This document shows positions 1 through 64,000 of a stretch of DNA of 64,000 bases, piece after piece. Location: the NCBI GenBank assembly GCA_002840435.1, contig PHAT01000005.1, positions 286,460 through 350,459 of the forward strand, read 5' to 3'. Position numbers and translations under genes: made by a program. The first letter of the stretch is position 1. Each line of letters starts with the position of its first letter. The notes under the pieces are model-generated. The model made no database searches. It was not told where the DNA came from and worked only from the letters and a program-made list of their open reading frames with translations. The DNA is from Deltaproteobacteria bacterium HGW-Deltaproteobacteria-6 (GTDB taxonomy: Bacteria > Desulfobacterota > Syntrophia > Syntrophales > Smithellaceae).

Positions 1-25
1 GAGACCGGACATGATATTTTGCTCC

Positions 26-550
26 TTAAAGAATGGAATATGGTGATTTCTCAGACCAGCTCACTGGGTAGGAATTTATACCCGGCGCCAGACGGCTCCA
101 TACTGCGGCCACAAGTGCGAGCATCAGAACACCCAGACCAACCGGTTGCCACAGAGCAGAAAAGCCTGCGTGACCCTGTACCATAATCAGCGGATTGGCG
201 CCGGCAGGAGGATGGACGGTTCTTGTGGCCATCATGAAAACAAACGACAATACGACGGCCAGCACGCAAACCCAAAGTTTATCTCCAAATGCCTGGAAAC
301 AGAGCACGCCTATTGCCGCACTGCCCAGATGTCCGCCGAATAAAGCTCGGGGCTGCGCTGCGGCTGCGCCCGTCAGGCCGAACAAAAACACCGTGGAGCC
401 TCCCAGGGAAGCAAGTAAAAACGGCGAGGAAGGCACTCCCACAAACCACAGCGCCAAACCAATGCCGGTGGCGGCGCCCAGCGCACACCAGATCAAGCGG
501 ACAATATTTTTGCAGGCATGGTCTGGCCTTCCCTGTTCTCCGGAATCCAT
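26..550 (-). CDS. HPP family integral membrane protein
   Basis: This 174-residue membrane protein carries the family-defining His-Pro-Pro segment (residues 113-115, in TVHPPAGANPLI) and a second conserved patch QPRALFGGH at 66-74. About four to five hydrophobic stretches span residues 17-150, so it sits in the inner membrane. HPP proteins are poorly characterised; some relatives in cyanobacteria and plants are reported to take part in nitrite transport, but nothing here fixes a substrate. Its ATG lies two bases after the stop of the hydrolase gene upstream on the same strand, so the two are probably translationally coupled and share the TetR-operated promoter near position 1480. A role in moving a small solute linked to the hydrolase is inference. 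Confidence 0.82.
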   Translation of the reverse strand: MDSGEQGRPDHACKNIVRLIWCALGAATGIGLALWFVGVPSSPFLLASLGGSTVFLFGLTGAAAAQPRALFGGHLGSAAIGVLCFQAFGDKLWVCVLAVVLSFVFMMATRTVHPPAGANPLIMVQGHAGFSALWQPVGLGVLMLALVAAVWSRLAPGINSYPVSWSEKSPYSIL

Positions 551-552
551 GA

Positions 553-1419
553 TTATTTAAAAAATCCGTTCATCAGTTCGGCGACTTCTTGAGGTTTCTC
601 CTCCTGGAGAAAGTGCGCCGCCTTGACCTGTTCGACTTTAATCGAATCAAAGCAATCTTCAAGGTGGGTGATGTTTGCCGGAATAATCACCGAGTCCTCG
701 TTTCCGTAAATATAGAGTGACGGCATGGCAAACCTCTTGCCGGCAAGCGTCGCCCAGTGCGGAGCATCAAGAGCCATGGAACGATAATAAGAGGCGGCCG
801 TGGCCGGCGTATTTTCAATGCTGTAACAGCGGATATATTCGGCGATGGATTCCTTCGGAATGGTGCCGTCCTGGCCCTGCCTGCCGAAGAAAAAGCTAAC
901 CCAGACGCGTTCGTTGCCCTTGATCATGGCTTCAGGCAGCACCGGCATCATTTGAAAATATTGATACCAATAAGGGATGTATCTGATGGCGATCATGGCT
1001 TTGGTTACTTCTTCCGCGCCTTTGACGTTTGCGAGGATGGGGATATTCAGGATGACAAATTTTTTCACCCGATCAGGAATCAAGTAAGCAAGTTCCTGGG
1101 CTACGATGCCGCCCCAGTCGTGGCCAACCAGGAAGAATTCATGGATCCCGAGAGCATCGATGATTTCGATGACGTCCCTGGCCAGTTCCACTTTCTGGTA
1201 CGCCTTCACGTCCTTGGTGCGTTCGCTGTCGCCAAGACCCCGCAAATCCGGAGCAATAACGCGCCAATTCGGGTCAAGGAACTCAGTAACGCCTTCCCAG
1301 CAATAGGAACTTTCCGGCCATCCATGCAGCATGATTACAGGGAATCCATCCTTGTTTCCCCGATCGCGAACATTAAATGTTCCTCTTGAAACGCTGATTT
1401 TACTGGTGTTCATAGTCAT
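553..1419 (-). CDS. alpha/beta-hydrolase, epoxide hydrolase/dehalogenase type
   Basis: A complete alpha/beta-hydrolase of 288 residues. The oxyanion-hole motif HGWPES is at 32-37 and the nucleophile elbow GHDWGG at 99-104, so the nucleophile is Asp101. An Asp nucleophile points to the epoxide-hydrolase, haloalkane- or fluoroacetate-dehalogenase branch rather than to esterases with a Ser. The catalytic His is probably in AAHFLQEE near residue 275. The ATG at 1419 is chosen because AAAGGA lies five bases before it; a second ATG follows at 1413 and a longer TTG start has no ribosome-binding site. It leads a two-gene unit with the HPP protein. The promoter overlaps a palindrome shared with the 3-hydroxyacyl-CoA dehydrogenase promoter, so it belongs to the TetR regulon. 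The substrate is unknown. Confidence 0.85.
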   Translation of the reverse strand: MTMNTSKISVSRGTFNVRDRGNKDGFPVIMLHGWPESSYCWEGVTEFLDPNWRVIAPDLRGLGDSERTKDVKAYQKVELARDVIEIIDALGIHEFFLVGHDWGGIVAQELAYLIPDRVKKFVILNIPILANVKGAEEVTKAMIAIRYIPYWYQYFQMMPVLPEAMIKGNERVWVSFFFGRQGQDGTIPKESIAEYIRCYSIENTPATAASYYRSMALDAPHWATLAGKRFAMPSLYIYGNEDSVIIPANITHLEDCFDSIKVEQVKAAHFLQEEKPQEVAELMNGFFK

Positions 1420-1450
1420 AATAATCCTTTCACGCAATCATCTGTAATGC

Positions 1451-1472
1451 ATACAACGAACGTTGGTTGTAT
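1451..1472. promoter_or_regulatory. TetR-type operator, copy 1
   Basis: A 22-base palindrome with half-sites ATACAAC and GTTGTAT around a central AACGTT; 20 of 22 positions are symmetric. It overlaps the -10 hexamer of the minus-strand promoter for the hydrolase, as expected for a repressor site. Two close copies occur at 1560-1581 and 3719-3740. Confidence 0.8.
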
Positions 1473-1497
1473 TATTGACCCGTATTTATTTTGTCAA
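1469..1497 (-). promoter_or_regulatory. sigma70-type promoter of the hydrolase-HPP unit
   Basis: On the minus strand TTGACA (1497-1492), a 17-base spacer and TAATAC (1474-1469) form a near-consensus promoter. The -10 element is embedded in operator copy 1. Confidence 0.75.
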
Positions 1498-1529
1498 GGA
1501 TTATTTTTTGAATGAACTGTAAAAAACGC

Positions 1530-1581
1530 TTGACAAAACAACCTCTGCTCCATTAGGTCATACAATCAACGCTCGTTGTAA
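1530..1581 (+). promoter_or_regulatory. promoter plus TetR-type operator, copy 2
   Basis: TTGACA lies at 1530-1535. A weak -10 (around TTAGGT, 1553-1558) is followed directly by the palindrome at 1560-1581 with half-sites ATACAAT and GTTGTAA. The arrangement matches that before the 3-hydroxyacyl-CoA dehydrogenase gene (3690-3740). It faces the small ORF at 1645 and the nitronate-monooxygenase-like gene. Confidence 0.65.
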
Positions 1582-1644
1582 TATCCGGCCGGGGCAAGCC
1601 CAATATTAAACATCAATCGCGTTAAAAACCGGGGAGATCCGAAA

Positions 1645-1767
1645 ATGAATTACTTGCCGCAGCCGAAAAAGTATGAGAACCTTATAACCGATGCGGGCAA
1701 ACCGTATCACAGCGTTTGGACAAAGCACGTAGAGCCGCGAAATGGCAAATACACCATGAATAAATAA
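1645..1767 (+). CDS. candidate 40-residue small protein
   Basis: A short open frame, MNYLPQPKKYENLI... ending ...KYTMNK, begins at ATG 1645 after a GGGGAGA ribosome-binding site with seven bases of spacing. It lies directly behind the operator-controlled promoter at 1530 and ends 23 bases before the flavoprotein gene. The composition is rich in Lys, Tyr, Pro and Trp, with no membrane segment and no signal peptide. I recognise no family. Position, start signal and regulon membership support a real gene; its length means chance cannot be excluded. A role as partner of the flavoprotein is possible but unsupported by any motif. Confidence 0.45.
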   Translation: MNYLPQPKKYENLITDAGKPYHSVWTKHVEPRNGKYTMNK

Positions 1768-1790
1768 ACTAAAATAGAAGGAGATGTTTT

Positions 1791-2903
1791 ATGATTAAAT
1801 CAAGACTTACTGAGAAGCTCGGGATCAAATATCCCATCATCCAGGCCGGCATGGGCCCGTTTTCCAACAACAATCTTTGTGTCGCAGCCGCCAATGCGGG
1901 CGTTCTGGGATTGCTTTCCACAAGCGGCCTTTTCGACAAAGAACAGCAGCCCTGGATTTATAACGCCTTTATTCAATCGGCGGAGTCGACCATGGAAGAT
2001 GACATGGCGACCGTGATGGAAAAACTTCTGAAACGCACCTACCGCCTGGTGAAAGATAAGGGCGGCATCTTCGGTATCAATGTCATGGTGTCGGCGGAAC
2101 TGATGACCCAGGCCAACATTATCATCGATACGGCAATTAAGGTCCGTGAAGCAAATCCGGATATGAAGAATAATTTCAAGGTCATCTTCACATCCGCCGG
2201 CGACCCCGTCGGCTGGAAAGACAAGATCAAGGGCGCAGGCTTTACCTGGATGCATGTCGTCCCGTCCGTCAAAGGCGCGCAGCGCTGCAAGAAGGCCGGC
2301 GTGGATGTCATTGTGGCCTCCGGCCATGAGGGCGGATTCCATACCTCCTGGGAGCCGGTCCACTCCATGATTCTCCTCCCCGCCGTGGTCGAAGCCGTTT
2401 CCGATGAGAACACCCTGGTGTGCGGCGCCGGCGGGTATGCCGACGGTAAGACGCTGGCGGCGGCACTGGTCATGGGCGCCGACGGCGCGCAGATGGGAAC
2501 CCGATTCCTGGCCACTCAGGAAAGCGACTTCCATCAGATCTGGAAAGAGGCCGTCGTGGAAGCCGGTGACCGGTCAACACTGGTGGCCCGCGGCTTTGTC
2601 GGTCCGGCGCGGTGGATCAAAAACCCGCGCAGCTCGGAACATGCCGTCAACACCCTGAAGAAATCACCCGGTATTTTTCTGGGATTCCCGGATGATTATG
2701 CAAGCCCGGAAGCACAAAGCCTGATTGAATTTGAAAAGCAATCCATCAAAGCCGTATGCGAAGGGGATAAAGGAATGGCCATGATGGCCGCCGGGGAAGT
2801 TGCTCAGCGCATCAGCAGCATGCCGAAAGTCGAGGACCTGGTGCAAACCATCGCCAAGGAAACTGAAGATATTCTTCGCGGTGTTCAGAAATATCTCGTA
2901 TAA
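1791..2903 (+). CDS. nitronate monooxygenase / 2-nitropropane dioxygenase family flavoprotein
   Basis: This 370-residue protein has the TIM-barrel FMN enzyme pattern of the NMO/FabK group. The N-terminus reads KLGIKYPIIQAGMGPF (residues 9-24), the phosphate-binding part includes CGAGGYADG, and a His-containing loop SGHEGGFH occupies 177-184, where NMO enzymes place their catalytic His. Family members oxidise nitronates or act as enoyl-reductase-like flavoproteins. In Desulfobacterota such genes often sit among acyl-CoA genes, so the true substrate may not be a nitronate. It has a clear GAAGGAG ribosome-binding site. It lies behind operator copy 2 and is closed by a strong terminator at 2926. 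It is probably co-regulated with the 3-hydroxyacyl-CoA dehydrogenase. FabK-like activity remains an alternative. Confidence 0.85.
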   Translation: MIKSRLTEKLGIKYPIIQAGMGPFSNNNLCVAAANAGVLGLLSTSGLFDKEQQPWIYNAFIQSAESTMEDDMATVMEKLLKRTYRLVKDKGGIFGINVMVSAELMTQANIIIDTAIKVREANPDMKNNFKVIFTSAGDPVGWKDKIKGAGFTWMHVVPSVKGAQRCKKAGVDVIVASGHEGGFHTSWEPVHSMILLPAVVEAVSDENTLVCGAGGYADGKTLAAALVMGADGAQMGTRFLATQESDFHQIWKEAVVEAGDRSTLVARGFVGPARWIKNPRSSEHAVNTLKKSPGIFLGFPDDYASPEAQSLIEFEKQSIKAVCEGDKGMAMMAAGEVAQRISSMPKVEDLVQTIAKETEDILRGVQKYLV

Positions 2904-2925
2904 GCTAAAATGGCAATAACCTAAC

Positions 2926-2956
2926 AAAAAGCCGGGAGATGAACTCCCGGCTTTTT
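2926..2956. terminator. bidirectional rho-independent terminator
   Basis: An AAAAA run, an 8-bp GC-rich stem (GCCGGGAG/CTCCCGGC), a 5-base loop and a TTTTT run. It serves the flavoprotein gene on the plus strand and the convergent tetR gene on the minus strand. Confidence 0.92.
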
Positions 2957-2979
2957 ACTTTTACGATGGTGGAAAATAA

Positions 2980-3606
2980 TCAAACCATGACTGTCTTCAT
3001 GACATTCTTTTCCAGCAGATTGTTCACCTCTTCTTTGGAATATTTTTTCATATTCCAGCGACGCAGGGGACGCAGGGCCAGCTGGTAAACAATCATGTTG
3101 GCGGTAAAAGAAGTGTCCTCGCAGTGAAAGACCTTCCTCTCCATGCCTTTTTGCAGGATTTCTTCTATCCGCGTGACAACCTGACTCTCCCTGGCCAAAA
3201 TGATCTTGAGTAAACGTTTCGGAAGAGATTTGGACTCCCTGTACAAAAGCAGGACTTCATCTCCATAGTCAAAACCGTTATCAATCAACTCACGGATAAC
3301 AGCCCTCAGTTGTTCAACCGGATCATCAATACTCACAATGCTCTGCTTTTCGAAAAGTTCGATTTCCGGCTTGTGAATCATGTTAATAACCAGAAAAAGG
3401 ATATCTTCCTTACTTTTAATGAAATAATACAAATTCCGGATATCGATTCCCGTTGCCTTGGATATTTCACGCATGGACGTCTGCGCGTAGCCTTTCTTCA
3501 TAAAAAGCTTCGTGGCTTTTTTAATGATCTGCATTTGTCTTTTTTGAAACAGATCATTATTTTTCTTTGGCTTGACCTCTTTGTCGGAGGCTGCGTTCTT
3601 TCCCAT
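2980..3606 (-). CDS. TetR/AcrR family transcriptional regulator
   Basis: A 208-residue TetR-type repressor. The N-terminal three-helix DNA-binding domain spans about residues 22-68 (KKATKLFMKKGYAQTSMREI, then NLYYFIKSKEDIL), followed by an all-helical ligand domain. The first 20 residues are Lys-rich and unstructured. It is divergent from the 3-hydroxyacyl-CoA dehydrogenase gene and shares its intergenic region. Three copies of one palindrome on neighbouring promoters make it the likely repressor of the hydrolase-HPP unit, the flavoprotein unit and the dehydrogenase. Regulators of this kind often sense acyl-CoA thioesters; the gene content fits that, but the ligand is inference. The spacing from the best ribosome-binding site (AAAGGA) to ATG 3606 is long, about 14 bases. 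Confidence 0.9.
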   Translation of the reverse strand: MGKNAASDKEVKPKKNNDLFQKRQMQIIKKATKLFMKKGYAQTSMREISKATGIDIRNLYYFIKSKEDILFLVINMIHKPEIELFEKQSIVSIDDPVEQLRAVIRELIDNGFDYGDEVLLLYRESKSLPKRLLKIILARESQVVTRIEEILQKGMERKVFHCEDTSFTANMIVYQLALRPLRRWNMKKYSKEEVNNLLEKNVMKTVMV

Positions 3607-3642
3607 TGATTTAAAAGAAATCCTTTCAAGAGTATTGATGTC

Positions 3643-3670
3643 ACTATAACAAAACTGGTCTGTCTGTCAA
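3643..3670 (-). promoter_or_regulatory. promoter of tetR
   Basis: On the minus strand TTGACA (3670-3665), a 16-base spacer and TATAGT (3648-3643) form a near-consensus promoter 37 bases before the tetR start. The operator palindrome lies about 50 bases upstream of it, so autoregulation is possible but not obvious. Confidence 0.65.
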
Positions 3671-3689
3671 TGTAAATCGAAAATAATAC

Positions 3690-3740
3690 TTGACAAAATG
3701 GCCCCGGCAAAATAGTCCATACAATCAACACTCGTTGTAT
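3690..3740 (+). promoter_or_regulatory. promoter plus TetR-type operator, copy 3
   Basis: TTGACA at 3690-3695 and a weak -10 (TAGTCC, 3713-3718) are followed by the palindrome at 3719-3740 with half-sites ATACAAT and GTTGTAT. The central region differs by one base from copy 2. The palindrome covers the expected transcription start of the dehydrogenase gene. Confidence 0.7.
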
Positions 3741-3812
3741 GATGATTTCAGGAACCGGAGCCGTTTTTAACGGCTCCTGCAATATGACAATTAAGGAAAT
3801 TAAGGAGGAAAC

Positions 3813-4682
3813 ATGAAGATCGATGATGTAAAAAATGTGTGTGTCGTGGGCGCCGGAAACATGGGGCATCAGATTGCACTCCAGTGCGCTCTTTCCGGAT
3901 TTAAGACCGTCAGCACAGATGTCGTTCCGGCTGTTCTCGAAAAAGCCGAGAAATTTGTCGACAGCTACCTGGCCGGCCGCGTGCAAAAGGGAAAGATGAC
4001 GGAGGATGCGGCCAAAAAAACCAGAAGCCTGATTTCGTTTACGGGTGAGCTCAAAGAAGCCGTAAAGGATGCCGATGTGGTCATCGAAGCCGTTCTGGAA
4101 AGAATCGACCTGAAGCGCAAAATCTTTGCCGATCTGGACAAGTTTGCACCCGCCAACGCCATTCTGGCAACGAATAGTTCTTTCATCGTGAGCTCACGCA
4201 TTGCCGATGTCACCAAGCGACCCGCTCAGGTCTGCAATCTTCACTTCTTCAACCCGGCTCTGGTCATGAAACTGGTGGAAGTGGTTCAGGGCCCCCACGT
4301 TTCGGACGAAACGGCACAGTGCATGATGGACTTCTGCCTGAAAATCGACAAAATTCCCATCCATGTCAAGAAGGAAGTCGATGGGTTTGTCTTGAACCGC
4401 ATTTTCAGTGTGATCCATAAGGAAGCTCTCTGGATGCTGGAAATGGGTGTTGCGTCTTTTGAAGACATCGATAAAGCCTGTGTCTATGGCGCCGGCCACC
4501 CGATGGGTCCCTTCCGTCTGCTGGATCTGACCGGTATCGATCTGGCCTACGATATCGGCATGAGCCACTTCTATGAGTCCGGCAATCCGGCCGACCTGCC
4601 TTCCCCGAGCATTGTGAAGAGATATACCGAAGGCAAATACGGTCAGAAGACCGGTGAAGGCTGGTACAGTTATAAAAAATAA
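3813..4682 (+). CDS. 3-hydroxyacyl-CoA dehydrogenase (3-hydroxybutyryl-CoA type)
   Basis: A 289-residue single-domain enzyme that oxidises 3-hydroxyacyl-CoA to 3-oxoacyl-CoA with NAD. The Rossmann motif GAGNMG is at 13-18. The catalytic His is H144 in NLHFFNP, paired with a Glu after it. The C-terminal helical dimerisation domain contains GAGHPMGPFRLLDLTG. The length matches the short bacterial form, without a fused crotonase. AAGGAGG lies seven bases before the ATG. It is the first gene downstream of operator copy 3, so TetR-repressed. In a syntrophic anaerobe it can run in beta-oxidation or in the reverse, butyrate-forming direction; no thiolase or crotonase lies in the window to decide. 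Confidence 0.92.
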   Translation: MKIDDVKNVCVVGAGNMGHQIALQCALSGFKTVSTDVVPAVLEKAEKFVDSYLAGRVQKGKMTEDAAKKTRSLISFTGELKEAVKDADVVIEAVLERIDLKRKIFADLDKFAPANAILATNSSFIVSSRIADVTKRPAQVCNLHFFNPALVMKLVEVVQGPHVSDETAQCMMDFCLKIDKIPIHVKKEVDGFVLNRIFSVIHKEALWMLEMGVASFEDIDKACVYGAGHPMGPFRLLDLTGIDLAYDIGMSHFYESGNPADLPSPSIVKRYTEGKYGQKTGEGWYSYKK

Positions 4683-4784
4683 TCAACCGATAATTTCATA
4701 AATTCAACAGTTGTTTCTCCTGCTGCCACAAACGGCGGCAGGAGATTTATTAAACATAAGGAAAGGAAAAAGGGAGGATTTTAC

Positions 4785-6035
4785 ATGTCTGAAGTTTCTA
4801 GTGGAGCTATTGTTGATCCTGCAAAGTACAGGATAAAGGTATTGGTTGCTTCGATTTTCGGTTTTGCCTTTGATGGAATGGATATTTGGGTTTTCGCACT
4901 GGCGGCGCCTTTACTTTTGGAGGCCTGGCCGACGCTGACGCTGGTCCAAATCGGTTTTGTCGCCACATGCATGCTGTTGGGTATGAGCGCAGGCGGGTAT
5001 GTTTTTGGCCCAATAGCTGATAAATACGGCAGAAAAAAAGCTTTGGTCTGGTGTATTGCCTTCTTTGGTATAGCCACCGGTCTCACCGGCTTTGCTACAG
5101 ATTATATTCAACTGGCCATACTGCGATTTATAGCGGGCCTGGGACTTGGCGCGGAATGGGCGCTGGCCGGAACGCTTTTACAGGAATACACGGAACCTGC
5201 CAAACGCGCGAAATACAGCTCCTGGATGCAGCTGGGCTGGCCGGTGGGCATCGCGATAATCGTTGCAATCAATCATTTTCTTTGTCCGATTTATGGCTGG
5301 CCGATTCTTTATTTCTTCGGCGCCACAGCCGTTTTCCTTGCCATTTACATTCAGGTTGCCATTCCTGAATCACCCGTCTGGCTCCAAATGCAGGAAGCCA
5401 AGAAAAAAGGCATCGCATCAGGTGCACCGGCTGCTGCTGCGGCTGGCATCAGTGACCTGTTCAAGAAAGAAAACTTCAGGTCGTTCCTCTTTGTCGTTGT
5501 CATTTGCACCTCTCTCATGTTCACCTATTGGGCCGTCAATACCTGGCTGCCCACGATTCTGGCCAGAGAAAGAGGCATGTCTCCGAAAGCATTTTCGTCC
5601 TTCCTGCTGATCCTGCAGTTTTCAGCGATTGCGGGTTATTTCGTTGCCGGGTGGGCCGGCGACAAATTCGGCAAGCGTCCGGTGATGGCGATCAGTGCGT
5701 TTCTTGCAGCCGTCACACTGTTCTTGTGGATGGGAGTCGAATGGGAAGACCAAAGAATGTTCTATATCCTGGGTGTCATTGCCTGGGCATGCCCCTCTGT
5801 CATCTGGGCCATTCTGCTGGCTTACCTGGTTGAACAGTTCCCCACGCATATCCGTGCGGTGGGCGTTTCGACCGGATACTCCACCGGACGTTTAATTTCG
5901 ACTATTGTACCGGTCGTCATGGGCGCCGCGGCTCAGGCAGTAGGACTGACCCTGGTGATGGCTTTCATCTCCGTATTCTACCTCATTTGCATGTTTGGTG
6001 TGCTGATGTTGAAAGATTCAAGCGCCCATATATAA
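4785..6035 (+). CDS. MFS transporter, aromatic-acid/carboxylate:H+ symporter type (copy 1)
   Basis: A 416-residue major-facilitator protein with twelve predicted helices. The first helix holds the DGMD motif (residues 30-33) typical of the aromatic acid:H+ symporter group, and the loop between helices 2 and 3 holds DKYGRKK (79-85). A hydrophilic central loop with an Ala-rich segment (APAAAAAGISD) separates the two halves. Such carriers import organic acids with protons. A strong GGGAGG ribosome-binding site precedes ATG 4785. It follows the dehydrogenase by about 100 bases and may be read from the same TetR-controlled promoter. A close paralogue of equal length follows at 6578. The substrate is not identifiable from sequence. 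Confidence 0.88.
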   Translation: MSEVSSGAIVDPAKYRIKVLVASIFGFAFDGMDIWVFALAAPLLLEAWPTLTLVQIGFVATCMLLGMSAGGYVFGPIADKYGRKKALVWCIAFFGIATGLTGFATDYIQLAILRFIAGLGLGAEWALAGTLLQEYTEPAKRAKYSSWMQLGWPVGIAIIVAINHFLCPIYGWPILYFFGATAVFLAIYIQVAIPESPVWLQMQEAKKKGIASGAPAAAAAGISDLFKKENFRSFLFVVVICTSLMFTYWAVNTWLPTILARERGMSPKAFSSFLLILQFSAIAGYFVAGWAGDKFGKRPVMAISAFLAAVTLFLWMGVEWEDQRMFYILGVIAWACPSVIWAILLAYLVEQFPTHIRAVGVSTGYSTGRLISTIVPVVMGAAAQAVGLTLVMAFISVFYLICMFGVLMLKDSSAHI

Positions 6036-6577
6036 GCATCTCACGGTGATCGGAAACCAAATTATGATTTTATAGTTTGGCACCATTATTAACCGGTCTT
6101 AACAGTACCGGGCGCCGCCCGGTACTGTTAAGACTGAAAATTGCGCAATCCGGATCGGATCTGCCAGAAGCCCATACAGATATCACGCATTTGCTGATTG
6201 TACAGACTTGTCATAGGATTCAGCGAGGAATATTAATTTGATTTTCCATGAGAGTTTGTATAAGAGGTAGAGCATTCCAAAAAAAGTCTTTGTATCAAGC
6301 ACCAGATTTCACGTCTCAAGCATAACAAGTGCAGTGCCAGAAAAAAGTTTCTCGAATACTCGGTTGTAACTGAAAAAGTAGTCGCAACAAAAGGGTCAGA
6401 CGAACTTAGTCTATTAACGGCGCGTGGGGGAAATATTAAAATGCCACTGCTCGCTACGCACCGGTGATATATACCTAAGGAGGGAGGGACGGCGGATTTA
6501 CGGTAACAACGACGTATCAGATGCATGAATCCAATCATGTATGAATTACAATTCTTACAAATACGGGAGGGTTTTTC
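6036..6577. other. 542-base spacer between the two MFS genes
   Basis: It holds a perfect 18-bp inverted repeat at 6096-6134. Beyond it I see no clear promoter, no operator copy and no credible gene; a 101-codon minus-strand frame at 6233-6538 has poor composition and no start signal. GGGAGGG sits just before ATG 6578. Confidence 0.6.
6096..6134. repeat. perfect 18-bp inverted repeat with 3-base loop
   Basis: Arms at 6096-6113 and 6117-6134 are exact reverse complements (outer GTCTTAACAG, inner GTACCGGGC) around GCC. No T-run follows on either strand, so it is not a typical rho-independent terminator. It may be a REP-like element or a mRNA-stabilising hairpin after the first transporter gene. 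Confidence 0.8.
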
Positions 6578-7828
6578 ATGTCAGAGGTTTCGAGTGGAGC
6601 TGTTGTTGATCCTGCAAAGTACAGAGGAAAGGTGTTGGCGATTTCGATTGCCGGTTATGCTTTTGATGGAATGGACATCATGGTTTTTGCGCTTGCCGCG
6701 CCGTTATTATTAGAAGCTTGGCCGACGCTAACATTGGTTCAGATCGGTGTTATTGCAACGTCTATGCTGCTGGGCATGAGTTTTGGCGGCTATATTTTCG
6801 GTCCCATCGCCGATAGGATTGGCCGCAAAAGGGCATTGGTCATCTGCATCGCCTTTTTCGGTGTCATCACCGGTTTTACCGGTTTTTGTACAGATTACAT
6901 TCAAATGAGCGTCATGCGCTTTCTGGCGGGACTGGGTCTTGGCGCGGAATGGGCGCTGGGCGGCACGATCTTGCAGGAATTTACAGAACCGGCCAAACGC
7001 GCTAAAGCCAGCTCCTTGATGCAGCTGGGTTGGCCGATCGGCTATGGTCTTACCGTATTAATCGGATATTTCCTGACGCCGATAATGGGCTGGCAGATTC
7101 TTTATTATACAGGTGCAACGGCTGTTTTGCTGGCCATTTACATTCAATATGCCATTCCGGAATCCCCCTCTTGGTTGAAAATGCACCATGACCGGCAAAA
7201 GGGTATTGCTGCCGGCACACCTCCTGCTGCAGCAACCGGCACCAAGGATCTTTTCAAAAAAGAAAATTTCCGGCCTTACCTGTTTGTCGTTGTGATCTGC
7301 ACGTCAATGCTTTGTACCTACTGGGCGGTCAACACGTGGCTTCCCACGATTCTGGCCAGAGAAAGAGGCATGAGCCCCAAAGCCTTTTCCACATTGCTTA
7401 TGACGCTGCAATTTGTAGCGGCCGGGCTTTATTTTGTTGGCGGCTGGGCCGGCGACAAATTCGGCAAGCGTCGGGTCATGGCCATCTGTGCTTTCATCTC
7501 CGCCATTACGATGTATTTGTGGCTGGGAATACAATGGGAATCGGACATGGTATTCAATATTCTTGCCGCCATCGCCTGGGGTTTCCCATCCATTATCTGG
7601 GCGATTCTGCTCGCTTATCTGGTTGAACAATTTCCCATCCATATCCGTGCGGTCGGTGTTGCATCCGCCTTCTCCACCGGACGCCTGATTGCAACCGTCA
7701 TACCGATTGCCATGGGCGCCGTGGCGCAGCAAATCGGCTTAACCGTCGTTATGGCCGCCGTATCGGTATTCTATCTCATCGCCATGTTTGGCGTTCTGAT
7801 GCTGAGAGATGAAAGCAAGCATATATGA
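6578..7828 (+). CDS. MFS transporter, aromatic-acid/carboxylate:H+ symporter type (copy 2)
   Basis: This protein has the same length as copy 1 (416 residues) and aligns with it along its whole length without obvious gaps. The N-termini differ by a single residue over the first 15 (MSEVSSGAVVDPAKY here, A-I-V in copy 1). The DGMD motif (30-33) and the GRKR loop (82-85) are kept. It is a tandem duplication followed by divergence. Differences cluster in helices 5-6 and in the central loop, where the first copy has QEAKKKG and this one HHDRQKG, so substrate preference may have changed. GGGAGGG precedes the ATG. A strong terminator follows at 7876. The 540-base gap suggests separate transcription from copy 1. 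Confidence 0.88.
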   Translation: MSEVSSGAVVDPAKYRGKVLAISIAGYAFDGMDIMVFALAAPLLLEAWPTLTLVQIGVIATSMLLGMSFGGYIFGPIADRIGRKRALVICIAFFGVITGFTGFCTDYIQMSVMRFLAGLGLGAEWALGGTILQEFTEPAKRAKASSLMQLGWPIGYGLTVLIGYFLTPIMGWQILYYTGATAVLLAIYIQYAIPESPSWLKMHHDRQKGIAAGTPPAAATGTKDLFKKENFRPYLFVVVICTSMLCTYWAVNTWLPTILARERGMSPKAFSTLLMTLQFVAAGLYFVGGWAGDKFGKRRVMAICAFISAITMYLWLGIQWESDMVFNILAAIAWGFPSIIWAILLAYLVEQFPIHIRAVGVASAFSTGRLIATVIPIAMGAVAQQIGLTVVMAAVSVFYLIAMFGVLMLRDESKHI

Positions 7829-7875
7829 TGATCTGATTTTCATCAGATATTAAAACGGAAACAACCTTTATCACG

Positions 7876-7910
7876 AAAGGCCTGAAGGGAAAAAACCCTT
7901 CAGGCCTTTT
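7876..7910 (+). terminator. rho-independent terminator after the second MFS gene
   Basis: A 14-bp stem (AAAGGCCTGAAGGG paired with CCCTTCAGGCCTTT), a 6-A loop and a short T-run. It separates the transporter from the convergent dihydrolipoamide dehydrogenase gene. Confidence 0.92.
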
Positions 7911-7964
7911 CATTGGTCCGTCAACTGCAAGAGGGAAGCGGGGGCCATGAGCGTGCAGCGGTCA

Positions 7965-9320
7965 TCAATCCGGAAAATTCATTATTTCACTGAGTGTCGG
8001 GTGGGGAATGACCCAGCAGGCGAGCTGCTTTCTGGTTAATTCATTGGAAACCGCCAGGGCAAGCGGTGAAAGAAGGTCGGCGGCATGGTCGCCGACGATG
8101 ACCGCGCCGATGATTTTGTCCTGATGGAAGACAACCTTGACAAAACCCTGCCCCATCAACTCGGCGCGGGCAATGATGTTGGCGCTGTAATTGGATTTAA
8201 CAATTTCTATGTTTAATCCTTCCTCCCGGGCCCGCCTCGGGGTGTAACCGACGCGCGCGATCTGTGGATGACTGTAAACAACGGATGGAATAAAGTTTTC
8301 CTGATAGGCATAATCACCGTCGCCAAACATCCTTTCCACAGCGACTTTGGCCTGCCTCGCTGCGCGGTGCGCCAGCATCATGCCCCCTGTAACATCGCCT
8401 GCGGCATAAATCCCCCGGACGGTGGTCATCATATTCTCATCCACTTTGATTCCGGCTTTCGTATAGTCCATTCCCAATTTATCCAACTGTTCGACGTGTA
8501 AAAGCGGCTTCCGGCCTGTGCACAGCAGGGCGCATGCGGCGCGCATTTCCGTGGCTTCACCATTTTTTTCCACCTGCATCACAACACCGCCCGCTGACTC
8601 TTTGAGGCTGACAAGCTTAGTTGATGTGTGGACGGCAATTCCCTGCCGGGCCAGCTCCTGGTTGAGAAAATCCGCGGCTTCTTCATCCTCCAGCGGCAAA
8701 ATATGATCCAGCAATTCCACCAGGATAACCTTCACGCCGAGTTCGGCAAATACCGTGGCGTATTCGACGCCGATAAAACTGCCGCCGACAATGATCATCG
8801 CGGAAGGCAGTGTTGCCATGCCGAGAATATCGTCCGAGGTAAGAATCCGTTCCGATGTCTGGAGACCCGCCAGGATTTGCGGCTGCGACCCCCACGCGAT
8901 GAGAATATGATCCGTCATCAATATGCGGCTTTGTGCGGATGAATCCGTAAAACGCACCTCGTGAGGCGACACTATCTCACCCATACCCTGCCTGAATTCC
9001 ACCCCGGCATCCGTAAGACTTTTCTGCGCGCCGAGGGCTGCGATTTTAACAATCTGCTGCTGGTGTTTCTTCATGGCAGGAAAATCGACGGCGGCATTGC
9101 CAATATTGACCCCGACGCGTTTGAGTTTTTTCAAATCAGAATAAAATTTGCTGCAGGTAAGCAGCGCTTTAGTGGGAATGCAGCCGCGGTGCGTGCAGGT
9201 GCCTCCCCAGCCGTCTTTTTCGATGATCAGGACTCGTTTTTTCTTTGCTGCCGCCAGTTCCGCCGCCGCCAGCCCCCCCGGACCGCCGCCAATGACAATC
9301 AGATCATACTTATCGGACAT
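7965..9320 (-). CDS. lpdA: dihydrolipoamide dehydrogenase-type flavoprotein
   Basis: This 451-residue FAD/NAD disulfide oxidoreductase has the FAD motif GGGPGG (11-16), the redox-active pair Cys42-Cys47 in GGTCTHRGCIPTK, an NAD-binding GGSFIGVE segment, and the C-terminal His440-Glu445 acid-base pair in HPTLSE. This set is that of dihydrolipoamide dehydrogenase, which reoxidises lipoyl groups with NAD. The start MSDKYDLIVIGG at 9320 is chosen because GGGGGTG lies six bases before it and the FAD motif then sits where it should. No E1/E2 dehydrogenase genes are adjacent. The glycine cleavage genes at 42-46 kb lack an L-protein gene, so this one may serve them. A mercuric-reductase-like or related paralogue cannot be excluded. 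Confidence 0.85.
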   Translation of the reverse strand: MSDKYDLIVIGGGPGGLAAAELAAAKKKRVLIIEKDGWGGTCTHRGCIPTKALLTCSKFYSDLKKLKRVGVNIGNAAVDFPAMKKHQQQIVKIAALGAQKSLTDAGVEFRQGMGEIVSPHEVRFTDSSAQSRILMTDHILIAWGSQPQILAGLQTSERILTSDDILGMATLPSAMIIVGGSFIGVEYATVFAELGVKVILVELLDHILPLEDEEAADFLNQELARQGIAVHTSTKLVSLKESAGGVVMQVEKNGEATEMRAACALLCTGRKPLLHVEQLDKLGMDYTKAGIKVDENMMTTVRGIYAAGDVTGGMMLAHRAARQAKVAVERMFGDGDYAYQENFIPSVVYSHPQIARVGYTPRRAREEGLNIEIVKSNYSANIIARAELMGQGFVKVVFHQDKIIGAVIVGDHAADLLSPLALAVSNELTRKQLACWVIPHPTLSEIMNFPD

Positions 9321-9445
9321 GTATGCACCCCCCTGTTTAACGGTCATTAACACAAGCCTCAATACCAGGCAAACGGAAATTCTTACGGAATTGAATCTTG
9401 TCTTACCCGCGAATATCTGGTACTCCACCAGTCAGGATTAGGTGG

Positions 9446-10786
9446 ATGAAAGACTTTCTGACCGTTTCACAACTTAACGATAATATTAAAACCTTTCTGG
9501 AGGAAACCTTCGGTTCCCTCTGGGTGGAAGGTGAAGTTTCCAATTTGCGCAGGCCCCAGTCCGGCCACGTCTATTTCACACTGAAGGACGATAAAAGCCA
9601 GGTTCGTGCGGTTTATTTTCGCCCATACGGTTATTCTCAAAACCGCGCGCCAAAGTTTGATCTGGAAGACGGCATGAAAATTTTATGTCGGGCGCGCCTC
9701 AGCGCTTATCCGCCGCGCGGCGAATACCAGCTCCTTGTGGAATCCATCGAGCCACAGGGTGTGGGCGCGCTGCAAATCGCATTTGAGCAGCTTAAAATAA
9801 AACTGGCGACCGAAGGATTATTTGATGAGTCCCGTAAAAAAGCATTGCCTTTTCTGCCCCGCCGCATCGGCGTCGTCACCTCGCCGACCGGTGCGGTTAT
9901 CCGGGATATTTTAAATATCACCCGCCGCCGCTTTCCCTCCGTTCATATTCTGATCGCCCCCACCCGGGTTCAGGGAAACGATGCCGCCGCTGAAATCATC
10001 TCCGCTCTGCGCCGACTTCACGCTCACGGCAGCGTCGATATCATTATTATTGCACGGGGAGGCGGCTCGCTGGAGGATCTTGCCCCTTTCAATGATGAAT
10101 CCCTGGCCAGAGAAATTTTTCATTCACCCATTCCCATCGTCTCCGCAATCGGCCACGAAACCGACTTTACGATTTGTGATTTTGTCGCGGATCTGCGTGC
10201 ACCCACGCCGTCGGCGGCGGCGGAGCTGGTGGTTCCGCTGCGAGTGCAGCTGCAGGACAGGATTCAGAATCTGCGGCAGCGGCTGGTGGCCGGCGAGCGC
10301 CGTCATCTTGATGATCAAAAAGAGCAGCTGGCGTCCCTGCAGGCCCGATTTAAAGATCCACGCCGCTTCCTGATTGATTATTCCATTCATCTGGATGATC
10401 TGCGCGAAAGAATTCAGCGCGCCGTCACGCAAAATACGCAAGCCGTGAAAAGCAAACTCCAGCGCTTGGAACTGGGTTTGCAAAGCCGGAATCCGGAGCG
10501 CCGGATCCGTGAAAAAAGAATTTCCCTCGACCATTTGGGAAAAGGCATCGCGGATGCCTGGAATTGCTATTTCAAAGATCGGGGAGGACGGCTGGAAAAA
10601 AACGCGGCCCTGCTTTCTTCCTTAAATCCGCTTGCGGTATTGCAGAGAGGTTACAGCATCACGCGGCGCTTATCGAATGGAGAAATCGTCCGTCAGGCCC
10701 GGGGGTTGACCCTGGACGAAAGCGTCAGTATCCAACTCGCTTCCGGAAGCATCCGGGCGCGGGTGGAAAAAATAAACGGGGAGTAA
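9446..10786 (+). CDS. xseA: exodeoxyribonuclease VII large subunit
   Basis: Exonuclease VII degrades single-stranded DNA from both ends. This 446-residue large subunit has the N-terminal OB-fold (about 1-100, LWVEGEVSNLRRPQSGHVYF), then the catalytic domain with the conserved stretch ARGGGSLEDLAPFNDE near residues 203-218 and GHETDFTICDFVADLRAPTPSAAAE after it, then a long coiled-coil region to the C-terminus. ATG 9446 follows AGGATTAGGTGG and gives the usual MKDFLTVSQLN start. It opens a tightly packed run, xseA-xseB-ispA-dxs-tlyA-ispH, divergent from lpdA. The gene after it starts six bases downstream. Confidence 0.95.
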   Translation: MKDFLTVSQLNDNIKTFLEETFGSLWVEGEVSNLRRPQSGHVYFTLKDDKSQVRAVYFRPYGYSQNRAPKFDLEDGMKILCRARLSAYPPRGEYQLLVESIEPQGVGALQIAFEQLKIKLATEGLFDESRKKALPFLPRRIGVVTSPTGAVIRDILNITRRRFPSVHILIAPTRVQGNDAAAEIISALRRLHAHGSVDIIIIARGGGSLEDLAPFNDESLAREIFHSPIPIVSAIGHETDFTICDFVADLRAPTPSAAAELVVPLRVQLQDRIQNLRQRLVAGERRHLDDQKEQLASLQARFKDPRRFLIDYSIHLDDLRERIQRAVTQNTQAVKSKLQRLELGLQSRNPERRIREKRISLDHLGKGIADAWNCYFKDRGGRLEKNAALLSSLNPLAVLQRGYSITRRLSNGEIVRQARGLTLDESVSIQLASGSIRARVEKINGE

Positions 10787-10792
10787 AAGATC

Positions 10793-11029
10793 ATGGCGAA
10801 GGAAAAATTTGAAGATGCTTTGGAAAAACTCGAAAATATAGTAAGGGAAATGGAAGCGGGTGAAATGCCGCTGGATTCGGCGCTGAAATCTTTTGAAGAA
10901 GGCATTCGGCTGATCCGTTTCTGTTCCGCAAAACTCGATGAGACTCAGCGCCGCGTCGAACAGCTTCTGGAAAAAGATAATTCGCTGCAAACAAAAATAT
11001 TTCAGGATGATAACACTGATGAACCATGA
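10793..11029 (+). CDS. xseB: exodeoxyribonuclease VII small subunit
   Basis: A 78-residue helical protein with the family signature KFEDALEKLENIVREMEAGEM and LDSALKSFEEGI. It binds the coiled-coil of the large subunit in the ExoVII complex. It starts six bases after xseA and its last 11 bases overlap the start of ispA, so the three are likely translationally coupled. Length is normal for the family. Confidence 0.95.
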   Translation: MAKEKFEDALEKLENIVREMEAGEMPLDSALKSFEEGIRLIRFCSAKLDETQRRVEQLLEKDNSLQTKIFQDDNTDEP

Positions 11030-11918
11030 GGATTTCCTTGAGGCTTACTTAAAAGACCGGCAGAAAATTGTGGAAGAGGCGCTCGAACGATATCTTCCGG
11101 GGAAAGATAATAATCCGCAGGACTTACATGCCGCCTTGCACTACAGTGTATTCGCCGGCGGCAAGAGAATCCGGCCGATTCTTTGCCTGGCGGCGCTTGA
11201 GGCGTGCGGCGGCGATATGGCGCCGGCGATGCCTGTCGCCTGCGCGCTCGAATTGATTCATACTTATTCCCTGATCCATGACGATTTACCGGTTATGGAC
11301 AATGATGATTTCCGGCGCGGCAAACCCACCAGCCACAAGGTTTTCGGTGAAGCGGTGGCCGTCCTCGCCGGCGATGCTCTTTTAACGGAGGCCTTTGTAC
11401 TCCTGTCCCGTGCTGAAAAAGTCCGGCTGGCCGCGGAGAGGCGCCTGGCCGTCATCCAGGAAATTGCCCACGCCGCAGGTATTGCGGGTATGGTGGGAGG
11501 ACAGGCGCTGGATATCCGGGCGGAAAAAATTGCGCCTGATTTTGAGGGGTTGATGGATATTCACCGGCGTAAAACCGGCGCGTTGATCGTGGCGGCCGTT
11601 AAATCCGGAGCGATTCTGGCCGGTGCAAGCGACACCAGAATTCAGGCGCTGGGTGTTTACGGCAGCCACATCGGCATCGCTTTTCAAATCGCCGACGACA
11701 TTCTCAACGTGGAAGGCGACAGCGAACTCATGGGCAAAAAAACCGGCAGCGACGCCGCTCGCGGCAAGGTCACGTATCCGGTTCTCCTCGGATTGGAAAA
11801 TGCAAAGGCAAAACTCGCCGACCATGTGGATGCGGCCACTGCCTCCATCGCTGCTTTTGATTCACGGGCACTGCCGTTGAGAGTCATCGCCCGCTATATT
11901 ATGGATAGAAAATCTTAA
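11019..11918 (+). CDS. ispA: polyprenyl (farnesyl/geranylgeranyl) diphosphate synthase
   Basis: This 299-residue all-helical trans-prenyltransferase condenses IPP with allylic diphosphates. The first Asp-rich motif, HDDLPVMDNDDFRRG, starts near residue 87 and is of the bacterial DDx4D kind. The second, QIADDILNVEGD, lies near 225. GGKRIRP (48-54) binds IPP. ATG 11019 lies inside the end of xseB and places the start 11 bases before the xseB stop; an in-frame ATG at 11007 is less likely. It sits before dxs and ispH, so precursor supply and chain elongation are encoded together. Whether the product is C15 or C20 cannot be read from the sequence with confidence. Confidence 0.93.
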   Translation: MNHEDFLEAYLKDRQKIVEEALERYLPGKDNNPQDLHAALHYSVFAGGKRIRPILCLAALEACGGDMAPAMPVACALELIHTYSLIHDDLPVMDNDDFRRGKPTSHKVFGEAVAVLAGDALLTEAFVLLSRAEKVRLAAERRLAVIQEIAHAAGIAGMVGGQALDIRAEKIAPDFEGLMDIHRRKTGALIVAAVKSGAILAGASDTRIQALGVYGSHIGIAFQIADDILNVEGDSELMGKKTGSDAARGKVTYPVLLGLENAKAKLADHVDAATASIAAFDSRALPLRVIARYIMDRKS

Positions 11919-11934
11919 AGGGTTACCCATACCA

Positions 11935-13857
11935 ATGAAACCAGTTGAAATAACCGATTATGACGTTTTGCCGAAGGTGAATTTTCCTTCCGACATCCGG
12001 AAACTCAATCTGGCGGAACTCAACAAGCTGGCGCAGGAATTACGAACCTTCATCATCAATACCGTGGCATCGTCAGGCGGCCATCTCGCTTCATCGCTGG
12101 GCACGGTGGAACTGACTCTGGCGCTGCATTATGTTTTCAATACACCGGAAGACCGGCTCATCTGGGACGTCGGCCATCAGTCTTACGCCCACAAGATTGT
12201 TACGGGACGTAAGGATAAGTTTTCCACCTTGCGAAAGCAGGGCGGCCTGAGTGGTTTTCCCAAGCGGGAAGAAAGCATCTATGACGCTTTTAATGTCGGA
12301 CACAGCGGAACCTCGATTGCGGCGGCGGCGGCGTTTGCCGAAGCCCAATGCCTGAAAAACGAACATTACAAAGCCATCGCGGTAATCGGCGACGGCTCCC
12401 TCACCACCGGCATGGCGTTTGAAGGATTAAACTGGTCGGGTGACCGCGATAAAGATTTGATCATTGTGTTAAATGATAATGAAATGTCCATTTCTCCGAA
12501 TGTCGGCGCCTTATCGTCTTATTTAAACAGAATCATGACCGGCGACAGGGTCACCAAATTCAAAAGCGAGCTGAAAAACTTCCTGAAAAGCATTCCCGGT
12601 GTCGGCGAGCAGATTTTAAAGTTTTCGAAACAAATCGAGGAATCCGTGAAAACCTTTGTTGTTCCCGGCGCGTTGTTTGAAGAACTCGGTTTCACGTACG
12701 TCGGACCGCTGGAAGGGCATCGCCTGGATTACCTCATCAAAAATTTTGAAAACGTCAAGAAATTAAAGGGGCCGGTGCTGGTTCACGTCATTACGCAAAA
12801 AGGCCGGGGCTACAAATTTGCCGAGGATAATTCGCCGACCTATCACGGCATTGCGCCCTTTGACGTGGAAACCGGTTTGACGATTCCATCGGCCAATACC
12901 GCGCCTTCCTATACGGAGATTTTCGGCAAAACGCTCATTGATCTCGCCTCCGCCGACTCCCGCGTTGTCGCCGTTACGGCTGCCATGTGCGAAGGTACCG
13001 GTCTGGATAAATTTCGACAGGAATTCCCCCGGCGTTTGTATGATGTCGGCATTGCCGAACAGCTGGCCGTCACCTTTGCCGCCGGTTTGGCCATGGAAGG
13101 CCTCCGGCCGGTTGTGGCAATTTATTCAACTTTCCTGCAGCGCGCTTATGATCAGATATTACACGATGTCTGTCTGCAAAAGCTGCCCGTGGTTTTTGCA
13201 ATCGACCGCGCCGGCTTTGTCGGTGAAGACGGTGCGACTCATCAGGGGCTGTTTGATTTTTCTTATTTGCGTAATCTTCCCCATATCATCATGATGGCCC
13301 CGAAAGATGAAAACGAACTGCGGCATATGCTCAAAACAGCCGTCAGCTGCGGCTCGCCCGTGTCTATTCGTTACCCGCGCGGCAGGGGCATCGGCATTCC
13401 CCTCGATGACGAGCTTTCTACATTGCCCATCGGCCGCGGCGAAGTGCTTTGCGAGGGTTCCGATCTGGCCATCATTGCCGTAGGCGCAACCGTCGAGCCG
13501 GCCATGAAGGCGGCTCGCTCACTGGCGGATAAAGGAATCTTCGTTCAAGTCATCAACGCCAGGTTTATCAAACCGCTCGACGCGGCATTACTCTTAAAAA
13601 CAGCGGCGTCCGTTCATAAAATTCTGACGGTCGAAGAAAATGTTCTGGACGGCGGATTTGGCAGCGCCGTCCTGGAATTGTTCGCCGAAAACGGCATAAC
13701 GGATGTAACGGTCAGAAGATTGGGAATCGCGGATGAATTTGTACAACACGCAACACAGGCCGAATTACGCTCTCAGTATGGCCTTGATGAAAAAGGCATC
13801 CTCCGGGCGGCAGAGAAAATGTTAAACGAAGATTCCTTATCAGCACATCATGAATAA
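11935..13857 (+). CDS. dxs: 1-deoxy-D-xylulose-5-phosphate synthase
   Basis: The first enzyme of the MEP isoprenoid pathway joins pyruvate and glyceraldehyde 3-phosphate with thiamine diphosphate. The 640-residue length is normal. The N-terminal part has DVGHQSYAHKI with His81, and GDGSLTTGMAFEGLN is the ThDP/Mg site near 155-170. The catalytic Glu is in YDVGIAEQ, about residue 370, and the transketolase C-terminal domain follows. It starts 16 bases after ispA and overlaps tlyA by eight bases. Because ispH is three genes on, two MEP steps and prenyl elongation share one transcript. Confidence 0.96.
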   Translation: MKPVEITDYDVLPKVNFPSDIRKLNLAELNKLAQELRTFIINTVASSGGHLASSLGTVELTLALHYVFNTPEDRLIWDVGHQSYAHKIVTGRKDKFSTLRKQGGLSGFPKREESIYDAFNVGHSGTSIAAAAAFAEAQCLKNEHYKAIAVIGDGSLTTGMAFEGLNWSGDRDKDLIIVLNDNEMSISPNVGALSSYLNRIMTGDRVTKFKSELKNFLKSIPGVGEQILKFSKQIEESVKTFVVPGALFEELGFTYVGPLEGHRLDYLIKNFENVKKLKGPVLVHVITQKGRGYKFAEDNSPTYHGIAPFDVETGLTIPSANTAPSYTEIFGKTLIDLASADSRVVAVTAAMCEGTGLDKFRQEFPRRLYDVGIAEQLAVTFAAGLAMEGLRPVVAIYSTFLQRAYDQILHDVCLQKLPVVFAIDRAGFVGEDGATHQGLFDFSYLRNLPHIIMMAPKDENELRHMLKTAVSCGSPVSIRYPRGRGIGIPLDDELSTLPIGRGEVLCEGSDLAIIAVGATVEPAMKAARSLADKGIFVQVINARFIKPLDAALLLKTAASVHKILTVEENVLDGGFGSAVLELFAENGITDVTVRRLGIADEFVQHATQAELRSQYGLDEKGILRAAEKMLNEDSLSAHHE

Positions 13858-14599
13858 GCACGGTAAAAAAATTCGTCTGGACGCCTTGCTGGTGGAGCGC
13901 GGCATTGCCCCCACTATAGAGAAGGCCCGCGTCCTGATTCTGTCCGGCGCCGTTAATATGGAAACACGCTGCATGGATAAAGCCGGTGCGCTGGTCTTCG
14001 GGGACGCAGCTCTTTCCATTAAGGGAGAAGATCACCCTTACGTCAGCCGCGGCGGTTTGAAGTTAAGGGGCGCCCTGGATCATTTTGCGCTGGATGTAAA
14101 CGGTTTTGCCGTTCTGGACGTCGGAGCATCCACAGGCGGTTTCACCGACTGCCTGCTTGCGGCCGGCGCGCGCAAAGTGTTTGCCGTTGATGTCGGCTAC
14201 GGCCAACTGGCCTGGAAGCTGCGTGAAGACCCGCGTGTAGTGGTCATTGAGCGCACCAACATCCGCCATTACGACGGCGCAGACCTCGATGAAAAGCCCG
14301 CGCTTGCCGTTATTGATGTTTCGTTTATTTCGCTGAAAACCGTCATCCCCGCAGTGCTGCCGCTCATCGCTGATCATGCCCGAATCCTGGCTCTGATCAA
14401 GCCGCAGTTTGAAGCAAAAAGAGATGAAGTCGGCAAAAACGGGGTGGTGGAAGACACAAATGTTCATGAGCGTGTCGTAGAGGAAATCCGCTTCTTTTGT
14501 CAATCAAAAGAACTGGAGGTGCAGGGAACCTGCACTTCTGCTCTTTTAGGACCGGCCGGCAACAAGGAATTTTTCATTTTGGCACGGAAGACAAACTGA
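13850..14599 (+). CDS. tlyA: TlyA-family rRNA 2'-O-methyltransferase (S4 + FtsJ domains)
   Basis: A 249-residue protein with an N-terminal S4 RNA-binding domain (residues 8-65) and an FtsJ/RrmJ-type methyltransferase domain. The linker holds SRGGLKL (66-72). The SAM-binding motif is DVGASTGGFTD (90-100), followed by VIDVSFISL near 160 and LIKPQFE near 186, which supply the Lys-Asp-Lys-Glu catalytic set of 2'-O-methyltransferases. TlyA enzymes methylate cytidines in 16S and 23S rRNA and were once called hemolysin A. It overlaps the end of dxs and directly abuts ispH. Such xse-isp-dxs-tlyA runs are common in this phylum. Confidence 0.92.
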   Translation: MNKHGKKIRLDALLVERGIAPTIEKARVLILSGAVNMETRCMDKAGALVFGDAALSIKGEDHPYVSRGGLKLRGALDHFALDVNGFAVLDVGASTGGFTDCLLAAGARKVFAVDVGYGQLAWKLREDPRVVVIERTNIRHYDGADLDEKPALAVIDVSFISLKTVIPAVLPLIADHARILALIKPQFEAKRDEVGKNGVVEDTNVHERVVEEIRFFCQSKELEVQGTCTSALLGPAGNKEFFILARKTN

Positions 14600-16330
14600 A
14601 TGGAAATAAAACTCGCCAAAACAGCCGGATTTTGCATGGGCGTGCGCCGGGCGGTGGATACGGTTCTGGATATTGCCCAGCATGAGAAAGGCAGGCGCAT
14701 CTATACTTACGGCCCCCTGATCCATAATCCCCAAACCATTGAACTCCTGAAAAATCGCGGGATTACGGCCATCAGCGATATCCATGAAATCCCGGACAAA
14801 AAACAGGCGGGGCTGATTATCCGGGCGCACGGCATCGCGCCCGGCGAAAGGAAAAAAATCAAGGAAAGCGGCATTAAAATTATTGATGCCACCTGTCCCA
14901 AGGTCGGCTACGTGCAGGCCATTATCAAAAAGCACACGGCTCTGGGCTACACGGTCATCATCGCCGGAGACCGTGAACACCCGGAAGTGGATGGTCTGTG
15001 GGGTTATACCGAAGGCCGGGGCATTATTGTCTCGACCCTTACGGACGCGGAAAAATTACCCGCTATGGACAAAGTCTGCATCGTGGCCCAGACCACCCAG
15101 GACACGGATCATTACACCAACATCGTTAATAAAATTCAGGAGAAAAATCCGCAGGCCGTCGTTTTCAACACGATCTGTTCCTCCACGGAAAGAAGGCAGG
15201 AAGACATTATCACCCTGGCTTCCGAAATGGACGCTTTATTCGTCGTCGGCGGCAAAAACAGCGCGAATACCTGCCGCCTGGCCGATCTGGCCAAAAAACA
15301 AAACACACCGACTTTTCATATCGAAACGGCTGAAGAAATAAAAGATATTGACCTGACCCCTTATAAAAGCATCGGGGTTTCCGCCGGCGCTTCCACGCCA
15401 AACTGGATTATCGACCAGGTCATGGACAATATAGCGGAAGGATACGGCACGCCATACAAAAAAGCGGGGTTCCTCCTTAAACTGTGGTTATGGGCGGTCA
15501 AAACGGACTTCTATTCCGCATTGGGTGCGGGATGTCTCGCCTGGGCGGGCATGCATCTGCAAAAAATCCCCGTCCATATTTCATCCATTGCCGTTGCTTC
15601 TTTTTTTGTTTATGCCATGCACGTGCTGAACCGGCTGGTGAGCCGCAAGGAATCGGGGCTGATCGGCTCTTTCCGCGAGAAATCCTATTTACTCCACGAA
15701 AAACATTATCGTCTGGCGGCCATTGTTTCACTGCTGATTGCTCTGATCCTGTCGTTCATGAACAGTCTGTTTTCTTTCTTACTGTTATTTATTATTTCGC
15801 TCGCCGGCGGCTTATACAATATGAAAATCCTGCCTGAGGGATGGCGTTTTCAGAGTCTGAAAGATATTCCCGGTTCCAAAAACTTTTTTACGGCGGCGGC
15901 CTGGGGAATAGTGACAGCCGTTTTACCGGCTTTAAGTCTGAACCGCCATTTCGATGCCGGGACGGCAGTCGCTTTTATTTTTACATTCACCCTGGTCTTC
16001 ACACGGTCAGCCATGTCGGACATGATGGATATTCAAAGCGACAAACTCCTGGGGCGGGAAACCATCCCTGTTGTCATCGGCAAGGAAAAAACCCAAGTGT
16101 TGCTGAAAATTATCATTCTGATATTATTGATTATTTTACTAATATCCCACCCTGCCTCGTGGAGCTCAACTTTAAGTTATTTCCTGGTTTTGTGTATATT
16201 ATATATATGGATTTGTTTCCGACTTTGTGATAGAAGGGCGGGGCTTTCAGGAGGGATCATCGAGGGGCTCCTGGAAACAAGCTATATCATTGCTGGTTTT
16301 GCTGTTTTCTGCTGTTACGTTCTGGGCTGA
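14600..16330 (+). CDS. ispH: IspH (HMBPP reductase) fused to a UbiA-like membrane domain
   Basis: Residues 1-285 form a complete IspH: [4Fe-4S] ligands Cys12, Cys99 and Cys193, substrate residues His42, His77, His127, Glu129 and the Thr165/166 pair, and SAGASTPNW near 261-269. It reduces HMBPP to IPP and DMAPP in the last MEP step. Residues 290-576 add about eight hydrophobic helices of the UbiA prenyltransferase type: LKDIPGSKNFF and the second Asp-rich motif DMMDIQSDKLLGRETIP (474-490) are intact. At the place of the first motif (NDxxDxxxD) it has NRLVSRKE (344-351), without the aspartates. The membrane domain may tether IspH, act on isoprenoids in an unusual way, or be catalytically dead. 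No frameshift is apparent at the junction. The gene abuts tlyA. Confidence 0.9.
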   Translation: MEIKLAKTAGFCMGVRRAVDTVLDIAQHEKGRRIYTYGPLIHNPQTIELLKNRGITAISDIHEIPDKKQAGLIIRAHGIAPGERKKIKESGIKIIDATCPKVGYVQAIIKKHTALGYTVIIAGDREHPEVDGLWGYTEGRGIIVSTLTDAEKLPAMDKVCIVAQTTQDTDHYTNIVNKIQEKNPQAVVFNTICSSTERRQEDIITLASEMDALFVVGGKNSANTCRLADLAKKQNTPTFHIETAEEIKDIDLTPYKSIGVSAGASTPNWIIDQVMDNIAEGYGTPYKKAGFLLKLWLWAVKTDFYSALGAGCLAWAGMHLQKIPVHISSIAVASFFVYAMHVLNRLVSRKESGLIGSFREKSYLLHEKHYRLAAIVSLLIALILSFMNSLFSFLLLFIISLAGGLYNMKILPEGWRFQSLKDIPGSKNFFTAAAWGIVTAVLPALSLNRHFDAGTAVAFIFTFTLVFTRSAMSDMMDIQSDKLLGRETIPVVIGKEKTQVLLKIIILILLIILLISHPASWSSTLSYFLVLCILYIWICFRLCDRRAGLSGGIIEGLLETSYIIAGFAVFCCYVLG

Positions 16331-16366
16331 GTTTACGATGCAAAGCAAATGAAAGGAGTAAAGATA

Positions 16367-16954
16367 ATGCTAAAAAAATTCTTAACTCGAATTATTTTGA
16401 TTAGTACCGTCTTGAGCGTTATCGGCTGCGGCGGATTGCGCTATTCTCAACTGGATCCTGCGGCAAAAGATTATCATCCCAAGCGAATCGCAGTTTTTAC
16501 CGCGGATGTCGGAACATTTGAGGAAGCGCGCCAGCCTATTGAACAGATCGTTCCCGGCGTGCTCATGGATAAGAAATGGTTTAGCGACGTTACGGATACG
16601 GCAAGCCTGAATCGCCAGATGAACAGCAACCCGGAGTTGAACAAAACCATGGTGGACTACCTGGCCAAGCTTAACACCGTGAATTACTCCGATGCGGCAT
16701 TAAGCAAGAAAATCGGTGAGTTGACAAAAACGGATGCTTTTTTATTAGTCGCTGTTGATTTTTGGAATTATACCGTGGAAAAAGACAAGCTGGCAAAAGT
16801 CAGCATCGGTTTAAAGTTGATTGATGCGGAAACCGGAAAAATCATGTGGAAAGCGGGTCATCAGCTGAAAAAAACCTACACGTTTTTCAAGCCGGAACTG
16901 GCCGATGTCGCCCGTTCGGTCGTCAGTGACATGGTAAACGAGATGCCGCATTGA
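16367..16954 (+). CDS. outer-membrane-type lipoprotein, LpoB/GNA1162-like
   Basis: A 195-residue predicted lipoprotein. A lipobox LSVIGC places the lipidated Cys at residue 21 after a short hydrophobic signal. The mature part opens with [18 protein letters not shown] and ends with a beta-rich region ([21 protein letters not shown]), a layout seen in LpoB, CsgG-like and GNA1162-type periplasmic lipoproteins. The family assignment is by pattern only. ATG 16367 is used since AAAGGAG lies eight bases before it; the upstream ATG at 16349 precedes that site. It follows ispH by 36 bases and may be the last gene of that transcript. Confidence 0.6.
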
Positions 16955-17003
16955 TTTCAGGTGTGGTCGACTATCCAACCAGCAGAAAAATGGAGAATAT
17001 TTT

Positions 17004-17225
17004 ATGAAGGAAGAAGTACAAAAAGCGCTCGATAAAGTCCGACCCGGACTGCAGGCGGACGGCGGTGATGTTGAACTGGTCGATGTTTCCGCAGACGGCG
17101 TGGTCAAGGTCAGACTGACCGGCGCCTGCCACGGCTGCCCGATGTCGCAAATGACCTTGAAAATGGGCATCGAAAAGATTCTTAAACAGCAAGTGCCTTC
17201 CGTCAAGGAAGTGGTGTCTGTCTGA
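17004..17225 (+). CDS. NifU C-terminal-like (Nfu) iron-sulfur scaffold
   Basis: A 73-residue protein made only of the Nfu domain. [13 protein letters not shown] leads to the CxxC cluster site Cys42-His-Gly-Cys45 in [14 protein letters not shown]. Dimers of such proteins hold and hand over a [4Fe-4S] cluster. It sits 57 bases before a 2x[4Fe-4S] ferredoxin gene and two genes after IspH, another [4Fe-4S] enzyme. That is a plausible user relation but not proof of one. Length is typical for stand-alone bacterial Nfu proteins. Confidence 0.9.
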
Positions 17226-17261
17226 AACCGGCTTGAATTGGAAGAACGCGAATATTTTTAA

Positions 17262-17462
<201 letters not shown>

Positions 17463-17635
17463 CAAAATCAGTTTTACTTTAATGTTGGGGGGAATGTCCG
17501 TCCTGACCGGCGGATCTTTCCCCTGCTTTTTTAATACGGTTTCCGTATTGGATTCTTTTAAACCGGACGAAAAAAACGGGACAACGTTTTCTTCATCAAT
17601 TTATTCAGCTCATTAGCTGCGGGAAAAAATCGCCC

Positions 17636-18283
17636 ATGAATAAATTTATTACCTTTGAAGGAGTTGAAGGCTCCGGCAAATCCACACAAGTGAAACTTCT
17701 GGGCGAATATTTGATCGCGAAAAACATTCCCATAATGCTGACGCAGGAACCATCGGGAACCCCGATCGGCAGGAAAATAGGCGATATTCTCTTCAACCGC
17801 GGCCATCAGGCCATGTGCCCGGAAACGGAACTGCTTTTGTTTTGCGCGGCGCGCGCGCAGCACGTCAGAGAAGTCGTTCTGCCGGCATTGAATGAAGCGA
17901 AATATGTCTTATGCGACCGGTTTTCCGACGCAACCTTCGCCTATCAGGCGGCAGGACGCGGTCTTAATCCCGATTTCATCAAAACAATTAATGATTATTG
18001 CGCCGGACAGCTAAAACCGGCTTTGACGCTGCTTTTTGATTTACCGGTGGAAATCGGTCTGCAAAGAGCAGGCAGGCGTGACGCCGAACTCAAAGACCCG
18101 TCATCCGCCGACCGCTTCGAGAAAGAAAAACTTGATTTTCATAACCGTGTACGGCAGGGTTACCTGAATCTCCGATCGGCGGAGCCCGGACGTTTTCGGG
18201 TGATTGACGCAGCGCGGACCGTGGACAGGATTGCCGAAGACGTCCGCGGGCATATTATGGAATTCATGGACAGGCAAAGCTAA
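17636..18283 (+). CDS. tmk: thymidylate kinase
   Basis: This 215-residue enzyme phosphorylates dTMP to dTDP with ATP. It has the P-loop FEGVEGSGKST (residues 5-15), the DR(F/Y/H) motif DRFSDATFAYQAAGRGL near 95-111, and a LID region RRDAELKDPSSADRFEKEK. The pattern is that of bacterial Tmk. No good ribosome-binding site is visible before ATG 17636, although MNKFITFEGVEGSGK is the expected N-terminus. It leads tmk-holB-ricT-metG, an arrangement also common in Firmicutes and Desulfobacterota. Confidence 0.95.
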   Translation: MNKFITFEGVEGSGKSTQVKLLGEYLIAKNIPIMLTQEPSGTPIGRKIGDILFNRGHQAMCPETELLLFCAARAQHVREVVLPALNEAKYVLCDRFSDATFAYQAAGRGLNPDFIKTINDYCAGQLKPALTLLFDLPVEIGLQRAGRRDAELKDPSSADRFEKEKLDFHNRVRQGYLNLRSAEPGRFRVIDAARTVDRIAEDVRGHIMEFMDRQS

Positions 18284-18308
18284 CTTTCCGGACAGTTGCG
18301 TTATCGTT

Positions 18309-19289
18309 ATGTCTTTTAAAAACATTTACGGCCATCAAAAGCAAATCGGTATGCTGCAGAAAGCCATGGCGCTTTCGCGGGTCGGGCATTCTTATATTTT
18401 CAGCGGGCTTGATGCCATCGGCAAGAAAGCACTGGCGCTGGCCTTTACGCAAGCGCTGACCTGTGAAAACGCATCATCTTTAAATGACGCCTGCGGCAAC
18501 TGTCCCTCCTGCAGGAAAATGGCCTCCGGCAACCACCCCGACATTCATCTAGTGGAAACACAGGCACAATTTATCCGCATCGACGCCATCCGCAACATTC
18601 AGCAGCAAATGACCTTTAAACCTCTGGAAGGACAGAGGCGCGTGTTTATTATCGACGACGCGGATAAAATGAATGAACAGGCCGCCAACGCCCTTTTAAA
18701 GACACTGGAAGAACCATCACATGACAATATCATCATGCTGGTAACCGCCCGTCCTTACTGGCTGCCTCAAACCATCCTTTCGCGCTGCCGTCATGTGCGC
18801 ATGAACCCGCTTACGGCGGAAACCGTGGCAACGTTCCTGATCGAACAAAGGCAAATGAATCCATCCAAAGCTTTATTGCTCGCCTCCCTTTCCGGAGGTT
18901 CGATTGGACAGGCGCTGGAACTGAATTCCGAAGACATGATCGCTTTTCGCACCGAGTTAAGCCGTATCCTGACTGCCGCAGGCAGAAAGGATCCCCTGAG
19001 TCTGCTGACGCTTGCCTCTTTTCTGGGACAGGACAAAAAGGAGATCAGGCAGGGACTCAGGATTCTCAATACCTATTTTCGCGACGCACTCGTCTATAAA
19101 GAAACGGCTCAGGCCGCCATGATCATCAATGCGGATGATCTGCCCGCCATTGCTTCTTTAGCCGGGCGTTTAGGCGGTGAACAGATTCTGCAGAATATCG
19201 CTCTGGTGGATAAATCAAACGAAGCGATTGAAATGAACGTGAACAAATCGTTGACATTAGAAGCAATGGCATTTAAGCTTCATTTATAA
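18309..19289 (+). CDS. holB: DNA polymerase III delta' subunit
   Basis: A 326-residue AAA+ clamp-loader subunit. The start MSFKNIYGHQKQIGML is typical. A degenerate P-loop GLDAIGKKA lies at 33-41, as usual for delta', which does not hydrolyse ATP. A zinc-binding group Cys52, Cys62, Cys65 and Cys68 follows, and the SRC motif appears in TILSRCRHVRM. The C-terminal helical collar domain is present. It helps load the sliding clamp on DNA. It starts 25 bases after tmk and precedes ricT by 26. Confidence 0.93.
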   Translation: MSFKNIYGHQKQIGMLQKAMALSRVGHSYIFSGLDAIGKKALALAFTQALTCENASSLNDACGNCPSCRKMASGNHPDIHLVETQAQFIRIDAIRNIQQQMTFKPLEGQRRVFIIDDADKMNEQAANALLKTLEEPSHDNIIMLVTARPYWLPQTILSRCRHVRMNPLTAETVATFLIEQRQMNPSKALLLASLSGGSIGQALELNSEDMIAFRTELSRILTAAGRKDPLSLLTLASFLGQDKKEIRQGLRILNTYFRDALVYKETAQAAMIINADDLPAIASLAGRLGGEQILQNIALVDKSNEAIEMNVNKSLTLEAMAFKLHL

Positions 19290-19315
19290 AATTAAATCGT
19301 AAAGCAGGACTAAAC

Positions 19316-20080
19316 GTGTTGACCAATATCATCGGCGTAAAATTTAAAAAAGAAGGAAGAATTTACAATTTCGACGCGGGCGACCTGATCGTTCATAAGG
19401 ACGATCAGGTGCTGGTCAATACGGACAACGGCGTTGCGCTGGGAGTTGTCGTAACCGACGTCTGTCGGTGCGAATCTCATCAGCTGCCACCCAATCTCAA
19501 GAATGTTTTGCGCAAAGTGACCGCAGATGATCTGCGCGTCAGAGAAGAACTGGAGCTGCTTGAAGAAGAAGCCAGAAAATATTGCATGGAAAAAATCCAG
19601 GAAAAAAATCTGGCCATGAAGCTGATTACAGTGGAATGCCTCTTTGATAAAAGCAAAATGATCTTTTACTTCACGGCGGAAAGCCGTGTGGATTTCCGTG
19701 AACTCGTCAAAGACCTGGTTGCTAAATTCAAAACCCGGATCGAACTCAAACAAATCGGCGCACGGCAGCAGGCGAGAATCATCAAGGGTCTCGCCGTCTG
19801 CGGCCGGACGGTTTGCTGCGCCGGCATCCTGCAAAATCTTGATCGCGTTACCGTGAAGATGGCCAAGGAACAAAGCATGTCGCTCAATCCGGAAAAAATA
19901 TCCGGTTTATGCGGAAGGCTGATGTGTTGTCTGTCATTCGAACATGAGGGCTACGCGGGAGCCAAAAAATGCGCGCGGGGCGCGAAAACCGAAACCGAGC
20001 CGGCAGCTGGCGAGCCGCAGCCGGCAAAACATAAAATAACAAATGCGCGGGACGCCAATAAAAAGCGCACGGAGTCCTAA
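19316..20080 (+). CDS. ricT: PSP1-domain protein RicT (YaaT)
   Basis: A 254-residue protein of the PSP1/YaaT family, with N-terminal VKFKKEGRIYNFDAG and a conserved Cys-rich core, GLAVCGRTVCCAG and LCGRLMCCLSFEHEGY. In Bacillus subtilis RicT acts with RicA and RicF in a complex that binds [4Fe-4S] clusters and promotes RNase Y mRNA processing. Partners RicA and RicF are not in this window, and outside Firmicutes the role is not settled. It starts with GTG at 19316 after AAGCAGGA. The last 35 residues are Lys- and Ala-rich and variable. Its place between holB and metG is the conserved one. Confidence 0.88.
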   Translation: MLTNIIGVKFKKEGRIYNFDAGDLIVHKDDQVLVNTDNGVALGVVVTDVCRCESHQLPPNLKNVLRKVTADDLRVREELELLEEEARKYCMEKIQEKNLAMKLITVECLFDKSKMIFYFTAESRVDFRELVKDLVAKFKTRIELKQIGARQQARIIKGLAVCGRTVCCAGILQNLDRVTVKMAKEQSMSLNPEKISGLCGRLMCCLSFEHEGYAGAKKCARGAKTETEPAAGEPQPAKHKITNARDANKKRTES

Positions 20081-20096
20081 GGAGCTGCCAACCATC

Positions 20097-21992
20097 ATGT
20101 CCAAGCCATTTTATATTACAACCCCTATTTATTACGTTAACGCGTCCCCGCACATCGGGCACGCTTATACTACCATAGTTGCCGACGTTCTGGCCCGTTA
20201 CGCCCGCATGGCGGGAAGCGAAACTTTTTTTGCCACCGGCACGGACGAACATGGCGACAAAATCGCCGAAGCTGCGCAAAAAGCGGGCGTCAGCCCCAAG
20301 CAATACGCGGATGGAATCAGCGCTCAGTTCCGTAATCTGTGGCCTGAACTGGCGATCACCAACGATTACTTCATCCGAACTACCGACGCAAATCACATGG
20401 CAACCGTTCGCGCCATTTTGCAGAAAGTCTACGACGCGGGCGATATTTACTTCGGGGCATATGAAGGATTTTATTGCGTCGGCTGCGAACGTTTTTACAT
20501 GGAAAAAGAGCTGGTGGACGGCAAGTGCCCGGACCATCAAACCGTTCCGGAACACCGCAAGGAAAGCAATTACTTCTTCCGCATGAGCAAATATCAGGAC
20601 TGGCTGATCCGGCATATTCAGGACAATCCGGATTTCATCCGTCCGGAGCGGTATCGCAACGAAGTCCTGGCGTTTCTAAGGGAACCGCTGGAAGACCTCT
20701 GCATTTCACGTCCCAAGACGCGCCTGGAATGGGGCATCACCCTGCCGTTTGATGACCAGTATGTAACCTATGTATGGTTTGATGCGCTGATTAATTACGT
20801 CACTGCGGTTGGCTATCCCGACGGAGAAAATTTTAACAAATTCTGGCCGCAGGCCCAGCACCTGATCGCCAAGGATATTCTGAAACCCCATGGCATTTAC
20901 TGGCCCACCATGCTCAAGGCCGCGGGCATTTTGCCTTATCAGCACCTTAATGTCCATGGGTACTGGAACTCGGATGCAAGCAAGATGTCCAAAAGTCTGG
21001 GCAACGTTGTCCGGCCGCTGGATTTAAAAGATAAATACGGCCTGGATGCTTTCCGCTACTTCCTGCTCAGGGACATGGTTTTCGGCCTGGATTCCAACTT
21101 TTCCGAAGAGGCCTTTGTCCAGCGACTCAATTCCGATCTGGCCAACGATCTGGGGAATCTGCTCAGCCGTACCGTCACCATGGCTGTTAAATATTGCGAC
21201 GGGAAAATTCCCGATCCGCCGGCATCCGACCAGGAAAGCAGCTTGCCTGTCGCAGCGCTTAAAGCAGTGGCGGACGTGGAGGCTTCTTTTGCCGACATGG
21301 CGCTCCATAAGGCGCTGATGGCTATCTGGGAGTTGATCAGTGTCGCTAATAAATACATCGTGGAAAACGAACCCTGGTCTCTGGCCAGGGACACAGCCAA
21401 CCAGAAAAGACTGGTGGCGATTATGTACCGGCTGCTGGAGGCATTACGCGCCATCGCCATTTTAATCTCTCCGTTCATGCCGCAGGCGGCAGAAAAAATA
21501 CTGCGGCAAGTCGGCCTGGATCCATCGCAAAAATTCAATATGGACGTGATTCGCCGAAACGACGTCCTGCCCGCAGGCAATGCTCTGATTCGTGGTGAGT
21601 CGCTCTTTCCACGGGTAAGCGCTGAAAAAGAACCGACTCCTCAGCCCAGGAAGGCATCCATCGACCTGAAACCGGAAATTGAGTATGACGAATTCGCCAA
21701 AGCAGATTTACGGGTGGCAAAAATTCTGGCGGCCGAAGCGGTTCCCAAATCCAACAAGCTGGTCAAACTAAGGATCGATATTGGTGAAGAGCGGACCATC
21801 GTAGCGGGAATCGGCAAGGATTACAAACCGGAAGAGCTTATCGGCAAATCCATTATTGTGGTGGCCAATCTCAAACCGGCAAAATTGATGGGCGTGGAAT
21901 CACACGGCATGCTGCTGGCGACAGACGGTGTTGCCGGATTGACGCTGATCGGATTTGACCGGGAACCCAAAACGGGTGCAAAAGTTCGCTAG
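20097..21992 (+). CDS. metG: methionyl-tRNA synthetase with C-terminal tRNA-binding domain
   Basis: A 631-residue class I synthetase. The HIGH motif is His19-Ile-Gly-His22, the zinc knuckle reads CVGCERF...CPDHQ near 125-150, and the KMSKS loop is in ASKMSKSLGN near 295-305. The last 110 residues form an EMAP/Trbp111-type tRNA-binding domain (FAKADLRVAKI ... VANLKPAKLMGVESHGM). ATG 20097 follows TAAGGAG, which overlaps the ricT stop, so it closes the tmk-holB-ricT-metG unit. A terminator follows at 22126. Confidence 0.96.
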   Translation: MSKPFYITTPIYYVNASPHIGHAYTTIVADVLARYARMAGSETFFATGTDEHGDKIAEAAQKAGVSPKQYADGISAQFRNLWPELAITNDYFIRTTDANHMATVRAILQKVYDAGDIYFGAYEGFYCVGCERFYMEKELVDGKCPDHQTVPEHRKESNYFFRMSKYQDWLIRHIQDNPDFIRPERYRNEVLAFLREPLEDLCISRPKTRLEWGITLPFDDQYVTYVWFDALINYVTAVGYPDGENFNKFWPQAQHLIAKDILKPHGIYWPTMLKAAGILPYQHLNVHGYWNSDASKMSKSLGNVVRPLDLKDKYGLDAFRYFLLRDMVFGLDSNFSEEAFVQRLNSDLANDLGNLLSRTVTMAVKYCDGKIPDPPASDQESSLPVAALKAVADVEASFADMALHKALMAIWELISVANKYIVENEPWSLARDTANQKRLVAIMYRLLEALRAIAILISPFMPQAAEKILRQVGLDPSQKFNMDVIRRNDVLPAGNALIRGESLFPRVSAEKEPTPQPRKASIDLKPEIEYDEFAKADLRVAKILAAEAVPKSNKLVKLRIDIGEERTIVAGIGKDYKPEELIGKSIIVVANLKPAKLMGVESHGMLLATDGVAGLTLIGFDREPKTGAKVR

Positions 21993-22125
21993 AATTGAAT
22001 ATGAATTTTTCAGGAACGGGTTAACCGGCACGCTTTCCCCGCGGATTAATCACCGGACAGGCAAACACCTCAGGGTATCAGGTCATCAGGCATGCGGGCG
22101 GCAAGACCATTCCCTCTTACTGAAA

Positions 22126-22163
22126 AAAAAGCGGCTGCCCCCTCTGGGAGACAGCCGCTTTTT
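22126..22163. terminator. bidirectional rho-independent terminator
   Basis: An A-run, GCGGCTG paired with CAGCCGC around a 14-base loop, and a T-run. It lies between metG on the plus strand and the convergent cytochrome c gene on the minus strand, and can serve both. Confidence 0.9.
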
Positions 22164-22166
22164 CAT

Positions 22167-22430
22167 TTATTTGTTCAATGTGTTGAGGTATTTCAGAACA
22201 GAATCTCTTTCTTCCGACTTAATGTTTGCGCCTTTTTTAATCATCCGATCGAGAGTAGCTCCCCATTCGGAGGCATTTTTCCTGGCGGCTTCCACCCTTT
22301 TAATGCTGTGACACTTGGAACAGGCATTGTCCACAATCGCCTTACCCGCCGGTTGGGCAAAAACAACCCCAACGGCAAAAGCACATAAAAATATCCCGCT
22401 TGCCAGAGCCATCCATACTCTCTTCATCAT
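22167..22430 (-). CDS. small periplasmic monohaem cytochrome c
   Basis: An 87-residue protein with a signal peptide (residues 1-25, ending VVFAQP) and one haem-binding motif Cys37-Ser-Lys-Cys40-His41. Met63 in DRMIKKG is a possible sixth ligand. After cleavage it is about 60 residues, which is short for a class I cytochrome c, and it ends with LKYLNTL, the usual C-terminal helix. It would act as a periplasmic electron carrier. The gene upstream on the same strand encodes a DsbC-like lipoprotein 18 bases away, so the two form a unit; electron transfer between them is speculation. Confidence 0.85.
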   Translation of the reverse strand: MMKRVWMALASGIFLCAFAVGVVFAQPAGKAIVDNACSKCHSIKRVEAARKNASEWGATLDRMIKKGANIKSEERDSVLKYLNTLNK

Positions 22431-22448
22431 AAATAGATCCTCACAATT

Positions 22449-23150
22449 TTATTTAGCTAAGATTTTCTCAATCGCCGGCTGGTCAAAACCGGGCACAACC
22501 TCTCCTTTGATGTAAAATAACGGCGTTGCCTGGACGCCGACTTTAGCACTGACCTGCCGATGATTTTGCAGCATGCTTTCCGCTTCTTTACTGTTGCATA
22601 AATTCAATTGAGCATTTCCATCCAGTTTTCCGCTTAAAACATCTTCGTAGGTTTGAACCTTATCGCCGGCACAGACAATGTGACGAACTTTCTTTGATGA
22701 ATCTTCGGACAACGGATAGAAAAATACATACATCGTAATGTCTTTCTTACGCTCTTTAAAAAAATTGAAGGACAACCGGCAGTAATGGCAATTCGGATCT
22801 ATGAATTCCACGATAGTCGTTTTCCCGTCACCGATTTTCAGCGCCTGCTCCAGAGGCAGATTGGTCAGCTTGGCAGCCATTCTTTTCGTGTTGCTTTCCT
22901 GCGTGATATTTTTACCGTCCTTGGAAAACATATTGCCCACGAAAACCACGTCGCCTTCCGGAAGGTAATAGAGAATCCGTTGTCCGTCATAAACCTCATA
23001 GACACCCTGCACGGATGCCTGTATAAACGTTTCGTATTTGACTTGAGGAAAACTAATTTTGAACTGCTGTTCCGGAGCCATTTTTTGCACTGAAGAACAC
23101 CCCGGCAGCAGAAAAATAATACCGGCAACAACAACCAACAATTTTTTCAT
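22449..23150 (-). CDS. DsbC/DsbG-like thiol:disulfide lipoprotein
   Basis: A 233-residue protein with a lipobox ending at Cys18 (FLLPGC) and a thioredoxin-like domain with Cys121-His-Tyr-Cys124 in DPNCHYCRLSF. A cis-Pro loop TPLFYIKGEVVPG and LCNSKEAE are also DsbC-like. The N-terminal part (FPQVKYETFIQASVQGVYEVYDG) resembles the DsbC dimerisation domain. It would isomerise or reduce disulfides in the periplasm. ATG 23150 is preferred since AAAAGGAG lies eight bases before it. Anchoring by a lipid is unusual for DsbC. It is transcribed with the cytochrome c gene. No DsbD is in the window. Confidence 0.82.
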   Translation of the reverse strand: MKKLLVVVAGIIFLLPGCSSVQKMAPEQQFKISFPQVKYETFIQASVQGVYEVYDGQRILYYLPEGDVVFVGNMFSKDGKNITQESNTKRMAAKLTNLPLEQALKIGDGKTTIVEFIDPNCHYCRLSFNFFKERKKDITMYVFFYPLSEDSSKKVRHIVCAGDKVQTYEDVLSGKLDGNAQLNLCNSKEAESMLQNHRQVSAKVGVQATPLFYIKGEVVPGFDQPAIEKILAK

Positions 23151-23180
23151 GATCGGACTCCTTTTATAATAAATTAACAT

Positions 23181-23572
23181 GACGGGCCGCTACAGTCTGA
23201 AGCCTAGGCATAGAGAAATTCCATCTGGATGTCAATTAAAATCACCATCCTGGCTCATTCACCGAAATATTTTGACCCGCTGATCCTCAATGCCCGAGAA
23301 CGTCATCATATCGCCCAAATGAGAATGGTTGAATCATGACCGGCCGCTTGCCCCTTCGACCTGTAAATCTTGAAATATTATTGATGGAAAATGGAACGGA
23401 AGTTTTTATTCATGGCATCGGATTCAAATGCCGATGGATACCATGCCGGAAGAAAAAGCACCGAAAGATATGCACTGATTCAACTTGATCAAAAAAAATT
23501 GATGGAGGAAAAACCGGGAAGCGAATCCTGACAGTCAATCAGTCTTTTTACAAAAGACCTGAATTTTGCCAC
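23181..23572. other. 392-base stretch without a convincing gene
   Basis: Two short plus-strand frames exist: a 50-codon one from 23336 and a 39-codon one from ATG 23413. They lie in different frames and overlap, which could be the trace of a decayed gene. Neither has a good start signal and I recognise no family. No hairpin or repeat stands out. Confidence 0.4.
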
Positions 23573-24085
23573 TTAGCTGGTCTTATCAGCCATTTTCAAG
23601 GATCGGCCATAGACCGTCTGACCAAATTTTATTGCCAGGTCCTGAATGACCACGATTTCTCTTTGTGAAAATTTCAATTCGGCATCTGTTTTTTCGATGG
23701 TGATTGAAAAACCGTTGGCCGCGTTAAAGCCATGCATTCTGTTGGGATTGGGAAAACTGCTTTCAGGCTGTTTTGCGTAATCCAATGACGTAGTGTCAAC
23801 AAGGCCATCGATAGATGAAACCATCACCATATAACCTTCTTTCTTTAATAAGGACATCAACTCACCAAGAAGAGTGGAGACCCGATTGTAGGGTCTGATT
23901 TTTTCAAAAATAAACCAAAGAGTAACCCTTTTATTTTTTGTCATGGGCGGCGAATCAGGATCCGTCAGAATTTCGCTAAAGCTCCCGCGATGTTCTATTC
24001 TGCTGTCGAATTCACCATAAAAACGTATGCCAAATGCATCGACATTTTCACCGCTTAAACCAAATTTTATTTTTAGTAATTTCAT
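23573..24085 (-). CDS. hypothetical protein, 170 residues
   Basis: I do not recognise this protein. From ATG 24085, preceded by GGAG at nine bases, it reads MKLLKIKFGLSGENVDAFGIRFYGEFDS. It has no signal peptide and no membrane segment. The predicted pattern is mixed alpha/beta, with a helix STLLGELMSLLKKEGYMVM in the middle and a beta-rich end. Composition and codon use look coding. It stands alone on the minus strand between the dsbC-like gene and the DUF3124 gene. A cytoplasmic role is likely; nothing more can be said. Confidence 0.65.
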   Translation of the reverse strand: MKLLKIKFGLSGENVDAFGIRFYGEFDSRIEHRGSFSEILTDPDSPPMTKNKRVTLWFIFEKIRPYNRVSTLLGELMSLLKKEGYMVMVSSIDGLVDTTSLDYAKQPESSFPNPNRMHGFNAANGFSITIEKTDAELKFSQREIVVIQDLAIKFGQTVYGRSLKMADKTS

Positions 24086-24346
24086 GATATCCGTACTCCA
24101 CAGCAGACAGATTTTGAGCATTGGCTTATAACCGCGCTCTTACACGACTGACACACCATGATAATGATCCTATCACATGTACAGTTATAGTTCCGCAGTT
24201 TTTTAAATATGTCCGATTGAAATATTATAGAAATCGCAAAATATGAAAAGCCCCGTCATTAAAAGAAGGATCTTGTCGGAAACTCTGTCTGACAACGGCC
24301 TCTGAATTGAAAGGTTCAAGGCAACTGAAATATTTTTATTATGCCA

Positions 24347-24375
24347 TTGACACACGAGGCGGTTCATTCTACTAA
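24347..24375 (+). promoter_or_regulatory. sigma70-type promoter of the DUF3124 gene
   Basis: TTGACA (24347-24352), a 17-base spacer and TACTAA (24370-24375) lie 39 bases before the DUF3124 start codon. The remaining bases between 24086 and 24346 show no gene or hairpin of note. Confidence 0.65.
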
Positions 24376-24414
24376 TATCCTGTAAAAGCCAGTTTAAAAA
24401 AGGAGGATCTGTTA

Positions 24415-24957
24415 ATGAAATGGATTAAAATCATCCTTATTCTTTTACTTACTGTTGCAATTGTATCTTGCCGGGCGCAGGAAGCCGGGCAGGAATCCAA
24501 AACGGAAAACAGCTCACCAGCCGTGTCTTTCAATCCCGATACCCTTAAAATACCGGATAAAGGCGGAAGGAAACTTAAGGGGCAAGTGCTGTATATGCCG
24601 ATATATTCAAATATTCCGTCTAATTATAAACAACTTCATAATTTAAGCGCTTTTCTCGCTATTCACAACACTGATTTGAATCATCAGATCAAGATAACGA
24701 AGGCTGACTATTTTAATACGGAGGGCATAATAGTCAGAAGCTTTATCTCGGCGGAACAATCAGTTAAACCTCTTGCAACAATTATTTTTACTATTTCTAA
24801 AGAAGATCAGAGCGGCACCGGTTCCAACTTCATAGTTGAATGGATGGCCGAGCGGCCGGTCAACGAACCCTTGATAGAATCTGTCATGATAGATTTATCA
24901 GGAAACCTGGGGCTTTCTTTTTTAAGCTCCGGCAGGGTCATACGGGAGATACGTTAG
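24415..24957 (+). CDS. DUF3124 family lipoprotein
   Basis: A 180-residue predicted lipoprotein; the lipobox AIVSC puts the lipidated Cys near residue 19. The body matches DUF3124: VLYMPIYSNIP, then SAFLAIHNTDLNHQIKITKA, DYFNTEGIIVRSF, SGTGSNFIVEWMAE and VMIDLSGNLGLSFLSSGRVI. Proteins of this family occur in Desulfobacterota and cyanobacteria; their function is unknown. The fold looks like a beta-sandwich. A strong AGGAGG ribosome-binding site and a near-consensus promoter suggest independent expression. It may act at the periplasmic face of a membrane. Confidence 0.82.
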   Translation: MKWIKIILILLLTVAIVSCRAQEAGQESKTENSSPAVSFNPDTLKIPDKGGRKLKGQVLYMPIYSNIPSNYKQLHNLSAFLAIHNTDLNHQIKITKADYFNTEGIIVRSFISAEQSVKPLATIIFTISKEDQSGTGSNFIVEWMAERPVNEPLIESVMIDLSGNLGLSFLSSGRVIREIR

Positions 24958-24971
24958 AATCTCGTTCAGAA

Positions 24972-25133
24972 ATGGCGTCCCCTGATGATCCGAAGGGTGA
25001 TAGCGATTTCCCCATGAACAGCAAACCTTGGGACAAAGCGCTATGGGAGGATGCAATGTCTTGGCTCGGCGGCATTTCTCGAACAAAATCATTAACGCAA
25101 AATTACCTAAACACGCTTATCTTATTTACCTAA
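24972..25133 (+). CDS. doubtful 53-residue open frame
   Basis: A frame MASPDDPKGDSDFPMNSKP... with several Trp residues starts 14 bases after the DUF3124 stop and runs 12 bases into the end of the convergent nucleotidyltransferase gene. The composition resembles a real small protein, but there is no ribosome-binding site and no known family. Confidence 0.2.
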   Translation: MASPDDPKGDSDFPMNSKPWDKALWEDAMSWLGGISRTKSLTQNYLNTLILFT

Positions 25134-25553
25134 CACCCAGCTTGAAGACTGAACTTTAGTATTACCGCCTAATTCCCAAATCAGGCCTATTCCCAGCTGG
25201 TTACATAATGCCTGTTCTTTACTGGGTGTTGAAACAGGATTTCGATCACCGCCATTGCCAAAATAGATCATATCATATTGCTTCTTATATTTTGCATACG
25301 CGCTTTTAATGCCGTCACAGGCACTGTCATCGTCATCATTCATGGGCAATACATCAATGACATATTTCATATCGCCTACAATGGTTGCTCGTTCAATCCA
25401 GGACATAAAAGGTTTGCCTTTTTTCCGGATCAGCCAATCATCACTATTCAGACAAATAACAATTTCACCGACTAATGACGCAGCTTTCATCATATACACA
25501 TGTCCCATGTGAACGGGATCAAAACCACCTGATAAAATCACCAAATTCTTCAC
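25122..25553 (-). CDS. cytidylyltransferase-like nucleotidyltransferase
   Basis: A 143-residue protein of the HxGH nucleotidyltransferase superfamily. SGGFDPVHMGH (8-18) holds His15 and His18, and the C-terminal KVQSSSWVLG stands where these enzymes have the ISSTxIR-like motif. The closest patterns are glycerol-3-phosphate or sugar-phosphate cytidylyl- and adenylyltransferases. It would activate a small phosphorylated substrate with CTP or ATP. A run of four aspartates (73-76) in the middle is unusual. A consensus promoter lies 67 bases upstream. No sugar kinase or transferase is adjacent, so the pathway is not known. Confidence 0.8.
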   Translation of the reverse strand: MKNLVILSGGFDPVHMGHVYMMKAASLVGEIVICLNSDDWLIRKKGKPFMSWIERATIVGDMKYVIDVLPMNDDDDSACDGIKSAYAKYKKQYDMIYFGNGGDRNPVSTPSKEQALCNQLGIGLIWELGGNTKVQSSSWVLGK

Positions 25554-25619
25554 GTGTCTCCCCTTGTCAAGACATCTTTAATTTTTTCAACCGGATCATT
25601 ATGCTTCTTTGTGTGACGA

Positions 25620-25648
25620 AGTATAGAAAACACCGTCTTGTGTGTCAA
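25620..25648 (-). promoter_or_regulatory. near-consensus promoter of the nucleotidyltransferase gene
   Basis: On the minus strand TTGACA (25648-25643), 17 bases, then TATACT (25625-25620). This is one of the best sigma70-type promoters in the window. Confidence 0.78.
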
Positions 25649-25696
25649 GTCAATCTTGACCGCAAAAAAGAGGGATAGGATTTTGTTGATGATTGA

Positions 25697-25858
25697 TTAA
25701 GGTCCGGCTTTGAGGATGTTTTTTAATTCAAAAAAATCATGGAATGATTGGCGCTGGAACTCATCAGGCGCAAAATTTGCCGGGACATACCTGAAGAGAG
25801 CATTGAATAATGGCTGAACTCTAAATGAACATGTGGTACAAGTATCAGGACAGATCAT
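25697..25858 (-). pseudogene. possible remnant of a Crp/Fnr-like N-terminus
   Basis: A 53-codon minus-strand frame opens MICPDTCTTCSFRVQPLFNA and closes ELKNILKAGP before a stop. The C-x2-C-x2-C pattern followed by LFNALF and a hydrophobic stretch recalls the N-terminus of Crp/Fnr-type regulators, but the cyclic-nucleotide and DNA-binding domains are missing. There is no ribosome-binding site. It is divergent from the radical SAM gene, whose start lies 28 bases beyond. It could be a decayed gene or a chance frame. Confidence 0.3.
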
Positions 25859-25885
25859 TAAAATTAACAAAACTGAGAGGGCAGC

Positions 25886-27388
25886 ATGAAGGTTGTGCTC
25901 ATTTCCATGCCTGATGTCGTTCCCATCATCATTCATGAACAGGCAATCCATATGCCGAACCATGGGATTGCCTGCGTCGGTGGTAATATCGATGATCGGC
26001 ATCAGGTTTATCTGATAGATCTCATACGAAAGCGAAATACGATCAGAAAATACCTTACAAACACCCTGACTAAAATCAGACCGGATATTATCGGTCTTTC
26101 CGCCATGACCTGGCAGTATGATACGTGCAACCGGATCATCCGCTTCATTAAGAGCATACTGCCGGATGTCAGGATTGCCCTGGGCGGATACCACGCAACC
26201 TTGATGGCTGAGGAAATTGCCGCCTCGCCTGACGCGGCTCTTATCGACTTTATCGTTCGGGGAGAGGGTGAAGTAACCTTCCGGCGGCTTGTCAATGCCC
26301 TGGATGGACAGGACAACTTTGCATCCATCCCCTCCCTCTCCTTCAAGGAAGACGGTTGTTTCATCCACAACGAACGGGCGACTCTTTGTGATCTTTCCAC
26401 TTTAAAACTGCCAATCCGCGATCATCGCCGGTTGACATGGGGGTACCATTTCATGTTCAAAAATATTGAGATCATGGAAACCTCCCGAGGTTGCACCCGC
26501 AACTGCAACTTCTGCAGCATACAACATATGTACGGCAGGTCCTATCGCACTTATCCCGTCGAACGCGTCATTGACGATCTGGATTATATCTACCGCCGGA
26601 AGAAAACACGGTTGATCTTTGTGGCCGATGACAATCTGGTCTTGAATCCAAAGTGGGTGGACACCGTCTGTGAGGCAATCATCAAAAAAAATTACAAGGG
26701 ACTGAACCTCGTGGTCCAGGCCGATTGCATTTCCATTGCCAGGAACCCGGAGATGGTCAGTAAGATGAGGCGGGCGGGATTCCGGGGAATGTTTCTGGGA
26801 ATTGAGAACGCCTCGGAGGTTAACCTGGAGGAACTATCCAAAGGCAATGTGGCAGCCGTGTCTCAACAGGCAGTTGATATTTGCCATAAAAACGGAATCA
26901 TGGTCGTAGGAGGTTTGATTTTTGGTCTGCCGAATGATGATGAAAGTGCCATTCACAGGAATTACACCTTCCTGAACAACATTGGTGTTGATGCGGCCTA
27001 CTGCCAGATTGTGACTCCATACCCCAAAACCCGTCTCCGTGAACATCTCATCGATGACGGCCTTGTCACCAATCCGGATGATTACCGGAAATACAGTGGA
27101 TTGTGGGCAAACGTCAAAACAAAACACCTCTCCGCGGATCAACTCCAATATCTTTTTTGGTATTATCGCCAAAATGCCCTTGGCTGGTGGACCCCATCAG
27201 CTTTTGCTCGAAGTCAGGGGAAAATATGGACATCCATGTGGCAGCATATCATCAAGCCGATGATGCAGTTCTTCTTTCAGCAAAATGTCCGCAGGACAGG
27301 ATGGAACGGGCTTCACGAAAAAGAGTTGAAGAATCTGAAACAAATGAACACCTTCATGGATCTTCAGGATATTAATGACCGGCAGTGA
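25886..27388 (+). CDS. B12-binding-domain radical SAM protein
   Basis: A 500-residue class B radical SAM protein. Residues 1-135 look like a cobalamin-binding Rossmann domain (IGLSAMTWQYDT, ALGGYHAT) without the DxHxxG motif. The radical SAM core carries Cys203, Cys207 and Cys210 in SRGCTRNCNFCS, then EGEVTF before it and GMFLGIENASE after it. A C-terminal region of about 100 residues is family-specific. Such enzymes (BchE, HpnP/HpnR, B12 methylases) methylate or rearrange unactivated carbons, often in lipids or cofactors. GAGAGGG precedes the ATG. The next gene overlaps its end by four bases on paper only. The substrate is unknown. Confidence 0.87.
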   Translation: MKVVLISMPDVVPIIIHEQAIHMPNHGIACVGGNIDDRHQVYLIDLIRKRNTIRKYLTNTLTKIRPDIIGLSAMTWQYDTCNRIIRFIKSILPDVRIALGGYHATLMAEEIAASPDAALIDFIVRGEGEVTFRRLVNALDGQDNFASIPSLSFKEDGCFIHNERATLCDLSTLKLPIRDHRRLTWGYHFMFKNIEIMETSRGCTRNCNFCSIQHMYGRSYRTYPVERVIDDLDYIYRRKKTRLIFVADDNLVLNPKWVDTVCEAIIKKNYKGLNLVVQADCISIARNPEMVSKMRRAGFRGMFLGIENASEVNLEELSKGNVAAVSQQAVDICHKNGIMVVGGLIFGLPNDDESAIHRNYTFLNNIGVDAAYCQIVTPYPKTRLREHLIDDGLVTNPDDYRKYSGLWANVKTKHLSADQLQYLFWYYRQNALGWWTPSAFARSQGKIWTSMWQHIIKPMMQFFFQQNVRRTGWNGLHEKELKNLKQMNTFMDLQDINDRQ

Positions 27389-27459
27389 TTTCAGGCTGTG
27401 TACCGAAACAAATTTTAAAAAATCAGTGGTCGGCTCAACTTCGGCATTTGTGTTCAGGT

Positions 27460-28290
27460 ATGAACAATAATATTCGGTATGGCAAAATGCTAATACGATT
27501 GGTAATCTCGCTTGTTACTTGTATCTTTCTTATTACTAATTTCTCAGGATGCCAGACAATTTATCGTAATTATATTGATCAAAACATTGATTCTGACGCA
27601 GATGTGGAAAAAGCGCTTGCGACCCGGGGCGAAATTAATGTGATTCTGTTACCGGGGTGTGCAACAAAACCCGGCACGCAGGATACACTTTTCAGTTGCC
27701 TGAAATTGTCACGCGATGTGAATCCGGAATCGGTCAAATTGCCGCCTGATGAAAAACTGTATCTGGGGCATGTCGCTGAATTTATCCTGCGTTCTTTAAA
27801 ATATTATCAGTTGCAGGAAAGCTTCAAGGATTTTTATGGCTATCGCATCATTTTGAAATTCCGTAAATTAACGCCTCAAGAACTTCGATCGAAAAAATTC
27901 AAGGATTATTCAAGTTTTGCTGTAGGCTCGACAAGCATGGTTGCCGGCGCAGCAACCATGACGCCATTGGGCATCATCGTATTTCTGGTGGATGGAATTG
28001 CAATGGAAATTGATCGCCGGGACTTTGAAGATCGCGTTGCAAAGATGCAGCTGCCGGCGCCGAAAAAAAATGTCGTCACCCTGAAACTGGAATCCGGTGA
28101 GCGAACGCTTTTATATGTAAAAGACGAAATATCAGAGGAAATGACCGGAAAGAACAGCATGAGGATTCAATTTGATGAAAAAGTAGCAAGTTACATGGCT
28201 GAAGAGTGCCTTCTGGAAAAAGTCACTCCTGAAGAGATTAATCATTATCAGGAACAAATTAACCTTTTCAGAAAAAACAAAAGGTTATAG
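27460..28290 (+). CDS. hypothetical lipoprotein, 276 residues
   Basis: I do not recognise the family. A lipobox ITNFSGC follows a hydrophobic segment (LIRLVISLVTCIFLI), so the mature protein is lipid-anchored. The middle holds LYLGHVAEFILRSLKYYQLQESF and a second hydrophobic segment TSMVAGAATMTPLGIIVFLVDGI near the centre, which may insert in or lie on the membrane. The C-terminus is charged. The start is uncertain: ATG 27460 or ATG 27487 (the latter giving a normal signal length); neither has a strong ribosome-binding site. It follows the radical SAM gene on the same strand and may share its transcript. Confidence 0.65.
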   Translation: MNNNIRYGKMLIRLVISLVTCIFLITNFSGCQTIYRNYIDQNIDSDADVEKALATRGEINVILLPGCATKPGTQDTLFSCLKLSRDVNPESVKLPPDEKLYLGHVAEFILRSLKYYQLQESFKDFYGYRIILKFRKLTPQELRSKKFKDYSSFAVGSTSMVAGAATMTPLGIIVFLVDGIAMEIDRRDFEDRVAKMQLPAPKKNVVTLKLESGERTLLYVKDEISEEMTGKNSMRIQFDEKVASYMAEECLLEKVTPEEINHYQEQINLFRKNKRL

Positions 28291-28612
28291 GTTGGCTTCT
28301 GTTAACTCAAAGCTATGGAAAAATTGGACCACATTAGTAATTTCAATTCAATTTCACAATGCTATATTATTTTATAACAATCTGAGGACATTATGCTCCG
28401 CCTTATCTGTAATGTCCTTTGCATCATAAAGGCCTTTAGCCTGCATACTCAGATAAATTATTGACATAAAATATCCCAGCGATTTGTTGTTCCAAAACAC
28501 AAAATTCCGTCAATTAATTCATTTATATTACTTTACACACGATCATTTGTATTCTAAAATTGAGCAATTGGATTACACATCTCATTTTCAGTCAGGAAGG
28601 AATACAGTTATT
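28291..28612. other. 322-base spacer with no clear feature
   Basis: AT-rich DNA between the lipoprotein and the ferritin-like gene. An in-frame extension of the latter reaches back to 28484 but lacks a start signal. A TTGACA occurs at 28461-28466 without a good -10. No hairpin is evident. Confidence 0.45.
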
Positions 28613-29095
28613 ATGAACGTTACTGATATTAACAAAATCACAAAAGTTCTCGAATCAATGGCGCAATATGAACTGGCACTGGCTAATTTATATACGAGAT
28701 GTGCTGAAACTTGGAAGGAAGATCAGGTCTTCTGGAAGGGACTGGCCCATGCGGAACAGCGGCACGCTGAAAATATACAAAAGATGCAAGAGATCATTAT
28801 CAGAAAACAGAACAGCTTTGAATTTGGTCGACCCTTTAACATTGTTGCACTGAATACGGCAATGGCCGGAGTAAATGACAATATTAAACGGGTTACGGAA
28901 GGGGCTTTTTCCCGCGAAAAAATGTTTGTTATTGCCAGGGATATCGAACAATCCATGCTGGAATCACGTTATGCTGAAATTGTAAAGACAACCGACATTG
29001 AATATCAAACTCTGATGAAGGATATCCTTTCACAGACGAATGAGCACAAAATGATGATGCAGGAAAAAATCAATGATATAAGAAAAATTTCATAA
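28613..29095 (+). CDS. ferritin-like/rubrerythrin-fold helical protein
   Basis: A 160-residue all-helical protein. MAQYELALANLYTRCAETWKE and FWKGLAHAEQRHAENIQKMQEI look like the first two helices of a ferritin-like bundle, with Glu and His residues in the E...ExxH arrangement that binds two metal ions (Glu in YELA, then AEQRH). A second helix pair follows (MFVIARDIEQSMLESRYAEIV). It may be a diiron protein or a metal-free relative. The start MNVTDINKITK at 28613 follows AGGAAGG. It is convergent with the diiron MBL protein and adenylate cyclase genes, which makes an oxygen- or iron-related theme possible. Confidence 0.65.
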   Translation: MNVTDINKITKVLESMAQYELALANLYTRCAETWKEDQVFWKGLAHAEQRHAENIQKMQEIIIRKQNSFEFGRPFNIVALNTAMAGVNDNIKRVTEGAFSREKMFVIARDIEQSMLESRYAEIVKTTDIEYQTLMKDILSQTNEHKMMMQEKINDIRKIS

Positions 29096-29100
29096 AAAGA

Positions 29101-29925
29101 TTATTTTTTTATAATGCCGTCGATTCCCACTGCTTTAAGTGTCTTCAACCGTTCAATGAGGAAATTTATATCCCTTTTCTTTAAAAAGATGCTTCCATGC
29201 TGAGGAGCAATCATATCAATATCAAGTCTTCCGATGACATTCATGGCATTTTCGAGAGCCTTTTCCGAAGGCATGATTTTCTTATGAAATTCAAGAATAT
29301 CAGGTATGGGACAATATTCTTTCAAATGGATGCAGTGGCTGTAATCCCTGCATGTATAACAGTCGTCTGTAAGGTCAACAGAAAGTTCCCATTGCTTTGA
29401 TAAACTTCCAAAAAGATCGCTGGTGAAAAGAGTTTTTGTCTTTCCATCACGGGTAACGAAGCTGCCGGCATCGTGGGCGTAAGGAGTTTTAAAAAACTCC
29501 AGCATCCTTCCCCCAAAAAGAAAGCCCGCGCTGTAATCATCTATTGACTTCAACATGGATCGTTTGTCCCGCTCGATGTAATAGCTGATAAACATGTTAT
29601 TTTGAGATTCGGAAAGAACTTTCAGTTCAGGGTTTGCACAGATGTCGATCATATTGGACAAAGAACCGCACAAATCGGGATCGATGTGTTGATAAATCAA
29701 AGCCACGATGTTATCGGGAGAAATACCCGTCTGCAGGATCTTCATCATCACAACAGCAAAATCGGGACGGCTTCCTGCATCAATCACAACAGCCTGATTG
29801 CCCTCTTTTATCAGGTATGGATTGCAGTGAAAGTTCGTCGTCGTTTCATGAAATCCGAGCCAGAATATATTATCCGCAATCTCTATCGGCCGGTCATAAC
29901 CTATTTTATGTTTTTTAGGATCCAT
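29101..29925 (-). CDS. MBL-fold diiron protein (ODP type) with a four-Cys insertion
   Basis: A 274-residue metallo-beta-lactamase-fold protein. Its metal set is that of flavodiiron/ODP proteins, not of zinc hydrolases: His80-x-Asp82-x-Asp84, His150, Asp169 and His242 (TPYAHDAGS, FTSDLFGS, APQHGS). Such sites bind O2 or NO. There is no flavodoxin domain, so it is a stand-alone ODP. Between Asp169 and His242 lies a Cys group absent from ordinary members: Cys188-x2-Cys191-x5-Cys197-x6-Cys204, which could hold a cluster or zinc. Its ATG overlaps the stop of the adenylate cyclase gene by one base (TAATG), so the two are co-translated. A gas- or redox-sensing partner of the cyclase is the natural inference. 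Confidence 0.82.
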   Translation of the reverse strand: MDPKKHKIGYDRPIEIADNIFWLGFHETTTNFHCNPYLIKEGNQAVVIDAGSRPDFAVVMMKILQTGISPDNIVALIYQHIDPDLCGSLSNMIDICANPELKVLSESQNNMFISYYIERDKRSMLKSIDDYSAGFLFGGRMLEFFKTPYAHDAGSFVTRDGKTKTLFTSDLFGSLSKQWELSVDLTDDCYTCRDYSHCIHLKEYCPIPDILEFHKKIMPSEKALENAMNVIGRLDIDMIAPQHGSIFLKKRDINFLIERLKTLKAVGIDGIIKK

Positions 29926-30710
29926 TACAACTCCCTCGTTACGAAATATGCCTTCATATTGCCTTTGTTCTTCAGAGTTATCTCTCCTCTTGCTTCAAAT
30001 TCAAAATAATCAATGGTTTTTAAGTACGTTTCCTGAGATATATTTACCCTGCCCTCGACCCCTGATGACTCAAATCTGGAAGCAATATTTACGTTATCCC
30101 CAAAAACATCAAACTGCATGCGTTCCTTTCCGACAACGCCGGCCATTACCCGGCCTGTGTGAATGCCAATACGGATATGAATATTCTGCCCGGTTTGCCT
30201 GTTGAAATCGTAAACGAGTTTTAAAAACGCCATACCTGCTTTTACAGCCATACGAGCATGATCATCATATGCAACAGGTGCTCCGAATACGGCCATATAG
30301 GCATCACCTATGGTTTTTATCTTTGTTCCATTTAAGCTTACCACTAGATTATCCATCCCTTTGAATAGGGTGTCGAGTAACCCTATCAGCACTTCGCCGG
30401 ATATTGTTTCTGCCAGTTTTGTAAATCCCACAATGTCAGAAAACAGGATGGTACAATCATAAGAGCGGGGGGCAAAGCCATCGCTATATTTGATTTCATT
30501 GGCTACCGTTTCAGGAAGGGTATTTTTCAGGAGGTTATCGACTTTTTTTTCCAGAACGACATATTCTCTAATCAATTCCTCCAACAGTCTCTTCTGGATA
30601 TGATCATCCTGAATTATTGCAGTGGCATGGAGATAATCATGGATCAGCCTTGCAGTCAGTCTCTCATCTTTGATGTCCAGGAACACATTTTTTATCGATT
30701 CAAGCTGCAT
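29925..30710 (-). CDS. class III adenylate cyclase
   Basis: A 261-residue soluble cyclase with about 80 residues of helix before the catalytic domain (85-260). Metal-binding Asp92 (ILFSDIVGFT) and Asp136 (KTIGDAYMAVFG), the adenine-selecting Lys132 and Asp201 (QFDVFGD), and the transition-state Asn208 and Arg212 (NVNIASR) are all present, so it should make cAMP rather than cGMP. There is no membrane, PAS or GAF domain; regulation must come through the N-terminal helix or a partner. ATG 30710 is chosen because AAGGTG lies six bases before it. The diiron MBL gene is coupled to its stop codon. Confidence 0.92.
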   Translation of the reverse strand: MQLESIKNVFLDIKDERLTARLIHDYLHATAIIQDDHIQKRLLEELIREYVVLEKKVDNLLKNTLPETVANEIKYSDGFAPRSYDCTILFSDIVGFTKLAETISGEVLIGLLDTLFKGMDNLVVSLNGTKIKTIGDAYMAVFGAPVAYDDHARMAVKAGMAFLKLVYDFNRQTGQNIHIRIGIHTGRVMAGVVGKERMQFDVFGDNVNIASRFESSGVEGRVNISQETYLKTIDYFEFEARGEITLKNKGNMKAYFVTREL

Positions 30711-31009
30711 AAATATCACCTTCGGCAGATATCAACCAGACTTTCGGCGCTTTCAGAAAAGCAGCGACATGTATATACGTTTAAGCACTACATTTAAAAA
30801 CTGTAGTTAATAAGATTGTATGTCAAATACAGAGTTAAGGCAAAAGATTTCTCGCCGATGAATATCAATCATGAAAACATGCTGCATGGTTTTGCTGTTC
30901 AGTTGGGTTCTTCAAATCCAGTATTTGGACGTCGGAATTGGAAGGTTAAAAACGGTAAAATATCAAGTTGAAGAAATTTTTTCGATAAAATCAAATCTAA
31001 CAAATAAAT
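30711..31009. other. 299-base spacer before the cyclase gene
   Basis: It contains a small hairpin ACTACA/TGTAGT near 30786-30808 and AT-rich DNA up to the end of tRNA-Sec. No gene is convincing; the 60-codon plus-strand frame at 30871 has no start signal and crosses the tRNA. Confidence 0.5.
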
Positions 31010-31107
31010 TGGCGGAAGTGCATGGGAATCGAACCCACCTGGGACGGTTCTAGCGCCCCACACTGGATTTGAAGTCCAGGAGGCCCACCAGTGACCTTGG
31101 CACTTAA
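31010..31107 (-). tRNA. selC: tRNA-Sec (anticodon TCA), 5' acceptor end atypical
   Basis: The minus strand reads like bacterial selC: an anticodon arm CTGGA-CTTCAAA-TCCAG with anticodon TCA, a long variable arm (GGGGCG paired to CGTCCC around a loop), a TTCGATT T-loop and an encoded 3' GCCA. The 3' acceptor strand is GCACTTCC, which should face GGAAGTGC, but the 5' strand reads TTAAGTGC, so the first two pairs are mismatched. The gene starts nine bases after the stop of the flagellar rod-like gene, with no promoter between. selA lies at 48.6 kb. It may be a working gene with an error or a damaged copy. Confidence 0.85.
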
Positions 31108-31116
31108 AAGAAAAAT

Positions 31117-31467
31117 TTACGAGATGATATCCAGAAGCGACTTTTGCATTTCATCGGCGGTTTTCACAATAAGCATATTTGATTCAAAAGCATATTGCGT
31201 AACCATTTGATCAATAAACTCTTCTTCCATCGTCACATTGGAAGATTCCCGCTCCTCGCCGGTTCTTTCATTTGTCCCCAGCGAAATGCCCGGCGTGCTA
31301 ATCTGTTCAATCGTTACCTGCACGCCGCCGGACGCCGCTTCCTGTAAATCCACACGGCTTTTCTTGAACTTATCCGTATTGACATTGGCTATGTTATTAG
31401 CGTTTACATCCAACTTCTTATCAAAGGCTCGAAGCGCGGTAAGTGCTATTCCGAATGCATCCGACAT
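31117..31467 (-). CDS. flagellar basal-body rod-like protein
   Basis: A 116-residue protein with the rod/hook N-terminal motif (ALRAFDKKLDVNANNIANVNTDKFKKSR, residues about 10-37 in sequence) and a C-terminal helix (QMVTQYAFESNMLIVKTADEMQKSLLDI) as in FlgC/FlgB-type axial proteins. These form the rod through paired N- and C-terminal helices. It stands alone: no other flagellar genes are near, as seen for small rod-like paralogues in Desulfobacterota. GGAGG precedes the ATG, and a -10 TATAAT (31497-31492) lies upstream, with a weak -35. The tRNA-Sec gene follows nine bases after its stop. Confidence 0.82.
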   Translation of the reverse strand: MSDAFGIALTALRAFDKKLDVNANNIANVNTDKFKKSRVDLQEAASGGVQVTIEQISTPGISLGTNERTGEERESSNVTMEEEFIDQMVTQYAFESNMLIVKTADEMQKSLLDIIS

Positions 31468-31491
31468 CTTGTTTCCTCCATATATCTCTTC

Positions 31492-31521
31492 ATTATAATC
31501 GGAAACGGGTGCCTAAAACTT
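31492..31521 (-). promoter_or_regulatory. -10 element before the flagellar rod-like gene
   Basis: Minus-strand TATAAT at 31497-31492 is a perfect -10 hexamer. The -35 region (AGTTTT or AAGTTT) is poor. This is the nearest upstream promoter that could also read through into tRNA-Sec. Confidence 0.5.
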
Positions 31522-31526
31522 AAACA

Positions 31527-32141
31527 TCAGCCAAGCTTCAATAAATCTTCCGGTTTATCAAACAGATAGTCAGGTTGAACCGCCGCCATTTTTTCTTTGC
31601 TATGCCAGCCCCAGGTGACACCAACGGTTTTAACGCCGGCCTCTTTGCCCTCCTTCATATCGCCGGTGGTGTCTCCGATATAGTAAATGTCGGAAAGTGT
31701 GACGTTATATTTTTCGATAACATGAAGAATTTTGTCTTTTTTGCTGAGCATAAAGTCCGAACCCAGGATCTCCTGAAAAATCCCTTCAAAATCATAGAGA
31801 CGCAATGCTTCCGCAATAGTCGGTGTATCATTGGACGAAATAACAATCATGGGATGATTTTTTGCAAGTTCACGTAAAACCGGCCTGATCGCGTCAAAAG
31901 GTTTCATTTCGGCATAATTAACCTTGGAAAGAATATCCACGGAGGCGGTCATGAATTTTTCCAGATCCACCCCCTTTTCCACAAGAGATTCGTAAAAATT
32001 CCCCTCAAAGAGTTCCAGAAATTCTTCGCGTCCGCGCTTCAGGGGTTGATTGATGCGCTCCAGACAGTCCGTTACGGTTTTTTCATAGACATCAATCGAA
32101 TCAACCAGCACGCCGTCGAAATCAAAAAGCAGTAACTTCAT
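31527..32141 (-). CDS. HAD-superfamily phosphatase, phosphoglycolate-phosphatase-like
   Basis: A 204-residue HAD hydrolase. Motif I is [10 protein letters not shown] (residues 5-14) with the nucleophile Asp, motif II VISSND, motif III a Lys in KKDKILHV, and motif IV YYIGDTTGDM. A helical cap follows motif I as in PGP/beta-phosphoglucomutase relatives. ATG 32141 follows AGGAAACAG. Its first 20 bases overlap the end of mtnA, so it is co-translated with it and ends the gatC-gatA-gatB-mtnA unit. A link to methylthioribose salvage is possible, but its sequence suits general phosphate-ester cleavage. Confidence 0.85.
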   Translation of the reverse strand: MKLLLFDFDGVLVDSIDVYEKTVTDCLERINQPLKRGREEFLELFEGNFYESLVEKGVDLEKFMTASVDILSKVNYAEMKPFDAIRPVLRELAKNHPMIVISSNDTPTIAEALRLYDFEGIFQEILGSDFMLSKKDKILHVIEKYNVTLSDIYYIGDTTGDMKEGKEAGVKTVGVTWGWHSKEKMAAVQPDYLFDKPEDLLKLG

Positions 32142-33186
32142 CTGTTTCCTTTTTTCGTAAACGAGCAATTCCCGGACCATACGGGCGGGTGATCACCCCT
32201 TTTTCCGTAACAATCGCCGTAATATATCTTGCGGGTGTGATATCAAAAGCCGGATTGTAAACGCTCACTCCTCTCGGCGCTGTCGGGACACCGCGAAAAC
32301 AGGTTACTTCGTCAGCTTGCCGCTCTTCGATGGGTATTCCCGAACCCGTTTTAATGGAAAAATCAAACGTGGAAAGAGGCGCTGCGACATAAAAAGGAAT
32401 CCGGTGCGCCCGTGCCAGAACAGCAAGGGAATAAGTGCCTATTTTGTTCGCCGTATCACCATTGGCCGCAATGCGGTCCGCGCCGACAATGATTTTGTCA
32501 ATTTTACCCTGCTGCATCAGAAAACCGGCCATATTGTCGGTAATCAAGGTAGCGGGAATTTTTTCCTTCTTCATTTCCCAGGCGGTAAGCCTTGCGCCCT
32601 GCAGCACAGGTCTTGTTTCATCGACGTAGACGTGCAGTTTTTTGCCCTGCCCGCAGGCGGCGCGGATAACGCCCAGCGCCGTTCCGTAGCCGGCGGTGGC
32701 CAGAGCGCCCGCGTTGCAATGCGTCAGAACGTTGTCGCCGCAGGCCAGCAACCAGCTGCCATGTTGACCCATCAGGCGATTAATCTCGATATCTTCGGCA
32801 CAAATACGCTTGGCTTCGGTTACCAGTCCAAAGGTCAGGTTTTGCCTTCCGGAAAGAACGGCCTTATCCAGATATCTTTTCATCCTCTCCAGCGCCCAGA
32901 ATAAATTGCGCGCGGTAGGTCTTGCTTTGGCAATCTCATCGCAAATTGCGTTAAAGGTCTTTTGGAATTTTTCGACAGACTTTGTTGGAATGGATAGCGC
33001 GCCCAGAGCGGCACCCAGGGCGGCGGCAACTCCGATAGCCGGTGCGCCACGCACGGTTAAATCTTTAATTGCGGCAATCACCTGCCCGTAATCTGAACAG
33101 ACCACCTGCCGTTCAATCGCCGGCAGGGCATTCTGATCAATCATGACCACCGTGTTGTTTTTCCAGAAGACTGTTTTAATCATCAA
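32122..33186 (-). CDS. mtnA: S-methyl-5-thioribose-1-phosphate isomerase
   Basis: A 354-residue enzyme of the eIF2B-like fold that converts MTR-1-P to MTRu-1-P in methionine salvage. Signatures are [38 protein letters not shown] with the catalytic Cys, [16 protein letters not shown] and [18 protein letters not shown] with the catalytic Asp. Length is normal. Its ATG overlaps the end of gatB by four bases. In anaerobes without the O2-dependent MtnD step, MtnA can also feed alternative shunts; no other mtn gene is in this window. Related ribose-1,5-bisphosphate isomerases look similar but lack this full set. Confidence 0.93.
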
Positions 33187-34610
33187 GCAAGCATCTTTTT
33201 AAGCAGGTCGTTGACCAGTTGCGGATTGGCTTTCCCCTGGGTTGCTTTCATCACCTGGCCGACGAAGAATCCGAAGAGCTTTTCTTTTCCGCCCCGATAA
33301 TCTTTAAGTTGATTGGGGTTGGCTTCTATGATCGCCGTAATGGTTTTAATCAGTTCACCCTCATCGGTAATCTGCACCAGGCCTTTTTCCTTGACAATCT
33401 CCTGCGGCGGCTTGCCGGTTTTATACATCTCGTCAATGACGTCCTTGGCCATTTTACCGCTGATGGCGCCTTCCTCAATCAGTTTGATCATGTCGGCCAG
33501 CGACTTGGCGGTGATGGGACATTGACGAATATCGCGTTTATCCTCATTGAGAAAACGCAGCACATCTCCCATGACCCAGTTGCTGGCCTGTTTCGGTTTG
33601 CCGCAAAGCTTGACCACGTCTTCATAGTACAGAGCCAGCGCTTTATCGGCAGTGAGTACGCCAGCATCGTAAGCGGGAATCTGATACTCTTTCACAAACC
33701 GCTCGCGTTTTGCTAAGGGTAACTCCGGCAGTTCTTCACGAATCCTGGCAATCCAGGCTTCATCCACCATCACCGGCACCAGATCGGGATCGGGGAAGTA
33801 GCGATAGTCATGTGCTTCTTCCTTGCTGCGCATGGAATTGGTTACGCCCTGCGCGTCATCCCACAGGCGCGATTCCTGAATAATTTTCTGGCCGTTTTCC
33901 ACCAGATACTGCTGCCGTTTGACTTCATACTCCAGCGCGCGCTGTACATTACGGAAGGAGTTCATGTTTTTGAGTTCCGTGCGGGTGCCGAATTCCTTCT
34001 GCCCCACCGGCCGGATCGATACGTTGGCGTCACAGCGGAAAGACCCTTCTTCCATGTTGCCGTCGCAGATTTCCAGATAGACCAGAATTTCATGCAGGCG
34101 CCTGAGGTATTCCGCCGCCTCTTCCGGCGAGCGCAAATCCGGCTCACCGACAATTTCAATGAGCGGCACGCCGGTGCGGTTCAAATCGACATAACTTGAA
34201 GGATTATTTTCATCATGAATCAACTTGCCCGCGTCTTCTTCCATGTGAATGCGGGTAATGCCGATCTTCTTTGGTTCTCCGTCTCCCTCAAGCAATATGT
34301 AACCGTGTTCCGCCAGCGGATAGGCGTATTGGGAAATCTGATAGCCCTTGGGCAGATCGGGATAAAAATAGTTTTTCCGCGCAAAGCTGTTGGATGGATT
34401 GATGGTGCAGTTGGTCGCCAGCGCCATTTTCATGCCGTATTCGACAACTTTTTTATTGAGCACCGGTAAAACGCCGGGCATCCCTAGGCAAACCGGGCAG
34501 GCGTGGCTGTTGGGCGCCCCGCCGAATTTTGTGGAGCAATTGCAGAATATCTTGGTGTCCGTTAACATTTGGGCGTGGACTTCCAGCCCGATGACTGTTT
34601 CAAATTCCAT
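33183..34610 (-). CDS. gatB: Asp-tRNA(Asn)/Glu-tRNA(Gln) amidotransferase subunit B
   Basis: A 475-residue tRNA-binding and kinase subunit of GatCAB. The N-terminus [22 protein letters not shown], then [15 protein letters not shown] and [14 protein letters not shown] are family marks; the C-terminal YqeY-like domain ends at [23 protein letters not shown]. It phosphorylates the side chain of misacylated Glu- or Asp-tRNA. ATG 34610 shares one base with the gatA stop (TAATG) and has AGGAGG upstream. A much longer frame without start signal was trimmed. gatC, gatA and gatB are in order on the minus strand. Confidence 0.96.
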
Positions 34611-36067
34611 TATAACGTCGGCCTCCTTTTTTTCATGGCGGCGTTCTTTTCGTACGCCGAGGCAATTTGCAGCAGTTTGCCTTCCTCGAAATGACTGGCC
34701 AGAAACTGCACACCCAGGGGCAGCCCGGCAGCGGTAAAACCGCACGGCACGGAGATGCCCGGAATCCCCGCCAGATTGGCCGAGATGGTGAAGATGTCGG
34801 ACAGATACATTTGCAGCGGATCGTCTGTTTTCTCACCGATTTTAAACGCGGGTGTCGGCGCCGTGGGTGTGAGAATAACGTCGCATTGCTTAAAGGCTTC
34901 ATCAAAGTCCCGGCGAATCAGCGCCCGCACCTGCGATGCTTTGCCGTAATAGGCATCGTAATAACCGGCGGACAAGGCGTAGGTGCCGATCATGATGCGG
35001 CGTTTGACTTCTGCGCCAAACCCCTGCATGCGGGTTTTTTGATACATTTCAGCAAGGTCACGTGCATCCGCCGTTCGAAAACCATACTTCACACCGTCAT
35101 AACGCGCCAAGTTGGAAGAGGCCTCGGCCGGAGCAATGATGTAATAAACCGCCACACAGTACTTCGTATGCGGCAGAGAAATATCGATGCACTGGCCGCC
35201 GCACTGCTGCACAACCTCGATGGTTTTTTTAACGGCCGCGCTTACCTCCGGATCGATGCCTTCGATAAAATATTCTTTGGGGATGCCGATTCTCCACCCT
35301 TTGATATCGCGTCCGATAAATTGCCGGTAGTCGGGAACTTCCGTCCGGACGGACGTGGATTCTTTGGGATCATAGCCGGCCATTACATTCATCATGATCG
35401 CGCAGTCTTCCACATCTTTCGTAAAAGGTCCGAGCTGATCCAGTGACGACGCAAACGCGATCAAACCGAAACGCGACACGCGGCCGTAAGTGGGCTTCAG
35501 GCCGACAATACCGCAAAGAGCCGCCGGCTGCCGAATCGATCCGCCGGTATCGGAACCTATCGAAGCGATGCATTCGTCGGCGGCTACTGCCGTGGCCGAC
35601 CCACCGCTGGAGCCGCCCGGGATGCGTTCCAAATCCCACGGATTGCGCGTCGGACCAAAATACGATGTTTCCGTGGAGGAACCCATCGCGAATTCGTCCA
35701 TATTGGCTTTGCCTACAAACACAGCGCCGTTATCACGCAGTTTTTCCACGACTGTTGCGTCATAAGGCGGCACAAAATTATGCAGGATGTGCGAACCGCA
35801 GGTGGTCGTAATACCCTTCGTGCAGACGATATCTTTAAGCGCAATGGGAATTCCGCTTAACGGTCTGATATCGCCCTTTTTGATGTTCTCGTCGGCTTCG
35901 GCCGCCGCGGCCATTGCTTGTTCTTTCATCAGGCGGATGTATGAATGCACCCGATCTTCAACCGCGTCGATGCGTGAAAAAACGGACTCGGCCAGCTCTA
36001 CTGCCGTTACGCTGCCGCTTTTTATTTTTTCCTGCAGTTCATGAATGGTTAATGAATATAACTCCAT
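34610..36067 (-). CDS. gatA: Asp-tRNA(Asn)/Glu-tRNA(Gln) amidotransferase subunit A
   Basis: A 485-residue amidase-signature enzyme that frees ammonia from Gln or Asn for GatB. The Ser-cisSer-Lys triad is visible: the Lys in [11 protein letters not shown], and the two serines in [32 protein letters not shown]. The start [15 protein letters not shown] at 36067 is the usual GatA N-terminus. It lies between gatC (120 bases upstream) and gatB (coupled). Presence of GatCAB implies that Gln-tRNA or Asn-tRNA is made by transamidation in this organism. Confidence 0.96.
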
Positions 36068-36187
36068 AAAATCCTCTATTTCTTTTATACAAATCTGTTC
36101 ATTTCGGAAAAAGTCAGAACTTTTGTGTACCTTCTTGTGACTTCGCTCCACCCCGGCAATTTTCAGGCTGCCAGGTTTCCGGAACGA

Positions 36188-36475
36188 TCAGTCAATAACT
36201 TTCGGCACCCGGAAAAACTCTCCACGCGCGTCGGGCGCGTTGGCCAGAGCACCCTCCGTTCCCAGCGAGTCCATCACCTTATCTTCACGAAAAGCATTGG
36301 TAACGGCAATCGCGTGAGTCATCGGCGCTACACCCGTCGTATCCAGCTCATTGAGCTGATCGATATAGAGCAAAATATCGTTGAGCTGAGCGGTAAATTT
36401 TTCCTTTTCCTGATCCGCAACTTCCAGCCGTGCTAATTTAGCAACGTATTCAACATCCTGTGTGCTTAGCTTCAA
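36188..36475 (-). CDS. gatC: Asp-tRNA(Asn)/Glu-tRNA(Gln) amidotransferase subunit C
   Basis: A 95-residue small subunit that wraps around GatA and GatB. LSTQDVEYVAKLARLEVADQE and ILLYIDQLNELDTTGV are typical, and the end REDKVMDSL...FFRVPKVID matches. The start is TTG at 36475; AGGAGG lies four bases before it, and no ATG fits. It opens the gatC-gatA-gatB-mtnA-HAD unit. An unusually weak start codon on the first gene may lower its translation. Confidence 0.94.
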   Translation of the reverse strand: MKLSTQDVEYVAKLARLEVADQEKEKFTAQLNDILLYIDQLNELDTTGVAPMTHAIAVTNAFREDKVMDSLGTEGALANAPDARGEFFRVPKVID

Positions 36476-36521
36476 AATACCTCCTTATACCAAAAGTTGC
36501 TATCAAACATTTCACTTGGTA

Positions 36522-37577
36522 TTAAAATACATCCCAGTAGCGCCGCATACCGGTAATCACTGATTGAATAGCCGGTTTGTTTTCCTCGTCGGCTTCATGC
36601 TCCATGGCATCCAGCTTTTTATCCGTGCAATGCGTTTCGTCAAACATCTCTTCCAGCGTCGCTTTGGCCGATCGGGCCAGGCCTACGACATTATAGCCGC
36701 CCTCCAGCACCGCCACGACCCGTCCTTTGCAGCATTTATCCGCAATATTGAGCAATACGCGTGCCATCGCGGCAAAGCCCTCCGGCGTAACACGCATTCC
36801 GCCCAGCGGGTCCTGATAATACGTATCGAATCCAGCCGAGACGAGAATCAATTCCGGTTTAAACGCATCCGCGATCGGCTCCAGAATTTTACGAAATGCC
36901 GCTATGAATGTCCCGTCAACCGCTCCGTGTCTGAGCGGCACATTGACCGTATAACCCAGAGCCTTACCCTCCCCTACCTCATGCAGGCTGCCCGTGCCCG
37001 GGTAATGGGGGTATTGATGCGTGGAAAAATACAAAACACGCCGGTCGGAATAAAAAATTTTCTGTGTTCCGTTACCGTGATGCAAGTCCCAATCCACAAT
37101 CATGATTTTTTTCAGGCCGTGCTTTTTCATCGCGTGCATTGCGCCAATGGCGACATTGTTAAAAATGCAAAAACCGGCGGAATTTCCCGTGCCCGCGTGA
37201 TGGCCGGGAGGACGCACAAATGCGAAAGCATTATTCACTTCTCCGGTCATCACACCGTCAATGGCATTCAACAGACCGCCTGCCGCCAGTCTGGCCGTAT
37301 CATAAGTTTCCGCGCTGGCTATGGTATCGGAATCGAGAAATACACAACTCTGCCCGGCAGTTCCGGCAATAGTGTCTATATAGGATGGCGTGTGGATGTA
37401 AGCGATTTCGTCACGACTGGCCATCCGGGGCTCAATATCAACATACTTCCAGGACATGTGAGGGTTATCCAGCATTTCATAAACGGACATCAGCCGCTCG
37501 GGACTCTCCGGATGCGAAAAGCTGGAAGCATGCCGCAAATAACGGCTATCTTTGACAATTCCAGTTTTTCGGGACAT
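36522..37577 (-). CDS. histone-deacetylase-family amidohydrolase (AcuC/HDAH-like)
   Basis: A 351-residue zinc deacetylase of the arginase/HDAC fold. RPPGHHAG gives the active-site His126-His127; DWDLHHGNGT supplies zinc ligands Asp164 and His166 and SAGFDTYYQDPLGGM the second Asp. The N-terminal HPESPERL motif is present. Bacterial members deacetylate acetylated lysines or polyamines; AcuC controls acetyl-CoA synthetase in Bacillus. No acetyltransferase or acs gene is near to support that role. It lies 46 bases upstream of gatC on the same strand, so it may or may not be co-transcribed. Confidence 0.92.
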   Translation of the reverse strand: MSRKTGIVKDSRYLRHASSFSHPESPERLMSVYEMLDNPHMSWKYVDIEPRMASRDEIAYIHTPSYIDTIAGTAGQSCVFLDSDTIASAETYDTARLAAGGLLNAIDGVMTGEVNNAFAFVRPPGHHAGTGNSAGFCIFNNVAIGAMHAMKKHGLKKIMIVDWDLHHGNGTQKIFYSDRRVLYFSTHQYPHYPGTGSLHEVGEGKALGYTVNVPLRHGAVDGTFIAAFRKILEPIADAFKPELILVSAGFDTYYQDPLGGMRVTPEGFAAMARVLLNIADKCCKGRVVAVLEGGYNVVGLARSAKATLEEMFDETHCTDKKLDAMEHEADEENKPAIQSVITGMRRYWDVF

Positions 37578-37662
37578 ACGCGCCTTCTTTCAGAAAAAGC
37601 TTTAGAGTGGCTGGACGTGTATCATAAATGATTTTAAAGAGCAAATGGTTCGAAACCGGGCG

Positions 37663-37863
37663 TTAAAGAGGGCGAAAGAACAAAAATTCAATGATTGCGT
37701 CGGGATTATCATAAATGCGCTCGAGTTGGCTTAGCCGCCGGCGGATGGCATCTTTCTTTAAAAATTCGGCTTTTTTGATTCGCAGTTCAAAATGCGGGAA
37801 GCAGCCGGACGAATAATATTGGCCCGAAGAGACTTTACAATAAAAAAGGGCAGTCACTTCCAT
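37663..37863 (-). CDS. small hypothetical protein, 66 residues
   Basis: This frame has ATG 37863 with AGGGG six bases upstream. It reads MEVTALFYCKVSSGQYYSSG and has a basic helix (RIKKAEFLKKDAIRRRLSQLERIYD) followed by an acidic-hydrophobic end. No family is recognised. It lies 23 bases downstream of tRNA-Leu on the same strand and could be expressed by read-through. The charged helix pattern favours a real protein, but a chance frame is possible. Confidence 0.45.
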   Translation of the reverse strand: MEVTALFYCKVSSGQYYSSGCFPHFELRIKKAEFLKKDAIRRRLSQLERIYDNPDAIIEFLFFRPL

Positions 37864-37886
37864 GACTAACCCCTTGATTCTTCAAA

Positions 37887-37973
37887 TGGTGCCGAAGAAT
37901 GGATTTGAACCATCACAGGCGTACACCTACTAGACCCTGAACCTAGCGCGTCTACCAATTCCGCCACTTCGGC
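37887..37973 (-). tRNA. tRNA-Leu (anticodon CAG)
   Basis: The 87-base minus-strand gene folds as a class II tRNA: acceptor GCCGAAG/CTTCGGC, anticodon stem CTAGG/TCTAG around loop TTCAGGG (anticodon CAG), a long variable arm, T-loop TTCAAAT and encoded CCA. All stems pair. Confidence 0.95.
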
Positions 37974-37985
37974 ACGAGAGAAGTG

Positions 37986-38013
37986 ACTATACTGAACGAA
38001 GGCATCTTGTCAA
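37986..38013 (-). promoter_or_regulatory. promoter of tRNA-Leu
   Basis: Minus-strand TTGACA (38013-38008), 16 bases, TATAGT (37991-37986). The -10 ends 13 bases before the tRNA 5' end, as expected for a tRNA promoter. Confidence 0.8.
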
Positions 38014-38088
38014 GTTAAAATGAACTTGAATTTAATACCCAAAATGCTATGTTGAAATGCTAATGAATTAAGTAATGGAAAAAAGATC

Positions 38089-39021
38089 ATGATTATTTTT
38101 GAAGGAATCAAATCGATAACCAAAGATTTCCGGGGGGCATTTGTCACCATCGGCAATTTTGACGGCGTTCATCTGAGCCATCAGCATATTTGTCGCAAAC
38201 TGGCTGCCGAAGCAAAAAGCGCCGGAAAAAAGTCTCTGGTGATTACCTTTGACCCGCATCCCAAGATGATCCTTCATCCGAATATCCGGCCCTTTTACCT
38301 GATTACCACCCGGACCGAAAAGATGGATTTGCTGGAAAGATGCGGCGTCGATGCGACGGTTATCATCACCTTTGACCAGCATTACTCCAAAACCACCGCC
38401 GAGCAGTTTGTGCAGGGGTTTTTGTGGGAAAAGCTGGCTATCACTAAAATTATTATCGGCCATGACTACACGTTCGGCCAGGCCAGACAGGGCAATGACG
38501 CCTACCTGAAGGCCCAGGGACGAAAACTGGGTTTTTCCGTGGAAGTGATTAAGGCGTTTAAAATCGACGATGAGATCGTCAGCAGCACGCTGATCCGCAA
38601 TTACATTCTGGCAGGCAATGTCCGGACCGCCGCGAAGTTAATGGGGCGTTATTATAATGTTGCGGGCGCCGTAGTTACCGGAGCGGGCCGCGGCACAGGC
38701 CTGGGATATCCCACCGCCAATATCGAACCGGAAAAGGAACTGCTGCCGCCGCCGGGAATTTACGCGGCATTTGTTATGGTCGATGACCATCGATTCATGG
38801 GGGCGCTCAATATTGGAGCCAAACCTACTTTTGAAGACTACACATCCACGTTTGAGGTATTCCTTTTGGACTATACAGGCGACCTGCGCGGAAATAAAAT
38901 AAATGTGCTTTTTGTGGAGAAATTGCGGGACATTGTCAAATTTGACGGTCCCGAAAGCTTGAAGCGACAGATCGCGCTGGATGTCGAAAGAACGAAAGAA
39001 ATATTAAAATCAAACAAATAA
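38089..39021 (+). CDS. ribF: bifunctional riboflavin kinase/FMN adenylyltransferase
   Basis: A 310-residue enzyme that makes FMN and FAD. The N-terminal nucleotidyltransferase half has VTIGNFDGVHLSHQHI, TFDPHPKMIL and an ISSTxIR-like SSTLIRNYI near 164-172. The C-terminal riboflavin kinase half has GRGTGLGYPTANIEP and GALNIGAKPTF. The length is normal. It starts after a weak ribosome-binding site, divergent from tRNA-Leu. asd follows 19 bases later. No FMN riboswitch is visible upstream. Confidence 0.94.
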   Translation: MIIFEGIKSITKDFRGAFVTIGNFDGVHLSHQHICRKLAAEAKSAGKKSLVITFDPHPKMILHPNIRPFYLITTRTEKMDLLERCGVDATVIITFDQHYSKTTAEQFVQGFLWEKLAITKIIIGHDYTFGQARQGNDAYLKAQGRKLGFSVEVIKAFKIDDEIVSSTLIRNYILAGNVRTAAKLMGRYYNVAGAVVTGAGRGTGLGYPTANIEPEKELLPPPGIYAAFVMVDDHRFMGALNIGAKPTFEDYTSTFEVFLLDYTGDLRGNKINVLFVEKLRDIVKFDGPESLKRQIALDVERTKEILKSNK

Positions 39022-39040
39022 TTTTGGAGGAAATAGTTTT

Positions 39041-40120
39041 ATGTTAAAAATTGCCATTGTGGGCGCGACCGGCATCGTCGGACAGCAGGCGATTGTCAGT
39101 TTACTCGGACATCCCTGGTTTAAAATAACCAAACTGGTTGCCTCGGAGCGCTCGGCAGAAAAGAAGTATATCGACGCGCTGCGGGATGCCAACGGCTCCA
39201 TCCGCTGGTGGTGCACGGAAGAGCTTCCCGAAGACATCGCTAATATGGTTGTGGAAGAAGCGGCCAGCTTTGATCCGACATCCGTAGATATTATTTTTTC
39301 GACCATGGATACCGGTCCTGCCAAGGAACTTGAACCGAAATACGCAAAAACCACTCCGGTCATCAGCACCGCCTCCGCGTTTCGCTATGAAGCCGACACC
39401 CCGATTCTGGTGGGCGGCGTCAATATGGAACATGCGGCGCTTCTGGACATTCAGAGGAAGAACCGCGGCTGGAAGGGATTCATTTCGCCCAAATCCAACT
39501 GCACCATCGCCGGCCTGGTTGTTTCTTTAAAACCGATTCTGGACAACTTTGGCGTCAAGCAGGTCATGATGACCTCGCTGCAGGCCATGTCCGGCGCGGG
39601 CCGCACCCCGGGGCTTTCCGCGATGGATATGATGGAAAATGTTGTTCCGTATATCGCGGGCGAAGAACCGAAAGTGGAAACCGAGCCGCAGAAAATCCTT
39701 GGCAAGATGATGGGGGAGAAGATTGTCAACGCCCCGTTCGGCATCACCGCCGCGTGCAACCGTGTGCCGGTGCTGGACGGACATCTGGTGTGCGCATTCG
39801 TGCAAACCGAAAAGCCCTGCACGCCGGAAGATGTAAAACGGGTGATGGTCGAGTACGGCAAAGACTTTGCGGAACTGCATCTGCCCAGTTCACCCGCCCA
39901 TCTGATCGATGTGACCGATGATCCGTTCCGCCCGCAGCCGCGCGTGGATCGCGACAAAGGCGGCGGTATGACCGTCACCGTCGGCCGAATCCGCAAGGAT
40001 CCGATCATTGAAAATGGCATCAAGTATGTCTGCCTGGCGCACAACACCAAATTGGGGGCGGCTAAAGGCGCTTTGCAAACCGCTGAGTATCTGGTCAAAA
40101 ATTATCTTAAACTCGTCTAA
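39041..40120 (+). CDS. asd: aspartate-semialdehyde dehydrogenase (archaeal/fungal-type)
   Basis: A 359-residue enzyme reducing aspartyl phosphate with NADPH, for Lys, Thr and Met synthesis. NADP site GATGIVGQQ (8-16); catalytic Cys154 in SPKSNCTIAGL; the His is in the HLVCAF region. The spacing and length match the archaeal/fungal subgroup rather than the typical 340-residue bacterial form. TTTGGAGG precedes the ATG. It may be co-transcribed with ribF. Two strong hairpins follow. A malonyl-CoA-reductase-like relative is conceivable but less likely. Confidence 0.9.
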   Translation: MLKIAIVGATGIVGQQAIVSLLGHPWFKITKLVASERSAEKKYIDALRDANGSIRWWCTEELPEDIANMVVEEAASFDPTSVDIIFSTMDTGPAKELEPKYAKTTPVISTASAFRYEADTPILVGGVNMEHAALLDIQRKNRGWKGFISPKSNCTIAGLVVSLKPILDNFGVKQVMMTSLQAMSGAGRTPGLSAMDMMENVVPYIAGEEPKVETEPQKILGKMMGEKIVNAPFGITAACNRVPVLDGHLVCAFVQTEKPCTPEDVKRVMVEYGKDFAELHLPSSPAHLIDVTDDPFRPQPRVDRDKGGGMTVTVGRIRKDPIIENGIKYVCLAHNTKLGAAKGALQTAEYLVKNYLKLV

Positions 40121-40129
40121 CCGTAACAA

Positions 40130-40250
40130 CGGGAGAGGAAAAGTGCGGCAGATGCCGCCTTCCCTCTCCCGCCATCATCAAAAGCACAAACAGTCTAAAC
40201 GAACGAACCCCGCATCCGGAAGGCCAAGGTATTGCCCCGGATGCGGGGTT
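40130..40250. repeat. two strong hairpins after asd
   Basis: The first (40130-40171) pairs CGGGAGAGG with CCTCTCCCG-like sequence around an inner GCGGC/GCCGC stem. The second (40206-40250) is a perfect 14-bp stem, AACCCCGCATCCGG, with a 17-base loop. Neither has a T-run. They may end transcription of asd and of the convergent Cys-rich gene. Confidence 0.7.
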
Positions 40251-40296
40251 GAAATTGATAGAGCAGGAATGGATGGCTCACGCGCGGATAAAAAGC

Positions 40297-40731
40297 CTAA
40301 TTTGCTTTTCCGATTTCTTCTTTATCATTTTTTATCCATGCCTTGCATGAAGCGGACACAACGTTTTCATGCTGATAAATACATTTTCCGATTCCCCCCG
40401 GCTGGAGATCGGCGTCTTTGCAGAATTTATTGATGTCGGCTTTACAATCCTGACGGAATCTCATCTTCCCTTTTGCTATTTCTCTTCTTTCCCCCTTCAA
40501 GCCTTCCATTTTCACTTCATAATCTCTGCATTCTTTAGTCAGCTCTCTTTCATGTTGTTCCAGACATCTCATGATTCCGTTATTTTCGGGTTTGACGTTT
40601 TTACAGAACTTTTCAATATCTTTCTTGCATGGGTTCTTGCCCGCCGCATCTACATTGGAACTGAACGCTACCAGCATACACAAAACAGCCAGCACTTTAA
40701 CGGTGAAATAAAATCTTTCCATCTGTTTCAT
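40297..40731 (-). CDS. secreted Cys-rich protein with two GLG1-type repeats
   Basis: A 144-residue protein with a signal peptide (cleavage after VDAAG, about residue 30) and two repeats of about 40 residues. Each starts C-K-x-DI-x-KFCK, has a central I-x-x-C (IMRCLEQHE, IGKCIYQHE) and ends EC or SC. This is the cysteine-rich GLG1 repeat known from Golgi apparatus protein 1 and found in some bacterial secreted proteins. Four Cys per repeat can form disulfides, so it belongs in the oxidising periplasm or outside. The Lys/Glu-rich linker is helical. Function in bacteria is unknown. It is monocistronic. Confidence 0.82.
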   Translation of the reverse strand: MKQMERFYFTVKVLAVLCMLVAFSSNVDAAGKNPCKKDIEKFCKNVKPENNGIMRCLEQHERELTKECRDYEVKMEGLKGERREIAKGKMRFRQDCKADINKFCKDADLQPGGIGKCIYQHENVVSASCKAWIKNDKEEIGKAN

Positions 40732-41055
40732 TTTTCCCTCCTTCTTTTTTACTACAAACAGCGCAGCCGGTTTTTGTTTTTAGGCTATGCCTGTCTCTTT
40801 AATTGGCCTTGATAAGTCCGACGACCGGGTATCTACTTTACTTGAGGCAAGAAAGCACGCGTATTGTTAGATTAATACGAGCCGGCAGGACAGAAAGCAA
40901 TGGTAGTTAAGTAATAGCTTATTGACAGGTATAAGCCATCAAAAATGATGATCAAATATAAAGGATGGCAGAGTGTTTCTATGGAGTATTTAGAGCGATT
41001 GTCTTCCTGACGGACAAGCCGCCAAAAAAAATGCATATCAGGCAATATGACCATG
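40732..41055. other. 324-base spacer upstream of the Cys-rich gene
   Basis: It must hold the promoter of the Cys-rich gene and the end of the lipA transcript. I see no clear hairpin, consensus promoter or gene in it. Confidence 0.45.
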
Positions 41056-41928
41056 TTACTTGAATGTCCCCGCCCTCGCCGCGTGATAGGAGCTGCGCAC
41101 CAGGGGTCCTGCCTCTACATGTTGAAAACCTTTTGAGTAGGCGATTTCCTTGAACACGGCAAATTCATCGGGATGGTAATATTTGGCAACCGGCCAGTGT
41201 TTGAGCGTTGGCTGCTGATACTGCCCGATCGTCAGACGGGCGCAGGAAACGGATGCCAGATCATCGATCAGTCGCAGGACATCTTCCTTCTTTTCACCAA
41301 AGCCCACCATAAAGCCGCTTTTGGAAACAACCGGGGTTGACGCGACGCGGAAAAGCAATTGAAGAGAATGATGATAATCACCCTGCGGACGCAGCCCGCC
41401 AAACAGCGGCAAAACCACTTCCATATTGTGATTGATGACATCGGGCCTGGCGGCAATTACTTTTTCCAGCGCCCCGGGCTTATTTCGAAAATCGGGAATC
41501 AGGACTTCGATTTTACAGCCCGGAGCAGCTTGACGCAGCCGGGTAATGCAGTCGGCAAAGGCCTGCGCTCCGCCGTCTTGCAAATCGTCCCGTGTCACGG
41601 ATGTGATGACGACATAATTCAGATTCATTATTTTTGTTGCCAGGATCAGATGCTCAACTTCCTTTTCATCGACAGGCAAAGGCTGATCGTGAGCAACATT
41701 GCAATAAAGGCAGTCTCTGGTGCAGATGTTGCCGAGAATCAAAAACGTGGCGGTGCCGCTTTGAAAGCATTCGGCCATGTTGGGACAGGCCGCTTCCTGA
41801 CAGACGGTATGCAGCCTAAGGCCGGAAAGCGTTGAGCGGATTTGACGGCAGCCGTCAGCATAAGGCGGACGCACTTTGAGCCAGGGAGGTTTACGCAGAA
41901 TTTCAGGGTTTTGCCGGTTGTTGATCAT
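41056..41928 (-). CDS. lipA: lipoyl synthase
   Basis: A 290-residue radical SAM enzyme that inserts two sulfurs into octanoyl groups. The auxiliary cluster uses Cys43, Cys48 and Cys54 (C-x4-C-x5-C), the radical SAM cluster Cys69, Cys73 and Cys76, and the C-terminal RSSY motif (LVRSSYHA) is present. ATG 41928 gives the usual N-terminus; a start at 41970 would add a short hydrophobic stretch. It lies 69 bases after gcvPB on the same strand, so the enzyme that lipoylates GcvH is made with the glycine cleavage genes. No lipB or lplA is in the window. Confidence 0.94.
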   Translation of the reverse strand: MINNRQNPEILRKPPWLKVRPPYADGCRQIRSTLSGLRLHTVCQEAACPNMAECFQSGTATFLILGNICTRDCLYCNVAHDQPLPVDEKEVEHLILATKIMNLNYVVITSVTRDDLQDGGAQAFADCITRLRQAAPGCKIEVLIPDFRNKPGALEKVIAARPDVINHNMEVVLPLFGGLRPQGDYHHSLQLLFRVASTPVVSKSGFMVGFGEKKEDVLRLIDDLASVSCARLTIGQYQQPTLKHWPVAKYYHPDEFAVFKEIAYSKGFQHVEAGPLVRSSYHAARAGTFK

Positions 41929-41997
41929 GAAGAGAGCCAGGGAAATTTGCAGGGAACAGCTAAAGGACATTCCCTGCGGTTTCGTTATAATGATTGC

Positions 41998-43440
41998 TTA
42001 TGGTTTCTTCCAGCAAACATCCGGTTTGCGGGCGGCCAGCACTTCATCAAGACGGTTTACCGGCGTGGACAGTGGTGCGTCTTTCACCCGCTGCGGGTCT
42101 TCCTTTGCCTCCCGGGCAATGGCGATCATGGCATCGCAGAATGTGTCGAGCGTTTCCTTGCTTTCCGTTTCGGTCGGTTCAATCATAATGGCTTCAGGCA
42201 CAATAAGGGGGAAGTAAATCGTCGGCGGATGATAACCGAAATCGATCAACCGCTTGGCCATGTCGCTGGTATGCACACCGTTTTCGGCTACCTGACGATT
42301 CCCGGAAAAAACGCACTCGTGCATGCACACACGGTCAAAAGGCAGATCAAAATAGGGCTTTAATCTTTCCTTGATGTAGTTGGCATTGAGCACGGCCATT
42401 TCCGTAGCGCGCGTCAGACCTTCCGCACCCAGTGAACGGATATAGGTGTAGGCCTTGACAATCACATTAAAGTTTCCGTAAAAGGCGCGCACCCGGCCGA
42501 TTGTATCGGGAAAATCCGAAGACCATGCGTAGGTCGCGTCATTTTTTATAATCCGGGGCACCGGCAGAAAATTCACCAGTTTGGCGCCTACACCCACCGG
42601 ACCGCTGCCGGGGCCGCCGCAGCCGTGCGGCGTGGAAAATGTCTTGTGCAAATTCAATTGAATGACGTCAAACCCCAGATCGCCGGGCCTCGTCTTTCCC
42701 AGAAACGCGTTGGCGTTGGCGCCGTCACCGTAAAGCAGCCCGCCTTTACCGTGAATGATTTGCGCCACTTTTTCGATATTGCGTTCAAAAAGGCCCAGCG
42801 TATTGGGATTGGTGAGCATTAATCCCGCCACATCCTCCGTCATTAATGATTCCAGATGCTCAAGATCAACGCCGCCTTCAGGATTGGAACGCAGGGTCAC
42901 CGTGTCAAAACCGCACAGCGCACCGGAGGCGGGATTGGTTCCGTGCGCGGCATCGGGAATCAAAATCAGATGGCGCGCTTCACCCTTCTGTTCATAATAT
43001 TTCTTGATCATCATGACGCCGGTCAGTTCGCCGTGCGCTCCGGCCGCGGGTTGCAGCGTAAAATCGGCCATGCCGAAGATGTTGCTCAAAAGCTTCTGCA
43101 TGTCATACATTAATTCCAGATTACCCTGGGCAAATTCATCCGCCGCTTCGGGGTGTAATCCGGTAAAACCGGGCAGGGCCGCAACATTCTCATTAATCTT
43201 GGGATTGTATTTCATGGTGCAGGAACCCAGCGGATAAAACCCGAGATCGACGCCGAAATTTCGCCGCGATAGATTGGTATAATGCCGCACCAGATCTACT
43301 TCCGCCACTTCGGGCAGATCCAGATCATCCCGCAAATATTTTCCGCCGATTACTTCCCCGAGATTAATGGCCGGCACATCGCTTGCGGGTATGTCCGCCG
43401 CACTGCGTCCGGATTTACTTCTTTCAAAAATGAGTTCCAT
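41998..43440 (-). CDS. gcvPB: glycine dehydrogenase (decarboxylating) subunit 2
   Basis: A 480-residue PLP-binding half of the split P-protein. The PLP Lys lies in [22 protein letters not shown], near residue 265, and [11 protein letters not shown] and [14 protein letters not shown] are conserved. It decarboxylates glycine and passes aminomethyl to lipoyl-GcvH. ATG 43440 matches the normal N-terminus [12 protein letters not shown], and it starts 11 bases after gcvPA. The split alpha2beta2 form is usual in anaerobes and Firmicutes. Confidence 0.96.
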
Positions 43441-43451
43441 CCCCGTTCCCC

Positions 43452-44777
43452 TTATTTTATGATCTCTACCACTCGATCCATATCTTCTTTGGAGAGCATT
43501 TCCGTCGCACAAAAGAGCAGCGTATTATCCAGTTCCTGATAATCTTTCTGCAAATCATAAGCGCCGATCATCCCTGCCGCCGACAACTTTTTATTGACCG
43601 TTCGGACATCGGGACTGCGCAGGGCAAATTCATTATAAACGGGAGCGGAAAAAACCTCCTTCCATCCCGGCAGTTGCAGAAGTTTGTTTTTCAGATATTG
43701 CGTTTTGTAGATATTGAGCTCAGCCAGCCGCTTAAGATTCCTGCCCAGAGCGGCCAGATAAACGCCAGCCGCAAGCGCGCAGAGCGCTTCATTGGAGCAG
43801 ATGTTGGACGTCGCCTTTTCCCGGCGGATATGCTGCTCACGTGTCTGCAGCGTCAGAACGAATCCGCGTTTGCCGTTTTTATCGACCGTCGCACCGGCAA
43901 GCCGGCCCGGAATACGTCGCAGAAATTTTTCCCGCGCGGCAAAAATTCCCAGATAAGGGCCGCCGTAGTTGACCGGATTACCGAAGCTCTGCCCCTCACC
44001 AACAACAAAATCCGCGCCGGAGGCCCCAGCCGGTTGCAGGATGCCCAGCGATGTGCCGTCGGTAAACCCGGCAATCAGCAGGGCGCCATTTTCATGAGCG
44101 GCTGCGGCAATCGGTGTGATATCTTCAATGCATCCGAAAAAATTCGGGCTTTGCACGACGACCGCCGCAACGCTGTCATCCAGCGCATTTTTCAGTGCGG
44201 CCAAATCAGACTGGCCGGTTGCCGCATAAGGCATCTCGGTGATGGTATAACCGTTCGACCAGCAGTAGGTCTGCAAAACCTGCCGGTACTGCGGATTGAC
44301 CGAACGGGCAACAACAATCCTTGAACGGTTGGACATCTTGCCGCAGAGCACCGCCGCTTCCGCCATGGCCGAAGCGCCGTCATACATGGAGGCATTGGCG
44401 ATCTCCGTTCCGGTCAAATGAGCGATCATGGTCTGGTATTCGTAAATGGCCTGTAAAATGCCCTGGCTGATTTCCGCCTGGTAAGGGGTATAGGCGGTGT
44501 AAAATTCGGCGCGCCCGATGATATGGCCGACCACTGCGGGAATGTAATGAGCATAAGCGCCCGCGCCGGTAAGTGTTACGCGCGGCGCCATATTTTTCCG
44601 GCTCATCGCCTGCATCAGTCCGAATGTTTCCTGCTCGGATAAAGAAGCCGGTATGCCGGGCATTTGCTTGATGCGGAATTTTTGCGGGATATCGGCAAAC
44701 AGTTCTTCAATGCTTCCTACGCCGATAGCCGCCTGCATTTGATTGATATCGTGAGGCGTGTGGGGGCAATAGTCCAT
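43452..44777 (-). CDS. gcvPA: glycine dehydrogenase (decarboxylating) subunit 1
   Basis: The 441-residue partner of GcvPB. The N-terminus reads [19 protein letters not shown], then the family stretches [34 protein letters not shown] and [14 protein letters not shown]. It has the aminotransferase fold without the PLP Lys. It begins five bases after gcvH, so the cluster gcvT-gcvH-gcvPA-gcvPB is tightly packed. Confidence 0.96.
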
Positions 44778-44782
44778 TTTGT

Positions 44783-45181
44783 CTAATGTTTCTCCTCTTT
44801 AATCAAAGCGCTGTAAGCAGCGGCATCAAGCAGTGATTTCAGCTCTTCGGCGTTACTGAGTTTCAACCTGGCGATCCAGCCCTCATTGAATGCATCCTGA
44901 TTGATAAGCTCCGGCGTTTCTTCCAGAGTTTTATTGACGTCAATGACTTCACCGCCAACCGGCGCGAAGACATCGGATACGGATTTAACGGACTCGACTA
45001 CAGCCATCGGTTCGCCCTTCGCCACTTTTTTGCCGATCGGGGGCAGTTCCACAAACACAATATCCGTCAGCATTTCCTGGGCGTAATCGGTAATGCCGAC
45101 CACAGCCGTCCCGTCGCCGTTGTCTTTCACCCATTCATGATCTTTGGAATACAATCTGTCAGTGGGGTTTGATTTGGACAT
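44783..45181 (-). CDS. gcvH: glycine cleavage system H protein
   Basis: A 132-residue lipoyl-carrier protein. The lipoylated residue is Lys66 in VESVKSVSDVFAPV. KDHEWVKDNGDGTAVVGIT and the C-terminal NEGWIARLK are typical. It shuttles the aminomethyl intermediate between P, T and L proteins. ATG 45181 is taken, since GGAG lies seven bases before it; the GTG one codon upstream is less likely. It is slightly longer at the C-terminus than most GcvH. Its neighbours are gcvT (19 bases upstream) and gcvPA. Confidence 0.96.
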   Translation of the reverse strand: MSKSNPTDRLYSKDHEWVKDNGDGTAVVGITDYAQEMLTDIVFVELPPIGKKVAKGEPMAVVESVKSVSDVFAPVGGEVIDVNKTLEETPELINQDAFNEGWIARLKLSNAEELKSLLDAAAYSALIKEEKH

Positions 45182-45200
45182 CACGATTCTCCTTAGTGAA

Positions 45201-46292
45201 TTATTTTTGCCTTTTATAAAATGGAAGCTTTACGACTACGGCCGGGCTTACGGTATCCCGAATGTTGACAGATATCTCCGTATCCGGAGCCGCGAATTCA
45301 ATATCGACAAAAGCCAGGCCAATCGCCTTATTCAAGGTTGGCGAAAATGTGCCGGATGTCACGATGCCAATCTCTCTGGCATCTTTGGCGACCTTGTAAT
45401 TGTGCCGCGCGATGCCCCGCCCGGTCATCACCAGTCCGACCAGCTTTTTCTGAATGCCGTGATCCCGAATTGCCGTCAGAGCGGGTTTGCCCGCAAAATC
45501 CTTATTCCAGTCGACAAGCCAGCTATAGGGCACTTCCAGCGGACTGACCTCCTCGGTAATATCCTGACCGTTAAGCATCATACCGGATTCCAGGCGCAGG
45601 GTGTCGCGTGCGCCCAGTCCCGCCGGTTTCAAACCGGATGCGGCGCCTGCTGCCATCAATTTGTCCCAGATGAGCCCAATCTGATCGGCGGACGCGTAAA
45701 TTTCAAACCCGTCTTCACCGGTATAACCGCTGCGGGAAATCACGGCCTGCACTCCCGCCACCTGCGATTCAATAAAATGATAGAAACGGATTGCCTTTAA
45801 ATCAGCTGCGGTCAGCTTCTGTATAATTTCTTCTGAGCGGGGTCCCTGCAAATCCAGCTTGCCGGTTTTGTCGCTGATATCTTCCATCCGGCAGTCAAAC
45901 TTTCTTTCCTGGAGAATGGATTGGACACGCAGGAAATCACTATCACGCGTTGTGGCGTTGGTGACCAGCATGTAAAAATCTTCCGCCATTTTATACACGG
46001 TCAAATCGTCAATGATACAGCCTTTGTCGTTAAGCAAAGCGGAGAGTTTGACCTGACCCGTTTTTTGCCCTGCCAGATCCCGCGTCAGCGCAAACTGGAG
46101 CAGATCAAGCGCCTGCGGCCCTTTAACTTCAATTTCTCCCATATGGCAAATATCGAAAAGCGTCGCGCTTTCGCGGGTCGTTTTATGTTCATCAATCACG
46201 TTCGAATATTGCACGGGCATGGCCCAGCCGCCGAAATCAATAATTTTAGCTTGCAGGTCAACATGTTTTTCATATAAAGGCGTTTTTTTCAT
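45201..46292 (-). CDS. gcvT: glycine cleavage system aminomethyltransferase (T protein)
   Basis: A 363-residue enzyme that moves the methylene group from GcvH to tetrahydrofolate, releasing ammonia. KKTPLYEKHVDLQAKIIDFGGWAMPVQY is the family N-terminus; GYTGEDGFEIY and the Asp in FDICHMGEIEVKG follow. It is the first gene of the cluster. In anaerobes the system can run toward glycine synthesis or glycine oxidation. I found no glycine riboswitch in the 210 bases before it. Confidence 0.95.
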   Translation of the reverse strand: MKKTPLYEKHVDLQAKIIDFGGWAMPVQYSNVIDEHKTTRESATLFDICHMGEIEVKGPQALDLLQFALTRDLAGQKTGQVKLSALLNDKGCIIDDLTVYKMAEDFYMLVTNATTRDSDFLRVQSILQERKFDCRMEDISDKTGKLDLQGPRSEEIIQKLTAADLKAIRFYHFIESQVAGVQAVISRSGYTGEDGFEIYASADQIGLIWDKLMAAGAASGLKPAGLGARDTLRLESGMMLNGQDITEEVSPLEVPYSWLVDWNKDFAGKPALTAIRDHGIQKKLVGLVMTGRGIARHNYKVAKDAREIGIVTSGTFSPTLNKAIGLAFVDIEFAAPDTEISVNIRDTVSPAVVVKLPFYKRQK

Positions 46293-46430
46293 GGATAATA
46301 CCCGGCATTCCTCAAAGATTTGTATTTTTCAACGCGGTACCGTTACTCCCAATGAACCGGAAAATGAAATCAGAAATTCTTGTGACGATTATGGCGGAAC
46401 GACTACTACAACTTGTGCGACATTTCAAGA

Positions 46431-46496
46431 TTTAATCCCGCTCACGCGGGACGAGCGTTAATTTCACCGCAGTTTGCTGCGAGGTGCTTGATTAAA
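46431..46496. repeat. 66-base branched palindromic element
   Basis: An outer stem TTTAATC/GATTAAA (46431-46437 and 46490-46496) encloses two hairpins, CCCGC/GCGGG (46437-46450) and CACCGCAG/CTGCG..GTG (46465-46486). The result is a three-way or cruciform fold. It lies between gcvT and def without a T-run and resembles dispersed intergenic REP-like elements. Confidence 0.7.
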
Positions 46497-46502
46497 CGCC
46501 GG

Positions 46503-47060
46503 TTATTTAAAAAGTTTATCAATTAAAGCCTGCTTGTTTTTCGGATAATAAAGATTACCCTCATAATCCACAATTAACTTGCCGTCGAGATGATCGATTT
46601 CATGCTGCACAACCCGGGCGGTATAATCCAGATATCGCCTGCTGATTTTTTCGCCTTTTTCATTCAAGGCGCGGATCTTTACTTCGGGAAAGCGGCTGAC
46701 TTCAATTTGAATGTCCGGACAGGAGAGGCAGCCTTCCGTCGCCGTCACTTTTTCACCGCGCGCCTGGGTAATGCGCGGATTAACCAGAACGTCATAATCA
46801 TCAGGACTCATTTTTTTCTTCTTATCATCGACGGTCTTATTGCGGAAAATAATGATTCTTTTGTTGATGCCGATTTGCGGCCCGGCAAGACCGGATGCAT
46901 CATCCCGACAGGTAAAGGATTCAATCAGCGCCTTGATTTCCGCCTGTTCTTCCTTGTTCAGCGGTGTTTTTATTTCGACCGACTTTTTTCTCAGAACGGA
47001 AGTGTCGGCTTCGTTAACACCATCGTCATTCCATAGGGTTAAAACTCTTTTGGGAGCCAT
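46503..47060 (-). CDS. def: peptide deformylase
   Basis: A 185-residue metalloenzyme removing the formyl group from new proteins. Motif I is GLAGPQIG (57-64), where most have GLAAPQVG; motif II is EGCLSCPD with metal ligand Cys111; motif III is QHEIDHLDG with His153, Glu154 and His157. A Lys-rich insertion (DDKKKKMSPDDYD, 78-90) precedes the VNP strand and the C-terminus is extended. It is active-site complete. ATG 47060 is chosen for GGTG six bases upstream; ATG 47072 is possible. No fmt gene is adjacent, unlike in many bacteria, so it may be a second, divergent deformylase. Confidence 0.9.
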   Translation of the reverse strand: MAPKRVLTLWNDDGVNEADTSVLRKKSVEIKTPLNKEEQAEIKALIESFTCRDDASGLAGPQIGINKRIIIFRNKTVDDKKKKMSPDDYDVLVNPRITQARGEKVTATEGCLSCPDIQIEVSRFPEVKIRALNEKGEKISRRYLDYTARVVQHEIDHLDGKLIVDYEGNLYYPKNKQALIDKLFK

Positions 47061-47204
47061 ATCTTTCACCATCGGGGTGGTTTTCTTTGGCGGTATAACA
47101 CCTATCGGATGTTATTTCAAGTAAACGACGCTTGCAAATTCCTTCCATCTTTTGTTAAACAGATAACCAATTATGTTAATTTGATGAAAGACATGGAATG
47201 ATTT

Positions 47205-48464
47205 GTGATTAATCAAATAGTTACCCATATAACAAGGAAACAGTTCGCCCTCGCCCTGAATTTTAAAGACGGCATTGTCCCCGAACTGCCTGCCTGTAAA
47301 GATGAACAACAGCGACTGCTTTATATCCATATTCCTTTTTGCGAAGAACTCTGCCCCTACTGCTCTTTTCATCGCGTCCGACTGGATGAAACCCTGGCGT
47401 TTAAATATCATCAGGCCCTCCGCAGCGAAATGGCCCTTTACCGTCAGAAAGGTTACCGTTTTACAGGTATTTATGTCGGCGGCGGCACGCCGACTGTGTT
47501 GATTGATGAATTAGCGGAAACTTTGCGCTTGGCCCGGGAATTGTTTCCCATCACCTCTGTATCCGTGGAAACGAATCCCAACCACCTGACCGATGCCAAT
47601 ATCAATATCCTGAAACAGGCGGGCGTCAACCGGCTTTCCGTTGGCGTGCAGACTTTCAACGATGATTTACTCAAAAAAATAGCCCGTTATGACAAATACG
47701 GATCGGGCAAAGAAATCGCTTTCCGCCTCCGGCGAACCATGGGGTCGTTTGACACCGTCAACGCCGACATGATTTTCAACTTTCCCGAACAGACAGCCGG
47801 CATGCTCGATGCCGATCTGGCGGTTTTGCTGAAACTCCAGATGCAGCAGATCACTTTTTATCCCCTGATGGTTTCGACACTCACCCAGCGTCTGATGCAG
47901 GAGACATTGGGAGAAGTCAACTTCCGTCGTGAGAAATCCTATTTCAATCTGATCCTGCGGCGTCTCGGGCGGCAATATGATTCTTCTTCGGCCTGGTGCT
48001 TTTCCAGAAAGAAAACCGGCCAATCGCTGATTGACGAATATGTCGTGGATTTTGATGAATACGCCGGATTGGGAAGCGGCGCCATCGGTTATTTAAACGG
48101 AGTCTGCTACGCCAATACTTTTGATATCGACCGCTACATTGCCGATCTGACGGGAGGCAAACTGCCTCTCCAGGCTGCGCGCAGGTTCGATTTGCCCGAC
48201 CGGATGCGCTACGACTTCCTCATGAAGCTGTTCAGCACAAAAATGAATGTCAATGAGCTGGACAAAAAATACGACGGCAAATTTTTTACAACCTTATGGA
48301 AAGAAATGGCCGCTTTCACACTGGCCGGGTCGTTTCGTTACTTTTCCCCCAACTTGCATTTAACGCCGCGCGGACGCTATCTGTGGGTGATTATGATGCG
48401 GGAATTTTTCATCGCGGTCAACAATTTCCGCGATTACTGCCGGAAACAAGCCGGATTGATATAG
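47205..48464 (+). CDS. HemW/coproporphyrinogen-III-oxidase-like radical SAM protein
   Basis: A 419-residue radical SAM protein with Cys46, Cys50 and Cys53 in IPFCEELCPYCSF, the GGGTPT motif, VETNPNHLT and LSVGVQTFNDDLLKKI, all of the HemN/HemW family. An unusual Arg/Lys-rich middle and an added C-terminal region with FSPNLHLTPRGRYL (HemN-like C-terminal domain) are present. HemW is a haem chaperone; relatives such as HutW/ChuW degrade haem anaerobically. Which role applies is not decidable here. It starts with GTG at 47205 with weak upstream signal. A short palindromic repeat and selA follow. Confidence 0.85.
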   Translation: MINQIVTHITRKQFALALNFKDGIVPELPACKDEQQRLLYIHIPFCEELCPYCSFHRVRLDETLAFKYHQALRSEMALYRQKGYRFTGIYVGGGTPTVLIDELAETLRLARELFPITSVSVETNPNHLTDANINILKQAGVNRLSVGVQTFNDDLLKKIARYDKYGSGKEIAFRLRRTMGSFDTVNADMIFNFPEQTAGMLDADLAVLLKLQMQQITFYPLMVSTLTQRLMQETLGEVNFRREKSYFNLILRRLGRQYDSSSAWCFSRKKTGQSLIDEYVVDFDEYAGLGSGAIGYLNGVCYANTFDIDRYIADLTGGKLPLQAARRFDLPDRMRYDFLMKLFSTKMNVNELDKKYDGKFFTTLWKEMAAFTLAGSFRYFSPNLHLTPRGRYLWVIMMREFFIAVNNFRDYCRKQAGLI

Positions 48465-48490
48465 TACCTTCTTATGAAAAAGAAGGAGAT

Positions 48491-48565
48491 GTCATTTCGA
48501 AGGAACGAAGTGACTGAGAAATCTTTATCGTTGTTGAGAAGATTTCTCCCTTTGGTCGAAATGAC
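48491..48565. repeat. 75-base palindromic intergenic repeat
   Basis: The ends GTCATTTCGA and TCGAAATGAC are exact inverted copies; the inner GAGAAATCT and AGATTTCTC also pair. This arrangement is a common dispersed bacterial repeat of the kind that folds into a long hairpin. It lies between the HemW-like gene and selA. Confidence 0.85.
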
Positions 48566-48617
48566 AAAGCACTGATTGACGCAAGAAGCACTGGAATCCT
48601 GAAATTTGGAGTGAGTT

Positions 48618-50033
48618 ATGGATGACAAAAGAAAAGAAATGCTGCGGGGGCTGCCGAAAATCGACGAAGTCATCGGGCTTCTGGAAAAAAACAATATCTA
48701 TGAAAAAGCGTCGCGAGAAATAATCCGGGAGGCCTGCCGTGACGTCGTGCAGAAACTGCGGGATAAAATCCTGACCGCTGATCATAAATCATTACCGGCA
48801 ATTGCTTCTGAAGCCGCATCCGCCGCCCGCAGCGTGGAGATGATAATCGATGACCTGTATCGTTACAAATTAAAGAGGCTTGTCAACGCCACCGGCGTTA
48901 TCCTGCATACCAATCTGGGACGAGCGCCTTTGTGCCCAGAAGCTCTGGATAGAATTATGGAAGTGGGCAAGGGCTATTCCAATCTGGAATTTGATCTGAA
49001 TCGCGGCGAACGCGGCCTGCGTTATGACCACGTGACCCGGCTGATCTGCGCGCTCACCGGCGCGGAGGATGCCCTGATTGTCAACAACAACGCGGCCGCC
49101 GTGCTGCTCACGCTCAATACGCTGGCCGACCGCAAGGAAGCAATCGTCTCACGCGGCGAACTCATTGAGATCGGCGGCGAGTTCCGCATCCCGGACGTCA
49201 TGACCAAAAGTAATACCATTCTGCGCGAAGTGGGGACAACCAACCGCACACGCCTCAGTGATTACGAAAAAGCCATCGGTCCGAATACCGGCGTGATTTT
49301 AAAAGTACATACCAGCAATTACCGGATTGTCGGCTTTACCGAAGAGGCTGAACTTATCCCCCTCGTGGCGCTGGGAAAGCAGCATGGCATCCCCGTATTC
49401 GACGATCTGGGCAGCGGCTGCCTGATTGATCTTACAGTTTACGGCCTGCAGCATGAACCAACCGTGCGGGAGGTGCTGGCCACGGACGTCGATGTGGTAA
49501 CATTCAGCGGCGACAAGCTTCTGGGCGGACCGCAGGCGGGCATTATTGTCGGCAAGAAAGACATCCTGGCTGAAATCAAAAAAAATCCCCTCAACCGCGC
49601 GCTGCGGATAGACAAATTCACACTGGCCGCGCTGGAAGCAACATTGATGCATTATCTTGTGCCGGAGGCCGCGCCCCGGACATTAAGATCGCTTAAGGCC
49701 CTTACCGAACCGCCAGTCGATGTTAAAAAACGGGCGCGCAAACTGATCAATAAGTTGAAAAAAGCGAATATCCCCGATCTGACTTTTGAGATGCGTGAAG
49801 ACGTAGCCGCCGCCGGCGGCGGATCACTCCCGACCGAGGACATCCCGACGGCAGTTGTCGCGGTAAAATCCGCCGGCATGACGGCCAGCCGGATGGAGGC
49901 AAAACTTCGTCAGGCATTGGTACCCGTGATTGTCCGGGTCAATGAAAGCGAAATTCTTCTGGATCTACGCACTGTATCCGAGGATGAATTCGGATTTATT
50001 CTGGACGCTTTAAAATCAACCATTGTTTCATAA
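48618..50033 (+). CDS. selA: L-seryl-tRNA(Sec) selenium transferase
   Basis: A 471-residue PLP enzyme converting Ser-tRNA(Sec) to Sec-tRNA(Sec) with selenophosphate. The N-terminal domain (MLRGLPKIDEVIGLLE) contacts tRNA-Sec. NATGVILHTNLGRAPL, VNNNAAAVLLTLNTLA and ELIEIGGEFRIPDVM are diagnostic, and the PLP Lys is near residue 300 in FSGDKLLGGPQAG. Full length is as expected. GGAG lies seven bases before the ATG. It shows that the organism decodes UGA as selenocysteine; selB and selD are outside the window. tRNA-Sec lies 17 kb away at 31.0 kb. Confidence 0.97.
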   Translation: MDDKRKEMLRGLPKIDEVIGLLEKNNIYEKASREIIREACRDVVQKLRDKILTADHKSLPAIASEAASAARSVEMIIDDLYRYKLKRLVNATGVILHTNLGRAPLCPEALDRIMEVGKGYSNLEFDLNRGERGLRYDHVTRLICALTGAEDALIVNNNAAAVLLTLNTLADRKEAIVSRGELIEIGGEFRIPDVMTKSNTILREVGTTNRTRLSDYEKAIGPNTGVILKVHTSNYRIVGFTEEAELIPLVALGKQHGIPVFDDLGSGCLIDLTVYGLQHEPTVREVLATDVDVVTFSGDKLLGGPQAGIIVGKKDILAEIKKNPLNRALRIDKFTLAALEATLMHYLVPEAAPRTLRSLKALTEPPVDVKKRARKLINKLKKANIPDLTFEMREDVAAAGGGSLPTEDIPTAVVAVKSAGMTASRMEAKLRQALVPVIVRVNESEILLDLRTVSEDEFGFILDALKSTIVS

Positions 50034-50054
50034 CCATAATCCTGGAGTCCCGAC

Positions 50055-51080
50055 GTGACTGATGACGGCCCGACCAACAGAGACTTATCCTTTACGGTAA
50101 GCCCGTCACAGGCGGGACTGCGGCTCGATGTTTTTCTGGCTCAGACCGACGATTCTTTTTCCCGCTCGCAGATTAAAATCGCCATCGAAGAAGGCGTCGT
50201 GACCGTGAACGGTAAAGAGCCGAAAGTAAGCCAGCACCTCAAGGATGGTGATATCGTCGAACTTCACCTGGAACCGGCCATCGATGCCGTAGCAATACCG
50301 CAAAATATCCCATTGGACATTGTTTATGAAGACGCCTCCATTATTGTCATTAACAAACCGGCCGGCATGGTGGTGCATCCCGCACCGGGTAATCCCGATC
50401 AGACACTCGTTAATGCGCTCCTTTTTCATTGCCATGATCTGTCGGGTATCGGTGGTGTGCTGAGGCCGGGCATTGTCCACCGGCTGGACAAGGAAACATC
50501 CGGACTGATTGTCGCCGCAAAATCCGATGAGGCGCACCGCAAGCTTTCCGCGCAGTTTGAAAAACATGACGTCTATAAAAAATATGTCGCATTGGTCTGG
50601 GGCGACGTCAAAGGCGCAAGCGGTGAAATTGTTTTGCCCGTGGGGCGTCACCCGGTGGACCGCAAAAAAATGTCTACGAAAAGCCGTCACGGCAAGGACG
50701 CTCTCACCCTCTGGAAAGTCCGCGAGCGTTACGGCACGGCAACCCTGCTGGATGTGGAAATCAAAACCGGACGGACGCATCAGATCCGGGTTCATCTGTC
50801 CGAGCGGGGCTATCCGGTCATCGGAGATGCGGTTTACGGCAACGCTTCTAAATTGCAAACCGTTAAAAACGCGGAATTGAAAGCGGGGATTAAATCTCTG
50901 GCACGGCAGGCGCTCCATGCCGCGCAGCTTTCATTCGTCCATCCGCATGGTGGTGAACGGGTCGTCTTTACAGCGCCAATTCCTGCGGATATGGATAAAC
51001 TATGCGGGCTGTTTCGCGCAACCGCCCCCTCACCTGCCGGAAATACCGGTTTACAGAACTGGAAGGATAAATTAAGATAA
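50055..51080 (+). CDS. rluD: RluD-type 23S rRNA pseudouridine synthase
   Basis: A 341-residue enzyme with an N-terminal S4 domain (15-75, RLDVFLAQTDDSFSRSQIKIAIEEG) and the RluA-family catalytic domain. The catalytic Asp is in HRLDKETSGLIV near residue 142, and GRTHQIRVHL follows. RluD makes pseudouridines in helix 69 of 23S rRNA. A GTG start at 50055 with GGAG seven bases upstream is used. It starts 21 bases after selA and precedes pgeF by five bases, a common pair. The C-terminal 20 residues are variable. Confidence 0.93.
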   Translation: MTDDGPTNRDLSFTVSPSQAGLRLDVFLAQTDDSFSRSQIKIAIEEGVVTVNGKEPKVSQHLKDGDIVELHLEPAIDAVAIPQNIPLDIVYEDASIIVINKPAGMVVHPAPGNPDQTLVNALLFHCHDLSGIGGVLRPGIVHRLDKETSGLIVAAKSDEAHRKLSAQFEKHDVYKKYVALVWGDVKGASGEIVLPVGRHPVDRKKMSTKSRHGKDALTLWKVRERYGTATLLDVEIKTGRTHQIRVHLSERGYPVIGDAVYGNASKLQTVKNAELKAGIKSLARQALHAAQLSFVHPHGGERVVFTAPIPADMDKLCGLFRATAPSPAGNTGLQNWKDKLR

Positions 51081-51085
51081 CCGCC

Positions 51086-51940
51086 ATGTTTTCACTAGCA
51101 AAAAAAAACACCATCGGGTACCTGCACTCACCCAGGCTCAGCGCTTGTGATTTCCTGGTTCACGCTTTCTGCACCAGAATTGGCGGCGTTTCCAAGGATG
51201 ATTACCAAAGCCTGAATATGAGTTTCCGGGAAGGCGACGAGGAATTTCATGTTCTGCAAAATTGGGATAAGCTGGCATCCGCTTTCCAGATCCCGGTGGA
51301 AAATTTTCTGGTTCTCAATCAGGTGCATGGCGACAATATTTTCGTTATTAAACCTCATGGGGATTACTATTCGTCACATGAAGCACTGAATTATGATGCC
51401 ATCGTGACCAATCGCAGCAATCTGGCCATTTGTATCAAAACAGCGGATTGCGTGCCGGTCTTTATCGTCGATCCGGTTAAAAAAGTTATTGCCGCCGTTC
51501 ACGCAGGCTGGCGCGGGTCTGCCCTCGGCATCAGCGCCAAAGTCGTCCGTCTGATGCAAAATCAGTATGGTTCAAAGCCCACCGATATGATCACGGCCAT
51601 CGGTCCGTCCATCGGCCGTTGCTGTTATGAAGTGGACGCCGTTGCCGCCGATGCTTTCCGAAAACAAAGGGACTCTGAATTATTTTTATTTCCGGGAAAA
51701 CGCCCGGACAAATGGATGCTGGATCTGGTGGAAGCCAACCGGCGGCAGCTGCTGAATTGCGGCATTCCCGCCGCCAGCATTGAAGCGGCGGGCGTTTGCA
51801 CCGTATGCCATCAGGAGGCTTTTTTTTCGCACCGGGGTTCAGGCGGCATCACCGGACGGCAAATCAATTTTATGATGATTAAAGGAGATTCCATCTGCAA
51901 GGCGTTATTGTTCAATGATGATTTAAAACACATCCATTAA
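51086..51940 (+). CDS. pgeF: PgeF/YfiH laccase-domain protein
   Basis: A 284-residue protein of the multicopper-oxidase-like DUF152 family. Metal ligands lie in CIKTADCVPVF, VHAGWRGSA and CTVCHQEAFFSHRG. Relatives are annotated as polyphenol oxidase or purine-nucleoside phosphorylase/adenosine deaminase (LACC1-like), and YfiH in E. coli has been linked to correcting a peptidoglycan precursor error. The first 30 residues carry the family pattern HAFCTRIGGVSKDDYQSLNMS. It lies five bases after rluD, so co-transcribed. Confidence 0.9.
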   Translation: MFSLAKKNTIGYLHSPRLSACDFLVHAFCTRIGGVSKDDYQSLNMSFREGDEEFHVLQNWDKLASAFQIPVENFLVLNQVHGDNIFVIKPHGDYYSSHEALNYDAIVTNRSNLAICIKTADCVPVFIVDPVKKVIAAVHAGWRGSALGISAKVVRLMQNQYGSKPTDMITAIGPSIGRCCYEVDAVAADAFRKQRDSELFLFPGKRPDKWMLDLVEANRRQLLNCGIPAASIEAAGVCTVCHQEAFFSHRGSGGITGRQINFMMIKGDSICKALLFNDDLKHIH

Positions 51941-52245
51941 AGATGACTCACCCGATATTAGGGCACCGCACATCTCAATTTCGTCATACACACCTGATTT
52001 AAGGAAAAGCCTGAAAAGAGCAGTTTTCATATCTTCTTTCATGTTTCGTAAAACCTGTTTGAATGTTTCATTCAATCACCCGGATAAAAACGGCTGACCG
52101 CCATCTGCCGCCAATGGATATAATCGCTAAATCATGCAGCATATCAGCATGATGTCTTCGCCACTCAATCATCTCGAAAACTTGGCACACTAATTTCATT
52201 AGTATAAAGGCAAGTACGATAACTACCCTAAGGAGGTCACAGATC
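51941..52245. promoter_or_regulatory. 305-base spacer with promoter-like region before a small membrane protein
   Basis: TTGGCA (52182-52187) and TATAAA (52203-52208) with a 15-base gap flank an inverted repeat, ACTAAT-TTC-ATTAGT (52189-52203), which could be an operator. TAAGGAGGT, an almost perfect ribosome-binding site, lies nine bases before ATG 52246. The first 240 bases show nothing recognisable. Confidence 0.5.
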
Positions 52246-52521
52246 ATGAAAAAGACATTAGGAACAATGATGGTAGCGGCGGCAGTGGTTCTTTTAACGG
52301 CAACATTCGGATTTGCCGAGTACGCGGCAGCTGGGGCAGCAAACTTCCCTTACTTTCAGCTGGGCCTGTTGATTGTCGGCGGCCTCTTGCTGATTCAGTT
52401 GAAACGGAGGTTCACCAAGATATATATCACGGAAGCGGTGGGCGCCTTCGCTCTCTACACGGTTTTAATGGCGCTGGTCACCAACCCGGTTATCGAATTG
52501 GTGAAGACGATCGTAACCTGA
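52246..52521 (+). CDS. small two-helix membrane protein with signal peptide
   Basis: A 91-residue protein. Residues 1-24 form a signal peptide (ends TFGFA), and two hydrophobic helices follow at about 38-51 (LGLLIVGGLLLIQ) and 63-80 (EAVGAFALYTVLMALVTN), separated by a basic loop (KRRFTK). No family is recognised. A near-perfect ribosome-binding site and a strong terminator on its own suggest high, separate expression. It would lie in the inner membrane with short periplasmic ends. The layout recalls small stress or subunit proteins; a function cannot be given. Confidence 0.82.
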   Translation: MKKTLGTMMVAAAVVLLTATFGFAEYAAAGAANFPYFQLGLLIVGGLLLIQLKRRFTKIYITEAVGAFALYTVLMALVTNPVIELVKTIVT

Positions 52522-52557
52522 TCCCTTCGTAACCGTCGGCATGATCTGTAAAAATTT

Positions 52558-52594
52558 AACCCCCTCCGGGCGCCCACCGGGAGGGGGTTTTTGT
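52558..52594 (+). terminator. rho-independent terminator after the small membrane protein
   Basis: AACCCCCTCC pairs with GGAGGGGGTT around a short loop, followed by TTTTTG. The GC-rich stem and T-run are typical. Confidence 0.9.
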
Positions 52595-52679
52595 TTGATC
52601 CAGGCAATGAATTCCCTGTTGACACCATTTCTTTTCAGTATTACTAAGGAAACCAAATTTGACCCAAGGAGTATATTTC

Positions 52680-53657
52680 ATGATTATCGTGACCGGCGGC
52701 GCGGGATTCATCGGCAGTGCCTTTGTCTGGAAACTCAACCAGGAAGGCATTGAAGATATTATTATTGTTGATCGCCTTGGAAAAACGGATAAATGGAAAA
52801 ATCTGGTAAATCTTCGCTTTGTTAATTACCTCCATAAGGACGATTTTCATGAGATGATTTATAATGACACAATGCGTTTCGATGTCGACGCGATTATCCA
52901 CATGGGCGCCTGTTCATCGACAACAGAGCGGGATGCCGATTACCTCTGGCAAAACAATCATGTTTACACCGGTCTGCTGGCTGAATATGCGATTGAACAC
53001 GGCATCCGTTTCATTTACGCCAGTTCCGCGGCAACATACGGCGACGGAACCGGGGGGTTTTCTGACGATCACGACAAAATCAAAACACTGAAACCCATCA
53101 ACATGTATGGCTATTCCAAGCAGGTATTTGATGTAAGAGCATTGAAACATTCCTGGGAAAACAATATTGCCGGCATCAAATTTTTTAATGTTTTCGGTCC
53201 CAATGAATATCACAAAGGCGACATGACCAGTGTGATCTTTAAAGCCTTTCATCAAATCAGGGAAACAGGCAAAGTCCGCCTTTTCAAATCCTATCTGCCC
53301 CAATATCCCGATGGCGGCCAGTTGCGTGATTTTGTCTATGTCAAAGATTGTATCGACGCCATGTGGTGGCTTTTTAATCATCAGGACGCCAATGGGATTT
53401 TCAATCTGGGTACCGGCAAGGCCAGAACCTGGAATGATTTGATTAACGCGGTTTTTGCCGCGATGGGCAGAAAGCCGAACATTGAATACATTGAGATGCC
53501 CGAATCATTGCGCAATCAATACCAGTATTTCACGCAGGCGGAAATGGACAAACTCAGCCAGGCTGGCTGCCCGGTGGACTTTTCGCCGCTTGAAGATTCG
53601 GTCCGGGATTACGTTGTGAACTATTTGCAAAAAACGGATCCCCATTTAGGAAATTAA
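52680..53657 (+). CDS. hldD: ADP-L-glycero-D-manno-heptose 6-epimerase
   Basis: A 325-residue short-chain epimerase of the last step in ADP-heptose synthesis for the lipopolysaccharide inner core. The NADP site is TGGAGFIGSAF (5-15), the catalytic Tyr-x3-Lys is in MYGYSKQVFD, and HMGACSSTTERD and NVFGPNEYHKGDM are HldD marks. The length is normal. AAGGAG lies eight bases before ATG 52680. It precedes kdsB and an intergenic repeat. LPS core genes indicate an outer membrane. Confidence 0.95.
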   Translation: MIIVTGGAGFIGSAFVWKLNQEGIEDIIIVDRLGKTDKWKNLVNLRFVNYLHKDDFHEMIYNDTMRFDVDAIIHMGACSSTTERDADYLWQNNHVYTGLLAEYAIEHGIRFIYASSAATYGDGTGGFSDDHDKIKTLKPINMYGYSKQVFDVRALKHSWENNIAGIKFFNVFGPNEYHKGDMTSVIFKAFHQIRETGKVRLFKSYLPQYPDGGQLRDFVYVKDCIDAMWWLFNHQDANGIFNLGTGKARTWNDLINAVFAAMGRKPNIEYIEMPESLRNQYQYFTQAEMDKLSQAGCPVDFSPLEDSVRDYVVNYLQKTDPHLGN

Positions 53658-53678
53658 AAAAATTCAGCTACTGCATTT

Positions 53679-53823
53679 AGCGCCTTCGTAAATTGATCCG
53701 GAGACAAGGCGCACAAAGCCTGAGGAGTGGGGCCTGCTTTAGCGTAGACCGCATAGCCTACACCGGCGGAGACCGGGGAAGGATGCAGTGCAACGATGGA
53801 TATGGACATTTTACGGAGGCGCT
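53679..53823. mobile_element. 145-bp repeat with terminal inverted repeats, copy A
   Basis: The ends are AGCGCCTTCGTAAATTG and, reversed, AGCGCCTCCGTAAAATG, matching at 15 of 17 positions. The inside shares order and much sequence with copy B (61774-61936): CAAGGCG, TGAGGA, GGCCTGCTT, TAGCCT, CCGGGGAA, GATG, CAACGA, ATATGG. No coding capacity. This fits a MITE-like or REP-type dispersed element. Its right end supplies CGGAGG, the ribosome-binding site of kdsB. Confidence 0.7.
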
Positions 53824-53827
53824 CAGC

Positions 53828-54574
53828 ATGAAGAGAAATGTTGTCTGCATTATCCCCTCGCGATATGAATCCAGCCGTTTTCCCGGCAAACCTCTGGCCG
53901 ACCTGTGCGGCAAGCCGATGATCCAGCATGTTTATGAACGAGTGGCAAAGGCCGGAGCCATACCTTATGTGGCAGTGGCCACCGACGATCAGAGAATTTA
54001 TGATGCAGTGAAAAAATTCGGCGGCAACGCCGTGATGACCGCCAGAACGCATCGCTCCGGCACGGACCGGATTTCCGAAGCCGTCGCATCCCTGGATCTT
54101 GCAGCCGATGCCATTGTCGTCAACATCCAGGGCGACCAACCGATTTTTGAGCCGGTGCAGGTTGATGAAGTCATCGAACCTCTGCAGACTGATCCCGCCG
54201 TCGTGATGTCCACCTTGATTTACAAAATCATTCTGGATGAAGAAATCACGCACCCGCACGCCGTGAAAGTTGTTCTTGATCATAAAAACAACGCTCTTTA
54301 TTTTTCACGGGCAACCATTCCTTATGTGCGCGACAAAATGCTCAAAGCCGACTATTATAAGCATCACGGCATTTACGCCTATCGCCGGGATTTTCTTGAC
54401 ACCTTTACCCGGCTGCCGGAAGGCAAACTGGAAAAACTCGAAGCACTCGAACAGCTGCGCGCTCTGGAATACGGTTACAAAATCAAGTGCGTCATCACAC
54501 CTCATGATTCCGTGGAAGTGGACAACGAACAGGAACTCGACCGGGTTCGCCGGATTCTGATGGCAAGAAAGTAA
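53828..54574 (+). CDS. kdsB: 3-deoxy-manno-octulosonate cytidylyltransferase
   Basis: A 248-residue enzyme that activates Kdo with CTP for lipid A-Kdo synthesis. The CTP-binding motif IPSRYESSRFPGKPLADL is at 9-26, QHVYERVAKA follows, and GDQPIFEP and HRSGTDRISEA hold substrate and metal residues. The length is typical. ATG 53828 is preceded by GGAGG, which is part of the repeat at 53679-53823, so the element decides the start. It sits 170 bases after hldD on the same strand. Confidence 0.95.
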   Translation: MKRNVVCIIPSRYESSRFPGKPLADLCGKPMIQHVYERVAKAGAIPYVAVATDDQRIYDAVKKFGGNAVMTARTHRSGTDRISEAVASLDLAADAIVVNIQGDQPIFEPVQVDEVIEPLQTDPAVVMSTLIYKIILDEEITHPHAVKVVLDHKNNALYFSRATIPYVRDKMLKADYYKHHGIYAYRRDFLDTFTRLPEGKLEKLEALEQLRALEYGYKIKCVITPHDSVEVDNEQELDRVRRILMARK

Positions 54575-54576
54575 TG

Positions 54577-56472
54577 CTATTTTAAAATAAGCCGGAACGG
54601 CGCGGGAGGAATGAATTCTCCCGGCCAGGCTTTAATTTTTGTCGAAAAAGTTTCACAACCGTCGGCTTCAATCGTCACATCATAATCACCTGCAGGCAGA
54701 CCAAAAAAAGCAAATGTCGCTTTAAACGCGAAATCCCGGGACGCAAGAAAAGTAGTCAGCACCTCTCTTTCGCTCATCTTGTCATTGGGTACAAGCAACC
54801 GGGAGATCCCGGGACCGGTTAACTGAATGGCGCGGATTTTCACGCTCTCCGGCAAGTCTTTAAAAAAACCCCAGAACCTGTCGGCGGTGGATGTTGCAGC
54901 CGTCATATAACCGGCAACCATTCCCTGCGGTTTTAAAATAAACTTTGCTTCCGCAATTTTCCCCGGTTTTATGTCCAGCGTTACTTTATCCGGTTCGGTT
55001 TTAAAACCAAAAGCACAGAGACTGACATCATATTTTTTGGGTATAATAGCCCCCGTTTCCTGTTCGGGCAGAAAAGGATCTATTTTGAGTTGTGTTTCCT
55101 TTTCCTCCGTTCCGGTCGGGACCAGGACAAGCGCCATCTGCGAAGGAATTTTTACGTTCGGGGGATCAAATGCATGTTGAAGATGCACATAGCCTTTAGA
55201 ACGGGCATATGTTTTATCCTTATTGGTTTCCGTACTGGCCAGGACGGCTTTGAATTGAGCTATCATTTCCGGACTGGAAAGAATACTGACATGGTCTTCG
55301 TTAAGTCCGGTTGTTTTAAGGGCCTCGGCCTGCGCTCTTAAATCCAGCATGCTTTCCAGAGTAACCGTGTTATCGTTATTTTGCCGAAACAGGCTACCGC
55401 CTCCCTTATGCCCGAAAAACAGATAGTAACGTATCGAGGAGTCCAGTTTTGCAGACAGCACGCGTTTGATGTAGATGCTTTCCGGGTCCATATCTTTCCA
55501 GCTGGGAATAACCGCGGGTGAATTTTGCACGCCTGTTTTCGCCCGCTGCTCCCCGCCCCAAGGTGTGGAAATCGAAACAAAAAGCTTGATGGCGTCGTAG
55601 TAGTTATCCTCCCTGGCAATAATGACAGAACGGGACACCAAGCCCCCCATGCTGTGCGCAACGACATACAACGATTCAAATTGATATTTCCTGTACAAGT
55701 CATAAAGCTTTGTCCGAAGCAAGAAAGCCGTTGTGTCCAGCCGGGCGCCGGACGGATAGTAAAAAATCCAGGGCTGATAACGCGAACGGTCAAGATGATT
55801 AATAAAATAACGCCAGTCCTGCGGTGAACCGGCAGCGCCGTGAACAAAAAGAATGGGAATTTTTTTGGCGTCGTAAGGTTCAATGAAAAATATATTGCAG
55901 CCAATCCGTTTAAAAAATTCCAGCGGCGTCCAGAAACCAGCGAGCCCATTTTCTGCTGAAAACACCGGATCGTCGAGATTCGCCAAAGTACCGGCTGATG
56001 TTGAAGGTTTCTTTTTTCCGCCGGAAAATTGAATCAGCAAACTGGCCAAAGATGAAACCGGTGGTTTCGTTTCCGGCTTCAGAATAATATCCAGACCGAA
56101 GACAGCGCCACCCACCTGCGTTTTCACTTGATCGGGTTTTCCGTAGTAACCCGCCCATTCATTTGGATCATAAGAGAGATCCCCATTGGCGTCCTCAAAA
56201 GCGAAAATCTCATAATTTCCCTCCCGCACCAGCATTTCATATTGCCCGGACCCGGATAACACCGTGTAATCGGCAATCGTTACAACACCGCTCTGATTGC
56301 TGTAAGTGACAACAACAATGGAAGTTTTGCGAGATGAAACATTGATGACTTCGCCAATCAGCAGGCAGGAGTCTTTTGAAAATTGAACATCCTCCCTCAG
56401 TTTAACCAGTGCACAGCCACTGAGATTCCAGATAATCAGGACCAGGATGACGATACTGATATATTTTCGCAT
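54577..56472 (-). CDS. alpha/beta-hydrolase (PGAP1/lipase-like) lipoprotein
   Basis: A 631-residue predicted lipoprotein with lipobox IWNLSGC (Cys near 20). A beta-rich N-terminal domain, about 20-140, with GDLSYDPNEWAGYYG in a calcium-site-like loop, precedes the hydrolase (about 200-420): PILFVHGAAGSPQDW, then VVAHSMGGLVSR with the nucleophile Ser, and STPWGGEQ. A C-terminal beta domain with DIKPGKIAEAKF closes it. This is an extracytoplasmic esterase or lipase in the outer or inner membrane leaflet. It is divergent from pldA, with kdsB convergent; two lipolytic enzymes thus lie side by side, which suggests membrane lipid turnover. Confidence 0.85.
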   Translation of the reverse strand: MRKYISIVILVLIIWNLSGCALVKLREDVQFSKDSCLLIGEVINVSSRKTSIVVVTYSNQSGVVTIADYTVLSGSGQYEMLVREGNYEIFAFEDANGDLSYDPNEWAGYYGKPDQVKTQVGGAVFGLDIILKPETKPPVSSLASLLIQFSGGKKKPSTSAGTLANLDDPVFSAENGLAGFWTPLEFFKRIGCNIFFIEPYDAKKIPILFVHGAAGSPQDWRYFINHLDRSRYQPWIFYYPSGARLDTTAFLLRTKLYDLYRKYQFESLYVVAHSMGGLVSRSVIIAREDNYYDAIKLFVSISTPWGGEQRAKTGVQNSPAVIPSWKDMDPESIYIKRVLSAKLDSSIRYYLFFGHKGGGSLFRQNNDNTVTLESMLDLRAQAEALKTTGLNEDHVSILSSPEMIAQFKAVLASTETNKDKTYARSKGYVHLQHAFDPPNVKIPSQMALVLVPTGTEEKETQLKIDPFLPEQETGAIIPKKYDVSLCAFGFKTEPDKVTLDIKPGKIAEAKFILKPQGMVAGYMTAATSTADRFWGFFKDLPESVKIRAIQLTGPGISRLLVPNDKMSEREVLTTFLASRDFAFKATFAFFGLPAGDYDVTIEADGCETFSTKIKAWPGEFIPPAPFRLILK

Positions 56473-56657
56473 AATTAATCCGTTTTAATGTTAAGAAACA
56501 ATAAGACTATTATTTTATCCAAAAGCATCTGTTTAAAAGTTGATCATACGATTATCAGAATGGCCGGGTAGATACAATGTCAAAAAAACTTACAATATCG
56601 GAGCCGGCTTTACTTTGGCGCCGGAAGGGGTTATCTTAATAAAATGAGGGATAAAGA

Positions 56658-57824
56658 ATGCTTTTTTTAAAAAGATGGATATCCGATGGACGACTTCTAT
56701 GCGGCATATTTATTCTGACCATATGGACTGTTTTTTTCCTGCATCCATCCGCTGCTGTCGCCGAAATGAATGATCGTCTGGCCGATTGCGCTAAAATTGA
56801 CGATAATGCATCACGATTGCATTGCTTTGATGAACTGACGGGTAGAAAGAATCCTGTCCCTCAAACTGCCGAAGCCCAAACACCCGCCATATCTGTGGCG
56901 AAAGAGGCTTCTTCAGAACCGGACAAACTTTCCGTTATGACCAGACAATGGGATTTGGACCCTCAAACCCGCCGGAATTCCTTTGTCCTCAGACCATACC
57001 GCATGAATTATTTATTGCCGGTTGCCTACAATTCGTCACCGAATGAGGAAACGAATTTGGAATATGACCCCGCGGCTCAGATCCAATATAATGAAGCCAA
57101 GTTCCAGATCAGTTTGAAAGCGAAAATTTGGGAGGATGTCTTGCAGAGTCCGCTTCAGGGGGTTTATGACAAAATTAAAGTGATAAAAGGTATGGATATC
57201 TGGTTTGCATACACGCAATTGTCCTTTTGGCAGATTTACAATACCGCTTTCTCAGCGCCTTTCCGCGATTTAAATTATGAGCCGGAATTATTAGTCAACT
57301 TTCGCACGAATTATGAAGTTCTGGGCTTCAAGGGGCGTTTTATAAACGTCGGATTCAACCATCAATCCAACGGCCGGTCACGACCGCTTTCCCGCAGCTG
57401 GAACCGCCTGGTAGCCAATATCGGCCTGGAAAGAAAGAATTTGGATTTGCAGTTGAAAACCTGGTACCGGTTGACGGAAATTGGAAACGATAATGATGAC
57501 AACCCCGACATGACACGCTATATGGGATATGGCGAACTCCTGACAACTTACTACTGGGAAAAGCAGAGATTTGCCATTATGCTGCGCAACAATTTAAGGC
57601 AAAACAATCTGGGCGCTGTGCAGTTGGATTGGAGCATTCCGCCCATCACGCTGGGCCATCTGCTGCTGGGCTCCTTTATCCCGAAATCAACGCTGGAAAA
57701 ATACCTTACGGATAAATTCAGCCTCTATTTTCAATATTTCAACGGCTATGGCGAAGGACTGATAGACTATAACACAAGTATTAACCGAATCAGTGCGGGC
57801 GTTATGATTGCGGAATGGAACTGA
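56658..57824 (+). CDS. pldA: outer membrane phospholipase A (OMPLA)
   Basis: A 388-residue outer-membrane beta-barrel phospholipase with a signal peptide (to about residue 35). The catalytic triad is visible with the exact spacing of E. coli OMPLA: His235 and Ser237 in NHQSNGR, and Asn249, twelve residues after the Ser, in SWNR. Alternating hydrophobic strands fill 130-385 and the protein ends in WN after a strand. The N-terminal 90 residues (DRLADCAKIDDNASRLHCFDELTG) form an extra Cys-containing domain as in other large OMPLAs. It hydrolyses phospholipids in the outer leaflet upon damage. It has a promoter region shared with the lipase-like lipoprotein. Confidence 0.93.
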   Translation: MLFLKRWISDGRLLCGIFILTIWTVFFLHPSAAVAEMNDRLADCAKIDDNASRLHCFDELTGRKNPVPQTAEAQTPAISVAKEASSEPDKLSVMTRQWDLDPQTRRNSFVLRPYRMNYLLPVAYNSSPNEETNLEYDPAAQIQYNEAKFQISLKAKIWEDVLQSPLQGVYDKIKVIKGMDIWFAYTQLSFWQIYNTAFSAPFRDLNYEPELLVNFRTNYEVLGFKGRFINVGFNHQSNGRSRPLSRSWNRLVANIGLERKNLDLQLKTWYRLTEIGNDNDDNPDMTRYMGYGELLTTYYWEKQRFAIMLRNNLRQNNLGAVQLDWSIPPITLGHLLLGSFIPKSTLEKYLTDKFSLYFQYFNGYGEGLIDYNTSINRISAGVMIAEWN

Positions 57825-57861
57825 ATATTTTGCAGACAATTTATAAAAAATGCCGGGTATC

Positions 57862-58164
57862 ATGAAAGAAATCATCAGTGCTTTAAATGACAAAACTGTT
57901 GAAAGCTCTCAGGGCTGGAGGGTCGATATTTTATCCTTGGATGCTTTAAAGTATTCCGAAAAGGACAAAACAATAACCTTGCAGATCGAGGATCGGCCGG
58001 ATGTCGGAGGAGAACTTACCTGGATCATTTATCTGCCGGCAAACTGGATTTGGGATAGTGCGAAAAAAAGTGAGCCTGTTGCCCCCGAAAAGGTTTCTGA
58101 GATTTTAAACCACATCGAGACGGCTTTCTGGAAGCTCGATATGAAAATAAAAGAATATGTCTGA
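57862..58164 (+). CDS. hypothetical protein, 100 residues
   Basis: Starting with MKEIISALNDKTVESSQGWRVDI (ATG 57862; ATG 57850 is also in frame), it has no signal peptide or membrane helix. It reads as a small alpha/beta protein with Trp-rich strands (ELTWIIYLPANWIWD). No family is recognised. It follows pldA by 37 bases on the same strand and may share its transcript. A weak hairpin (58176-58222) follows. Confidence 0.62.
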   Translation: MKEIISALNDKTVESSQGWRVDILSLDALKYSEKDKTITLQIEDRPDVGGELTWIIYLPANWIWDSAKKSEPVAPEKVSEILNHIETAFWKLDMKIKEYV

Positions 58165-58228
58165 ACAATAAAAACGCAGGGAACGGTCTTGTGACCGTCA
58201 GGTTATCAAAACCGTTCCCCGCAAATAA

Positions 58229-59890
58229 CTAATCCTTAAATATTGCCCCGGTGGAAGCAGACGTCACCAGCCTGGCATAGCGCGCCAGATAGCCCGTGGT
58301 GATGGCGGGCGTCCAGGGTTTGAGCAACTTGCGGCGCCGCGCAAGCTCGGCGTCGCTGACTTTCAGATTCAGCGTTTTGGCCGGGATATCAATGGCAATG
58401 ATATCGCCTTCCTTCACGAGTGCAATGGGGCCGCCTTCCGCCGCTTCCGGAGAGATATGACCGATCGCCGCGCCCTGCGTACCGCCGCTGAAACGCCCGT
58501 CGGTCAAAAGCGCTACGGTCTTATCCAGTCCCATCCCGACAATTGCCGAGGTCGGCGAAAGCATCTCGCGCATCCCCGGGCCGCCTTTGGGACCTTCATA
58601 GCGGATCACTACAATGTCACCGTCTTTAATCTTTCCACCAAGGATCGCGGCGATGGCGTCATCCTCACAGTTAAAGACCCGGGCCTTGCCTTCATTGATC
58701 TGCATCGCCTGCGCCACCGCGGATTGTTTCACCACGCCGCCGTCCGGAGCAAGGTTGCCGCGCAAAACAGCAATTCCGCCCTGCTTGGAATACGGATTAT
58801 TTAAGGACCGAATGACATCATCATTCAAAACGCGGGCAGTTTTTAAATTCGCTCCTACAGTTTTTCCCGATACGGTCATTGCTTTTTCATCAATAACGCC
58901 CAGCTTGCTTATGGTCTTCAGGACCGCTTGAATCCCGCCCGCCGCATCCAGATCTTCAATGTGGTGATGACCGGCCGGGCTCAATTTGCAGATGTTCGGA
59001 GTTTTCCCGCTGATTTTATTGAAGAGGTCCAAATCGAGCTTGATCCCCGCTTCATGAGCAATGGCGGGAATGTGCAAAACCGTATTGGTGGAGCAGCCTA
59101 ATGCCATATCGACGGCGATCGCGTTTTTGAAAGCGGCCAGTGTCGCGATGTCGCGGGGTTTCACGTTCTTTTTGAGAATATCCATAATTTTCATGCCCGC
59201 ATGCTTGGCCAGTCGATGCCGCGCGGCAAGCACCGCCGGAATCGTGCCGTGTCCGGGTAACCCCAGACCCAACGCTTCGGTGACGCAGTTCATGGAATTG
59301 GCCGTGTACATGCCGGAGCAGGAACCGCAGCCCGGACAGGCGCAGTCTTCCAACTGTGCCAATTCCGCGGCTTTCATTTTTTTGGCCTTTACCGCACCGA
59401 CGCCTTCAAACACAGAAATGAGGTCAACGGCTTTACCCTGAAGTTTCCCCGCCAGCATCGGGCCGCCGCTGATGAAAATCGCCGGAATATTCAGCCGCAG
59501 CGCCGCCATAAGCATGCCGGGCACGACCTTGTCGCAGTTGGGAATAAAAACCAAAGCGTCAAACGGATGAGCCATCGCCATGATTTCAATGGAGTCGGCA
59601 ATCAATTCGCGGCTAGCCAGCGAATACTTCATCCCCGCATGATTCATGGCGATGCCGTCGCATACCCCGATAACCGGAAACTCCACCGGTGTGCCACCGG
59701 CCATGCGAATACCCGCCTTGACATCCTGAGTGATCAGGTCCAGATGGATATGGCCGGGGATGATTTCATTGGCGGAATTCACCACACCGATAAGCGGTCT
59801 GGCAATTTCTTCATCGGTATAACCCATGGCTTTAAAGAGTGAGCGATGCGGTGCGCGCTCCAGTCCTTTTTTCATGAGATCACTTCTCAT
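58229..59890 (-). CDS. ilvD: dihydroxy-acid dehydratase
   Basis: A 553-residue iron-sulfur dehydratase of the valine/isoleucine path, converting dihydroxy acids to 2-keto acids. The cluster Cys are in [12 protein letters not shown] and in [20 protein letters not shown], and GGSSGG-like [20 protein letters not shown] is near the C-terminus. Length is typical of the standard group. It is the last gene of the minus-strand ilvB-ilvH-ilvC-ilvD order, 267 bases after ilvC. That gap carries a palindromic repeat. Confidence 0.95.
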
Positions 59891-59975
59891 CGTTTTTCTC
59901 CTGAATAGATACTTTTTATGTCATTTGAAGATCGCCGCGTCGCGTCAGGCGTTCTTCCTGAGAACCATAAACCAA

Positions 59976-60103
59976 TCATTGCAAGTGGAGCGAAGCAATC
60001 TCATGGATTCAGATTGCCACCCTCTGGCCAGATGGCATGCTCAGCCCGAAGGGTTGCTGCCCTGATAACTCAAAGGTTAAATGAGAGCACACGTCACAAT
60101 GAC
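59976..60103. repeat. imperfect palindromic repeat between ilvC and ilvD
   Basis: The ends TCATTGCAAG... and ...CACAATGAC are inverted relative to each other, and GAGCGAAGCAATCTCA is of the common intergenic REP type. A further hairpin with CCGCC/GGCGG lies at 60110-60153, next to the end of ilvC. Confidence 0.55.
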
Positions 60104-60157
60104 AAATTCGGATTGAGCAACAGCCCCCGCCAAGGCGGAGACCATTGCTCAGATCAA

Positions 60158-61213
60158 TTATTTCTTGCGTTTTTCCGGTCTGAGCGCTCTCACAGCAGCG
60201 CCGGCCTGCCACAACTCGGACTCGCGCATCTCTTTGAGTTCTTCGTTGAGCTTTTCCTTGTAATCCGGCGCGCCGTTGACGCGCAGAACGATTTCCGTCT
60301 CCTTGCCGGTAGCGACGGAATTATAAAGTTCGGCAAACACCGGTTCCACCGCCTTGCGGAATTTGTGCCGCCAGTCCAGCGCACCGCGCTGCGCGGTAGC
60401 TGAACAGTTGGCGTACATCCAATCCATGCCGTTTTCGCCGACCAGACGGATCAGGCTCTGCGTAAGTTCTTCCACCGTTTCATTGAAGGCTTCGCTTGGG
60501 GTATGGCCGTGTTTGCGCAGTTCGGCGTATTGTGCCTCCATCATGCCGGCAAGAGCGCCCATCAGCACACCGCGTTCACCGGTAAGATCGCTGTAAACTT
60601 CCATTTGGAAGGTCGTCGGAAACAAGAATCCGGAACCGATGGCGATGCCCAGAGCCAGTGTGCGTTCCATTGCGCGGCCTGTTGCATCCTGATGGACCGC
60701 AAAGCTGGAATTGATGCCGCTGCCGTCGACGAAATTGCGGCGGACGCTGGTACCCGACCCCTTGGGAGCGACCATAATGACATCGACGAAGTCAGGCGGG
60801 ATAACACCCGTCTGTTCCTTATACACAATTGAAAAACCATGCGAGAAGTAAAGCGCATCGCCTTTTTTCAGGTGTGCTTTGACTTTCGGCCACAGGATAG
60901 TCTGCGCCGCGTCGGATACCAGATATTGAATGACGGTTGCTTTCTCTACCGCTTCTTCAATCGGGAAAAGCGTCTGGCCGGGTACCCAGCCGTCGGCAAT
61001 GGCTTTTTCCCAGTAAGATTTGTCTTCCGGAGACTGACCGATGATGACGTTGACGCCGTTATCTCTCATATTGAAAGCCTGCGCGGGCCCCTGAACACCA
61101 TAGCCCAAAACCGCGATCACTTCTTTTTTAAGAACGTCCTGTGCCTTTTGAACGGTGAACTCTTCCGAAGTCACCACATCTTCCACTGTACCGCCAAAAT
61201 TAATTTTTGCCAT
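60158..61213 (-). CDS. ilvC: ketol-acid reductoisomerase
   Basis: A 351-residue enzyme of class I length, with the NADPH motif GYGVQGPAQAFNMRDNG (residues 38-54), metal ligands in AHLKKGDALYFSHGF and VAPKGSGTSVRRNF, and a C-terminal helical knotted domain with ENGMDWMYANCSATAQRGALDW. It rearranges and reduces acetolactate. It starts 48 bases after ilvH. The sequence around the cofactor loop is atypical compared with E. coli or the NADP-only class, and its preference for NADH or NADPH cannot be told here. Confidence 0.95.
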   Translation of the reverse strand: MAKINFGGTVEDVVTSEEFTVQKAQDVLKKEVIAVLGYGVQGPAQAFNMRDNGVNVIIGQSPEDKSYWEKAIADGWVPGQTLFPIEEAVEKATVIQYLVSDAAQTILWPKVKAHLKKGDALYFSHGFSIVYKEQTGVIPPDFVDVIMVAPKGSGTSVRRNFVDGSGINSSFAVHQDATGRAMERTLALGIAIGSGFLFPTTFQMEVYSDLTGERGVLMGALAGMMEAQYAELRKHGHTPSEAFNETVEELTQSLIRLVGENGMDWMYANCSATAQRGALDWRHKFRKAVEPVFAELYNSVATGKETEIVLRVNGAPDYKEKLNEELKEMRESELWQAGAAVRALRPEKRKK

Positions 61214-61261
61214 AAAACCCCCTGTTCTTAATTGTTATTATTTGTTATTTTGCATCTTATT

Positions 61262-61747
61262 TTAATCATCCAATTTCAAAGCGATAAGACCTGTTCTGGT
61301 GATATCGGCAATGCCGAGCGGCTCCAGGCGAGCCAGAGAAAAGTCGATTTGAGTTTTATCCCCTGTTATTTCGATAATAACATATTTATCGCCCGACACG
61401 ATGACCTTCCACTTATTCATATCAATAGCCTTTTTTACGGATTCCGAATTCTGGGCTGTCAGATTAAGCCGGACCAGAACCATCTCGCGATGGATGGACT
61501 CGACATTGGTCAGGTCATCAACAGAAATTACATCGAACAGTCTTTGCAGCTGATTTTCAATCCGGGTAACGGTCGTCTGGGCTCCGGCAGTGGTCATCAC
61601 GATTTTCGATATGTCTTTTTGCGTTGTGGTATTCACGCAGAGACTGTCAATATTGTATCCTTTACCGCCCAGCGTTCCGGCAACTCTGGCCAGAACGTCC
61701 GGTTTGTTATGCACCAGAATTGAAATAATGTGGTCCTTTTTCTCCAT
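61262..61747 (-). CDS. ilvH: acetolactate synthase small (regulatory) subunit
   Basis: A 161-residue ACT-domain subunit that raises the activity of IlvB and gives valine feedback. ISILVHNKPDVLARVAGTLGGKGYNIDSL is the ACT domain, and the C-terminal half (IHREMVLVRLNL) is the usual second domain. ATG 61747 with GAGG upstream is preferred to GTG 61762. A dispersed repeat separates it from ilvB by 186 bases, so translational coupling to ilvB is broken. Confidence 0.95.
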   Translation of the reverse strand: MEKKDHIISILVHNKPDVLARVAGTLGGKGYNIDSLCVNTTTQKDISKIVMTTAGAQTTVTRIENQLQRLFDVISVDDLTNVESIHREMVLVRLNLTAQNSESVKKAIDMNKWKVIVSGDKYVIIEITGDKTQIDFSLARLEPLGIADITRTGLIALKLDD

Positions 61748-61773
61748 TTTACTCAACCTCACAATTAGTAATT

Positions 61774-61936
61774 TGACGCTTCGTCAAAAGCTCCAGAGGC
61801 AAGGCGTGCGAGTCATGAGGAATGCGGCCTGCTTATGCAGGCCGCCTAGCCTGCCCCGGCACAGGCCGGGGAATGATGACGCACAACGAAGCATATGGGA
61901 CTCGCGTGCCCTCTGGGGTATTTCACGAAGTCGTCA
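61774..61936. mobile_element. 163-bp repeat with terminal inverted repeats, copy B
   Basis: The ends TGACGCTTCGTCAAAAGCTC and, reversed, TGACGACTTCGTGAAATACC are imperfect inverted repeats, and CCAGAGG occurs in both just inside. The core contains a strong hairpin (GCGGCCTGC/GCAGGCCGC) and the same ordered blocks as copy A at 53679. The ilvB stop codon TGA (61936-61934) is the first three bases of this element as read on the minus strand. Confidence 0.75.
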
Positions 61937-63637
61937 GTTGATCATCTCTCTCGACCCGAGCGTCATCTGGGTAATCGACTCGCCCGGATGCACCATGGGA
62001 TAAACACATTCTTCGCGCGACACCCGGAAATCCATCAGGACCGGTTTGTCCGCGGCGAGCCCCTCTCTTAGCACGGCTTCCACCTCGGCTGGTTTGGTCG
62101 CCCGCAGACCGATTACGCCAAAGGCTTCCGCCAGTTTAACGAAATCGGGCGCGTAAGTCATATCCGTATGGGAGTAACGCTTTCCATAAAACATTTGCTG
62201 CCACTGGCGGGGCATGCCTAAAAATTCGTTATTCAGCAGGACAACCTTTACGGCAATGTTGTACTGAGCGGCAGTGGCCAGTTCCTGAATGTTCATCTGG
62301 ATACTGCCGTCGCCGGCAATATCCACCACCTGCTTGTCGGGGAAAGCGCATTTGACGCCGATGGCGGCGGGCAGGCCGAATCCCATCGTCCCTAAGCCCC
62401 CTGATGAGATCAGGGTGTTGGGCCGGTCAAACTGGAAGAACTGCGCCGTCCACATCTGATGCTGACCGACTTCCGTCGTGATGAGGGCGTCGCCGCCGGT
62501 AAGCTTATGCAGGGTTTCGATAACGTATTGCGGTTTAATCACCTCGCCGTTCTGACAGTAGGTCAGCGGTACTTTTTCCCGCCATTCGGCAATCTCGCCA
62601 AGCCACGTATTCCTCAGAGCGTCATCATGCGCATAGTGATGTTCTTCCAGAAACCGCAGCAAGTCCTTGAGCGTGGCTTTCGTGTCGCCGATTATCGGCA
62701 GATCAACGGTAACATTTTTATTAATGGACGACGGATCGATATCAATATGGACTATTTTCGCGTTGGCGGCAAAGGTTTCAATTGTTCCGGTCACGCGGTC
62801 GTCAAACCGGACGCCGACGGCCAGCAGAAAATCGCAGTGGCTGATGGCCATGTTCGCATAGTAAGTGCCATGCATACCCAGCATGCCCAGCCACAAAGGG
62901 TCGCTGCCCGGAAACGATCCAAGACCCATCAGGGTGCCGGTTACCGGAATCCGGTATTTGCGCGCAAGCTCTGTCAATTCTTCAGATGCCTTACCGAGGA
63001 TGACACCGCCGCCAGTCATAATTAAGGGTTTTTTAGCGGCTTGGAGCATATCCCATACATTGGCCATTTTCTTGGGCGCCGGTTTGTAGGCCACTTCATG
63101 ATTGCGGAACCTCACATTAGAAGGAATATAATCGGTTTGCGCGGCCATCACATTCTTGGGCAAATCCACAAGCACCGGCCCCGGCCTTCCGGAACGGGCG
63201 ATATGAAACGCTTCTTTAATTGTTGAAGCCAGATCTTCGACGTTGCGCACCAGAAAGTTATGTTTCGTGCAGGGACGCGTGATCCCGGTAATATCGCACT
63301 CCTGAAACGCATCGTTGCCGATAAGGCCCGTCGGGACCTGCCCGGTAAAAACCACCAGAGGGATGGAGTCCATATTGGCCGTGGCAATGCCGGTGACGGT
63401 ATTGGTGGCGCCGGGACCGGAAGTCACCAGGCAAACTCCTACGCGGCCTGTTGCGCGCGCATAACCGTCGGCGGCATGCACCGCACCCTGCTCGTGGCGG
63501 ACTAAAATATGTTTGAGGCTGCTTTTGTAAAGTTGATCATAAATATCGAGAACAGCCCCGCCGGGGTAGCCAAAGATAATGTCCACTTTTTCTTCTTCCA
63601 GCACTTGCAGCAGGATTTCCGTGCCTTTCAACTTCAT
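61934..63637 (-). CDS. ilvB: acetolactate synthase large (catalytic) subunit
   Basis: A 567-residue ThDP enzyme that condenses pyruvate. The catalytic Glu is in ILVRHEQGAVHAADG, FAD- and ThDP-binding segments are TSGPGATNTVTGIA, GDGSIQMNIQELATA and the Mg loop NNEFLGM. The C-terminus is MIN, with its TGA provided by the repeat at 61774-61936. It is the first structural gene after the leader peptide and attenuator. GGAG before ATG 63637 is strong. Its activity is set by IlvH and valine. Confidence 0.96.
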   Translation of the reverse strand: MKLKGTEILLQVLEEEKVDIIFGYPGGAVLDIYDQLYKSSLKHILVRHEQGAVHAADGYARATGRVGVCLVTSGPGATNTVTGIATANMDSIPLVVFTGQVPTGLIGNDAFQECDITGITRPCTKHNFLVRNVEDLASTIKEAFHIARSGRPGPVLVDLPKNVMAAQTDYIPSNVRFRNHEVAYKPAPKKMANVWDMLQAAKKPLIMTGGGVILGKASEELTELARKYRIPVTGTLMGLGSFPGSDPLWLGMLGMHGTYYANMAISHCDFLLAVGVRFDDRVTGTIETFAANAKIVHIDIDPSSINKNVTVDLPIIGDTKATLKDLLRFLEEHHYAHDDALRNTWLGEIAEWREKVPLTYCQNGEVIKPQYVIETLHKLTGGDALITTEVGQHQMWTAQFFQFDRPNTLISSGGLGTMGFGLPAAIGVKCAFPDKQVVDIAGDGSIQMNIQELATAAQYNIAVKVVLLNNEFLGMPRQWQQMFYGKRYSHTDMTYAPDFVKLAEAFGVIGLRATKPAEVEAVLREGLAADKPVLMDFRVSREECVYPMVHPGESITQMTLGSREMIN

Positions 63638-63693
63638 ACGTTATAACTCCTTCGCTAATGACTCAGTCTCTTTATTCAACGGCATTTAAAATT

Positions 63694-63772
63694 AAAAAAG
63701 CCGCAAGTTTCTTTTAGGAAAAAGCGGCTTTGTGTCCAAAAGCAAAGCCGCGGGCTTCAGGGGCCCGCGGCT
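63694..63772 (-). promoter_or_regulatory. ilv attenuator with four pairing segments and terminator
   Basis: On the minus strand, segment 1 AGCCGCGGGC (63772-63763) pairs with segment 2 GCCCGCGGCT (63755-63746). Segment 2 also pairs perfectly over nine bases (GCGGCTTTG, 63751-63743) with segment 3 CAAAGCCGC (63732-63724). Segment 3 pairs with segment 4 GCGGCTTTTTT (63704-63694), the terminator with a T-run. This is the classic arrangement of protector, antiterminator and terminator. A further hairpin GTATCTT/AAGATAC precedes segment 1. Confidence 0.85.
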
Positions 63773-63797
63773 TGTATCTTATTTTTTTGAAAGATAC

Positions 63798-63893
63798 TTA
63801 ACCGGCAGACCCCATGGGTACGACTACTACTACGAGCAATCTTACACGGGATTGTATCTGAATTCTGCCGCTGTCAAAATCTTTAAGAAACAT
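63798..63893 (-). CDS. ilvB leader peptide
   Basis: A 31-residue frame, ATG 63893 to TAA 63798, preceded by AGGAAG. It contains Ile-Gln-Ile-Gln, then RLLVVVVVP (residues 18-26): two Leu and five Val codons in a row, ending before the attenuator. Such control codons sense charged tRNA-Val and tRNA-Leu. Ribosome stalling would favour the antiterminator and turn on ilvB. Residues 1-17 have no other known role. The peptide itself is probably not functional. Confidence 0.88.
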   Translation of the reverse strand: MFLKDFDSGRIQIQSRVRLLVVVVVPMGSAG

Positions 63894-63919
63894 AATTACT
63901 TCCTGATAAATTTGATTCC

Positions 63920-63948
63920 CTTCTAGCGAAAAAAACGCTGCTTGTCAA
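63920..63948 (-). promoter_or_regulatory. ilv operon promoter
   Basis: Minus-strand TTGACA (63948-63943), 17 bases, TAGAAG (63925-63920). It lies 27 bases before the leader-peptide start and explains transcription of leader, attenuator and ilvB. Confidence 0.7.
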
Positions 63949-64000
63949 GAGGCATTCTCCGCTCGATTAAATATTTTATCGGAATAACTCTTCTTTTTCT

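Follow-up and report, generated by a model that had tools for sequence, protein, structure and literature searches.

Here we describe an overlapping gene pair that likely encodes a two-protein sensor, in which a stand-alone oxygen-binding diiron protein (ODP) with a four-cysteine (Cys4) insertion acts in trans on exchangeable output enzymes through an N-terminal module that these enzymes share. More broadly, we judge it probable that the pair belongs to an undescribed modular family, in which a Cys4 diiron sensor controls at least four unrelated outputs in trans through a common docking module and in which partners have been exchanged. The folds, the iron ligands, the gene pairing, the Cys4 insertion and an N-terminal module common to four output types and exclusive to the four-Cys ODP were established computationally. 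A literature search found, within the collection of papers it covered, none on an ODP paired with a cyclase, phosphatase or kinase, and no biochemistry for any member of the family. The pair lies in a window of 64,000 nucleotides, the whole stretch of DNA analysed, and the relevant features are as follows.

29101..29925, minus strand: four-Cys ODP, a stand-alone protein of the diiron metallo-beta-lactamase fold and putative sensor (274 aa; assigned by PF19583, fold and ligands).
29311..29361, minus strand: C-x2-C-x5-C-x6-C insertion of the ODP, residues 189-205, a putative metal or cluster site (from the alignment).
29925..30710, minus strand: class III adenylate cyclase, the partner output enzyme (261 aa from ATG; PF00211, E=1.3e-54).
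29937..30464, minus strand: cyclase catalytic domain (Pfam match covering residues 83-258 in the 261-aa form).
30516..30710, minus strand: cyclase N-terminal helical-hairpin module, proposed as an ODP docking or signal-input piece (from cross-type profiles and genome specificity).
28613..29095, plus strand: ferritin-like (rubrerythrin-type) protein, a likely accessory gene of cyclase-type loci (full ORF 28484-29095, likely start 28613).

The upstream gene of the pair encodes the cyclase, and its TAA stop overlaps the ODP start codon by one base (TAATG). An earlier note on this DNA had read these as two overlapping genes, a class III adenylate cyclase lacking its own sensor domain and a metallo-beta-lactamase protein with a diiron ligand set and an extra C-x2-C-x5-C-x6-C group, and this description holds in every part: both open reading frames lie at the positions given above, the cyclase has a full catalytic set with PF00211 as its only significant match, and all six iron ligands and four Cys could be located in the ODP. 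Pfam returned no second significant domain, and the cyclase has no known sensor domain. Its catalytic residues (D95, D139, the adenine-type K135/D204, N211 and R215, in a 264-aa numbering) are invariant in 11 sequences. An alternative GTG start is present at 30719, and just upstream of the cyclase lies a selenocysteine tRNA with the anticodon TCA (31014-31106, minus strand). Signalling through cAMP is plausible in this organism because its genome contains 16 matches to cNMP-binding domains and 8 to class III cyclase domains.

The ODP assignment is supported by both sequence and structure. The protein matches PF19583 with E=1.9e-48 and 165.4 bits against a gathering cut-off of 27.2, and its nearest relatives in the PDB are 6qrq and 6qnm, the ODPs of Thermotoga maritima and Treponema denticola; the ODP of these two organisms was reportedly the subject of Muok et al. 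in PNAS in 2019. Its AlphaFold2 model (pLDDT 89.9), when searched with Foldseek, gave top matches that were all ODP structures from the same two organisms (6qwo, 6qrq, 6r9n and 6qnm). The diiron ligands are complete and follow the pattern HxDxD, H, D, H (H80, D82, D84, H151, D170 and H243), which is identical in the classical ODPs compared (L020, L024 and L042). Only ODP and Lactamase_B matches exceeded the Pfam cut-off in the 274-aa protein, with no flavodoxin (FMN) domain.

Fusion of sensor and output in one protein is common in bacteria. Here, an output enzyme adjoins the four-Cys ODP at all 40 readable loci, namely 22 cyclases, 12 SpoIIE/PP2C phosphatases, 5 histidine kinases and 1 GGDEF protein. 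This total comprises 36 partners run against Pfam (18 Guanylate_cyc, 12 SpoIIE, 5 HisKA/HATPase_c and 1 GGDEF) and four further cyclase loci (L051, L054, L122 and L125); excluded are one ODP at a contig edge with an unreadable neighbourhood (L091) and the ODP copies on plasmids pZRK30-1 and pZRK30-2, whose GGDEF partners are disrupted. None of the 36 partners carried a Pfam sensor domain, and no methyl-accepting chemotaxis protein (MCP) was among them. In the first genome searches, every close ODP relative had a cyclase directly upstream, either overlapping or no more than about 70 bases away; over the whole set most pairs overlap or almost touch, the widest gap being 386 bases (L082). The cyclases are upstream of the ODP and the PP2C, histidine kinase and GGDEF partners downstream, so the pairing has been kept across rearrangement. 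For histidine kinase partners, a receiver domain is fused or encoded by the next gene. The earlier note had proposed counting how often a cyclase adjoins an ODP with this Cys pattern, which is 22 of the 40 readable loci, and had made its proposal depend on the neighbourhood recurring elsewhere and on the Cys being conserved in homologues; the pair is kept in other genomes, and 36/36 aligned four-Cys ODPs contain all four Cys. Because many genera preserve both the pair and the four Cys, the gene pair is more than a chance arrangement. As genomic evidence, conserved adjacency and co-occurrence can show functional linkage, not binding.

The same note had also drawn attention to an iron theme in the convergent ferritin-like gene, whose end lies 5 bases from the ODP stop, and this association proved recurrent. 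Homologues are found beside 15 of the 22 cyclase-type loci in three arrangements, upstream, downstream and convergent (for example L081 70-534, L056 2415-2873 and L057 2313-2828), and the flanking sequence retrieved, mostly 1.5 kb, showed none near the PP2C, histidine kinase or GGDEF types. The ligand set E, ExxH, E, H is represented by E20, E48xxH51, E112, E117 and H145, all invariant in 14 homologues. The family assignment rests on these homologues, 5 of 14 of which match Pfam Rubrerythrin, and on their profile, which matches PDB 1vjx (TM1526), and not on the window copy's own match, a weak one to Pfam Ferritin (E 0.03). Elsewhere in the window, 25886-28290 on the plus strand encodes a B12-binding radical SAM protein of 500 aa, whose gene overlaps one for a 301-aa product with a lipoprotein-like look and no Pfam match.

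The Cys4 insertion of the window ODP (C189-x2-C192-x5-C198-x6-C205) is absent from the sister and classical ODPs in the alignment. It raises the possibility, which we regard as real though tentative, that sensing by the four-Cys ODP takes place chiefly at the Cys4 site, in response to redox state or a metal (Zn/Fe), with the diiron site secondary. The universal retention of the four Cys extends to two kinase-paired proteins (L058 and L059) in which most of the iron ligands are gone, and a ferritin-like gene stands beside most cyclase-type loci. Moreover, the spacing between the Cys differs among the 36 proteins (x2; x5/9/10; x2/3/4/6), variation that, in the alignment, is as expected for a putative metal or cluster site; the spacing presumably resembles the Cys patterns of zinc and of auxiliary Fe-S sites alike. 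Against giving the diiron site a secondary role, however, 34/36 four-Cys ODPs retain all six iron ligands, and variation is likewise rare at Cys34 and Cys86, which lie close to the diiron site; in most members, then, selection acts on that site. The two exceptions are instructive in both directions. Since L058 and L059 keep the four Cys without most iron ligands, the role of the Cys4 site is separable from that of the diiron site, and the signal of these two proteins cannot be ordinary diiron chemistry; since they lost Cys34 and Cys86 together with the ligands, these two residues appear tied to the diiron site. Four-Cys ODPs that have lost most iron ligands and kept Cys4 are encoded at L062 3812-5776 and L063 3984-5829, together with a histidine kinase and a receiver, between two PilT/PilB-like ATPase genes.

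The feature that ties the different partners together is their N-terminus. The first 55-65 residues could be aligned across all partner types (cyclase, PP2C, histidine kinase and GGDEF), with an Asp at the turn followed by the pattern Q/N-x-x-LL-x-x-L-x-x-x-Y. In the cyclase model, the module is predicted to form helices at residues 19-36 and 39-64 (264-aa numbering) that lead into the catalytic domain, the confidence in this block being moderate (pLDDT about 56-77). A sequence search of the PDB and a Pfam search found no relatives of the module. A profile built from cyclases only gave ten PP2C/GGDEF partners and the best histidine kinase 20-30 bits, with a maximum of 30.5 bits on PP2C/GGDEF; the remaining histidine kinase and PP2C partners scored lower, and the best of 3562 scored shuffles reached 10.1 bits. 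Reciprocally, a profile trained on PP2C and histidine kinase partners gave 18.9-36.8 bits on the N-termini of all 20 cyclases and of the GGDEF protein, with shuffles at or below 11.0. Five partners, the PP2C proteins of L093 and L095 and the kinases of L096, L062 and L063, were outscored by the best shuffle when the cyclase-only model was used; their modules were accepted on the joint alignment, and the case is weakest for these five.

Genome-wide searches with a module profile gave a consistent picture. In 12 carrier genomes and 8 controls, each four-Cys ODP was matched by a single module, and no further copies occurred. Among 155 genomes of the window's own class, 12 of 13 matches lay beside an ODP and the other was cut by a contig end. 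Among 291 genomes of another class, the 16 genomes with a module were all ODP genomes, and in the only ODP genome without a module match the ODP was at a contig edge. Since these same pairs had served to train the profile, most of these matches are not independent and only the absence of extra matches counts as independent evidence.

Cyclase and kinase linkers are commonly helical, short and continuous with the catalytic domain. The shared N-terminus could accordingly be a convergent, generic coiled-coil linker or dimerisation helix, with the ODP acting elsewhere or not at all, and the module is indeed short, helical and runs into the catalytic domain. We consider this improbable: no other protein matched in the 20 chosen, 155 own-class and 291 other-class genomes, every readable module match adjoins a four-Cys ODP, and the best non-partner among 381 real ORFs scored 4.3 bits versus 11-30 for most non-cyclase partners. 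The shuffles, the reciprocal leave-type-out profiles and the genome searches thus all disfavour a generic linker.

In a maximum-likelihood tree, the four-Cys ODPs form one clade with support of 100/100. A branch with support of 98/93 separates those paired with cyclases from the rest, among which those paired with PP2C and kinases are interleaved, which indicates that partners have been exchanged. Over the whole tree, partner type or group changes five times, versus a shuffled mean of 22. The carriers are mostly Desulfobacterota-type genomes. Four-Cys ODPs were found in 12/395 sampled genomes of the window's phylum, in 17/291 genomes of another class of that phylum and in 1/148 genomes of a second phylum, entered through a Nitrospirae locus; none was found in 299 genomes of the Acetobacterium phylum, where the matches were without the insertion. 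Within the window's own genus the system is patchy, because among the sampled genomes only this one and one other (G008) carry it. A search of a plasmid collection found close ODP relatives only on the Fusobacteria ZRK30 plasmids, other matches being distant. These plasmids, pZRK30-1, pZRK30-3 and pZRK30-2 of one strain (L007, L008 and L009, respectively), each have a four-Cys ODP gene with a GGDEF gene downstream. The GGDEF copy is intact only on pZRK30-3; of the other two, one is frameshifted and one is split by a stop.

Taken as a two-protein sensor, the pair could work as follows. The four-Cys ODP would hold two irons in its beta-lactamase fold and would sense O2, or alternatively peroxide, NO or Fe status, by gaining or losing a diiron adduct. 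The Cys4 insertion would hold a metal, either Zn or iron in an Fe-S or rubredoxin-like site, which may shape a contact surface or add a second redox input. The N-terminal helical hairpin of the sensor-less cyclase, predicted to be continuous with the catalytic domain, would be the route by which the ODP acts on this enzyme in trans, and the ligand state of the ODP would set the cAMP output, to be read by cNMP-binding proteins. Within this scheme we infer four elements: physical docking, signal identity, regulatory direction and the Cys4 metal. That the ODP is instead an enzyme scavenging O2, NO or peroxide, co-expressed with a signalling enzyme that it does not directly regulate, is the least likely reading: its superfamily includes the flavodiiron O2/NO reductases, and the adjacent rubrerythrin-like gene belongs to a class of O2/peroxide detoxification proteins, but the ODP has no flavodoxin or rubredoxin domain, two members kept the pairing despite losing most diiron ligands, and co-expression alone leaves unexplained why sensor-less partners of unrelated catalytic folds carry an exclusive module.

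The two-protein sensor also revises the earlier suggestion of a gas- or redox-to-cAMP sensor. The coupling of a stand-alone ODP to a sensor-less cyclase is strongly supported by genome context and the docking-like module, but the tie to cAMP was too narrow, as SpoIIE, histidine kinase and GGDEF partners occur elsewhere. If this reading is correct, four outputs, acting by second messengers or phosphorylation, would be driven by one soluble diiron sensor through an exchangeable docking piece, so that a single non-heme input (O2, NO or redox) would be shared by the cAMP, c-di-GMP, partner-switching and two-component pathways. For engineered sensors, the docking module and the Cys4 site would also be specific and potentially transferable parts.

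Several known systems share parts of this design. The flavodiiron proteins (ROO, FprA and flavorubredoxin) have the diiron beta-lactamase fold in common with the window ODP, which, in contrast, lacks both their flavodoxin/FMN domain and an electron-transfer module. With class III adenylate cyclases that carry a fused sensor, the window cyclase shares its catalytic domain and residues; here, in contrast, a second, co-translated gene encodes the proposed sensor, and the hairpin has no Pfam match. The closest relatives of the four-Cys clade are sister ODPs (L075-L079 and L100) and ODP-adaptor-GGDEF-REC fusions (L018, L019 and L080). Both conserve Cys34 and Cys86 as the four-Cys clade does, and the fusions also carry a signalling output, but they lack the Cys4 insertion and are associated with an adaptor-like protein of about 92 aa in place of the N-terminal hairpin module. 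In the sister loci this conserved protein adjoins the ODP and weakly matches the middle of the fusions L019 and L080; it is possibly a second, separate adaptor system.

The nearest functional parallel is the ODP of T. denticola, which is genetically coupled to an MCP homologue without sensing and transmembrane modules (PMC7666581). The window ODP has the fold and diiron ligand set of the T. denticola and T. maritima proteins, and the Treponema ODP is likewise stand-alone and coupled to a sensor-less signalling protein. In contrast, the classical ODPs compared lack the four-Cys insertion and the conserved Cys34 and Cys86, and the Treponema-type partner is a chemoreceptor, whereas the partners of four-Cys ODPs are cyclases, phosphatases, kinases and GGDEF proteins with a common N-terminal module. 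By this comparison, the Treponema ODP-MCP pair is the direct precedent for an in-trans logic that a distinct ODP subfamily would here extend to four other outputs.

Follow-up and report, generated by a model that had tools for sequence, protein, structure and literature searches.

Most attenuators that have been examined by experiment belong to enterobacteria and Actinobacteria, and the his attenuator of Salmonella and E. coli is divided into six regions named A-F. An extra hairpin before the his terminator has been proposed to lower basal read-through (PMC1183508). In the trp attenuator of E. coli, segments II and III form the antiterminator, segments III and IV the terminator, and the advancing ribosome prevents II:III pairing (PMC1183508). 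Leader peptides ahead of ilvB are already known from the literature in Corynebacterium and other Actinobacteria: at Corynebacterium ilvBNC (the ilvB-II motif) a leader peptide with BCAA codons lies before ilvB and a terminator competes with an antiterminator (PMC10272879, PMC11857589), and the ilvB-OMG motif RNA, found upstream of ilvB, contains a BCAA-rich uORF (PMC10272879). The mechanism considered here, classical ribosome-mediated attenuation, is thus a known one; the anatomy is a variant of it.

The window (the whole 64,000-nucleotide stretch that was analysed) comes from a genome of 4.09 Mb in 53 contigs and carries on its minus strand an ilvBNCD operon, the genes of which were identified by NCBIfam models, each above cut-off:

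61934..63637, minus strand: ilvB, acetolactate synthase large subunit (TIGR00118)
61262..61762, minus strand: ilvN, acetolactate synthase small subunit (TIGR00119)
60158..61213, minus strand: ilvC, ketol-acid reductoisomerase (TIGR00465)
58229..59890, minus strand: ilvD, dihydroxy-acid dehydratase (TIGR00110)

The closest named relative that was found is a Syntrophaceae MAG, with 86% identity of IlvB, in keeping with the original prediction that the genome is Desulfobacterota-like. A tRNA-Sec gene (Rfam RF01852) is located at 31014-31107 of the window, also on the minus strand. Upstream of ilvB, a same-strand gene with a penicillin-binding-protein-like product ends just before a promoter-like site, which is followed by a leader ORF:

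63943..63948, minus strand: -35-like hexamer TTGACA, read from the sequence and at a comparable distance in same-family loci
63920..63925, minus strand: -10-like hexamer TAGAAG, after a 17-nt spacer; relatives have TAAAAG or TATTAG at equal spacing
63899..63904, minus strand: SD-like AGGAAG for the leader ORF, read from the sequence; most relatives are also purine-rich here
63798..63893, minus strand: leader ORF MFLKDFDSGRIQIQSRVRLLVVVVVPMGSAG followed by the stop codon, 31 codons, with its ATG at 63893-63891
63819..63839, minus strand: control codons Leu19-Leu20-Val21-25, read from the sequence

The consensus -35 (TTGACA, 63948-63943) and the Leu-Leu-Val-Val-Val-Val-Val leader peptide (63839-63819) that had been claimed for this site are both read directly from the minus strand. 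A short ORF in which codons for the products of the pathway stand in a row (LLVVVVV) therefore precedes ilvBNCD, and its Val-rich peptide includes RLLVVVVVPMGSAG. The ORF is kept in 30 of 31 same-family loci, the 31st (L010) being without its 5' part, and also order-wide in the regions upstream of ilvB. Val runs are present in nearly all of 60 order-wide ilvB leaders. GTA accounts for 67% of the Val codons of these leaders, as against 10% in 59 downstream genes, a preference that could stem from the choice of tRNA or from the structure of the RNA.

The RNA segments that follow were named A to F, 5' to 3', in the present analysis:

63864..63870, minus strand: segment A (CGGCAGA), able to pair with B, weakly supported
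63803..63813, minus strand: segment B (GGGGTCTGCCG), within the leader ORF just after the Val run, partner of C
63774..63797, minus strand: helix P1, GTATCTT (63797-63791) with AAGATAC (63780-63774), lengthening the B:C hairpin
63760..63773, minus strand: segment C (AAGCCGCGGGCCCC), partner of B or D
63743..63755, minus strand: segment D (GCCCGCGGCTTTG), partner of C (upstream terminator-like hairpin) or E
about 63737-63746, minus strand: U-stretch after D, following the C:D hairpin
63724..63732, minus strand: segment E (CAAAGCCGC), partner of D or F
63694..63704, minus strand: segment F and T-run (GCGGCTTTTTT), F at 63704-63698 and the T-run at 63699-63694; E:F is the downstream intrinsic terminator

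In the window the C:D (11 bp), D:E (9 bp) and E:F (8 bp) pairings are all perfect, B:C consists of nine pairs, two of them G-U (one position of this helix is mismatched in most order-level relatives), and the leader folds better than its shuffles (z -3.4). The U-stretch that follows C:D is interrupted in the window (TTTGCTTTT); most relatives have a U-rich stretch there too. By their sequence, C:D with its U-rich stretch and then E:F with its T-run are putative tandem terminators. The second of these, with TTTTTT, lies between the leader ORF and the first gene, and the distance from its T-run to ilvB is about 60 nt. Several loci (L008, L010 and L032 among them) have roughly 80-200 nt extra, partly repeat-like, between terminator and ilvB. 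A plus-strand match of the covariance model at the same place was set aside as the palindromic terminator.

The best explanation of this arrangement, which we hold with high confidence on the strength of sequence comparison and computed folding, is ribosome-mediated transcription attenuation of ilvBNCD under the control of valine, perhaps with leucine. With charged tRNA-Val in short supply, the ribosome would stall on early Val codons and leave B, which lies just ahead, free to pair with C as C is transcribed, in a hairpin lengthened by P1. Formation of B:C would leave D free for E, so that C:D and E:F were both blocked and transcription read through. With ample valine the ribosome would pass through B to the stop codon and mask it; B:C could not then form, C:D and subsequently E:F would, and transcription would end about 60 nt before ilvB. 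D would have a double role, supplying the 3' arm in the first terminator and the 5' arm in the antiterminator that opposes the second, so that one decision by the ribosome would set both terminators.

Like the his attenuator, this leader is predicted to alternate between a termination state with three hairpins and a read-through state with two (PMC1183508), and its extra hairpin is reminiscent of his; unlike the his attenuator, it is under Val/Leu control, its C:D hairpin has a U-rich stretch of its own in most relatives, and A is weak. Set against the his-type six-segment scheme, the pairings from B to F are all found, and A:B is modestly supported: in 17 of 60 leaders (3 expected) it does better than 95% of codon shuffles, and it is not a general feature. 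A:B as a strong protector was rejected on this modest support. Since A is weak, read-through is predicted at most or many loci when the leader is not translated. In terms of the E. coli trp attenuator, B, C and D correspond to II, III and IV; what differs is the second layer, D:E against E:F, and the absence of a strong I:II protector. The likeness to Corynebacterium ilvB-II lies in the BCAA-codon leader before ilvB and in the competition of terminator with antiterminator, the difference from that three-hairpin model in the phylum, the anatomy and the lack of an Rfam match here. The ilvB-OMG motif RNA is alike in its position upstream of ilvB and in its BCAA-rich uORF.

The original prediction had four segments pairing 1:2, 2:3 and 3:4, with a T-run after the fourth. 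These fit C, D, E and F, whose pairings are perfect, and up to that point the description stands; the anatomy nevertheless runs from B, perhaps from A, to F. The attenuator was "complete" in that every element listed is present, but B, through which the peptide is coupled to the switch, and the weak A had gone undescribed. A classical four-segment attenuator, in which only C, D, E and F matter and the stalled ribosome masks C directly, would be well served by three perfect pairings and six T after E:F. It would, however, require the ribosome to reach a segment that begins, in the window, 46 nt after the last Val codon and thus beyond the footprint of a ribosome stalled there. B:C, which is conserved, supplies the coupling in its stead, and B and C co-vary in the leaders of other pathways. 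We accordingly regard the four-segment scheme as improbable.

B is, to judge by sequence and modelling, the likely part that couples leader peptide to switch. The distance from the start of the last Val codon to B is 8 nt in the window, as it is in most of the 60 leaders (the exceptions are 5, 7, 14 and 35, together with a value of -7 from a run that was wrongly chosen), and the stop codon commonly follows B by 14 nt (5 nt in the window). When the ribosome was modelled as a block over bases -14 to +12 of the P site, on a transcript ending after C, the mean probability of B:C over the 60 leaders was 0.77 with the ribosome at the first Val codon, 0.50 at the last Val codon, 0.09 at the stop codon and 0.75 with no ribosome; the corresponding values for the window are 0.94, 0.69, 0.00 and 0.82. 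The probability at the last Val codon depends on the footprint assumed (0.79 to 0.32). The register of the control codons thus gives, by computation, different structures according to whether the ribosome has stalled or is finishing. Folding of entire transcripts at equilibrium was discarded as a model of the switch, which it fails to reproduce, terminators being dominant: when a ribosome block is placed on the complete transcript, C:D and E:F prevail almost wherever the ribosome sits, both in the window and in most of the leaders listed. Switching would therefore have to be kinetic and co-transcriptional, with B:C forming first and persisting.

Conservation was followed at two depths. In the same-family set, for which regions upstream of ilvB were extracted and 30 loci aligned, leader, segments and T-run recur before ilvB in all 30, so that the element is not due to chance; within the family there is almost no covariation in this alignment, the segments being nearly invariant and to that extent uninformative. 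A covariance model of segments B to F (R1), which contained P1, C:D and E:F but not B:C or D:E, matched 148 of 155 genomes of the order at E<=1 and about 140 at E<=1e-6. Sixty order-level regions were retrieved from this search, most of which precede ilvB homologues with Val-rich leaders; one within-family group precedes a trpE-like gene and has a Trp run in its leader. Another attenuator, identical in layout to that of ilvB, lies ahead of a trpE-like gene in the genome of the window itself (L202, G000:C3:318746-318868), with the leader MKNIAVKLNLNNWWWWNLTGRIFRR.

Sixty ilvB leaders from across the order, aligned to R1 (alignment A4), served for covariation. The read-through pairs (B:C, P1 and D:E) are 92.7% standard, with 85 cells in which both sides have changed; shuffled controls give a mean of 18.2 (none of 500 as high) and slid controls at most 14. 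Those of the terminators (P1, C:D and E:F) are 94.2% standard, with 96 such cells against 20.2 for shuffled and at most 14 for slid controls, although P1, C:D and E:F are the helices to which the alignment was fitted, and the counts for them are biased in their favour. All 7 pairs of P1 have changed on both sides somewhere in the order-level alignment; the C to F core is nearly invariant, and the compensatory changes therefore fall mostly in P1 and at helix ends. A mutually exclusive antiterminator (B:C, P1, D:E) is thus accompanied by covariation. Comparison of ilvB upstream regions in relatives, proposed beforehand as a check, did find Val runs and covarying segments; the lack of conservation that was to count against the prediction was not seen, and a Leu/Val-controlled transcription attenuator of the ilvB operon is supported by a conserved leader frame, conserved segments and compensatory changes.

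These results also bear on two other readings. The hairpins might be plain tandem terminators of the upstream penicillin-binding-protein-like gene, with the ORF incidental, as the end of that gene just before the promoter-like site and the weak scores that ordinary single terminators can obtain with the model would allow. Yet a promoter-like site and the leader ORF separate that gene from the hairpins, and the ORF, its Val run, B and the register between them are conserved, as are the alternative pairings B:C and D:E, which makes this reading very improbable. Leader-peptide systems are also able to act on downstream start sites, and attenuation of ilvB might then be translational; C to F exclude the ilvB start region, however, and the T-run of E:F is about 60 nt upstream of ilvB, so that we give this proposal next to no weight. 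Transcription attenuation accordingly remains the preferred reading.

The same layout is found elsewhere in the phylum. R1 has matches at E<=0.001 in 85 of 395 phylum genomes, of which nineteen stronger and one weaker were retrieved and read. No fitting leader was seen at L212 or at L229 (the latter a spurious match that spans tRNA genes), and at L223 a Tyr/Phe leader is followed by a gene without clear role; in the remainder the leader codons fit the amino-acid gene that follows, less clearly at L215 and L217. In 50 named genomes, about 42 of them outside Desulfobacterota by title, R1 found two weak matches (E about 1e-4), both in Desulfobacterota; these look like ordinary terminators and were rejected. 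At a threshold of E<=1e-5, a second model (R2), built from 51 mixed elements, finds matches in 156 of the 395 genomes of the phylum and in none of 40 named outgroup genomes (8 of the latter have matches at E<=1e-3); having been trained on members of the phylum, it shows restriction and is no independent discovery. The claim that attenuation would be extended to a Desulfobacterota-like genome holds to the extent that the element is present, but it is one of many in the phylum and no single case.

Sixty further R2 matches (L266-L325, E about 3e-12 to 1.2e-8) were sampled. All precede amino-acid genes, the products of which form nine clusters, each identified from a single representative: anthranilate synthase (14), ADH synthase (12), DAHP synthase (12), PLP-dependent aminotransferase (8), TrpD, TrpB-like, 2-isopropylmalate synthase and aroFGH-type DAHP synthase (3 each) and a branched-chain-type ABC substrate-binding protein (2). 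In nearly all, a leader ORF can be read whose Trp, Phe/Tyr or Leu codons are the fitting ones (L311 has none), and the control codons match the gene, with Trp before trpE, Phe/Tyr before aromatic enzymes and Leu before leuA. B:C outdoes at least 95% of base shuffles in 53 of these 60 non-ilvB leaders, in a pass that was not blind, as the ORF was picked by expected residues; the sequences of B and C differ between groups. GTCTGCC, which is part of B in the window, is seen close to the start of the model in 10 of the 60 (0.2 expected from shuffles). One ancestral tandem-terminator scaffold (B-C-D-E-F) may have spread through Desulfobacterota and been retargeted by exchange of control codons, which would make the Val/Leu, Leu, Trp and Phe/Tyr switches homologous; we advance this tentatively, at somewhat less than even chances. 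The likeness could instead have arisen by convergence, from the geometry of the ribosome and the composition of terminators.

In Firmicutes, ilv genes are under T-box control. Moreover, some bacteria have a ppGpp riboswitch ahead of ilvB (PMC10272879), and a T-box, riboswitch or protein-binding leader that does without ribosome sensing has to be considered. At gathering score, however, no Rfam family matches the window leader or any of 20 related loci, and control codons follow the downstream pathway, so that this alternative is extremely improbable. The weak Rfam matches of the window leader, up to E 10, look like chance or generic terminator stems; neither the T-box model (E<=10) nor a family named ilvB-OMG is among them, and the library may lack the latter motif. 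No description of the element in Desulfobacterota was found in open papers; Vitreschak 2004 and Lopatovskaya 2010, reportedly surveys of attenuators, may mention it.

A tandem-terminator layout that is unmatched in Rfam is, then, recognisable across a phylum of anaerobes, and the large set of sequences permits comparative tests of how attenuators choose their codons and set the register of the ribosome. As the regulating amino acid can be read off the control codons, leaders of this kind offer a way to assign a signal to genes whose annotation is poor, Phe/Tyr for branched-chain-type ABC transporters being an example. Phe/Tyr-rich leaders of the same layout lie before ABC substrate-binding protein genes at L198, L316 and L270 (the last identified by NCBIfam, the others by resemblance), which suggests, from sequence, that these transporters are controlled by aromatic amino acids. 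At L195, a gene resembling acyl-CoA ligase follows a leader that contains GGFFGFF.
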